Positions 1-35,270 of a stretch of 35,270 nt of DNA are shown here, in pieces. The stretch covers positions 1-35,270 of the forward strand of contig NZ_FOBL01000027.1 of assembly GCF_900109825.1 (NCBI RefSeq), given 5' to 3'. Every line of letters begins with the position of its first letter. The stretch's first letter is position 1. The translations under genes were made by a program, and so were the position numbers. The notes under the pieces were generated by a model. The model did no database searches. It was not told where the DNA came from and was given only the letters and a program-made list of their open reading frames with translations. Origin of the DNA: Alkalibacterium putridalgicola. Lineage in GTDB: Bacteria; Bacillota; Bacilli; Lactobacillales; Carnobacteriaceae_A.

Positions 1-145
1 GTCGCAATAGCCGTTTAGTGACCAGTTCATATTATAATTCTTCAGGAAGTAGTCGCAATAGCCGTTTAGTGACCAGTTAATGCTGTAATTCTTCAAGAAG
101 TAGTCGCAATAACCGTTTTAGAGATCCGTTGATACAATAAATTCT
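1..145. repeat. 51-bp tandem repeat, about 2.5 units, cut by window edge
   Basis: Units start at 1, 52 and 103. Units 1 (1-51) and 2 (52-102) differ at only a few bases. Unit 3 keeps the first part (GTCGCAATA, then CCGTTTTAG) but has an extra T and decays by about 145. A very loose echo (GCGATACC) sits near 168. The unit length is a multiple of 3, and units 1-2 are open on the minus strand as a 17-residue aromatic-rich repeat; the extra T in unit 3 brings a minus-strand stop (118-120), so coding is doubtful. The array may continue left of the window. Confidence 0.85.
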
Positions 146-218
146 AAATTCACCCAAAAGTGACTGCGATACCATGCAATAAGTCATCAGGTTGTTTTTT
201 CTCTCTAAAGGATTTCAC

Positions 219-255
219 AAAAAGCAAAAAGACTGGGGATTCTCTTCCCAGTCTT
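219..255 (-). terminator. Rho-independent terminator of the aminotransferase gene
   Basis: AAGACTGGG (229-237) pairs with CCCAGTCTT (247-255), extended by two inner pairs. On the minus strand the stem is followed by a T-rich tract (complement of 219-228). It lies just past the stop codon of the minus-strand aminotransferase. Confidence 0.85.
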
Positions 256-270
256 AATTCTCTGTCACCT

Positions 271-1452
271 TTATTTTCTTAACGTATTTACATAATCAGT
301 CAGTCGGACCATTGCTGTCTTGATATCCTCTAAACTCGATGCGTAGCTGATCCGGAAGTAGCCTTCCCCGGCGGCTCCAAATGCATCGCCGGGGATCATG
401 GCTACGCGGTATCCTTCAGCAAAGCCGTAGCAGAAGTCGTAGCTGCTCATCTTCAGTCCTTTTGGAAGGGCCGCAAAAATATAAAAGGCTCCTTTAGGTT
501 CTGTTACTTCCAGATTCAACTCCTGAAGCGTCTGCATGACGACCCTGCGACGTTCTTTATAAGCAGCCTTCATCGGCAAAGCATCATCCTGACCATTTAC
601 CAGTGCTTCGATACCGGCATATTGTGTAACTGTCGAAGCGCTCGTGACCAGCGACTGATGGGTTTTGACAAGTTCAAATGTGATTAGCTCAGGCGCAAAA
701 ATGAGTCCTAAACGCCAGCCAGTCATGGCATGTGATTTCGACAGGCCATTAATAACGATCGTCTGATCTCTCAGGTGTTTCCCTAACGAAACATGAGTGT
801 CATCGTAAACCAGTTCACTATATATTTCATCACTGACCGCAAGCATTTTTGGATAGTTTGAAAGAGTGAGAGCGATTCCTTTCACTTCAGCTTCTGTCCA
901 CGTTATGCCTGTCGGATTGTTAGGGTAATTCAAAATGATGGCTTTTGGTGTTTTATCCAGAGACTGGATCGTTTTCTCTATCAAGTCAGGCGTGACCATA
1001 AAGCCGGTTTCAGATGTGTCCATGTAAACCGGGGTCGCTTGACTCATTTTTACCAGAGAATCGTAAAGAGAAAAGAAAGGCGAGGGGATCAAAACATAGT
1101 CTCCAGGATTAAGCAAGGTAAATAGGGTCGTGGCCAATGCCTCGGTGGCGCCAACGGTCGCAATGATTTCTGATTCTGGGTCATAAGACAGTTCGTATTT
1201 AGCTGCTGCAAAGGCCGAAGCGGCTTCTCTTAGTTTGATGTCTCCAGCAGTACGGGTATAGAACGAATAATCAGAATCGATCGCTTTTTTAGCAGCTTCC
1301 TTGACGTGTTCGGGTGTCGGGAAATCAGGCTGTCCGAGTGTCAGTCGGATCAATGGTTCGAATGTACTGACATGATCATCAAATTGCCTGATTTTAGAAA
1401 TTTCGAGATTTCTTATCTGGTGATTCAAATTGAAGTGGGTAGTTTTATTCAT
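271..1452 (-). CDS. PLP-dependent class I/II aminotransferase (PatA/AspC-like)
   Basis: A 393-residue fold-type I aminotransferase that would move an amino group between an amino acid and a 2-oxo acid in the cytosol. The N-terminal part has the substrate-arm region (RLTLGQPDFPTPEHV), then NYPNNPTG, SDEIYSEL and the cofactor lysine in SKSHAMTGWRLG (about K239). The C-terminal FRISYASS carries the carboxylate-binding arginine. Length is typical of the family. The start is ATG, behind AGGAGG on the minus strand. It resembles PatA (N-acetyl-diaminopimelate aminotransferase) and aromatic or aspartate aminotransferases of lactic acid bacteria; sequence reading alone cannot fix the substrate. It stands alone, divergent from ykuJ, with its own terminator. 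Confidence 0.9.
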   Translation of the reverse strand: MNKTTHFNLNHQIRNLEISKIRQFDDHVSTFEPLIRLTLGQPDFPTPEHVKEAAKKAIDSDYSFYTRTAGDIKLREAASAFAAAKYELSYDPESEIIATVGATEALATTLFTLLNPGDYVLIPSPFFSLYDSLVKMSQATPVYMDTSETGFMVTPDLIEKTIQSLDKTPKAIILNYPNNPTGITWTEAEVKGIALTLSNYPKMLAVSDEIYSELVYDDTHVSLGKHLRDQTIVINGLSKSHAMTGWRLGLIFAPELITFELVKTHQSLVTSASTVTQYAGIEALVNGQDDALPMKAAYKERRRVVMQTLQELNLEVTEPKGAFYIFAALPKGLKMSSYDFCYGFAEGYRVAMIPGDAFGAAGEGYFRISYASSLEDIKTAMVRLTDYVNTLRK

Positions 1453-1471
1453 GTGTTTTTCCTCCTGTATC

Positions 1472-1499
1472 GTATTAGTTTACCATAATGCAAATTCAA
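1472..1499 (-). promoter_or_regulatory. Candidate promoter of the aminotransferase gene
   Basis: On the minus strand TTGAAT (-35, 1494-1499) and TAATAC (-10, 1472-1477) are 16 bp apart, about 20 bp upstream of the start codon. Both boxes are near consensus, but the site is AT-rich and the call is inferred. Confidence 0.45.
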
Positions 1500-1587
1500 T
1501 AAAACAGTATAAAATATCGTCATAGTCTCATATAAGACAATAATCGGCTTAAATCACAGCGCATCTAATGTAATTTGGGCTGAAATC

Positions 1588-1596
1588 TGTTAAAAT
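1588..1596 (+). promoter_or_regulatory. Candidate extended -10 promoter of ykuJ
   Basis: TGT directly precedes TAAAAT (1591-1596), an extended -10 arrangement about 40 bp upstream of the ykuJ start. No good -35 box is seen. Confidence 0.4.
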
Positions 1597-1636
1597 GTAG
1601 AAGTGAAGTGACAAAAGAAGAGAAAGGGGAAAACAA

Positions 1637-1888
1637 ATGAAACCATCCCAACTTATACCTATTATCAGAAGACTGGATGCAATGCGCGAAGATCAGTCGG
1701 ATGAAGTTCAAGTAAGACGTTTTGAACGAAACGGCCAGGAAAAGTGCATCGTACGCTATGATAATAAATCTAATATGTTTGAACTTGAAGACCGAACGAC
1801 AGAACAGACTTATGAATTCGATAATATCGATTATGTAGCTGTTGAAATACTTGAACTGGTCCAGCCCGCAACATCTACAGAAGAGTAA
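1637..1888 (+). CDS. ykuJ: YkuJ family protein (DUF1797)
   Basis: An 83-residue soluble protein matching the small YkuJ family of Firmicutes, whose biochemical role is not established. The diagnostic part is the C-terminal stretch YEFDNIDYVAVEILELVQ, preceded by a basic R-x-FE-NG-x-x-K segment, as in B. subtilis YkuJ. The length matches the family (about 80 residues). The ATG follows AAAGGGG at a normal distance. It is a single-gene unit: divergent from the aminotransferase and closed by a strong terminator before yqeG. No catalytic motif is visible. Confidence 0.85.
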   Translation: MKPSQLIPIIRRLDAMREDQSDEVQVRRFERNGQEKCIVRYDNKSNMFELEDRTTEQTYEFDNIDYVAVEILELVQPATSTEE

Positions 1889-1897
1889 GAAGTGCAC

Positions 1898-1930
1898 AAA
1901 AGGAAGTGCTTTGTGTGCTTCCTTTTTTTT
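1898..1930 (+). terminator. Rho-independent terminator after ykuJ
   Basis: AAGGAAGTGC pairs with GTGCTTCCTT around a short loop, with two inner wobble pairs, followed by eight or more T residues to 1930. It separates ykuJ from the yqeG operon. Confidence 0.85.
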
Positions 1931-1976
1931 AGAAACTCCCCTTTCGTGCATGTTGATTTCAGTCAGGAGGGAAAAT

Positions 1977-2522
1977 ATGCTGAGTAGTTTTAAGCCAACG
2001 TGGATGGTTGAATCCATATATCAAATCACCCCGGAACAATTAAAAAGAGAAAATATAAAAGCGGTATTGACCGATCTAGATAACACACTTATTGCCTGGA
2101 ACAATCCGGAGGCAACGGAAGAAACGATCGCATGGATCAAATTAATGAAAAAGAATGATATCAAAGTGGTCATATTATCCAATAACTCTAGAAAAAGAGT
2201 AAAGAAGATCGCAAGTATTCTTGAACTGGATTTTATACCTAGAGCGTTGAAACCATTAACGAGAGGTTTCAAGAAAGCGCTGAAAGACTATTCTTATTCC
2301 GAAGAAGAATGGCTGATGGTCGGCGATCAAGTCATCACCGATATCCGAGGAGCTAATAAAGCCGGGATAAGAACGGTATTGGTCAAGCCTATACTAGATT
2401 CTGATGCTTGGAATACGCGATTGAACAGGTTCGTGGAGCTGAAAATCATGAACTATCTGATAAAAAAAGATCCCGAAATGAAATGGAGAGATACGATACA
2501 TGGCAGACGAAGTAAAGAATAA
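1977..2522 (+). CDS. yqeG: YqeG family HAD-IIIA phosphatase
   Basis: A 181-residue HAD-superfamily protein. Motif I is DLDNT (33-37) with both aspartates, motif II is the serine in ILSNN (about 66-70), the motif III lysine is near 92 (ALKP), and motif IV is GDQVITD (116-122). The ATG at 1977 lies 6 bases after a strong AGGAGGG; the reading frame stays open upstream, but that part crosses the ykuJ terminator and is not coding. Known YqeG proteins are phosphatases of uncertain substrate, nearly always next to yqeH as here. The last 23 bases overlap yqeH, so the two are probably translationally coupled. No clear promoter is visible between the ykuJ terminator and this start. Confidence 0.93.
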   Translation: MLSSFKPTWMVESIYQITPEQLKRENIKAVLTDLDNTLIAWNNPEATEETIAWIKLMKKNDIKVVILSNNSRKRVKKIASILELDFIPRALKPLTRGFKKALKDYSYSEEEWLMVGDQVITDIRGANKAGIRTVLVKPILDSDAWNTRLNRFVELKIMNYLIKKDPEMKWRDTIHGRRSKE

Positions 2523-3630
2523 TGAACTAAGGTGTATTGGCTGCGGAGCAGTTTTGCAGTCACAAGATGAAACGAAATCGGGTTATCTTCCTGCCTCTGT
2601 GCTGGAGAAAAAAAGCGCTGAAGATCTAGTGTACTGCAAACGCTGTTTTCGTCTGAGACATTACAATGAAGTTCAGGACATCGAACTGAGCGATGATGAC
2701 TTTTTGAACATGCTTCATGAATTGAACGAAGAGAATGCACTCATAGTCAATGTCATTGATTTATTCGATTTTAACGGCAGTATCATCTCGGGGATTCAGA
2801 GGTTTGCCGGAAGCAACCCGATCGTTATCGTAGCCAACAAGAGTGATCTGCTGCCTAAATCGCTTGGTGAAGGCAAAATGCGTCAGTGGGTGACAGAGCA
2901 GGTCCAAAGCTATGGAATCAGACCACAAAATGTCTATCTGATCAGCGCCTTGAATAAAGCCTCTGTTGAAAAATTTATGGAAGCTCTGGACAAGGAACGT
3001 CAAGGGAAAGATGTGTATGTCGTCGGAACGACCAACGTTGGGAAGTCCACACTGATCAATCAGATCATAAACATCGCTACAGATTCAGAAGATACGATCA
3101 CGACTTCCTATTTCCCAGGGACCACATTGGGTAAAATCGAAATACCCCTGGACGATGAAAAAGTACTTGTAGATACGCCGGGAATCATTCAGAAAAGTCA
3201 GTTGTCACACTATTTAGATGCCAAAGATTTAAAGGGCGTGACACCGAGAAAAGAAGTGAAACCGAAAAATTATCAGTTGAACGATAATCAGACATTATTC
3301 TTCGGAGGATTGGCTCGCTTTGACTACCTGATGGGTGAAGGAAAAGAATCCTTTGTCTGTTATGTATCCAATGAACTTTATATTCATCGCACAAAAACGG
3401 AAAGAGCAGATGAACTGTATGAAAACCAGTTAGGGGAACTGCTGACACCGCCGAATGCTGCTTCGGCTGCTGATTTCCCTGCACTGAAGCGTCATGAATT
3501 TAAAATAAAGGAACCCTCTGACATCGTCTTCAGCGGCTTGGGATGGGTTTCGATCGATGCTGTAGATATCACAGTAGCAGGATGGGCACCTCTAGGTGTC
3601 GATGTTACCGTGAGGAAACAGCTTATTTAA
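2500..3630 (+). CDS. yqeH: Ribosome biogenesis GTPase YqeH, circularly permuted
   Basis: A 376-residue GTPase needed for 30S subunit assembly in B. subtilis. An N-terminal zinc finger is formed by C12, C15, C46 and C49. The G motifs are in permuted order: G4 NKSD (113-116), G5 SAL, then the P-loop GTTNVGKS (176-183) and G3 DTPG (225-228). A C-terminal domain follows, as in plant NOA1/RIF1 relatives. The ATG is inside the end of yqeG, behind GGAGAG. The neighbours yqeG and yhbY give the usual ribosome-assembly context. The aroE gene found between yqeH and yhbY in bacilli is absent. Confidence 0.96.
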   Translation: MADEVKNNELRCIGCGAVLQSQDETKSGYLPASVLEKKSAEDLVYCKRCFRLRHYNEVQDIELSDDDFLNMLHELNEENALIVNVIDLFDFNGSIISGIQRFAGSNPIVIVANKSDLLPKSLGEGKMRQWVTEQVQSYGIRPQNVYLISALNKASVEKFMEALDKERQGKDVYVVGTTNVGKSTLINQIINIATDSEDTITTSYFPGTTLGKIEIPLDDEKVLVDTPGIIQKSQLSHYLDAKDLKGVTPRKEVKPKNYQLNDNQTLFFGGLARFDYLMGEGKESFVCYVSNELYIHRTKTERADELYENQLGELLTPPNAASAADFPALKRHEFKIKEPSDIVFSGLGWVSIDAVDITVAGWAPLGVDVTVRKQLI

Positions 3631-3658
3631 AGAATTATACTCAGAAAAGAGGATGGAT

Positions 3659-3979
3659 ATGAATTTAACAGGTAAACAGAAACGTTTCTTGAGATCAGAA
3701 GCAAACAGTCTGACGCCTATTTTCCAAATTGGGAAAAATGGATTAACAGTCGAGATGGTCAGGGAATTTGAAGATTCACTTGAAAATAAGGAATTAATGA
3801 AGGTCCAGTTACTTCAGAACACAGAGTGGACAGCCGGTGAAGCTGTCGAGTTTATAGAAGAACATTCAGACATTACTGTCGTGCAGAAAATAGGCAGGGT
3901 ATTAGTGTTGTTTAAACCTTCTGACAAAGAAAAATATCAGCGCTATTCTTCTCGCCTGCCTAAATCCAATCATTCATAA
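3659..3979 (+). CDS. yhbY: Ribosome assembly RNA-binding protein YhbY (CRM domain)
   Basis: A single CRM-domain protein of 106 residues that associates with the large-subunit precursor in other bacteria. It starts LTGKQKRFLRSEA, followed by the loop IGKNGLT (the GxxG-type RNA contact), and ends with a VVQKIGRVLVLFKP strand, all typical of the family. The ATG at 3659 is chosen over the in-frame ATG at 3653 because the AGAGG ribosome site (3648-3652) touches the latter. It lies in the yqeG-tmcAL run. Confidence 0.92.
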   Translation: MNLTGKQKRFLRSEANSLTPIFQIGKNGLTVEMVREFEDSLENKELMKVQLLQNTEWTAGEAVEFIEEHSDITVVQKIGRVLVLFKPSDKEKYQRYSSRLPKSNHS

Positions 3980-3994
3980 AGGAGAGAACGAGCG

Positions 3995-4657
3995 TTGGTC
4001 AATAAAGTTGCAAATGTCATCGAACCGGAAGTTCTAAGTGAATTGATCGGGGCACTCCCTAAAAGGAAAATCGGGATTTTGGGCGGAACGTTTAATCCGC
4101 CGCATTTGGGACATTTAATTATAGCCGATCAGGTCAAAGACCAGCTTGGCTTAGAAGAGATTCTGTTTATGCCAAGTGCAGAACCACCGCATAAGAAAGA
4201 AAAGAAGACCATTGACGCCAGTCATCGGTCAGTTATGCTGACTGAGTCTGTGAAAGACAATGGTTCGTTTTCTGTGGAAAAAGCAGAACTTAAGCGCGGA
4301 GGAAAAAGCTACACGTATGATACGATCGTGGAACTTAAAGAAAAGAATCCCGATGTAGAATATTACTTTATTATTGGAGCAGATATGGTTCAGGATTTGA
4401 AAAACTGGTATAAAATCGATGAACTTGTAAATATGGTTCAGTTTGTGGCTGTCAACCGTCCCTATTACAGTCTGGAAACTCCCTATCCTGTTATTGGTGT
4501 CGATGTACCGAATATTGATATTAGTTCAACGTTGATCCGTCAGAAAGTGAAAGATGGTTGTTCTATTAGATATTTGGTTCCTCCCGAAGTAGAGAATTAT
4601 ATCGAAAGTAAAGGATTATATAAAAATGAAGAAAATTCAGATGGAATACCAGAATAA
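3995..4657 (+). CDS. nadD: Nicotinate-nucleotide adenylyltransferase
   Basis: Joins nicotinate mononucleotide and ATP to give deamido-NAD, a cytosolic step of NAD synthesis. The nucleotidyltransferase signature GGTFNPPHLGH is at residues 30-40 and the C-terminal ISSTLIR motif is present. At 220 residues it carries about 24 residues before the first strand (KIGILGG), an extension also usual in Lactobacillales NadD. The start is TTG at 3995, eight bases after GGAGAG; no ATG is better placed. It overlaps yqeK by 32 bases, so the two are likely coupled. Confidence 0.95.
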   Translation: MVNKVANVIEPEVLSELIGALPKRKIGILGGTFNPPHLGHLIIADQVKDQLGLEEILFMPSAEPPHKKEKKTIDASHRSVMLTESVKDNGSFSVEKAELKRGGKSYTYDTIVELKEKNPDVEYYFIIGADMVQDLKNWYKIDELVNMVQFVAVNRPYYSLETPYPVIGVDVPNIDISSTLIRQKVKDGCSIRYLVPPEVENYIESKGLYKNEENSDGIPE

Positions 4658-5228
4658 CTATATTCGCTTAAACAGAGAAGAACTGGTTGAACTTATGCAT
4701 GAATCCATGAGCTATCGCCGATATAAACATGTTTTAAGAGTGGAACAGACAGCTTTATATCTCGCAGATAAATATGACATAGACATGGAGAAAGTCAGCA
4801 TCGCCGCCTTGGCACATGATTATGCAAAGGAAAGGCCTGATGCTGAAATGCGTGATCTGATCATCAGTGAAAATCTGGAATTGGATATGCTTCAGTTCGG
4901 AAGTAATATCTGGCACGGCCCTGTCGGGGCTATACTGATGAAGAACGAATATCAGCTTGAGGATGAAGAGATCCTTGAAGCTATCAAGGCCCATACCATT
5001 GGCAGTCCGACAATGGGTGAGGTGGCACAAATCATTTATGTTGCTGACTATATCGAACCCAAACGTTCTCACAGCGGTGTAGACAAAGCACGGAAGCTGG
5101 CAGACAAAGATTTGACTAAAACAGTTTCTTACATTACCCGACAAACGCTGAAACATTTAGTCAAAAGAGAAAATAAAATATATCCCAAGGCAGTTGAAAC
5201 ATATAACGCCTGGGTAGTAGACAACTAA
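4626..5228 (+). CDS. yqeK: YqeK, HD-domain symmetrical Ap4A hydrolase
   Basis: A 200-residue HD-superfamily metal-dependent hydrolase. Ligands visible are H35 (KHVLRVE), the H64-D65 pair (ALAHDYAKE), the histidine of WHGPVGA, the histidine of KAHTIGSP and the aspartate of YVADYIEP. YqeK proteins are reported to split diadenosine tetraphosphate into two ADP. The gene starts inside nadD; AAGGA lies 10 bases before the ATG at 4626. An in-frame ATG at 4641 is a possible alternative with a weaker ribosome site. nadD-yqeK-rsfS is a standard Firmicutes order. Confidence 0.92.
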   Translation: MKKIQMEYQNNYIRLNREELVELMHESMSYRRYKHVLRVEQTALYLADKYDIDMEKVSIAALAHDYAKERPDAEMRDLIISENLELDMLQFGSNIWHGPVGAILMKNEYQLEDEEILEAIKAHTIGSPTMGEVAQIIYVADYIEPKRSHSGVDKARKLADKDLTKTVSYITRQTLKHLVKRENKIYPKAVETYNAWVVDN

Positions 5229-5239
5229 GGAGAGAAAAT

Positions 5240-5599
5240 ATGAAACAAACACCAATGGAAGTACTAGAATACGTAGTGAAAGCAGCAGATGCCAAACAAG
5301 CCGAAGATATCGTTGCGCTTGATATGAAGAATGTTTCACTGCTGGCAGATTATTTCGTTATTCTGCATGCAAATAATGACAGACAGCTTAATGCCATTGC
5401 ACAAAGCATATTAGATGAAGCTTCTAAGCACGACCAGGACATTAAACGAGTAGAAGGTAAAGATGATGCTAAATGGGTCCTCATTGATTTAGGCGATGTG
5501 ATCGTTCATTTGTTCAATCAGGAAGAACGTGAATTTTATAAACTGGAACGCTTGTGGTCTGATGCAGATTATGTTGACATAGAGAAATGGCTGGACTAA
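5240..5599 (+). CDS. rsfS: Ribosome silencing factor RsfS
   Basis: A 119-residue protein that binds L14 on the 50S subunit and blocks subunit joining when nutrients run low (family knowledge). Recognised by DAKQAEDIVALDM, the LADYFVI strand, the VEGKDDAKWVLIDLGDVIVHLF block and a C-terminal FYKLERLW segment. The ATG follows AAGGAGAG. The stop codon overlaps the start of the next gene (TAATG), so the two are probably coupled. Confidence 0.96.
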   Translation: MKQTPMEVLEYVVKAADAKQAEDIVALDMKNVSLLADYFVILHANNDRQLNAIAQSILDEASKHDQDIKRVEGKDDAKWVLIDLGDVIVHLFNQEEREFYKLERLWSDADYVDIEKWLD

Positions 5600-6321
5600 T
5601 GACATACAATTGGTTTGCAAAAGTATACGATGACTTGATGGATGACAGCCTTTATGAAAAATGGCTGAACTATACAGAAAAATACATTCCTGAAGGTGAA
5701 GCGATACTTGAACTTGGAAGCGGGACGGGCATACTGGGATTGAAGCTGAAAGAAAGCGGATATGATATTACCGGGCTTGACTTGTCTGATGAAATGCTGA
5801 GCCTGGCTTATAACCGACAACTCGAAGAAGGTGTGACGTTCCCTCTCATCCAAGGAGATATGAGAGATTTAAAAGATCTGCCTGTGTATGCGAATGTCAT
5901 CTGCTACAGTGATGCACTTTGCTACATGAAAGATGAAAATGAACTGTATTCAGTGTTTAAAGAAGTTTACAGCAAGCTTGAAAATGAAGGCTTGTTTCTT
6001 TTTGACGTCCACTCAACCTATCAGATCGAAGCTTTTCTAAATACGTCTTTTCATGCCGAAACTGATGGTATCGTATTTTTGTGGGACAGCTTTGAAGGAG
6101 AAGAACCTTATTCGGTGGAACATGAACTGTCATTTTTTGTGAATAGTGAAGATAACAGTTATGACCGATATGAAGAAACACATAAAGAAAGAACTTATCC
6201 GCTGGACATGTATAAAAAGTTAATACAAAAAGCCGGCTTCAACAAGATCGAAGTCTGTGCTGATTTTACAGAAGAAGTAAAAGAGGACAGCCGACGCTGG
6301 TTCTTTGCCTGTAAGAAGTAA
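5599..6321 (+). CDS. yqeM: YqeM-type class I SAM-dependent methyltransferase
   Basis: A 240-residue Rossmann-fold methyltransferase. Motif I is ILELGSGTG, followed by the acidic strand end GLDLSDEML and the GDMRDL motif. The start is ATG at 5599, which overlaps the rsfS stop as TAATG and gives the usual family opening (Y-x-x-FAKVYDDLMD). An in-frame ATG at 5587 inside rsfS has no ribosome site and is rejected. The substrate is unknown. Its place between rsfS and tmcAL is the normal one in Firmicutes and hints at a translation-related target, but that is inference. Confidence 0.9.
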   Translation: MTYNWFAKVYDDLMDDSLYEKWLNYTEKYIPEGEAILELGSGTGILGLKLKESGYDITGLDLSDEMLSLAYNRQLEEGVTFPLIQGDMRDLKDLPVYANVICYSDALCYMKDENELYSVFKEVYSKLENEGLFLFDVHSTYQIEAFLNTSFHAETDGIVFLWDSFEGEEPYSVEHELSFFVNSEDNSYDRYEETHKERTYPLDMYKKLIQKAGFNKIEVCADFTEEVKEDSRRWFFACKK

Positions 6322-6332
6322 GGAGTACGTTT

Positions 6333-7520
6333 ATGAAAGTATGTGGAGTCGTTGCGGAATACAATCCGTTTCACAATGGACACTTATATCAGCTTGCAGA
6401 AGCCAAAAAGAAGACAGGAGCCGATGTTCTGATCGTAGCGATGTCCGGTAATTTTCTTCAGCGAGGTGAACCGGCTGTTATAGATAAATGGCAGAGAGCT
6501 CAAACTGCGCTTAGCCATGGGGCTGATATCGTTCTTGAAATACCTGCTGCCTTCAGTGTTCAGCCAGCTGATCTGTTCGCAAAAGGTGCAGTCGAACTTC
6601 TGGATCTTATGGGTATCGATGTTTTAAGCTTTGGAAGTGAATCCGGCGACGGTTCTGATTTTCTATTATCAGCAGCGATGTACCTGGAAAAAGAAGAAGA
6701 AATCAATGAACTGTTTAAACGTGAGCAGGAACAAAAACTGACTTATGCCAAAAACATGAGCAGACTTCTTGCGAAATACTTACCGGAAATCAAACTGGAT
6801 CTTACCCAACCGAACAACATACTCGGATTTGCGTATGCAAAAGAACTGCAGAAGAAAAATAGATCTATCGGTATTCAGACTGTGAGAAGGAAAAGCAGTC
6901 ATTATCATGATCAGGAAATCGGATCCGGTGACGAAATTGCCAGTGCAACAGCGATAAGGAAAATATTGTCTTCTTCAAAGGAGTGGGAAACTGCCTCCAG
7001 TCTTCCATTTCCAGAAGAAACCAAAACCAGTTTAGTTAACAGCAAATTGGTTAAATGGGATGATTTTTTCCCGTATTTGAAATACAGGATAACAACGACT
7101 TCACTGGAGGGATTGAGTCAAATCTATTTGATGGAACAAGGTCTGGAGTACAGAGTTAAGGCAGTGATAAAAGAAGCTGAGGATATGGCTGGTTTTCTGA
7201 CGGCGCTCAAAACTAAACAGCTTTCCTGGACGAGACTTCAGCGCATATGTTTTTATATTCTTCTCGATAAAACAAAAGAAGAAATGGAAAAAAGAATAGA
7301 CCATCTCAATTTCATCCGGTTGCTCGGATTCAACCGTACCGGACAGACTTATCTAAGTGAGATAAAGCGGCAGTTAGAGATTCCGCTGGTCACTAATGTC
7401 AGTCAGAAGAACAGTGCACTGGTTGCACACGATATCACTGTGAGCGAAGTATATAGACTAGCGGAGCATGACAGGATAAAATCTCAGGATTATAAAAGAA
7501 AGCCTATAAAAATGGATTGA
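6333..7520 (+). CDS. tmcAL: tRNA(Met) cytidine acetate ligase TmcAL
   Basis: A 395-residue nucleotidyltransferase-like enzyme that uses acetate and ATP to make N4-acetylcytidine at the wobble base of elongator tRNA-Met (formerly YlbM). The N-terminus has GVVAEYNPFHNGH with HNGH at 14-17, then MSGNFLQRGEPA, all diagnostic. Length agrees with the family. The ATG follows AAGGAG, 12 bases after yqeM. It is the last gene of the yqeG operon; no terminator follows, and a strong promoter for the next unit overlaps its stop codon. Confidence 0.95.
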   Translation: MKVCGVVAEYNPFHNGHLYQLAEAKKKTGADVLIVAMSGNFLQRGEPAVIDKWQRAQTALSHGADIVLEIPAAFSVQPADLFAKGAVELLDLMGIDVLSFGSESGDGSDFLLSAAMYLEKEEEINELFKREQEQKLTYAKNMSRLLAKYLPEIKLDLTQPNNILGFAYAKELQKKNRSIGIQTVRRKSSHYHDQEIGSGDEIASATAIRKILSSSKEWETASSLPFPEETKTSLVNSKLVKWDDFFPYLKYRITTTSLEGLSQIYLMEQGLEYRVKAVIKEAEDMAGFLTALKTKQLSWTRLQRICFYILLDKTKEEMEKRIDHLNFIRLLGFNRTGQTYLSEIKRQLEIPLVTNVSQKNSALVAHDITVSEVYRLAEHDRIKSQDYKRKPIKMD

Positions 7521-7545
7521 CTTTATCTGTTTAAAATAGTATAAT
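7517..7545 (+). promoter_or_regulatory. Strong promoter of ylbN-rpmF
   Basis: TTGACT (7517-7522) and TATAAT (7540-7545) are exactly 17 bp apart. The -35 box contains the tmcAL stop codon. A leader of about 90 bases precedes ylbN and holds the 12-base palindrome ACTTTTAAAAGT (7571-7582). Confidence 0.8.
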
Positions 7546-7642
7546 TATTTTTGTTGCTCATTAAGTGAAAACTTTTAAAAGTAATGATGTTTGTGCCTAT
7601 GACATTGTTTGATAAAAGACGTTAAACACTGAGGTGAAGTCT

Positions 7643-8203
7643 ATGAAAATAAAATGGGCATTAAATGAATTGAAAAAGTATCAGGATTCTCCATTAACAT
7701 TAAATGGATCGGTCGATTTAGAGGCGTCATTGAAAGAAAGAGACAATGATATAATCGCGGCAAGTCCGGTTTCCCTTCAAGGGATGTTGACTGTTGATGA
7801 GAAATCTGTATATTATGTTGATATGACGATGAAAGTGAAAGTGACGTTACCTTCTTCACGTTCGTTAGAACCTGTTGAATTGGTCATGACTATTCCATTT
7901 TCAGAGATCTATCTGGCCCCTGACTCTCCTGTTAGTCTGGAACAGTTTGCAGAAGAAGAACTGGCTGAACGCTTGACCACCGATACATTGAATCTCAAGA
8001 AGCCGATCGAAGATGCTATATTGACCAGTAAACCCAGTCAAATCTTCACAGCGGAAGAACTTGAATCAGATGATATGCCAAGTGGAAAAGATTGGATAGT
8101 TTTACCGGAAGATCAGCATAACAATGATATGCATTCATCTAATGGTGAAGGAGATCCGAGATTTGCAGTACTTAAAGATCTCTTCAAAGAAGATAACGAG
8201 TAA
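7643..8203 (+). CDS. ylbN: YlbN/YceD family protein (DUF177)
   Basis: A 186-residue acidic protein of the DUF177 family, encoded next to rpmF in most bacteria; plant and E. coli relatives have been tied to 23S rRNA accumulation. The N-terminal KWALNELKKY and the central LQGMLTVDEKSVYYVDMTMKV region fit. In Firmicutes the C-terminal part normally has a P-RFAVLKDLF block just before the end, seen here. ATG at 7643 is chosen: the upstream in-frame GTG at 7634 lies in the GAGGTG ribosome site. It is co-transcribed with rpmF, 40 bases downstream. Confidence 0.9.
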   Translation: MKIKWALNELKKYQDSPLTLNGSVDLEASLKERDNDIIAASPVSLQGMLTVDEKSVYYVDMTMKVKVTLPSSRSLEPVELVMTIPFSEIYLAPDSPVSLEQFAEEELAERLTTDTLNLKKPIEDAILTSKPSQIFTAEELESDDMPSGKDWIVLPEDQHNNDMHSSNGEGDPRFAVLKDLFKEDNE

Positions 8204-8243
8204 GCAATAGAATTCGAAACCTTTTAAGGAGGTGTGTTGGAAA

Positions 8244-8423
8244 ATGGCAGTACCTAAAAGAAGAACTTCTACTAGCAGAAAAGCAAAAAGACGTACTCAT
8301 ATCAAATTGGACCTTCCAAACATGAGTGATTGTCCTAATTGTGGTGAAGTTAAACGTAATCACCACGTATGCCCTTCATGCGGACATTACGCAGGCAAAG
8401 AGGTAATCAACAAAGAAGCATAA
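8244..8423 (+). CDS. rpmF: 50S ribosomal protein L32 (zinc-ribbon form)
   Basis: A 59-residue L32 with the standard [13 protein letters not shown] opening and a zinc ribbon made of CPNC and CPSC near residues 32-48. All four cysteines are present, so it is the zinc-binding form. The ATG at 8244 lies behind AAGGAGGTG; the in-frame extension to 8232 starts inside that ribosome site and is not used. It is last in its operon, with a strong terminator. Confidence 0.97.
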
Positions 8424-8456
8424 TTTAATCAGTCTTTTGGATGGGTTAAATTGTAT

Positions 8457-8494
8457 AAAAAGTGTTTATGACTTTAGTTCATAAACACTTTTTT
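8457..8494 (+). terminator. Rho-independent terminator after rpmF
   Basis: A perfect stem of about 15 bp: 8457-8471 pairs with 8479-8493 around a 7-base loop, and ends in a T run. Confidence 0.92.
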
Positions 8495-8505
8495 GATTTT
8501 CTGTA

Positions 8506-8514
8506 TGGTATGAT
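8506..8514 (+). promoter_or_regulatory. Candidate extended -10 promoter of the DUF3397 gene
   Basis: TGG directly precedes TATGAT (8509-8514), about 54 bp before the proposed GTG start. The -35 region is poor. Confidence 0.4.
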
Positions 8515-8567
8515 TTACATAAAAAGTGTAACGCCATCTCTATTTGACAAGAAACGGAAGTGAATGT

Positions 8568-8942
8568 GTGAATACTTTATCGGATATACTCCCATTGCTC
8601 GGTTTTTATTCCGTGCCGTTTATTACATTGCTTTTTTCCCGCTGGATCAATAAACAGTTCAAACTGCTGCGGCTTTCGGTGAAAGTAGTGGATCTCATTA
8701 TCCCGTATATGCTGCTGCTCCTGTTCGCTATGAGTCAATTGTATTTCCCTGTCAATCTCATTCCTTACATCATCCTTATCATTTCAGTACTGGGAATCAT
8801 TTTAGCCACTTACTTTACTTTTTACAGAAAAGAATTGAAACTCTATCTGTTTTTCCGGATATGGTGGCGGATCGTATTTATAATCTGCCTGATTTTTTAT
8901 GTCAGTGCAGGAATATGGATGATTTTACTGTGGATGAATTGA
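8568..8942 (+). CDS. DUF3397 family membrane protein
   Basis: A 124-residue protein with four predicted membrane segments (about residues 8-25, 38-58, 63-84 and 95-120), separated by short basic loops (WINKQFK, YRKELK). It matches DUF3397, found just upstream of mraZ in many lactic acid bacteria. Function is unknown. The GTG at 8568 follows GGAAGTGA, a near-consensus ribosome site; the frame stays open back to a TTG at 8544 that has none. A terminator separates it from mraZ, so the linkage is positional rather than one transcript. Confidence 0.75.
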   Translation: MNTLSDILPLLGFYSVPFITLLFSRWINKQFKLLRLSVKVVDLIIPYMLLLLFAMSQLYFPVNLIPYIILIISVLGIILATYFTFYRKELKLYLFFRIWWRIVFIICLIFYVSAGIWMILLWMN

Positions 8943-8981
8943 ACAAAAAGTTAGTCATGAAACTTTAATAAACATGCGTTC

Positions 8982-9015
8982 CCTAGCCATAAGTATTAAT
9001 GGCTAGGTTTTTTTT
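8982..9015 (+). terminator. Rho-independent terminator before mraZ
   Basis: CCTAGCCAT (8982-8990) pairs with ATGGCTAGG (8999-9007), followed by eight T residues. Confidence 0.9.
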
Positions 9016-9054
9016 ATTTTCCCGTTAAAAATAGATTTTTTCATCAGATCTGAT

Positions 9055-9101
9055 GTGGTGGAAAGTGGGGAATTGTGGTAGACTTTAACATATAAGTGGG
9101 G
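9055..9101 (+). promoter_or_regulatory. MraZ box array upstream of mraZ
   Basis: GTGGTG (9055), GTGGGG (9065) and GTGGTA (9075) repeat with exact 10-bp phasing, separated by four bases. A further GTGGGG lies at 9096. In other bacteria MraZ binds direct GTGGNG repeats with 4-5 bp spacers to control its own operon, so this is very probably its operator. A TATAAG (9091-9096) may be the -10 box, but no convincing -35 box is seen. Confidence 0.85.
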
Positions 9102-9115
9102 AAGGGGGCAGTGAA

Positions 9116-9547
9116 ATGTTATTAGGTGAATATAAACATTCAATCGATAATAAAGGACGCCTGATCGTCCCCGCAAAATTCAGGGATGATCTCGGAAAAA
9201 ATTTCATTGTGACCCGAGGATTAGACGGCTGTCTTTTCGGCTATCCCATGGAAGAATGGAAACAGCTCGAAACAAAGCTGAAACAGCTCCCGCTTGCCAA
9301 AAAAGAAACGAGAGCGTTTACACGGTTCCTTTATTCAGCAGCTACTGAATGTTCGCTGGATAAACAGGGTCGTATCAATTTGCCAAATACTTTGATCGGA
9401 CATGCATCACTTGAAAAAACGTGTGTTGTTATAGGCGTATCGGATCGCATAGAAATATGGAGCGAAGATCGATGGACAACCTTTGCAGAAGATGCGAATG
9501 AATCATTTGAAGATATAGCTGAAGAAATGATCGATTTTGGCTTCTAA
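9116..9547 (+). CDS. mraZ: Transcriptional regulator MraZ
   Basis: A 143-residue DNA-binding protein made of two AbrB-like swapped-hairpin halves. The first has the [16 protein letters not shown] motif near residues 11-27, the second the parallel [13 protein letters not shown] motif. MraZ forms a ring-shaped oligomer and represses the dcw operon from GTGG repeats, which are present just upstream. The ATG follows a GGGG-rich ribosome site. It is first in the division cluster, 26 bases before rsmH. Confidence 0.97.
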
Positions 9548-9573
9548 CATAAAGTTAACAGAGGAGTATAAAA

Positions 9574-10527
9574 ATGTCAGAATTCAAACATGAAACAGTA
9601 CTGTTAAATGAAACCGTAGAGGGTCTAGATGTAAAACCGGATGGGGTTTACGTCGACTGTACTTTAGGCGGAGCCGGTCATACAGCCCTAATTTTAAATA
9701 AGCTGGGGCCAGAGGGGCATTTATACGCTTTTGATCAAGATATGACTGCTATCGATAACGCCCGCAGTTTATTAGCTGACGAAGTCGAAAGCGGGAAGCT
9801 GACATTTATTCATGATAATTTTAGGAATTTAAAAAGTGCCCTTGAAGCAGAAAGTGTTTTTAAGGTTGACGGAATCCTTTACGACTTAGGCGTGTCATCT
9901 CCTCAACTGGATGTTACAGAAAGAGGATTCAGCTATCATAAAGATGCCCAGCTGGATATGAGAATGGATCAGACGCAGGAGCTGACGGCTCACGACATCG
10001 TTAACAACTGGGAATACAGTGACCTTGTCCGTATATTTTTCCGTTATGGAGAAGAAAAATTCTCAAAACAGATCGCCCGTAAAATAGAAACTAGAAGGGC
10101 AGAACAGACGATAGATACCACACACGAACTAGTGGATATAATCAAAGATGCCATTCCGGCACCTGCCCGACGAAAAGGCGGACATCCAGCCAAACGTGTA
10201 TTTCAGGCTTTGCGTATAGCAGTCAATGATGAACTGGGAGCCCTGGAAGATACTCTTGAACAGGCTGTTGACCTGATCAAGGTCGGTGGACGTATCAGTG
10301 CCATAACTTTTCATTCTTTAGAAGACCGTATAGTAAAACAACTGTATAAAAGTTACTCGGAACTCCCGGATTTGCCAAGGGGACTTCCGATCATTCCGGA
10401 TAACAAACAGCCCATACTAAAGATGGTGAACAGAAAACCGATCCTACCTTCAGCAGAAGAGTTGAATAATAATAACCGCTCACGCAGCGCTAAATTGAGA
10501 ATTGCTGAAAAACAGAGAGAAAAATAA
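9574..10527 (+). CDS. rsmH: 16S rRNA m4C1402 methyltransferase RsmH (MraW)
   Basis: A 317-residue SAM-dependent enzyme that methylates N4 of C1402 in the 16S rRNA decoding centre. It has [13 protein letters not shown], the SAM-binding [10 protein letters not shown], the [13 protein letters not shown] block, the [13 protein letters not shown] segment and the [12 protein letters not shown] motif, in that order. Length and start are standard, with an AGAGGAG ribosome site. It sits between mraZ and ftsL, as almost everywhere. Confidence 0.97.
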
Positions 10528-10564
10528 TCACATCTGATAATTCACGGGAAGGAGAGCATTACAC

Positions 10565-10951
10565 ATGATGAACGACAACTTAGCTAGACAGCTGGCGAAT
10601 GAAAATCTGCCATTACAGCAGCCGTCATCGCAGCCGAAAACGAATGAAATTAGAGAGAGCGAAAAAAGATTACATAAAAAAGGCCTGACTCGAATGGAGA
10701 TGGCCGTCAGTAGTCTGTTCGGAACCATTCTTTTTGTCATGGCAGTTGGACATATCGCCTTATCCATGCAAGTTTCAACGACTAATAGAAGTATCCAGGA
10801 TATAGAAGCACAGGCCGCGATGGTGCAAGTAGAAAACAGTAATTATGAGCAGAATGTTCAGGAACTTTCACGGTATGACCGAGTGTATTCTATAGCTAAA
10901 GAAAATGATCTTAAAATGAATGAAGAACAGATCAGGAATGTATTTAAATGA
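10565..10951 (+). CDS. ftsL: Cell division protein FtsL
   Basis: A 128-residue single-pass (type II) membrane protein. A long basic cytoplasmic part of about 50 residues precedes a membrane segment at about 52-70 (VSSLFGTILFVMAVGHIAL), then a short extracellular coiled coil that would pair with DivIC. Identity rests on topology and on its place between rsmH and the transpeptidase gene, because FtsL sequences are poorly conserved. GGAAGGAG lies 10 bases before the first of two adjacent ATG codons. Its stop overlaps the next start (ATGA). Confidence 0.9.
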   Translation: MMNDNLARQLANENLPLQQPSSQPKTNEIRESEKRLHKKGLTRMEMAVSSLFGTILFVMAVGHIALSMQVSTTNRSIQDIEAQAAMVQVENSNYEQNVQELSRYDRVYSIAKENDLKMNEEQIRNVFK

Positions 10952-13122
10952 AACAGATAAAGAGAAAAATAAAAGAATCGAATCCCTTTCGTAATAGAAA
11001 ATATATAGCGATCATGCTGTATATTTTTTGTTTTATCCTGTTTTTCGGTGTTTTTTCGCGCTTTGCCTGGATAATGGTCACGGGGGAAATCAATGGTGAG
11101 AATTTGGTGTCTAATGTACACAAGCTGTACACAAGAAACAATACTCTGCAGGCAAAGCGGGGAACGATTTATGATTCCAGCGGTAATCCGATAGCGATGG
11201 ATGCCAATTCATATAAAATGATTGCAGTTCTGACAGATGAATGGTCGACACCCAAACGTCCGATTCATGTTCAGGAACCAAAAGCAGTAGCAGAAGTCCT
11301 CGCGAAACATTTATCGATGAGTGAAGAAGATCTGCTCGACAGATTGACTATGGATAACAGCCAAGTAGAATTTGGCAGTATTGGACGGAATCTCACATAT
11401 GAAATAGTCAGTGCGATCGAGGAAGATCTGAAAAAAGAAGAGCTGACAGGAATAACTTTTGAAGAGAAAAAGAGCAGACTATATCCTAATGGCATATTTG
11501 CCTCACATACTATAGGATTGGCTCAAAGAGAGAATGGAGAGCAAGAAAGCCAGTCCCTTAAAGGTGTGCTTGGACTGGAAAAGGAATTTGATGAAATATT
11601 AAGTGGTGAAGACGGATGGATCGAGTATCAGAGAGACCGTTTCGGCTACGTTATCCCGAATCAGGAAATCGAAGAAGTTCTGCCGACTGATGGAAATGAT
11701 ATTCATTTGACCTTGGATAGACGCATGCAAATATATCTTGAAAGTATCGTGGAAGATGTCAACGAAGAACATTCTCCAGAAGTGCTGACAGCAACGCTGA
11801 TGCATGCCAAGACAGGAGAAATACTCGCAACGACCCAGCGTCCGACATTCAATGGGACGACCAAGGTAGGGATAGACCAGACATGGCAGAATTATCTGAC
11901 TGAGTACACATTTGATCCTGGATCTACGATGAAAGTCATGACTCTGGCGGCGGCTATTGAAGAGGGGACATTCAGACCTTACGATTACTACAAGTCAGGA
12001 AAGATTCAAGTAGGTGGAGGGACCGTTCATGATGTAAAACCTGAAGGGTGGGGATACATTTCCTATCTGGAGGGACTGGCCCGATCGAGTAACGTGGCTT
12101 TTGTACATCAGGTACAGGAGATGGGCTTTGAAACATGGAAACAGTATCTTGACAGTTATGGATTCGGTCAAAAGACGGGTATATCTTTACCGAATGAATA
12201 CAGTGGATCGAATCCTTATGGTGGGGATCTTCAAAGAATCAACACGTCATTTGGCCAGGGGATTTCAGTAACGCCTGTGCAAATGCTTCGCGCATTTTCT
12301 TCCATCACAAATGGAGGGAAGATGGTTGAACCGCATTTAGTCAAGGAAATCATAGATAAAGAAACTGGTGAAGAAAAAGTATTTGAGCCAGAGGGAACCC
12401 CGACTCTTATATCAAAAAAGACTGCTGATCAAACACTTGAATATTTGACCGAAACAGTATACAGTGATGTAGGTACGGCCAGAGGTTATGCAGTAGAAGG
12501 TTTTGAAATAGCAGCGAAAACAGGAACAGCCCAAATGATTGGAGAAGACGGACGTTACTTATCTGGAGACTCCAATTATGTATACTCTGTCGTTGGTATG
12601 GGGCCTGTTGAAGATCCGGAACTTATTTTCTATGTGACTGTCCAGCAGCCTGAACTAAATGGCGCCGGACATGGCAGTCATGTCGTGCAGAAGGTCTTTA
12701 ATCCGGTAATGAAGCGGGCACTGGAGTATTATTCTTCTGAAGAAACTGAAATGGATTTCGAAGAAGAATCTGAAGTGATGGCAAATGTCATTCAGAAAAA
12801 CACTCAAGCTGTTATTGATAACTTTAATACAACAGGAAGAGAGATCAGTATCATAGGGTCCGGAGACACGATCGTTCAGCAGCATCCTATCCAGAATGCA
12901 GAGTTGAAAGAATCGGATAGGATCATGCTCATGACGAATGGTGCAATGACATTACCTGATTTAACTGGCTGGTCTAAGAGTGATGTATTGAAATTATCGG
13001 AACTGACAGGCATTGCAGTAACATTTGAAGGGGAAGGGTTTGTCAATTCACAGACCCTCCCACCGCAGTCTTTTATAGAAAGCGAAACGAAACTTACGGT
13101 GACTCTATCACCGAATGAATAA
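10948..13122 (+). CDS. pbpX: Division transpeptidase, PBP2x/PBP2B class B type
   Basis: A 724-residue class B penicillin-binding protein that cross-links septal peptidoglycan outside the membrane. One N-terminal membrane anchor (about 20-45) is followed by the dimerisation domain and the transpeptidase domain with the catalytic triad motifs STMK (S326, K329), SSN (380-382 region) and KTG (524-526). Two C-terminal PASTA domains fill about 610-665 and 666-724, as in streptococcal PBP2x and Bacillus PBP2B. Its start overlaps the ftsL stop by four bases, so translation is probably coupled. The symbol follows lactic acid bacteria; pbpB is the bacillar equivalent. Confidence 0.93.
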   Translation: MKQIKRKIKESNPFRNRKYIAIMLYIFCFILFFGVFSRFAWIMVTGEINGENLVSNVHKLYTRNNTLQAKRGTIYDSSGNPIAMDANSYKMIAVLTDEWSTPKRPIHVQEPKAVAEVLAKHLSMSEEDLLDRLTMDNSQVEFGSIGRNLTYEIVSAIEEDLKKEELTGITFEEKKSRLYPNGIFASHTIGLAQRENGEQESQSLKGVLGLEKEFDEILSGEDGWIEYQRDRFGYVIPNQEIEEVLPTDGNDIHLTLDRRMQIYLESIVEDVNEEHSPEVLTATLMHAKTGEILATTQRPTFNGTTKVGIDQTWQNYLTEYTFDPGSTMKVMTLAAAIEEGTFRPYDYYKSGKIQVGGGTVHDVKPEGWGYISYLEGLARSSNVAFVHQVQEMGFETWKQYLDSYGFGQKTGISLPNEYSGSNPYGGDLQRINTSFGQGISVTPVQMLRAFSSITNGGKMVEPHLVKEIIDKETGEEKVFEPEGTPTLISKKTADQTLEYLTETVYSDVGTARGYAVEGFEIAAKTGTAQMIGEDGRYLSGDSNYVYSVVGMGPVEDPELIFYVTVQQPELNGAGHGSHVVQKVFNPVMKRALEYYSSEETEMDFEEESEVMANVIQKNTQAVIDNFNTTGREISIIGSGDTIVQQHPIQNAELKESDRIMLMTNGAMTLPDLTGWSKSDVLKLSELTGIAVTFEGEGFVNSQTLPPQSFIESETKLTVTLSPNE

Positions 13123-13149
13123 TTTTGTTGGAAAGAAAGGAAAAAAATA

Positions 13150-14112
13150 GTGCAGAGCATTCAATTACTCTATCCGCTTGTTCTGAGTGGATTGATCGTC
13201 GCAGGTTTGACACCTGTATTTATCAACATTTTCAAAAAAAAGCAACTGGGACAAACAACACGGGGAGAAGGGCCTTCATGGCATGAAGTGAAATCCGGGA
13301 CGCCGACTATGGGTGGGGTTTCTATCCTTATAGCTGTTTCGATCGTTGTACTTCTCTTCAGTGTGCTTTTCCCAGTGAACAGTCTGCTGGTCCTGCTGCT
13401 GACCTTTATATTACTGGTTTATGGAAGCATCGGATTTATCGATGATTATATTAAAGTAATGATGAAGCGTAATCTGGGACTGACAAGCCTTCAGAAACTG
13501 ATGGGTCAAATAGTAGCTGCCGTACTGTTTTATATCGGAGTCTCACAGATACTGGATATTCAAAGTGTTGCTTTGCCTTTTGGTGCGGAACTGGATTTAG
13601 GATTCCTATATGTATTCTTCATTCTGTTCTGGCTGGTTGGCTTCTCCAACGCAACCAACTTGACTGACGGGATCGACGGGCTGCTGACCACAACAGGATT
13701 TATCGCGTATCTCAGTTACACTGTCATTGCGGTCATGCAGGAACAATATGAAGTAGCCATTTTCACAAGTGCCATCCTGGGAGCGTTGATCGGATTCTTT
13801 CTGTTCAATAGAAAACCTGCCCAGATTTTTATGGGGGATGTTGGTTCGCTTGCTTTAGGAGCCGGTTTGGCTGCTGTCTCCATCGTCTTGAATCAGGAAT
13901 GGACGTTGCTGCTGATCGGTCTTATATTCGTCATAGAGACAGCTAGTGTCATGCTGCAGGTGACGTCATTTAAGTTAACAGGTAAACGTTTATTTAAAAT
14001 GAGTCCGATCCATCATCATTTTGAAATGGTGGGTTGGGGCGAATGGAAAATCGTTATCGTCTTTTCACTGATCACCCTAGTGACTTCTCTGGTGACTCTA
14101 CTGATCCTCTAA
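13150..14112 (+). CDS. mraY: Phospho-MurNAc-pentapeptide transferase MraY
   Basis: A 320-residue polytopic enzyme that transfers phospho-MurNAc-pentapeptide from UDP to undecaprenyl phosphate, giving lipid I on the inner face of the membrane. Signature parts are GTPTMGG, FIDDYIK with the aspartate pair, NATNLTDGIDGL and PIHHHFE near the C-terminus, among about ten membrane segments. The start is GTG at 13150 after an AAAGG ribosome site. It is the last gene before a terminator, so it closes the first dcw unit here. Confidence 0.97.
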   Translation: MQSIQLLYPLVLSGLIVAGLTPVFINIFKKKQLGQTTRGEGPSWHEVKSGTPTMGGVSILIAVSIVVLLFSVLFPVNSLLVLLLTFILLVYGSIGFIDDYIKVMMKRNLGLTSLQKLMGQIVAAVLFYIGVSQILDIQSVALPFGAELDLGFLYVFFILFWLVGFSNATNLTDGIDGLLTTTGFIAYLSYTVIAVMQEQYEVAIFTSAILGALIGFFLFNRKPAQIFMGDVGSLALGAGLAAVSIVLNQEWTLLLIGLIFVIETASVMLQVTSFKLTGKRLFKMSPIHHHFEMVGWGEWKIVIVFSLITLVTSLVTLLIL

Positions 14113-14122
14113 GGGAATGAAG

Positions 14123-14158
14123 AAAACTGGTAGTAGTTTTTCTACTTCCAGTTTTTTT
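14123..14158 (+). terminator. Rho-independent terminator between mraY and murD
   Basis: AAAACTGG (14123-14130) with AGTAG inside pairs with CTACT and CCAGTTTT, closed by a run of T. It splits the dcw cluster. Confidence 0.85.
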
Positions 14159-14166
14159 AAATTCAC

Positions 14167-14195
14167 TGTACACTTATACATAAGTTAGTTATAAA
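14167..14195 (+). promoter_or_regulatory. Candidate promoter of murD-murG-divIB
   Basis: TGTACA (14167-14172) and TATAAA (14190-14195) are 17 bp apart, just upstream of the murD ribosome site. The -35 box matches 4 of 6 bases. The terminator directly before it makes a promoter here likely. Confidence 0.45.
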
Positions 14196-14212
14196 AAATG
14201 AGGGGTATTTTT

Positions 14213-15595
14213 ATGAAAAATGAAGACTATTTTAAAAATAAAACTGTCTTGGTTCTAGGGCTGGCTGTTTCAGGTTATAACGCAGCATTATTGCTCGACC
14301 AGCTGGGATCTAAGGTTATAGTCAACGATTTTAAAGATTTAAGTGAAAATGAAGAAGCGCAGATTTTGAAAGCTAAAGGGATCGAAGTGATCTCTGGGGG
14401 ACACCCTTTGGATATCCTGGATAGATCTCTGGATTTTATAGTGAAAAATCCCGGTATACCTTACTCCAACCCTCTGGTCAAGCAGGCAGTGAATAAAAAA
14501 ATAAAAATCGTCACAGAGGTCGAATTGGCATACTTGATATCTGAAAGTCCGATGATCGCCATTACAGGTACCAATGGTAAAACGACAACGACTATGATGA
14601 TCGAGAATCTTTTAAATGAGAATCGGTCAAAAGGTAAGGCATACGCAGTGGGGAATATAGGAACACCGGCAAGTCTTGTAGCTCAGGAATCATCGGTAAA
14701 TGATGATCTGGTTATGGAAGTATCCAGTTTTCAGCTGATGGGTGTGGATAAATTCCATCCTTCGATCGCGGTCATCACTAATATATATTCTGCTCACTTG
14801 GATTATCACAAGACCCGTGATGAGTATGTGAATGCAAAGTTAGCCATCACAGAAAATCAGACAGATTCAGACTATATTGTGTTTAATCGAGATCAGGAGG
14901 AGCTTACCGATCTGGTCACCAGTACATCCGCTGCAAAACTTGTCCCGTTTTCTCGGAAAAAAGAACTGGGCAAAGGTGCTTATGTAAAAGATAAAATGAT
15001 CATGTTCAATGGAGAAGAGGTCATGTCGACCGATAAGGTGCTGATCCCAGGAGAACATAATCTGGAGAATGCACTGGCAGCAGTCGCTGTTGCAAAACTT
15101 AAAGGTATAGATAACAAAGATATCGAAGCAGCATTCGGACATTTTCAAGGCGTTAAACATCGCATGCAGCTTGTGGATACGGTCGACGGAAGAAAATTCT
15201 ATAATGATTCTAAAGCAACCAATTCCCTTGCAACGATTCATGCGTTAGAAGGTTTTTCTGACCCTGTCGTTCTTGTTGCGGGTGGACTGGACAGACAAGA
15301 ATCGCTTGATGATCTGATTCCTCTCTTGAAGGAACACGTTAAAGCTGTGGTGACTTTCGGTGAAACAAAGCATCAGCTTGCCGAGGTAGCGAGAAAGGCT
15401 GATATCAGCACCATTATTGTGGTAGATACGGTATCAGAAGCAACCAGACAAGCGTTTGGAACGAGTGAAAAAAAAGATGTCATTTTACTGTCACCTGCCT
15501 GTGCAAGCTGGGATCAGTATGCCAATTTCGAAGAACGTGGAAATGACTTCATTCAAACTGTCCAAGAAATCGATCAGTCAGTTAAAGGGGGCTAA
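14213..15595 (+). CDS. murD: UDP-N-acetylmuramoyl-L-alanine:D-glutamate ligase
   Basis: A 460-residue ATP-dependent ligase that adds D-glutamate to UDP-MurNAc-L-Ala in the cytosol. An N-terminal UDP-binding fold (VLVLGLAVSGYNAALLL) is followed by the ATP loop GTNGKTT (119-125), the NIYSAHLDYH metal and substrate region, HNLENALAA, and the C-terminal DSKATN and LLSPACASWDQY blocks. The ATG at 14213 is seven bases after AGGGG; an earlier in-frame ATG at 14198 overlaps that site. murG begins 19 bases after the stop. Confidence 0.97.
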   Translation: MKNEDYFKNKTVLVLGLAVSGYNAALLLDQLGSKVIVNDFKDLSENEEAQILKAKGIEVISGGHPLDILDRSLDFIVKNPGIPYSNPLVKQAVNKKIKIVTEVELAYLISESPMIAITGTNGKTTTTMMIENLLNENRSKGKAYAVGNIGTPASLVAQESSVNDDLVMEVSSFQLMGVDKFHPSIAVITNIYSAHLDYHKTRDEYVNAKLAITENQTDSDYIVFNRDQEELTDLVTSTSAAKLVPFSRKKELGKGAYVKDKMIMFNGEEVMSTDKVLIPGEHNLENALAAVAVAKLKGIDNKDIEAAFGHFQGVKHRMQLVDTVDGRKFYNDSKATNSLATIHALEGFSDPVVLVAGGLDRQESLDDLIPLLKEHVKAVVTFGETKHQLAEVARKADISTIIVVDTVSEATRQAFGTSEKKDVILLSPACASWDQYANFEERGNDFIQTVQEIDQSVKGG

Positions 15596-15614
15596 GCACT
15601 TAGGTGCGTACAAG

Positions 15615-16748
15615 ATGAAAATACTAGTTACAGGTGGAGGCACGGGTGGACATATTTATCCTGCTCTTGCGCTGATGAATAGAATGAAAGAGCTCGATGA
15701 AAAAGCCGAATTTTTATATGTGGGGACGCATCGCGGACTGGAAAGTACGATCGTTCCTGATCAGGGATATATGTTTGAACCGCTGAAAGTCGAAGGATTC
15801 AAAAGAGACATCAGCTTCAAGGGGATAGCGTATAACTTGAATACAGTGAAACTTTTTCTGTCTTCCGTATTCAAAGCTAAAAAAATAGTGAAACGCTTTG
15901 ACCCTGATGTCGTTATCGGTACAGGGGGGTATGTCAGTGCTCCAGTATGTTATGCGGCCTCTAAACTGAATGTACCCACACTTATTCATGAACAGAACAG
16001 CGTGGTCGGTTTAACAAATAAATTTCTGGCCAGATATGTGTCCACGATCGCCATCTGCTTTGAAGAAGCGCGAGAACAGTTCGGTTCCAGTAAAGATAAA
16101 GTCGTGTATACTGGAAACCCAAGGGCTCAGGAAGTAGCGGGTCTTGTTAAAACAGACATATTGAAAAATTATGATCTGGATCCGGATAAACCGACTGTAC
16201 TTATTTTTGGAGGAAGCCGGGGAGCGTTTAAAATAAATGAAACGGTCCTGGACAGTAGAGATGATCTAATAAACAAGCCATATCAGACGTTATTTATTAC
16301 GGGAAAACATCACTACACATCGATCATGGAAAAATGGGGAAATGATTTAGTGTCCGAAGAAAAATCAGGCAATGTAAAAATCGTACCTTACATCAATCAT
16401 TTACCAGAGGTGTTTGCCTCGGTCTCTCTCGTCGTTTCCAGGAGTGGGGCCACGACCCTTGCTGAACTGACATCCTTAGGGATACCGAGTATTCTGATAC
16501 CGAGTCCGAATGTAACGGAAGATCATCAGACAAAAAATGCCAAAAGTCTTGCAGACAAAGGTGCGGCATTGATGCTGAAAGAACTGGATCTGACTGCTGA
16601 TAGTCTGGTAGAGAAAATCGATCTGCTTATGAACGACAATCATAAAAGAGATGAAATGAGTCGGGCTTCAAGACAACTAGGTAAACCAAATGCATCCGAT
16701 CTGATTATCGATACGATTCTGACAGAATTGAAAAGCAAGTTAGTTTAG
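15615..16748 (+). CDS. murG: UDP-GlcNAc:lipid I GlcNAc transferase MurG
   Basis: A 377-residue GT-B glycosyltransferase at the inner face of the membrane that turns lipid I into lipid II. The N-terminal GGGTGGHIYPALA loop, the TGGYVSAPV segment, the HEQNSVVGLTNK motif, the central GGSRGA and the C-terminal SRSGATTLAEL and PNVTEDHQTKNA blocks are all present. The true start is the ATG at 15615, giving the usual opening KILVTGGG; the frame stays open upstream only as an overlap with murD. Confidence 0.97.
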   Translation: MKILVTGGGTGGHIYPALALMNRMKELDEKAEFLYVGTHRGLESTIVPDQGYMFEPLKVEGFKRDISFKGIAYNLNTVKLFLSSVFKAKKIVKRFDPDVVIGTGGYVSAPVCYAASKLNVPTLIHEQNSVVGLTNKFLARYVSTIAICFEEAREQFGSSKDKVVYTGNPRAQEVAGLVKTDILKNYDLDPDKPTVLIFGGSRGAFKINETVLDSRDDLINKPYQTLFITGKHHYTSIMEKWGNDLVSEEKSGNVKIVPYINHLPEVFASVSLVVSRSGATTLAELTSLGIPSILIPSPNVTEDHQTKNAKSLADKGAALMLKELDLTADSLVEKIDLLMNDNHKRDEMSRASRQLGKPNASDLIIDTILTELKSKLV

Positions 16749-16759
16749 GAGATAGAAAG

Positions 16760-17566
16760 ATGAGTAAGAACGAGGAAAAACTGACAAAAACTGAAAATGA
16801 CCGATCAGCTCCTTCATCTTCTGTGGTTTATCTGAAGAATGACAGGAGAAGACTGATAAAATGGGGGATCCTTGTCACGCTGTTTTTTGCCGTGGCGCTT
16901 CTTTCACTCTATTTCGTCAGCCCCTATCGTTTAATAGAGAATATTTCTGTTTCAGGATCTGAGGAAGTATATGACCAGGCTGTCCTTGATTCGAGTGGCT
17001 TGAGTTCAGGCCAATCTCTTTGGGAGAAATATCTTAAGAAAAATGAAATAGAAGAACATATCGTCGGATCGAATCCCCAGGTCAAAGAAGCGGAATTGAC
17101 TCTGTCCGGTATACAGGACTTTACAATTGCGATAGAAGAATACACTACAGTGGCGTACTTGTCTAACGATAACACGTATAAAAAAATACTGGAAAATGGA
17201 GATATCTTAGACGAATCTGTCCCTCGCCTCAATGCCAGTCAGCCGATACTCAATGATTTTGAGGAAGGTCGTCCGCTGGATCAGATTATCGAAGAGTATG
17301 AAAAAGTGGATGACGATGTTAAATCTCTTATTTCAGAAATCGATTTTTTGAACGATGAACGAAATGAACTACTGGTACGTGTCTTTATGAATGATGGTAA
17401 TGAAGTGCTGGTCAATGTACCGAATTTTTCGGACCGGTTAAATTACTATCTGGATATGAAAGAGGCTGTCGATAATACAGAAGGCTTATTCGATCTGGAA
17501 GCAGGTGCTTACTTTATTCCTTTTTCAGCAGAAGAAGAGCCTGAAGAGATAGAAGATTTTGAGTAA
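16760..17566 (+). CDS. divIB: Cell division protein DivIB/FtsQ
   Basis: A 268-residue bitopic protein. An N-terminal cytoplasmic tail of about 34 residues is followed by one membrane segment (about 35-54), then a POTRA domain (LIENISVSGSEEV onward) and the DivIB beta domain (about 130-240), ending in an acidic tail. DivIB forms a complex with FtsL and DivIC at the septum. GGAGA precedes the ATG. It lies 11 bases after murG, and a strong terminator follows, closing the second unit. Confidence 0.92.
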   Translation: MSKNEEKLTKTENDRSAPSSSVVYLKNDRRRLIKWGILVTLFFAVALLSLYFVSPYRLIENISVSGSEEVYDQAVLDSSGLSSGQSLWEKYLKKNEIEEHIVGSNPQVKEAELTLSGIQDFTIAIEEYTTVAYLSNDNTYKKILENGDILDESVPRLNASQPILNDFEEGRPLDQIIEEYEKVDDDVKSLISEIDFLNDERNELLVRVFMNDGNEVLVNVPNFSDRLNYYLDMKEAVDNTEGLFDLEAGAYFIPFSAEEEPEEIEDFE

Positions 17567-17609
17567 AAAGCAGGGGTGAGCAGCTTAATTCACTCTTGCT
17601 TTTTTTTTT
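17565..17609 (+). terminator. Rho-independent terminator between divIB and ftsA
   Basis: AAAAGCA plus GGGGTGA pairs with TCACTCT plus TGCTTTT (14 bp, with wobbles) around a short loop, ending in ten or more T residues. The stem starts within the divIB stop region. Confidence 0.9.
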
Positions 17610-17676
17610 GAACCCGAATTAATTTCCTTTGTTACATAAAAGTAATCGAAAAATACTGATAAATCAATAAACACTC

Positions 17677-17706
17677 TTCATTATGGCCGTCATTTTATGG
17701 TAAAAT
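17677..17706 (+). promoter_or_regulatory. Candidate promoter of ftsA-ftsZ
   Basis: TTCATT (17677-17682) and TAAAAT (17701-17706) are 18 bp apart. This is the clearest candidate in the roughly 185 bases between the divIB terminator and ftsA, which hold no gene. Confidence 0.5.
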
Positions 17707-17793
17707 GAATTGGAGTAATAACTTTAATAATAAATATAATCTTTAAAAGACAATATGAAGAGTAAGATATTGAAGACAGGAGGTTTCAATAAA

Positions 17794-19104
17794 TTGAAAA
17801 ATGGTGTTTATACAAGTTTGGATATTGGAACCACTTCAATTAAAGTCATTGTTTCTGAAGTTTTGAATGGTCAGATGAATGTTATTGGAGTTGGAAGTGA
17901 ACGAACAAACGGTATAAGTAAAGGTTTGATTATCGACATCGATGAAACAGCCCAATCGATAAGAAAAGCTGTCGAGCAAGCTGAAGAAAAAGCGGGAGTT
18001 ACGATCGATTCTCTGATCGTAGGTGTACCTGCGTTAAATATTGAAATCAATCCCTTTCATGTGAGTGTTGATGTCTCGAGTGCCAATCAGGAAGTCAATG
18101 ATGAAATCATTGGAAATATGGTCAAACAGATCCGTGATAAAAAGGTTTCATCGGACCAGACACTCTTATCAATAATGATCGAGGAATTTATTGTAGATGG
18201 GTTTGACGGAATCAAGGACCCGAGGAAAATGGTCGGAGACCAAGTCGAATGTTATGGGACCGCATTGACAGTATCAAAAACTGTCCTGCATAATATAAAA
18301 AAAAGCGTCAATAATGCAGGCTATGCTGTTGATGATCTGCTCTTTCAACCTAAGGCCATGTCTGAACTGATAATGTCTGAGGATGAAAGACGCTTTGGTA
18401 CGATCCAGATAGATTTAGGAGGCGGACAAGCAACTGTTTCTGCTGTTCATGATCAGCAAGTCAAGTTTTCCACCATAATCAAAGAGGGCGGATCGAATAT
18501 CACTAAAGATATCTCGGTAGTGCTGAATACCTCGATGAAGAATGCGGAAAAAATCAAAAGAGAAGTTGGCTATGGTTTCATAGATGATGAAGCACTGGAA
18601 AATGATCAGTCCATCTCGATAGATGTCGTAGGACAAGATCAGACGGTTCAGGTGAAAGAATCTTATATAGCTGAAATCATTGAAGCTAGAGTTGCTCAGA
18701 TTTTTGAACAGATCAAAGCAGAACTTGATGCAATCGGTGCACTGGAGCTTCCTGGAGGGATCATCCTGACCGGTGGAACATCGGCGATCCCAAGGATAGA
18801 AGAGCTGGCTGAAGAGATTTTTAATGTTCATGTGAAGAAGTATGTGCCTGATTTTATGGGCGTACGCTATCCTTCTTTTACAAATGCAATCTCGTTAGTC
18901 CACTACAAAGCAAATATGGATGATATCCATGAAGTAATGAATCATTATGTCTTATTCGATGAGGAGAAGCCGTCTCAGAATATAGTGAAAACTCAGGATA
19001 CGAGTCCTGCGCAGACGAGTGTTAAATCGAATAAAACAAGTAATGAAAACAGTGAGACCTTTATAGATAAAATCAAAAATTTCTTGACACATTTCTTTGA
19101 TTAA
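17794..19104 (+). CDS. ftsA: Cell division protein FtsA
   Basis: A 436-residue actin-like ATPase that ties FtsZ filaments to the membrane. Seen are the phosphate-1 loop LDIGTTSIKV, the 1C-domain region, the phosphate-2 motif IDLGGGQATVSAV and the adenosine motif LTGGTSAIPRI. A linker leads to a C-terminal amphipathic helix (FIDKIKNFLTHFF) for membrane binding. TTG at 17794 is chosen: it follows AGGAGG by 10 bases and gives the usual family opening. The frame extends to an ATG at 17755 that would span the ribosome site. ftsZ follows after 33 bases. Confidence 0.94.
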   Translation: MKNGVYTSLDIGTTSIKVIVSEVLNGQMNVIGVGSERTNGISKGLIIDIDETAQSIRKAVEQAEEKAGVTIDSLIVGVPALNIEINPFHVSVDVSSANQEVNDEIIGNMVKQIRDKKVSSDQTLLSIMIEEFIVDGFDGIKDPRKMVGDQVECYGTALTVSKTVLHNIKKSVNNAGYAVDDLLFQPKAMSELIMSEDERRFGTIQIDLGGGQATVSAVHDQQVKFSTIIKEGGSNITKDISVVLNTSMKNAEKIKREVGYGFIDDEALENDQSISIDVVGQDQTVQVKESYIAEIIEARVAQIFEQIKAELDAIGALELPGGIILTGGTSAIPRIEELAEEIFNVHVKKYVPDFMGVRYPSFTNAISLVHYKANMDDIHEVMNHYVLFDEEKPSQNIVKTQDTSPAQTSVKSNKTSNENSETFIDKIKNFLTHFFD

Positions 19105-19137
19105 TAACTTATATTTTCTACAGGAGGATAAAATAGT

Positions 19138-20358
19138 ATGGATTTAGAATTTGATTCTTTTGCTGCAAATGGAGCAAAACTAAAAGTAATTGGTGTTGGT
19201 GGAGCAGGTGGTAATGCTGTCAACCGTATGATCGAAGACGGCGTACAGGGTGTTGAATTCATCGTTGCAAACACAGACCTGCAGGCGCTGGATATGATGA
19301 GTGCAGAAACTAAAATTCAGCTTGGACCAAAATTGACTCGTGGCCTGGGTGCCGGTGCTAATCCGGAAGTTGGAAGAAAATCTGCAGAAGAAAGTGAAGA
19401 AGCCATTGCAGAAGCACTCAGTGGAGCAGACATGGTTTTCGTCACTGCCGGAATGGGCGGAGGCACAGGAACAGGCGCAGCTGGAATCGTTGCAAGAATA
19501 GCCAAAGAACAGGGCGCATTGACTGTTGGTGTGATCACGCGTCCCTTTACTTTTGAGGGTCCTAAAAAAGGACGTTTTGCAGCTGAGGGTATAGCCTCTA
19601 TGCGTGAGCATGTCGACACGTTAGTCACCATCTCCAATAACCGACTGCTTGAAATCGTAGACAAGAAAACGCCTATGATGGAAGCCTTCAGAGAAGCCGA
19701 TAACGTATTGAGACAAGGGGTCCAGGGGATCTCAGATCTAATTACGAATCCGGGATATGTAAACCTTGACTTTGCAGACGTAAAAACGGTAATGGAAAAC
19801 CAAGGATCCGCATTGATGGGTATCGGAACAGCTACTGGAGAAAACAGAACAGCGGAAGCGACTAAAAAAGCAATCTCTTCACCATTGCTTGAAGTTTCAC
19901 TGGATGGAGCAGAGAATGTACTGCTGAACATCACGGGCGGTTCTGACTTGACGTTATTTGAAGCGCAAGACGCATCTGACATTGTATCAGCTGCTGCAAC
20001 AAATGAAGTGAATATCATTTTTGGTACGTCGGTCAATGAAGAATTGGGTGATGAAGTTGTCGTCACTGTTATTGCCACTGGTATCGATCCTGAAAAACGA
20101 GGTTCTCAGTCAAAACAGGCAAAACAGAAAACGTCCAGACAGGCACCGGCTGCCAGTTCAGAAAAAGACCCATTCGGCAACTGGGACATCCGAAAAGAAC
20201 CAAACCTTAGAGATCGCCACAATGCTGATTTAGATGAAAAAGCGGAAAGCAGATCAGAAGCATCTAAAAATCTTTTTGATCGTGAAGATCAGTCGGAAGA
20301 TAATTCCAGCGATGAGGAAATGGACACACCGCCTTTCTTTAGAAGAAGACGGAAATAA
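19138..20358 (+). CDS. ftsZ: Cell division GTPase FtsZ
   Basis: A 406-residue tubulin homologue that forms the Z ring. N-terminal [13 protein letters not shown], tubulin signature GGGTGTG (107-113), the synergy-loop region [13 protein letters not shown] and a long low-complexity linker from about residue 320 are present. The C-terminal peptide [11 protein letters not shown] is the docking site for FtsA and SepF. AGGAGG precedes the ATG. sepF follows after 23 bases with no ylmE gene between, unlike enterococci and bacilli. Confidence 0.98.
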
Positions 20359-20381
20359 TTCATTTGAAAGGAAGAGTATAA

Positions 20382-20846
20382 ATGAGTTTAAAGGATAAGT
20401 TCAATGATTATTTTTCTCTGAATGATACAGATGATGATTTGGAATATGAGACATCAGCCATGCCAGTTAAAACAGAGACAAAAAAATCATCCGCTCCTTT
20501 AGCAGCGGAAAACAAAAAAGTCAGCCATAAAGGATCAAATCAGAATATTGTTGCGATCAATAAGCAGCAGGCAATAAAAAAACCTAGAATCAAAGTGGTT
20601 GAACCTCGTTTATACTCAGAAGTTCAATCGATTGCTGATACACTTCTGAATAACCAGTCTGTTATTTTAAATTTCAGACGGATGGAAAAAGAGCAGGCCA
20701 AAAAGATGCTGGATTTCTTGATGGGAACCACTTATGCCATTAAGGGAGACATTCAACGTCTGGGTGAAGAGATATTCATCTGCACACCGCAGTCATTTGA
20801 AGTCGATGGTTCAGAACTGCAGGCATTAAAAAATACAGATTTTTAA
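20382..20846 (+). CDS. sepF: Cell division protein SepF
   Basis: A 154-residue protein that binds the FtsZ tail and the membrane and helps form a regular septum. The N-terminal amphipathic helix (MSLKDKFNDYFSL) is followed by a charged linker and the folded SepF domain from about residue 70, with VVEPRLYSEVQSIADTLL, NFRRMEKEQAKKMLDFL and the C-terminal IFICTPQ strand. AAAGGAAG lies before the ATG. It is co-oriented with ftsZ and ylmG. Confidence 0.95.
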   Translation: MSLKDKFNDYFSLNDTDDDLEYETSAMPVKTETKKSSAPLAAENKKVSHKGSNQNIVAINKQQAIKKPRIKVVEPRLYSEVQSIADTLLNNQSVILNFRRMEKEQAKKMLDFLMGTTYAIKGDIQRLGEEIFICTPQSFEVDGSELQALKNTDF

Positions 20847-20871
20847 TTAGAATGGAGTTCCAAAAGTTACT

Positions 20872-21162
20872 ATGTTAGTACAAATATTATCCGCAGTCTA
20901 TAGATTGATCATGCAAGGGATCGATCTTTATAGAATTGCACTCGTTGTTTATTTCTTATTATCCTGGATGCCTGGCGGTTACCAGTCTAAACTTGGACAG
21001 TTTCTTATTCGAATCTGCGAGCCTTATGTTGGGATTTTCCGACAATTCGTTCCGCCTATCGGTATGATCAGTTTAGCAGGAATCGTGGCATTCTTTGCCC
21101 TGACATTTATAGAGTACGGCGTGACCGCTGTATTTCAGCTTATTTTTAATCTTTTAATATAA
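20872..21162 (+). CDS. ylmG: YggT family membrane protein (YlmG)
   Basis: A 96-residue protein with two membrane segments (about 16-35 and 63-90) flanking a short loop with the family sequence LSWMPGG and the RICEPYVGIFRQFVPP region. YggT/YlmG proteins are conserved next to sepF in Gram-positives and cyanobacteria and have been linked to cell shape or chloroplast nucleoid distribution; the exact action is unknown. The ribosome site GGAG is 14 bases from the ATG, rather far, so expression may depend on coupling. Confidence 0.92.
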   Translation: MLVQILSAVYRLIMQGIDLYRIALVVYFLLSWMPGGYQSKLGQFLIRICEPYVGIFRQFVPPIGMISLAGIVAFFALTFIEYGVTAVFQLIFNLLI

Positions 21163-21178
21163 ACGGGATGAGGATCAG

Positions 21179-21964
21179 ATGGAAGATTTATACCAGCATT
21201 TCAGAGAAGACGAAAAATATTTTATTGATCAAGTCCTGGACTGGGTCCAGCAGGTAGAATTTCAATATTCTCCCTATCTCAGCCCGTTCTTAGATCCCAG
21301 AGAACAATATATCGTGGAATCGATCATAGGCCAGCACAGCGAAGTAAAAGCAGAAGCGTTTGGTGGGTACGAAGCAGCTGAAAGAAAACGGCTGTTTCTT
21401 TCTCCCTCATATTTTGAACCTTCACAAGATGACTTTGAGATAACAATAACTGAGATCCGCTATCCTAAAAAGTTTGCTCATCTGTCACATGGTAAAATCC
21501 TTGGGACTCTTATGGGGACGGGCATCAAGCGGGAAATGATCGGTGATATTATCACAGACGGTGAAGACTGGCAGTTTTTTGCAGATGCAGCTATCATGCA
21601 GTACCTGCTTACATCTGTAACTAAAATCGGCAATATAACTATACAACTGGAAGAAGTGCCTTATACAGATATCCTTCTTCCAAAAGATTCATGGGATGAA
21701 CGATATGAAATCGTCTCTTCTTTAAGGCTGGATGTTGTATTAGCTAACGTCTTCCATATTTCCAGACAAAAGTCAAAAGAATTGATTTCATCTGGTAAAG
21801 TAAAAGTGAACTGGAATGAAACGGAAAGACCGGATGTTGTTTTAGGAATCCATGATGTCCTATCTATACGTGGATATGGTAGAATTCGAATAGAAGCAAT
21901 AGAAGGAAAAACAAAAAAAGAGAAAATCAGATTAAAATTAGGCGTTCTTGATCGAAACAGGTAA
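21179..21964 (+). CDS. ylmH: S4-domain RNA-binding protein YlmH (RqcP2 type)
   Basis: A 261-residue protein. The N-terminal two-thirds is the YlmH-specific RNA-binding fold (TEIRYPKKFAHLSHGKILGTLMGTGIKREMIGD, read here in pieces). An S4 domain follows at about 185-250 (LDVVLANVFHISRQKSKELI, GKVKVNW). In B. subtilis YlmH has been reported to bind 50S subunits carrying stalled peptidyl-tRNA and to act in ribosome quality control beside RqcP. Its place between ylmG and divIVA is standard. GAGG lies five bases before the ATG. Confidence 0.93.
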   Translation: MEDLYQHFREDEKYFIDQVLDWVQQVEFQYSPYLSPFLDPREQYIVESIIGQHSEVKAEAFGGYEAAERKRLFLSPSYFEPSQDDFEITITEIRYPKKFAHLSHGKILGTLMGTGIKREMIGDIITDGEDWQFFADAAIMQYLLTSVTKIGNITIQLEEVPYTDILLPKDSWDERYEIVSSLRLDVVLANVFHISRQKSKELISSGKVKVNWNETERPDVVLGIHDVLSIRGYGRIRIEAIEGKTKKEKIRLKLGVLDRNR

Positions 21965-22039
21965 CGATTTAGATTTTCAATAGTTTTAATATACTGAAAA
22001 AATAATTTTGGAATAAAATAATTATGGAGGTGTCTTTCC

Positions 22040-22699
22040 ATGGCGTTAACACCAATGGATATACATAACAAAGAATTCCCAGTTAGAATGAGAGGGTATG
22101 ATCAGGATGAGGTCAATGACTATCTTGATCAGATCATAAAAGACTATGAAATGCTTTTAAAGCAGAAAAAAGAAACAGAAAAAAAATTGGATTTGGCTGA
22201 AGAAAAACTGGCTAATTATGATCAGATGCATGATTCTTTGAATAAATCGATCCTTGTAGCTCAGGAAGCGGCGGACAGATTAAAACTCAATGCTGAAAAA
22301 GAAGCTGAAATGATTGCAAAAGAAGCAAATACAGAAGCGTCTAACCTGAAACATGATGCTGAAAACAATGCAGATGAGCTATTGAAAGATGCAGTGAATA
22401 AAGCACGCAAAATCGAACAGGAAACAGAAGAGCTTAGAAAACAGAGCAGAATCTTTAGACAAAGGCTTCAATTAATGATAGAATCTCAATTGGAGTTAGT
22501 AAAAAAAGAAGAGTGGGATGATATTTTACAGCCACCCGCTTCAGAACAGCCTGAAATAGAAACAATCAAAGAAGTGAAAAAAGAACTGGATGAAAAAGAC
22601 GGCGAAGAAACTGCAGATCTGAAACATGACTCTGAACCTTCAGTGTCCGTGGAAGAAGAATATGAAGAAGGCATGACGCCGGCAGTTGAACTTCCATAA
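22040..22699 (+). CDS. divIVA: Cell division and polarity protein DivIVA
   Basis: A 219-residue protein that marks strongly curved membrane at septa and poles. The membrane-binding N-terminus (LTPMDIHNKEFPVRMRGYD) is followed by QDEVNDYLDQIIKDYE and long coiled coils to about residue 155. The last 60 residues are acidic and likely unstructured. A GGAGGTG ribosome site is strong. It is the last division gene; the next transcript is the ileS T-box. Confidence 0.96.
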   Translation: MALTPMDIHNKEFPVRMRGYDQDEVNDYLDQIIKDYEMLLKQKKETEKKLDLAEEKLANYDQMHDSLNKSILVAQEAADRLKLNAEKEAEMIAKEANTEASNLKHDAENNADELLKDAVNKARKIEQETEELRKQSRIFRQRLQLMIESQLELVKKEEWDDILQPPASEQPEIETIKEVKKELDEKDGEETADLKHDSEPSVSVEEEYEEGMTPAVELP

Positions 22700-22714
22700 C
22701 AGAATAAGTAAAAG
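22686..22714 (+). promoter_or_regulatory. Candidate promoter of the ileS T-box transcript
   Basis: TTGAAC (22686-22691) and TAAAAG (22709-22714) are 17 bp apart. The start point near 22721 would give a full T-box leader. The -35 box lies inside the last codons of divIVA. Confidence 0.5.
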
Positions 22715-22734
22715 AATCTTGAACCACCTTTTTT

Positions 22735-22933
22735 AGTGAAAGCTTTACAGAGAGTCAAATAATGCTGAGATTTTGACAAGTGGAAACTTTGATCGATCAT
22801 TCAAGTTAACGGATAATGAATAAAGTAGTTATTCGCGCTTTCCCGCGTTAAAGGACCGAGGAAAAGTTAATAAACTTTTCAAACTAAGGTGGTACCACGA
22901 AGATTTCGTCCTTTCGGATGGGATCTTTTTTTT
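22735..22933 (+). ncRNA. T-box riboswitch, isoleucine type
   Basis: The T-box core AAGGTGGTACCACG is at 22886-22899. Stem I carries AGAGAG (22749-22754), then an apical hairpin with GCTGAGA in its loop. Two overlapping-phase ATC triplets (22792-22794 and 22796-22798) are candidate specifier codons; both read isoleucine, in line with ileS downstream. The terminator stem spans about 22900-22926, then eight T residues. Uncharged tRNA-Ile should stabilise the antiterminator and allow ileS transcription. Confidence 0.95.
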
Positions 22934-22965
22934 GCATCAAAAAATTTAAAATCGAGGGTGATGAA

Positions 22966-25746
22966 ATGGAAATGAAAGAAACCTTGAATTTGCTTAAAAC
23001 GAAGTTTCCAATGCGGGCAAATTTACCAAATAAAGAACCAGAAAGACAACAGGAATGGAAAGAACAGGATATTTACGGCCAGAGACAGGAACTGAACAAA
23101 GACAAACCTTCTTTTATCCTGCATGACGGACCTCCTTATGCGAATGGAAATATCCATATCGGTCATGCGTTGAATAAAATTTCAAAAGATATTATTGTCA
23201 GATACAAGTCTATGTCAGGTTTCCGTTCACCCTATGTACCAGGATGGGATACACACGGACTACCTATTGAACAGGCCCTTACAAATACAGGGGTGGACAG
23301 AAAATCAATGTCTGTGGCGGAGTTCAGAAAACTCTGTGAAGACTATGCCTGGAAGCAGATCAATAAACAGCGTGATGACTTTAAACGCTTAGGTGTGGCC
23401 GGGGAATGGGACAATCCTTATGTGACGCTAACGAAAGATTATGAAGCGGAACAGATCCGTGTATTCGGAAAAATGGCAGAAAAAGGTTATATCTACAGAG
23501 GATTGAAACCTATATACTGGTCTCCTTCAAGTGAATCTGCACTGGCTGAAGCGGAAATCGAATATCATGATGTACGTTCTCCAAATATCTATGTAGCCTT
23601 TAATGTCAACGATGGCAAGTCTGTCCTTGACAATGACACATCTTTCGTAATCTGGACGACGACACCGTGGACACTGCCGGCTAACTTAGCTATTGCTGTA
23701 AAACCCGATGCCACTTACGGTGTCTATGAAGCGGACGGTAGAAAATTCGTCGTTGCAGCTGAGCTTGCAGATAAAGTAGCTGAAACGCTGGAGTGGAACG
23801 AGGTAAAACTGGTAAAAGAAATTCCTGGTAAAGACCTGGAAGGCATCACGGCCAGTCATCCATTCTATGACAGAGACTCACTGCTGATCTTGGGAGACCA
23901 CGTTACATTGGAAGATGGTACGGGCTTAGTCCACACTGCTCCCGGACATGGTGAAGATGACTATATCGTCTGTCAGAACTACGATCTGCCAGTCCTTTCG
24001 CCAGTTGACGGAAAAGGATTGTTTACAGATGAAGCGCCTGGATTAGAGGGGATCTTCTATGACAAAGCAAATAAGACGATCACTGAATGGCTGGATGAAA
24101 ATAATGCGCTATTGAAACTCGATTTCTTCACGCATAGTTATCCGCATGACTGGCGTACTAAAAAACCGGTCATCTTCAGAGCGACACCACAATGGTTTGC
24201 TTCGATCAAAGATTTCAGGCAAGATATTCTTGAAGCAGTCGAAGAGGTAGACTGGTTGCAGCCTTGGGGCATGCAGCGTATCTATAACATGGTCAGAGAT
24301 CGTGGCGACTGGGTCATTTCGCGACAACGTGCCTGGGGAGTCCCACTGCCTATTTTCTATGGTGAAAACGGCGAACCGATCATTACACCAGAATTAACTG
24401 AACATGTTGCTGAATTGTTTGCCGAACATGGGTCCAATGTCTGGTTTGAAAGAGAAGCTAAAGACCTCCTGCCTGATGGCTTTGAGCATCCTTCCAGTCC
24501 TAACGGCCAGTTTGAAAAAGAGACCGACATCATGGATGTCTGGTTTGATTCTGGATCATCCCATCATGCAGTGCTTCGTCAGCGGGATAATCTGGAATTT
24601 CCGGCGGATATGTATCTGGAAGGATCCGACCAGTACCGAGGATGGTTCAACTCCAGTCTAACGACTTCAGTAGCCATAAACGGGGTGCCACCGTACAAAT
24701 CAGTCTTGTCACAAGGCATGGTCCTGGATGGTGCCGGCAAGAAAATGAGTAAATCCATCGGGAATGTCATTGATCCAAACAAGGTGATCAAACAGATGGG
24801 TGCCGATTTGATCCGGTTATGGGTGTCGAGTGTCGATACGCAAGCGGATGTCAGAGTAAGTATGGATATCCTGAAACAAGTATCAGAAGTCTATAGAAAA
24901 ATCAGAAACACGATCCGATTCCTGATTCAAAATACAGAGGACTTTGATTTCAATAAAGATGGCATAGCCTACGAAGACTTAAGACCTGTAGACCAGTATC
25001 TAATGAATAAACTCAATCTAACTGTTGAACATGTGATCGACGGTTACGAGCGTTACAATTTCTCAGATATCTTTAAAGAAATCAATCATTTCCTGACACT
25101 GGACGTCTCTAATTTCTATGCAAACTTTGCAAAAGATATCCTTTATATCGATGCACCGGAAGCGTATGACAGACGAGCAATGCAGACTGTCTTTTATCAT
25201 ATCGTTAGAGATCTGACTAAACTGCTGACTCCGATCCTGCCTCATACAGCTGAAGAAATCTGGAGCTATCTTGAAGAAGAGGAAAGCTATGTTCAGTTAG
25301 CCGAATTCCCGGAAGTTAAAGAATATGACAATTCAAAAGAACTTCTGGATCAGTGGAGCCGATTCATGTCGCTGCGGGATAACGTATTGAAAGCAAACGA
25401 AGTAGCACGTGAAAATAAAATCATCGGTAAAGATTTTGAAGCAAAAACGACGATTTATGCATCACAGTCTGTGAAAAATCTGCTGGATAGCCTGAACAGT
25501 GATATCAGACAAATACTGATCGCTTCTGAAATCAACATTAAAGATTTAGAAGAGAAACCTGAAGACGAACGCATTTTAGATTTTGAAAATGTATCGATCC
25601 TTGTAGAAAGAATGCAGGGAGACGTATGTACACGCTGCCGTATAACAACTGAATACAGCATCAAGCTTTCTGAAGATGAATACCTGTGCCAGCGTTGTCA
25701 TGATATTTGTGAAGAACATTATCCTGAAGTGTTGAACAACAATTAA
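22966..25746 (+). CDS. ileS: Isoleucyl-tRNA synthetase
   Basis: A 926-residue class Ia synthetase that charges tRNA-Ile. HIGH is at 64-67 and KMSKS at 593-597, with the CP1 editing domain between ([12 protein letters not shown], and GHGEDDY with its key aspartate). The C-terminal zinc site has C888, C891, C908 and C911. The ATG at 22966 aligns with the usual start ([12 protein letters not shown] begins at residue 14) and follows GAGGGTGAT; the open frame back to 22918 crosses the T-box terminator and is not coding. It is regulated by the T-box and ends in its own terminator. Confidence 0.98.
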
Positions 25747-25755
25747 ACTGTAGTG

Positions 25756-25796
25756 GAACATTTCCTGTTGAATTAACAGGAAATGTTCTTTTTTTA
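25756..25796 (+). terminator. Rho-independent terminator after ileS
   Basis: A perfect 14-bp stem (25756-25769 with 25775-25788) around a five-base loop, followed by a T run. Confidence 0.95.
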
Positions 25797-25808
25797 TGCA
25801 TTAATGTA

Positions 25809-25837
25809 TTGAAATAAAACGGTTTCTTTTGTATAAT
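25809..25837 (+). promoter_or_regulatory. Strong promoter of the cold-shock gene
   Basis: TTGAAA (25809-25814) and a perfect TATAAT (25832-25837) are 17 bp apart. Transcripts would carry a leader of about 80 bases before the csp start. Confidence 0.85.
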
Positions 25838-25841
25838 TTGA

Positions 25842-25872
25842 TTGTGATAGAAAGTGAAAAAGACGATATAAT
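25842..25872 (+). promoter_or_regulatory. Possible second promoter of the cold-shock gene
   Basis: A second perfect TATAAT (25867-25872) follows TTGTGA (25842-25847), but with a 19-bp spacer. It would give a leader of about 45 bases. Confidence 0.4.
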
Positions 25873-25925
25873 ACATTTGTATCATGTTTCATGTCTGTTG
25901 CAATATATTTTTGGGAGGATATACA

Positions 25926-26126
25926 ATGGTTGAAGGTACAGTAAAGTGGTTTAATGCAGAAAAAGGTTTCGGTTTTATTGAAGTTGAAGGACAGGAAGAT
26001 GTCTTTGTTCATTTCAGCGCAATCAACAGCGAAGGCTACAAGTCATTAGATGACGGCCAGGCAGTAGAATTTGAAATCGTTGACGGCGAAAGAGGCCCTC
26101 AAGCTGCAAACGTAAATAAAATATAA
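25926..26126 (+). CDS. Cold-shock protein (CspA family)
   Basis: A 66-residue single OB-fold RNA chaperone. Both nucleic-acid motifs are present: RNP1 KGFGFIEV (about 13-20) and RNP2 VFVHFSAI (about 26-33), with WFN upstream. ATG at 25926 follows GGGAGGAT; the longer frame from 25884 lies in the leader. The family melts RNA structure and is often cold-induced; the roughly 80-base leader is shorter than that of E. coli cspA. It is a single-gene unit with its own terminator. Confidence 0.97.
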
Positions 26127-26165
26127 AAGAAAAAGACTTCCTCAAAACGAGGAAGTCTTTTTTAG
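26127..26165. terminator. Bidirectional terminator between csp and the minus-strand block
   Basis: A 13-bp perfect stem AAAAGACTTCCTC / GAGGAAGTCTTTT with a five-base loop, flanked by T on the plus side and A on the other. It can stop both csp and the convergent membrane-protein gene. Confidence 0.9.
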
Positions 26166-26178
26166 TAATTGGAAAAGA

Positions 26179-26421
26179 TTATAAACGGCTGGCAATCAGG
26201 TCATACAAGAATACGATCAGGATCGCGCCGACGATAGCTGGTATAATGTAGAAATCAGCTAATTGTGGGCCCCACTGGAACAATGCATGGCCTGCCCATG
26301 CACCAATAAAACCTATAATAATGTTACCAATAATACCGCCTGGAACATCGGTACCAACAATAGCCTGGCCGATTGCACCAATGATGCCTCCAACTATAAG
26401 TGACCAAATAAATCCTAACAT
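26179..26421 (-). CDS. GlsB/YeaQ/YmgE family membrane protein
   Basis: An 80-residue protein of three glycine-rich membrane segments (about 3-22, 28-48, 55-76), with repeated GGIIG and GNIIIGFIGAW motifs typical of the transglycosylase-associated (GlsB/YeaQ/YmgE) family. Enterococcal GlsB is linked to bile and envelope stress; the molecular role is not known. A strong GAGGAG ribosome site lies before the ATG, and a near-perfect promoter precedes it on the minus strand, so it is transcribed apart from telA. Confidence 0.9.
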   Translation of the reverse strand: MLGFIWSLIVGGIIGAIGQAIVGTDVPGGIIGNIIIGFIGAWAGHALFQWGPQLADFYIIPAIVGAILIVFLYDLIASRL

Positions 26422-26461
26422 ACTTATCTCTCCTCTTTCTTTATTATGATCTTACAAATAA

Positions 26462-26490
26462 AGTATAGGACACTGTCACATTTTGTTCAA
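26462..26490 (-). promoter_or_regulatory. Promoter of the GlsB-like gene
   Basis: On the minus strand TTGAAC (26485-26490) and TATACT (26462-26467) are 17 bp apart, about 40 bp before the start codon and just past the telA stop. Confidence 0.8.
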
Positions 26491-26508
26491 ATATTTTGAC
26501 TTATTGAT

Positions 26509-27720
26509 TTACTGATTATTGGTATCACTAGGTTCAGTCAGCTTGAGCAACTGATCTCTCAAGCGGCTTTCCAGTTGGGTAAGCTGCACTTCAGCCTCTT
26601 TACGTTTTGAACGTCCTTCTTTTTGTATGTTCAAGGTTTCTTCCAGCGTTTCCACTAAATCTGACTGTGTCTTTTCAAGCGTTTCGATATCGATAATACT
26701 GCGTTCGTTTTCTCTTGCTGTTTCGATAGAAGACTGTTTGAGCATTTCAGAATTTTTCGTCAAGAGATCATTGGTGGTCTCAGACACTTGTCTCTGTGCT
26801 GTGACAGCTTCTTTCTGTCGAAGAAGAGTCAAAGCCACCACGATCTGATTTTTCCATAAAGGAATAGCTGTGTTGATCGAAGTCTGTATTTTCTCGGATA
26901 AAGCCTGATTCGTGTTCTGGATAAGACGAATCTGCGGTGCCTGCTGAATAGTCATCTGACGTGCTGTTTTCAAGTCATACAGACGTTTATCCAGACGATT
27001 TTGAAATTGGTTCAAGTCATTGACTTTTTGAACGTCCATCTGATTATTGCTGGTCTCAGCATGTTCAATGGCTTTTGGGATGATCTCGTTCTGCAGTTCT
27101 TCCATCTTGACTTCGCCGGCAGCAATATACACATTCAGCGCTTCAAAGTAATCGTAGTTTTTGTCGTACAGTTCTTCAAGCATTTCGTTGTCTTTTAAGA
27201 GAAGTTCTCGCTCTTTATCGAGCTTGACGGCTATCTTATCGACCTGGGCACCGATCTTCTGATACTTGGCTGTGGTTTCGTAGATCGACCGATTGATTTT
27301 TCTGAATATTTTTTTGAAGAGATTCTTGTTCTCAGCCTTCAGTTCATTTGGGTCGGCTTCATTTAAACGGAACATCAAATCGTTAAGTGTTTCTCCAATA
27401 TGATTGGTTTCCTGATTCTGAACATGATTTAAAACACTGTGAGAAAATTCGCCCAATTTCTGCTGCGCCTGAGCACCATAATTGAGTAGTGAATCTGTGT
27501 CTGATATATCGATCTGTTTAGCCAGCTCATAGGCCTGGTTCCTGCGCTGTTCGCTGAGTGTATCGATGACTTTTTTTGATTCAGTCTTTTTTACCAAAGG
27601 CTGTTTTGTTTTTTTTGATTCATTGATTCCGGACTGTTCAGAGCCGAAGGGGTCGGCCAGTAAATCATCGATTTCTGCAGATTTTTGAGTATCAAACTGA
27701 TTTTCATGATTAGTTGACAT
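26509..27720 (-). CDS. TelA family protein (toxic anion resistance, YaaN-like)
   Basis: A 403-residue soluble, mostly alpha-helical protein. An acidic N-terminus with DDLLADPFG is followed by the TelA core (YGAQAQQKLGEFS, then KKIFRKINRSI, YQKIGAQVDKI, ELYDKNYDYFEALNVYIAAGE). C-terminal helices contain the family strings IPLWKNQIVVALTLLRQ and TNDLLTKNSEML. The family was named for tellurite resistance, but many members confer none and the activity is unknown. The ATG at 27720 follows AGAGGTG; an in-frame GTG at 27729 overlaps that site. It is downstream of xpaC, as in Bacillus xpaC-yaaN, so the two likely act together. Confidence 0.92.
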   Translation of the reverse strand: MSTNHENQFDTQKSAEIDDLLADPFGSEQSGINESKKTKQPLVKKTESKKVIDTLSEQRRNQAYELAKQIDISDTDSLLNYGAQAQQKLGEFSHSVLNHVQNQETNHIGETLNDLMFRLNEADPNELKAENKNLFKKIFRKINRSIYETTAKYQKIGAQVDKIAVKLDKERELLLKDNEMLEELYDKNYDYFEALNVYIAAGEVKMEELQNEIIPKAIEHAETSNNQMDVQKVNDLNQFQNRLDKRLYDLKTARQMTIQQAPQIRLIQNTNQALSEKIQTSINTAIPLWKNQIVVALTLLRQKEAVTAQRQVSETTNDLLTKNSEMLKQSSIETARENERSIIDIETLEKTQSDLVETLEETLNIQKEGRSKRKEAEVQLTQLESRLRDQLLKLTEPSDTNNQ

Positions 27721-27767
27721 AGTTTGCACCTCTTATAAGTAGTCTGTTGGATAAGCTGATCGTCACT

Positions 27768-28460
27768 TTATATCGTTTTATCGAATATCTGGTCATCTGA
27801 TTTGTCTTTATTGAACGTACGTTTTGCTAATTCTACTTCCACTGACATATCCTGAATATCATCTGCTTTAAATTTTACATAATCTTCAGCAATCAGTTCA
27901 CACATCTTGTCAATTGTATTTGCTGACTTTTCAAGAATATCGTAGGTGGTTTTGCTTTTAGCTTTATGCCCTTCGATTTCGACATATTTTTCAGATAGAT
28001 CTGCCAGTGAAGGGAGATGGACGTAAAGAAATTTATCGACATCATGCAGTCTGTTTGGCTCCTGCGTGATGTTTTTAAATAATTCTTTGGCCAGCGAGAC
28101 AGTATTGTTGCGGTGTTCGATCGCTCTCAGTTTACCGGATCGCTGCATATTCTGTTCAATAGTGATGATCTGTTGTTGAGCCTGAAACATTGTGCGTCTG
28201 AAATAATCGATATCTTCTTTCGATAATCCTTTTGAAGAATAGAATTCTTCCTTTTCTTTAGTCAGCCGGGGAAGCTTTTCTTTAGTATTTCCTCGAGAGT
28301 TTTTAGTCAAAACGTTTAACAGCAGTACACCGATCCCGATGCTCAATAAAAAGGAAATCAGGATATTGACTTCAAACCCCACCAGCAGTAAAAAGATGAA
28401 CATGATTATAAATAAGATGAACGCGTAAGTTAAGTTTAAGCGTGTATTTGATTGTTTCAT
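27768..28460 (-). CDS. xpaC: XpaC family membrane protein
   Basis: A 230-residue protein with two N-terminal membrane segments (about 10-27 and 30-48) and a helical cytoplasmic part of about 180 residues. The body (SKEDIDYFRRTMFQAQQQI, and VDKFLYVHLPSLADLSEKY) matches the XpaC family, named for hydrolysis of 5-bromo-4-chloroindolyl phosphate in Bacillus; no phosphatase motif is obvious here. It is the first gene of the xpaC-telA pair, 47 bases upstream of telA. GGAGGATTTAA precedes the ATG. The 172 bases between it and the divergent nudF hold no gene; no convincing promoter was found there. Confidence 0.88.
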   Translation of the reverse strand: MKQSNTRLNLTYAFILFIIMFIFLLLVGFEVNILISFLLSIGIGVLLLNVLTKNSRGNTKEKLPRLTKEKEEFYSSKGLSKEDIDYFRRTMFQAQQQIITIEQNMQRSGKLRAIEHRNNTVSLAKELFKNITQEPNRLHDVDKFLYVHLPSLADLSEKYVEIEGHKAKSKTTYDILEKSANTIDKMCELIAEDYVKFKADDIQDMSVEVELAKRTFNKDKSDDQIFDKTI

Positions 28461-28632
28461 TTAAATCCTCCATTCCATTTAAGTGATAAATTTCTTCTAC
28501 CCTAATAATATCATAAATGATGAATTTTTTTATATAAGACCTTAGATGGATTTATAAAGTTAAAATTCAAAACAGGATGAAAATCTTAAGTAAATAAGTT
28601 ATGATAAAAAATATAACTAAGGAGATGACTTC

Positions 28633-29193
28633 ATGGAGTTCTACGAAGAAACAATAAAGAGTACATCGATATACAAAGGAAATGTGACTGAATATATTGT
28701 CGAGGACGTGAAACTGCCAAACGGAGAAATGTCTCAGAGAGAGATCGTTCGTCATGACGGTGCTGCAGCTGTTCTGCCTTTTACCAAGGCAGGCGAACTG
28801 ATATTGGTTAAACAGTACCGCAAGGCTATCGATCAGTTGAGTATAGAGATACCGGCTGGATTAAAGGATAAAACTGACGGCGACGGACTGGAGACCGCCA
28901 AACGCGAGCTGGAAGAAGAAACGGGTTATAACGCGGAAAACTGGAAATTCATCACGTCTTTTTACAGTACTCCGGGTTTCACTGATGAATTTTTAGAGAT
29001 ATATGAAGCCACTGGTTTATATCTGGCTGAGAATCCCTTGAGCCTGGATGAAGACGAGACGGTCGAAGTGGTTGTCGCAACTTATGATGAAGCCTGGGAG
29101 TTTTATCATAAGGGTTTGCTGAGAGATTCGAAGACTGTTTTTGCCCTGTTTTACTGGAAAATGAAAAAATTAGAAAGAGAGCTAGGGAAATAA
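28633..29193 (+). CDS. nudF: Nudix hydrolase, ADP-ribose pyrophosphatase type
   Basis: A 186-residue Nudix protein that would split ADP-ribose into AMP and ribose 5-phosphate. The core RELEEETGY (REUxEExGU) is complete, and the preceding IPAG and following FYSTPGFTDE are typical of the ADP-ribose group. The first half of the Nudix box is irregular: the usual glutamate is absent and the segment is one residue longer (GLKDKTDGDGLETAK). AAGGAG lies before the ATG. It is first in a run with a small membrane protein and mtnN. Confidence 0.9.
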   Translation: MEFYEETIKSTSIYKGNVTEYIVEDVKLPNGEMSQREIVRHDGAAAVLPFTKAGELILVKQYRKAIDQLSIEIPAGLKDKTDGDGLETAKRELEEETGYNAENWKFITSFYSTPGFTDEFLEIYEATGLYLAENPLSLDEDETVEVVVATYDEAWEFYHKGLLRDSKTVFALFYWKMKKLERELGK

Positions 29194-29195
29194 TC

Positions 29196-29441
29196 ATGTC
29201 ATCAAGAATACAAAAGAAAGAAGAAGAAAAGATAAAAGAAAAAGAAAGAAAGAAAATAAGCAGGAAAAAAAGAAAAGAGAAGAAGAACAAAGAAAGGAAA
29301 CTGAATAAAACGGGACGTACAGCTAAAAAGCGGTCAAAAGAAATGGACAGGTATCGACTGGTTGAAAAGCGTCTGAACCTGGCGATCATCATTGTCGCAT
29401 TACTGCTGCTGATCGTTTTGTCCTATGTTTTCTTTATATAA
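29196..29441 (+). CDS. Small very basic membrane-anchored protein, function unknown
   Basis: An 81-residue protein whose first 58 residues are almost all charged (K, E and R), followed by a single C-terminal membrane segment (about 60-80, NLAIIIVALLLLIVLSYVFF). A Lys/Arg-rich cytoplasmic tail would lie near RNA or acidic lipids, but that is inference. It starts two bases after the nudF stop, with AGGGA as ribosome site, and ends 19 bases before mtnN, so it is clearly part of that operon. Composition is low complexity, so distant similarity is hard to judge. I do not recognise a named family. Confidence 0.75.
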   Translation: MSSRIQKKEEEKIKEKERKKISRKKRKEKKNKERKLNKTGRTAKKRSKEMDRYRLVEKRLNLAIIIVALLLLIVLSYVFFI

Positions 29442-29460
29442 TAGACGAGGAAGGTATAAT

Positions 29461-30153
29461 ATGAAAATCGGTATCATTGCTGCTATGGAACAAGAAGCAC
29501 GTGAAATCATCAGTAAACTAGAAAGTCCTAAGGAAACGACCAAAGCAAATCAGCATTTTTATGAAGGGAAAATCAATGAGGTTCCGATCGTCCTTGTGCG
29601 ATCCGGTATCGGGAAAGTCAATGCCGCCATTGCAGCGACATTATTGATCGAAGTGTATAAAGTGGAGGCTGTCATTAACACAGGATCTGCAGGTGGAATC
29701 GGAGACGGATTGACTGTGGAAGATCTGGTCATCTCAAGAGAGCTCTCATATAACGATGCGGATGCCCGGGCTTTTGGATATGATTTTGGTCAGATACCAC
29801 AAATGCCCAGCAGATATACATCAGATCAGCCACTCGTGGAAGTTTTCAAGCAGGCCGCTCTAAAGAAGAACTGGACCATTAAAGAAGGACTAATCGTCAC
29901 AGGGGATTCCTTTATCAGTGACCGTAAAAAAGTCGCGGAGATCCGGGAACAGTTTACTGATGTCCTGGTAACTGAAATGGAAGGCGCCGCGATAGCGCAA
30001 ACCTGTTATCAGTTTGATATTCCATTTGTAGTTATTCGTGCTGTGTCTGATGTTTCTGACGAAGAAGCCTCACTCTCCTTTGATGAATTCATCGAGAAAG
30101 TCGGGAAAAAATCAGCAGAAACCGTGCTGGAATTTATTTCTCTGGTAAACTAA
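29461..30153 (+). CDS. mtnN: 5'-methylthioadenosine/S-adenosylhomocysteine nucleosidase
   Basis: A 230-residue Pfs/MTAN enzyme that removes adenine from S-adenosylhomocysteine and methylthioadenosine. In bacteria with LuxS this feeds the activated methyl cycle and AI-2 synthesis. Visible are KIGIIAAMEQEA with the catalytic glutamate, GIGKVNAA, NTGSAGG, VTEMEGAAIAQ and the AVSDVSD motif with the catalytic aspartate. The ATG at 29461 follows GAGGAAGG; the longer frame from 29425 overlaps the previous gene. It closes the nudF operon with a terminator. Confidence 0.96.
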   Translation: MKIGIIAAMEQEAREIISKLESPKETTKANQHFYEGKINEVPIVLVRSGIGKVNAAIAATLLIEVYKVEAVINTGSAGGIGDGLTVEDLVISRELSYNDADARAFGYDFGQIPQMPSRYTSDQPLVEVFKQAALKKNWTIKEGLIVTGDSFISDRKKVAEIREQFTDVLVTEMEGAAIAQTCYQFDIPFVVIRAVSDVSDEEASLSFDEFIEKVGKKSAETVLEFISLVN

Positions 30154-30187
30154 GCAATTTAATAGATTTATAATAAGCAAGTATAAT

Positions 30188-30234
30188 ACAGACAGGCTTT
30201 CGGTATCCTTTTGTCGAGAGTCTGTTCTTTTTTT
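30188..30234 (+). terminator. Rho-independent terminator after mtnN
   Basis: ACAGAC (30188-30193) pairs with GTCTGT (30220-30225), with an inner CTTTCG/CGAGAG stem and a bulge. Seven T residues follow. Confidence 0.75.
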
Positions 30235-30242
30235 GGTACAAT
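30234..30242 (+). promoter_or_regulatory. Candidate extended -10 promoter of yktB
   Basis: TGG directly precedes TACAAT (30237-30242), 28 bp before the yktB start. It overlaps the T run of the mtnN terminator and has no good -35 box. Confidence 0.4.
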
Positions 30243-30269
30243 AGCGAGTGAACTCAAGGAGGCAAGAAG

Positions 30270-30905
30270 ATGAAAAATTATTTTGAAAAATCAGATTTTG
30301 ATTTGTTCGATATTAACGGACTGGACGAACGGATGCATGTCATCAGAGAATCTATCCAGCCAGTGTTCCAGCATTTCGGTGATACTTACATAGATCATGT
30401 AAATAAATACACCGGTTTTGAAGGAAGCTTTCATATAGCACAACATAGAAGACGCACAACAAACCCACCCGAATCGACTTGGAGCGCTCTAGGAGGCAAT
30501 AAGCGCGGATATAAAAAATACCCGCATATCCAGATCGGTATCAATGAAGAGTATATTTTTATGTTTCTTTCGCTGGTCGATAACCCCAAACATGAAAAAC
30601 TGATGGCCGAGTATCTTTTATCTCATCCTGCATTGTGGAATGATCTGCCCGAAGATTACTATGTCTCCGGAGATCATACCAAGACAGCCGTAAACAAAGC
30701 AGAAGAAGAGATGATCGAAAAAACGCTGCACCGCCTGGTCAAAGTTAAAAAAGGCGAGATCATGCTGGGACGTATCATCAGACCGGATAACGACGTGCTG
30801 GGGGATGGCGAAAAACAGGAAACATTCTTTAAAGAGACCTTGGATGTCCTCCTTCCTGTATATAAGGAATTACTGGATCTTTATCAAGAAGAGGAGAGAA
30901 AATGA
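30270..30905 (+). CDS. yktB: YktB family protein (DUF1054/UPF0637)
   Basis: A 211-residue soluble protein of the YktB/DUF1054 family. Recognised from FEKSDFDLFDINGLDERM, RTTNPPESTWSALGGNKRGYKK, the PHIQIGINEEYIFMFLSLVDN block and VKKGEIMLGR. Structures of family members exist, but no reaction is established. The ATG follows AAGGAGG. Its stop codon overlaps the start of the acetyltransferase gene (ATGA), so the two are translationally coupled. Confidence 0.88.
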   Translation: MKNYFEKSDFDLFDINGLDERMHVIRESIQPVFQHFGDTYIDHVNKYTGFEGSFHIAQHRRRTTNPPESTWSALGGNKRGYKKYPHIQIGINEEYIFMFLSLVDNPKHEKLMAEYLLSHPALWNDLPEDYYVSGDHTKTAVNKAEEEMIEKTLHRLVKVKKGEIMLGRIIRPDNDVLGDGEKQETFFKETLDVLLPVYKELLDLYQEEERK

Positions 30906-31459
30906 AAACTGAAAAAGAAAAAATGACCGGCGGAGAAATGTACAGACCTGATGACCAGCAATTAGTAAAAGAGAGAAGGGCTGCTCATCTGAAGGCGCAG
31001 GCATTTAACCGTGCGGAGACAGATCAGGAGAGACAGGAAATCATTAAAGAGCTGTTCGGGAGTACAGGAGAAAACATCACAGTGGAACCGACTTTCAGAA
31101 CGGACTATGGACAGAACATCCATGTAGGAGAAAATTTCTATGCCAATTTCAATTGTGTCTTTCTAGACGTCTGTCCGATCAGAATCGGAAAAAATGCGAT
31201 GCTAGGACCCGGAGTCAGCTTAGTAACACCAGAGCATCCATTAGAAGCAGAAGCCCGGAATTCCGGCTATGAATTCGGTAGGCCGATAGTGATCGGAGAC
31301 AACTGCTGGATCGGTACAAATGCAACCATCGTCGGTGGAGTGACACTTGGCGATAATGTGGTTGTGGCAGCCGGGGCTGTCGTAAAAAAATCATTTCCAG
31401 ATAATGTTATTATCGGGGGAGTTCCGGCTGGAATCATCCGGACGATCGATAATGATTAG
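30902..31459 (+). CDS. maa: Sugar O-acetyltransferase (Maa/LacA family)
   Basis: A 185-residue left-handed beta-helix acetyltransferase using acetyl-CoA. The N-terminal MTGGEMYRPDDQQL region and RTDYGQNIHVGENFYANFNC are family hallmarks. The catalytic histidine is in VTPEHP, and hexapeptide repeats run to the C-terminus (IGDNCWIGTNATIVGGVTLG). The family acetylates maltose, galactosides or other sugars; the true substrate is not predictable. GAGGAGAG lies inside the end of yktB. No terminator is visible downstream. Confidence 0.92.
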   Translation: MKTEKEKMTGGEMYRPDDQQLVKERRAAHLKAQAFNRAETDQERQEIIKELFGSTGENITVEPTFRTDYGQNIHVGENFYANFNCVFLDVCPIRIGKNAMLGPGVSLVTPEHPLEAEARNSGYEFGRPIVIGDNCWIGTNATIVGGVTLGDNVVVAAGAVVKKSFPDNVIIGGVPAGIIRTIDND

Positions 31460-31519
31460 GGTATAAAGGGTCATAGATTCATTATTTAATGTTATGTACA
31501 CGAGTTTTCTGCATATCTT

Positions 31520-31548
31520 TAGACATTTTTTGCTTGTTTAGATATGAT
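31520..31548 (+). promoter_or_regulatory. Promoter of the baeRF-like gene
   Basis: TAGACA (31520-31525, 5 of 6 consensus) and TATGAT (31543-31548) are 17 bp apart, giving a leader of about 75 bases. Confidence 0.75.
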
Positions 31549-31626
31549 GTAAGTATAGAACTCTTCTTAAACTGCTTTGAATAAATGGGCAGTTATGAAG
31601 AAAATAATGAATGGAAGGTGAAGCAC

Positions 31627-32754
31627 ATGAAAGAACTGTTTACATTTCCAACTGATGAACTTCTGCAAGAAAATGAGGTCGTAGTATCGATATCGCTTAA
31701 CTCTGAATCAAACTCTTTTGAAACAGAAGCTAATCAGATTCAATTTCAAAATTTATTAAAAGAAGCTAAAGAGAAACTCTGTGAAAAATATGACGAAAAA
31801 TATTGTGATTCATTACTTGAAAAAGTCGAAGGACTTAGAACAAATACTGATTTCTGGAGAAAGGTGACGGATAGTGTAATCATCTATATTACTCCCGATG
31901 ATGTGTATTACTATAGACTAAGTGTCCCTGTCCACAATGGAACAGTGGTATCTGACCAGGCTTATATTTTACCCCTGATTTCAAACTTTCAATACATCAG
32001 TTACTATCATTTACTGTGCCTGAATCATGATAAATTCAGATTGTTCAATGGTCGCGGTAATAAAGTTCAGGAAATTGAATTGCCTGAAGATGCACCAACG
32101 ACATTGACTAAAGCATTGGGTGAAGAGCTGACAGGCGGCGCATTGAATGTTGCTGATTATGCTGGCGGTGCAGGAACAGGTATGTTCCACGGTCACAATG
32201 AGAAAAGCAACGAGGTGGAAATCGATCAGGTGAACTACTTCAGAGCAGTTGACAAATATATTTATGAGAATTTTTCTAAACCAACTGAACTCCCACTAGT
32301 ACTGTTTGCTTTACCTGAAAATATTGCTGATTTTGAAAAAATATCCAAAAATGAATTTCTGGATGACACAAAAGTTGAAGCTTCACCAGCCCAACTTTCC
32401 GTCAACGACATACAGGATAAAACCAGTGAAGTCGTGAATGAAATCGTCAATAGACGCTACCAGAAACTGGTAGACCGTTACGAAGAAACCACACCGGAAT
32501 TCAAGCTTGGTGCCCAGTATGCTGACTTGGCAATGGCGAGCATTCAAGGGAAAATCGATACACTACTACTGGAAGACCATTATCAGGTACACGGTCGTAT
32601 CGATGAGAATGGACAATACCACGAAGGAACGGAAACGAATATTTACGTCAATCAGCTTGTCCACAACGTTTTGAAAACGAACGGTCAGGTATATGTACTG
32701 AAAACGGCCAGCATGCCATCAGATACAGGTATCGCTGCTCTGTTAAGATTCTAG
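31627..32754 (+). CDS. Bacterial archaeo-eukaryotic release factor (baeRF)-like protein
   Basis: A 375-residue soluble protein that resembles the baeRF families, bacterial relatives of eRF1/Pelota suggested by comparative genomics to act in ribosome rescue or quality control. Marks seen: HDKFRLFNGRGNKVQEIELP in the middle (about 130-150), a glycine-rich loop (GGAGTGMFHGH) followed by YFRAVDKYIYENF, LPLVLFALPENI, and the C-terminal QVYVLKTASMPSDTGIAALLRF (read in parts). No GGQ tripeptide is present. The ATG at 31627 follows GGAAGGTGA; the frame extends to 31585 without a ribosome site. It is a single-gene unit with promoter and terminator. Confidence 0.7.
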   Translation: MKELFTFPTDELLQENEVVVSISLNSESNSFETEANQIQFQNLLKEAKEKLCEKYDEKYCDSLLEKVEGLRTNTDFWRKVTDSVIIYITPDDVYYYRLSVPVHNGTVVSDQAYILPLISNFQYISYYHLLCLNHDKFRLFNGRGNKVQEIELPEDAPTTLTKALGEELTGGALNVADYAGGAGTGMFHGHNEKSNEVEIDQVNYFRAVDKYIYENFSKPTELPLVLFALPENIADFEKISKNEFLDDTKVEASPAQLSVNDIQDKTSEVVNEIVNRRYQKLVDRYEETTPEFKLGAQYADLAMASIQGKIDTLLLEDHYQVHGRIDENGQYHEGTETNIYVNQLVHNVLKTNGQVYVLKTASMPSDTGIAALLRF

Positions 32755-32782
32755 GTCCAGACACTATTTGAATGATTAAAAA

Positions 32783-32830
32783 GAAACCTCTCAAAATCAG
32801 ATACACTTCTGGTTTTGAGAGGTTCTTTAA
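32783..32830. terminator. Terminator-like hairpin after the baeRF-like gene
   Basis: A long stem of about 18 bp (GAAACCTCTCAAAATCAGA with TCTGGTTTTGAGAGGTTC). The plus-strand tail is only CTTTAATT, while the minus strand reads into TTTCTTTTT, so it can act both ways. Confidence 0.7.
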
Positions 32831-32848
32831 TTAGAAGACTATTGTGTG

Positions 32849-32877
32849 TTGACTATTCGGTTTAATACAGGTATACT
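32849..32877 (+). promoter_or_regulatory. Strong promoter of rpsD
   Basis: TTGACT (32849-32854) and TATACT (32872-32877) are 17 bp apart. Transcription from about 32884 gives a structured leader of roughly 180 bases. Confidence 0.87.
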
Positions 32878-32883
32878 AGAAGT

Positions 32884-33062
32884 TGTGTAAAATACCGCAG
32901 CAGAAAGTGGTAACCGCGTCAACAGTTTCTTGCCATGTTAGTTATGAGCGCAATTGTGTAACCAGCGGCTGCAAAGGTGAAGATTGAAAAGAAACTGCAC
33001 GTATTACTGAGCTTTCACACGTTATTTTACTCCATATACTATAACAATGGAGGAATTTTATT
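32884..33062 (+). ncRNA. rpsD leader, S4 autoregulatory type
   Basis: The leader folds on long-range pairings: GTAAAATA (32887-32894) with TATTTTAC (33023-33030), GCAGC (about 32897) with GCTGC (about 32968), and CAGTTTCTT (32923-32931) with AAGAAACTG (32989-32997). Position and size fit the Firmicutes S4 leader, where surplus S4 binds and lowers rpsD expression. The ribosome site GGAGG at its end precedes the start codon. Confidence 0.8.
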
Positions 33063-33668
33063 ATGTCAAGATATACAGGACCATCATGGAAAAAATCAAG
33101 ACGTTTAGGTATTTCTTTAACAGGAACTGGTAAAGAAATCGCACGTCGTCCTTACGCACCTGGTCAACACGGACCTACAGCCCGTATCAAATTATCAGAA
33201 TACGGACTACAATTAAAAGAAAAACAAAAATTACGTTTCATGTATGGATTAAATGAACGTCAATTCTTTAACTTGTTTACAGAAGCAGGTAAAATTCGTG
33301 AAGGAAAACACGGTGTCAACTTCATGATCTTACTTGAACAACGTCTGGATAACGTCGTTTACAGACTTGGTCTGGCAACAACTCGTCGTCAAGCACGTCA
33401 ATTAGTAAACCACGGACACATCACTGTTAACGGTAAACGCGTTGATATCCCATCATTCCGCGTATCAGTTAATGATGTCGTTGGTGTTAGAGAAAAATCT
33501 AGAGACATGAAAATCATCAAAGAATCTGTCGAATCATTATTTGGTCGTCCGGACTTTATTTCATTCGATGATGAAAAATTAGAAGGAACACTTACACGTT
33601 TACCATTACGTGAAGAAATGCCTGCTGAAATCGAAGAAGCATTTATCGTTGAGTACTACAACAGATAA
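33063..33668 (+). CDS. rpsD: 30S ribosomal protein S4
   Basis: A 201-residue primary 16S rRNA-binding protein that starts 30S assembly. It has the standard opening [15 protein letters not shown] (no zinc cysteines, so the C-minus form), a helical domain and the S4 fold ([34 protein letters not shown], in parts). It starts with ATG after GGAGG and ends with the usual EYYNR. It is monocistronic, with promoter, structured leader and terminator, as normal for Firmicutes. Confidence 0.99.
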
Positions 33669-33688
33669 TAAAAGACAAGATAATAATG

Positions 33689-33726
33689 AAAAGGCTGAGA
33701 CATTCAAATGTCTTAGCCTTTTTTTG
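33689..33726 (+). terminator. Rho-independent terminator after rpsD
   Basis: AAAAGGCTGAGACATT pairs with ATGTCTTAGCCTTTT (one wobble) around a three-base loop, followed by T residues. It marks the end of the native rpsD unit; the insertion sequence lies beyond. Confidence 0.92.
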
Positions 33727-33808
33727 AGCCAGCAGGATAGCTAAACTAGTTTTATCATCTTAAAATAACTATCTTAATAAACAATAAGATTGCTCCGCAA
33801 TCTAAACC

Positions 33809-33837
33809 AGGACAGAAAAATCTTTTTATTTTATAAT
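33809..33837 (+). promoter_or_regulatory. Candidate promoter in the IS110 left end
   Basis: AGGACA (33809-33814) and a perfect TATAAT (33832-33837) are 17 bp apart, with a start predicted at about 33844. In characterised IS110 elements a promoter forms when the two ends join in the circular intermediate, so the true -35 box may come from the right end. Confidence 0.5.
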
Positions 33838-33844
33838 GGTCTCA

Positions 33845-33985
33845 GGAAACACCAATCCGACTTCTTAATGGGTTTTGCCGAACCTGTTTAATAAACTGGA
33901 TGACCGTCTTATCTTTTGCAATAAGCCGAATACATCATTGAATGTGGAAATAAAATTACAACATTTTATAAGACGGTTTGTTTCC
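33845..33985 (+). ncRNA. Candidate IS110 bridge RNA
   Basis: A self-complementary segment of about 141 bases. It is closed by GGAAACA (33845-33851) and TGTTTCC (33979-33985). Inside, ACCGTCTTAT (33903-33912) pairs perfectly with ATAAGACGGT (33968-33977), leaving a large internal loop region of 55 bases. Upstream is a small hairpin GGTT/AACC (33881-33894 region), then a near-palindrome CCTGTTTAATAAACTGG (33893-33909 region approximately). Known bridge RNAs of the IS110 group lie in this left-end position and carry target- and donor-binding loops. The loops cannot be assigned from one copy. Confidence 0.55.
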
Positions 33986-34010
33986 TAATTTATAGATGGA
34001 GGTTATGGTC

Positions 34011-35189
34011 ATGGAAGTGATGATTGAAACATGTTGTGGTATCGATGTGCATCAGAAATCCATCGTTTGCTGTATTCTTGACGGACCTTTAGATACAAAC
34101 CGACCTAAAAAAATCCAGAAAACTTTTGGCACTAGAACGGATGAACTTCGAGAGGCCCTTCAGTGGCTGGAAGACCATCACGTCACAGATATATTCATGG
34201 AAAGTACGGGACAGTACTGGGTGCCCGTGTTTAATATTTTTTCCGAAGGAACAGGGCAGTTGATTTTGGCTAATCCTCAACACATTAAAAATGTGCCCGG
34301 GCGTAAGACAGATATGAAAGATGCCGAATGGATTGCGCAACTCGGCCGTTGCGGCTTGATTCAATCGTCTTACATTCCTGCACCTGTAGTTATGGAACTA
34401 CGTCTGATGACACGCCGTCGGCTGTCTTATACTCAAAAACGAACACAAGCCAAGAATGAATTGCATAATATCCTTCAACGTTCCAATATCAAACTGACGG
34501 GTTACTTGTCTGACATTTTTTCCAAAACAGGACAAGCCTTGCTTCAACTATTTATCAACGGTGAAGTGTTAAGTTTGGCGTCTGTCAGTGCCTGTATGCA
34601 CGGGAAAGTCAAAGCCTCTCCCGAAGATATCCTCCGCGCGATGGACGGAAAACTATCAGTCACTGATCGACAATTACTCGAGGATTCGCTAGATGAATAC
34701 CGATTTTACAGTGAAAAGATCCAACAGATCGAAGGCCACATCCGTAAGTATATTCTGCTTCATTTTCCGGAGGAATACGACTTGCTGCTAACGATCCCTG
34801 GGATAAAAGAACAGGGTGCCGCTGTTATCTTAGCTGAAATTGGTCCAAATACAGAGGGCTTTAAAACAGTGGGTCACCTCGCTTCATGGGCAGGACTATC
34901 CCCTGGATCAAATGAAAGCGCGGGAAAAAAGAAATCGTCGCGAATAACCCCAGGAAATAAGTATTTAAAGACCACACTCATTTCCAGCGGGGGCATCGCC
35001 GGTCGATCGAAAGATTTTGCTTTTCGATCAGTGTATTACCGCATTTCCAGTAGAGGATCTAAAATGAAGGCTGTGGTAGCCTGTGGTCATAAGTTACTTC
35101 GAATCATTTATAAAATTTTAACGGATAAAGTTCCATATAACGAAAAAAGAGCACTAGGTCTGCGGCAACAGCACCTAGCACTCAACTAA
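34011..35189 (+). CDS. IS110-family transposase (DEDD recombinase)
   Basis: A 392-residue recombinase that moves the element guided by a bridge RNA in characterised relatives. The N-terminal RuvC-like DEDD domain has D12 (GIDVHQK), E64 (FMESTG), and D101 and D104 (GRKTDMKDAEW). The C-terminal Transposase_20 domain has the helix-hairpin LLLTIPGIKEQGAAVILAEIG, the HLASWAGLSPG segment and NESAGKKKSS, around the presumed catalytic serine. ATG at 34011 follows GGAGG by eight bases; in-frame ATGs at 33996 and 34005 overlap that site. The frame is intact, so the element may be active. Confidence 0.93.
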   Translation: MEVMIETCCGIDVHQKSIVCCILDGPLDTNRPKKIQKTFGTRTDELREALQWLEDHHVTDIFMESTGQYWVPVFNIFSEGTGQLILANPQHIKNVPGRKTDMKDAEWIAQLGRCGLIQSSYIPAPVVMELRLMTRRRLSYTQKRTQAKNELHNILQRSNIKLTGYLSDIFSKTGQALLQLFINGEVLSLASVSACMHGKVKASPEDILRAMDGKLSVTDRQLLEDSLDEYRFYSEKIQQIEGHIRKYILLHFPEEYDLLLTIPGIKEQGAAVILAEIGPNTEGFKTVGHLASWAGLSPGSNESAGKKKSSRITPGNKYLKTTLISSGGIAGRSKDFAFRSVYYRISSRGSKMKAVVACGHKLLRIIYKILTDKVPYNEKRALGLRQQHLALN

Positions 35190-35270
35190 AAAAATAAAAA
35201 TTTACTTGTATTTATTATAGCATGGGGTGTGTTTTTTGCGCTTTTTTGCATTATTATTTTTCAAATAAAA

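Follow-up and report, generated by a model that had tools for sequence, protein, structure and literature searches.

The window analysed, a stretch of 35,270 bp of Alkalibacterium putridalgicola (contig NZ_FOBL01000027.1), ends in an insertion sequence which, judged by sequence comparison, is very probably a broad-sense member of the IS110 family that encodes a bridge RNA in the non-coding region preceding its transposase gene, the guides of this RNA being in reversed order with respect to IS621. This reading is carried by the fold of the RNA and its covariation, by the matches between guides and element junctions together with their register, and by one empty site. In the mechanism proposed, the RNA would be transcribed and bound by the recombinase; hairpin 2 would bind the donor junction, its 3' side pairing with the element's right end (left donor) and its 5' side putatively acting as right donor guide, and the DEDD/Ser recombinase would exchange target and donor strands beside an AA core, so that insertion would proceed without target duplication. 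All features described below are located on the + strand, and their coordinates are those of the window.

The insertion sequence, its ends and its transposase

The element is 1489 bp long (33782..35270) and runs from C33782, the first base past the left target core, up to the last base of the motif TTTTTCAAATAAAA at the right end; the rule for this boundary derives from an empty site found in a relative. The sequence-only reading had placed the left boundary at 33727, which is host DNA, while the element proper begins at 33782. A 1500-bp block (33771-35270) recurs unchanged in two other contigs of this genome, C41 and C45, which diverge exactly past 35270, and the end of the window falls within this repeat. 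The genome thereby holds three full-length identical matches (that of the window, C41 and C45), and the segment 33845-33985 encoding the RNA, whose inclusion in further copies had been proposed as a check, is present in all three. Contig C41 leads on to the gene situated after rpsD in relatives of the genus (blastn) and represents the right flank of the insertion in the window; C58 and C41 therefore border a single insertion on either side, and C45, whose left flank is missing, represents another, so that the genome contains at least two separate insertions. Just past the element, the right flank on C41 (L003) displays repeat units of approximately 55 bp around TCCTGAACTC...GTGAAAAAGTG up to the next gene, and these units are also present in G011 (L115). 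A distant blastn comparison with phages gave no match to the element.

Five nucleotides inside the left cut lies a palindromic hairpin (AGATTGC-TCC-GCAATCT, 33787..33803). Of 43 elements, 28 contain a palindrome with arms of at least 5 bp that begins about 6 nt away from the left cut, compared with 8.7% of shuffled sequences; as it occurs with upstream and downstream RNAs alike, it is probably a feature of the DNA. A possible subterminal inverted repeat was seen by eye (left copy GAAAAAT, 33815..33821; right copy ATTTTTC, 35256-35262), and the longest inverted match in the window is another stretch than this pair. Among the 28 of 49 elements for which both ends were found, the inverted match between left and right ends was 7.2 within elements against 6.0 between elements (0 of 3000 permutations); the longest match measured 5-10 bp in these 28 elements and was located 29-35 nt from the left cut in 22 of them. 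The right end (35257..35270) is composed of TTTTTC, the left donor AAATAA and the AA core, a motif shared with relatives, in which mostly TTTTC or TTTC precedes the donor. A left-end palindrome beside a co-varying subterminal repeat was not met in the parts of the IS621 and IS1111 texts available to us.

The transposase/recombinase of 397 aa (33996..35189) carries the Pfam domains DEDD_Tnp_IS110 (2.5e-28) and Transposase_20 (1e-18) and is assigned to the IS110 family by NCBIfam as well. Its residues D17, E69, D106, D109 and S308 were invariant in a comparison of 12 sequences and aligned to the active-site residues of IS621 and ISCro4, named after the portion of PMC11208158 available; the IS621 row had no N-terminus, and ISCro4 was the sole solved reference for D17. 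The element thus possesses the DEDD RuvC-like domain, Transposase_20 and the catalytic D, E, D, D and Ser that define the IS110 family in the broad sense, and the transposase is intact, as had been claimed from the sequence alone. The transposases of six streptococcal elements (L007, L008, L009, L155, L164 and L168) gave two-piece matches with a change of frame at the same residue (257/258), and the Streptococcus salivarius plasmid records annotate the transposase as two genes; this is possibly a programmed frameshift.

Inside the left end, a sigma-70-like promoter site (33809..33837) was found, comprised of AGGACA, a 17-nt spacer and the TATAAT box noticed earlier (33832-33837), with 10 of 12 consensus matches. 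It is separated by 7 nt from the start of the RNA, and a similar site was present in 21 of 38 elements with an upstream RNA versus 1.9% of shuffles.

The structured RNA upstream of the transposase

The candidate bridge RNA covers 141 nt (33845..33985) and was delimited by its fold, by covariance-model matches and by covariation. The 7-bp closing stem described previously, P1 (GGAAACA/TGTTTCC, 33845-33851/33979-33985), encloses two predicted hairpins. Hairpin 1, predicted to bind the target (33855..33901), contains stems P2 (33855-33859/33897-33901) and P3 (33869-33874/33881-33886). Hairpin 2, predicted to bind the donor (33902..33978), contains P4 (33902-33912/33968-33978), which includes the perfect 10-bp inner stem reported from the sequence alone, and P5 (33931-33935/33942-33946).

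The folding energy of the RNA was -32.7 kcal/mol, compared with -22.5 +/- 3.5 kcal/mol for shuffled sequences (z -2.9; 2 of 200 shuffles as good). In the covariance-model alignment, which comprised 32 distinct homologues, two-sided changes were observed at 28 of the 34 pairs, the co-variation of stems that had been suggested as a check; 95.0% of the paired cells were paired, compared with 72.3% after shuffling and at most 44.4% for slid structures, and none of 500 shuffles reached any of the five covariation measures. Since the alignment was fitted to the structure, these counts are flattered, though the margin is large. We consider the folding energy alone as modest support, and the covariation among homologues as decisive for the predicted fold. 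RNAalifold on a first MAFFT alignment had returned only 13 pairs because the outer stems were misaligned, and was superseded by the covariance-model alignment.

The first covariance model was built from eight close sequences, including that of the window, and gave 44 matches in 72 sources; with a broader model, 54 matches with E values of at most 1 were obtained among 91 loci, the weakest of these matches being probably due to chance. Model R1, applied to 398 class-level genomes in a weak search, detected 7, among them the genome under study, and no Rfam family matched the window at gathering thresholds. In L155, L156, L162, L165 and L170, the predicted fold places the 3' strand of P4 on the ribosome-binding region of the transposase (CCTCTTATTC with GAATAGGAGG or similar), an alternative pairing which, if it forms, could act as a switch between the guide RNA and expression of the gene.

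It is very unlikely that the segment instead serves the transposase gene as an untranslated leader or attenuator, with a structure that regulates translation and contains no guide. Such a role would agree with the end of the segment lying 10 nt before the transposase start and with the P4 pairing predicted for several copies of the streptococcal type, but it leaves unexplained both the matches, element by element, between loops and junctions and the presence of the same RNA downstream of the transposase in 11 loci. The bridge-RNA reading accommodates these matches through three guides: the right target guide CUUCUU on the 5' side of hairpin 1 (33861..33866), which pairs with AA-GAAG; the left target guide UUAAUAAA on its 3' side (33888..33895), in the same sense as the left target and core; and the left donor guide AAAUAAAA on the 3' side of hairpin 2 (33948..33955), whose letters equal the right end of the element.

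Guides, junctions and target sites

Guides and junctions were compared for 49 of 91 elements, near-copies and short ones having been removed. The mean longest match of the left target guide was 8.27 nt at the element's own junction versus 5.34 nt at those of others (0 of 5000 permutations), with matches of 8 nt or more in 38 of 49 elements, versus 3% of mismatched pairs, and shorter ones in the remaining 11. The left donor guide gave 8.15 versus 6.72 nt (0 of 5000 permutations), with 8 nt or more in 32 of 46 elements; 22% of mismatched pairs also reach 8 nt, since related elements have it in common, and this match therefore partly reflects shared ancestry. The 3' side of hairpin 2 and the right end nevertheless change together from element to element (AAATAAAA, AAACAAAA, ATATAAAA, GTATAAAA, ATAAAAAA and GTACAAAT). 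No clear match to the element's left end was found for the 5' side of hairpin 2, the putative right donor guide, among the 43 of 49 elements with a left match of 7 nt or more. The check proposed for the loop bases thus yielded matches for the target side and for one donor side of the core.

For the right target, 44 right flanks were scored in a fixed register. From 45 right-end placements, the row of the window (wrong place), L152, L164, L006, L019, L020, L039, L044 and L165 (which fitted well) were left out, C41, C45, L089-L092, L156 and L161 were added by hand, and L027, which is without a guide, was scored zero. At offset 4, the register directly after the core, the right target guide matched 2.43 of 4 bases versus 1.43 (n=35, 0 of 5000). 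Other offsets were at chance except for one two bases away (2.60 versus 2.21 over six bases, p 0.007), a smaller excess that may be explained by A-runs. The matches are partial and slip in A-runs: in the fixed register, L159 scored 0 of 6, and C45, L089, L157, L010, L045 and L046 each 1 of 6.

These comparisons also bear on the proposal that the bridge RNA follows the guide order usual for IS621, the apparent reversal having been produced by the alignment or by the labelling of strands. The RNA shares its upstream position with that of IS621, and a loose region-wide test of the right target gave p 0.006 for the IS621 order; with p 0.013 obtained for the reversed order as well, this test does not discriminate between the two, and was replaced by the fixed-register test, which was run on the reversed order alone and supports it. 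Under the IS621 order, pairing was at chance for the left target (5' side of hairpin 1, same sense: 4.71 versus 4.77, p 0.69, 0 of 49 elements with 8 nt or more) and for the left donor (5.57 versus 5.49, p 0.30), while the IS621 control copy L195 yields the published order under the same conventions (left guide 5', right guide 3'). The left end of this control is partly duplicated, and the letters of its loops were chosen by hand. An artefactual reversal is accordingly extremely improbable.

At its own site, the element of the window is preceded by CTATCTTAATA-AA and followed by GAAGAAGTC; 12 bases are matched in total, TTAATAAA by the left guide and AA-GAAG by the right one. The left target half and AA core (TTAATA-AA, 33774..33781) are host DNA, and their letters equal the left target guide. 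The target TTAATA-AA-GAAG is located approximately 56 nt past the rpsD terminator, counted from its T-run, and the terminator is therefore not itself the target. The suggestion that the target loop explains insertion after this terminator holds for the AT-rich target, which is matched, but not for the terminator. Among relatives of the genus, none displayed a clean empty site corresponding to the rpsD insertion. More generally, a strict terminator-like hairpin opens 3 of 30 right flanks, in a set where the L151 flank is wrongly placed, versus 1.8% of background windows (98 of 5511), so that terminator targeting is at most a tendency. By eye, the right flanks of L090, L091, L096, L152, L156, L160 and L198 display insertion at the foot of a hairpin, some of them terminator-like, with the A-tract forming the core side of the target.

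An independent check came from a relative on S. salivarius plasmids (L197/L198) that was kept outside model building, although other streptococcal elements were included. Its left guide is TATCAAAAAC and its right guide reads AA-AGACA; the left guide fits both insertion sites (TATCAAAAAC and ATCAAAAAC). The joined flanks of L197, TTTATCAAAAAAAGACATTTC, equal the empty site L202 and are identical over 21 bases, with L201 differing at this site by one base and L203 by two, and target bases were neither duplicated nor lost upon insertion. In L197 the left guide is matched in full, and the right flank reads AAAGACA, one A beyond the register; in L198 the right guide is in register (AGACA, 5/6). 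At the point of insertion of L198, L204 and L205 contain about 13 bases more and L206 is unrelated, hence no clean empty site is available there. The L202 empty site already holds TATCAAAAAAAGACA, which contradicts, for this one element, the view that the left-end bases matching hairpin 1 belong to the element, as a terminal repeat of internal sequence, and not to the target. That view would fit the bases adjoining the element that are shared within a family (four left junctions of G011 and eight of G018), but the right flanks, which are host DNA, match as well, and we regard it as extremely unlikely.

Guide order, RNA position and relation to known systems

In the lineage of the window with upstream RNA, the right target guide comes first and the left second. 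On these sequence matches, the guide order of the window is the reverse of that of IS621 and equals that of IS1111, with the RNA upstream as in IS110. The IS1111-type controls displayed the right guide first, as published, L188 clearly and L192 less so, the latter being a weaker control because of a same-sense match on its right side too; the ends of both elements were set via the published 7/3 rule. In one sub-branch, 11 loci carry the RNA on the downstream side of the transposase, with the left target guide still on the 3' side (8 nt or more in 10 of 11 loci, 7 in L021). As read from these predicted guides, the lineage carries the same RNA upstream or downstream of the transposase with its order unchanged. 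The element L030 (Alicyclobacillus) has two matches to the RNA model, one before its transposase and a weaker one behind it. In the recombinase tree, the downstream group needs a single change (support 99/98), and the lineage of the window stands apart from IS621/ISCro4/ISEc32 and from L188/L192, in a tree with long reference branches of uncertain placement and an uncertain root.

The published contrast (PMC11187229, in the part available) pairs an upstream RNA and left guide first with the IS110 type, and a downstream RNA and right guide first with the IS1111 type; the same source notes that both groups include exceptions in where the RNA lies, and proposes that IS110 comprises further families. 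Like the element of the window, IS621 (PMC11208160 and PMC11208158, as far as available) combines a DEDD and Ser recombinase with an upstream RNA, two guide-loop hairpins and a core dinucleotide. It differs in having the two target guides, and likewise the left donor guide, on opposite sides, a CT instead of an AA core, a recombinase of 326 instead of 397 aa that belongs to a distant lineage, and a promoter reported to be made at the circle junction, whereas the promoter-like site of the window lies inside the left end. The longer upstream non-coding region characteristic of the IS110 group (IS621/ISEc21 type) is found in the window (214 bp from 33782, versus 81 bp downstream), but the bottom-strand (left) guide 5' of the top-strand (right) guide is not.

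With IS1111 seekRNA elements (PMC11187229, same part; L188 and L192), the window shares the complement of the top strand (right target) first and the match to the bottom strand (left target) second. In contrast, IS1111-type elements carry their RNA downstream and have subterminal inverted repeats of 14-15 bp in L188/L192, whereas the RNA of the window is upstream and inverted repeats are 5-10 bp long and far from the left end; their recombinase lineages are also separate. The IS1111 repeats of 11-13 bp near both ends (7 and 3 bp) are lacking in the window lineage, and a downstream position of the RNA-bearing non-coding region is not seen in the window and occurs in the lineage only in a separate sub-branch. 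ISArsp3 (L191, IS110 family by record annotation) falls inside the same large branch, a likeness of the recombinase alone. In the accessible text of PMC11187229, PMC11208160, PMC11208158 and PMC12045711, figures, supplements and bioRxiv preprints aside, no statement was found on the mixed order of an upstream RNA with the right guide first; six further RNAs drawn in Extended Data Fig. 10c of PMC11208160 lie outside the scope of this comparison.

The sequence-only reading of the segment as the bridge RNA is borne out by the copies, the stem covariation and the matches between loops and junctions; the guide order, opposite to that of IS621, had not been foreseen. On balance, we favour the view that these elements may represent a third deep lineage of RNA-guided DEDD recombinases, present in Bacillota, Bacteroidota, Thermodesulfobacteriota and archaea, in which the guide RNA would have moved between the ends while its fold and IS1111-like order were kept, so that RNA position and guide order would be separate traits, and which displays a left-end palindrome beside a co-varying subterminal repeat. 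The novelty of the mixed order is less certain than the finding itself.

Because the lineage breaks the published pairing of position and order, position alone would be unfit for reading or programming guides, and applying the IS621 rules to these elements would reverse their target guides. As its recombinase has an A-rich target, with the AA core and the ends defined and an empty site observed in a relative, the lineage is a candidate for reconstitution. The element of A. putridalgicola appears to carry a small guide RNA that chooses its landing site, with the guide halves opposite to those of its best-studied relative and the RNA at the same end.
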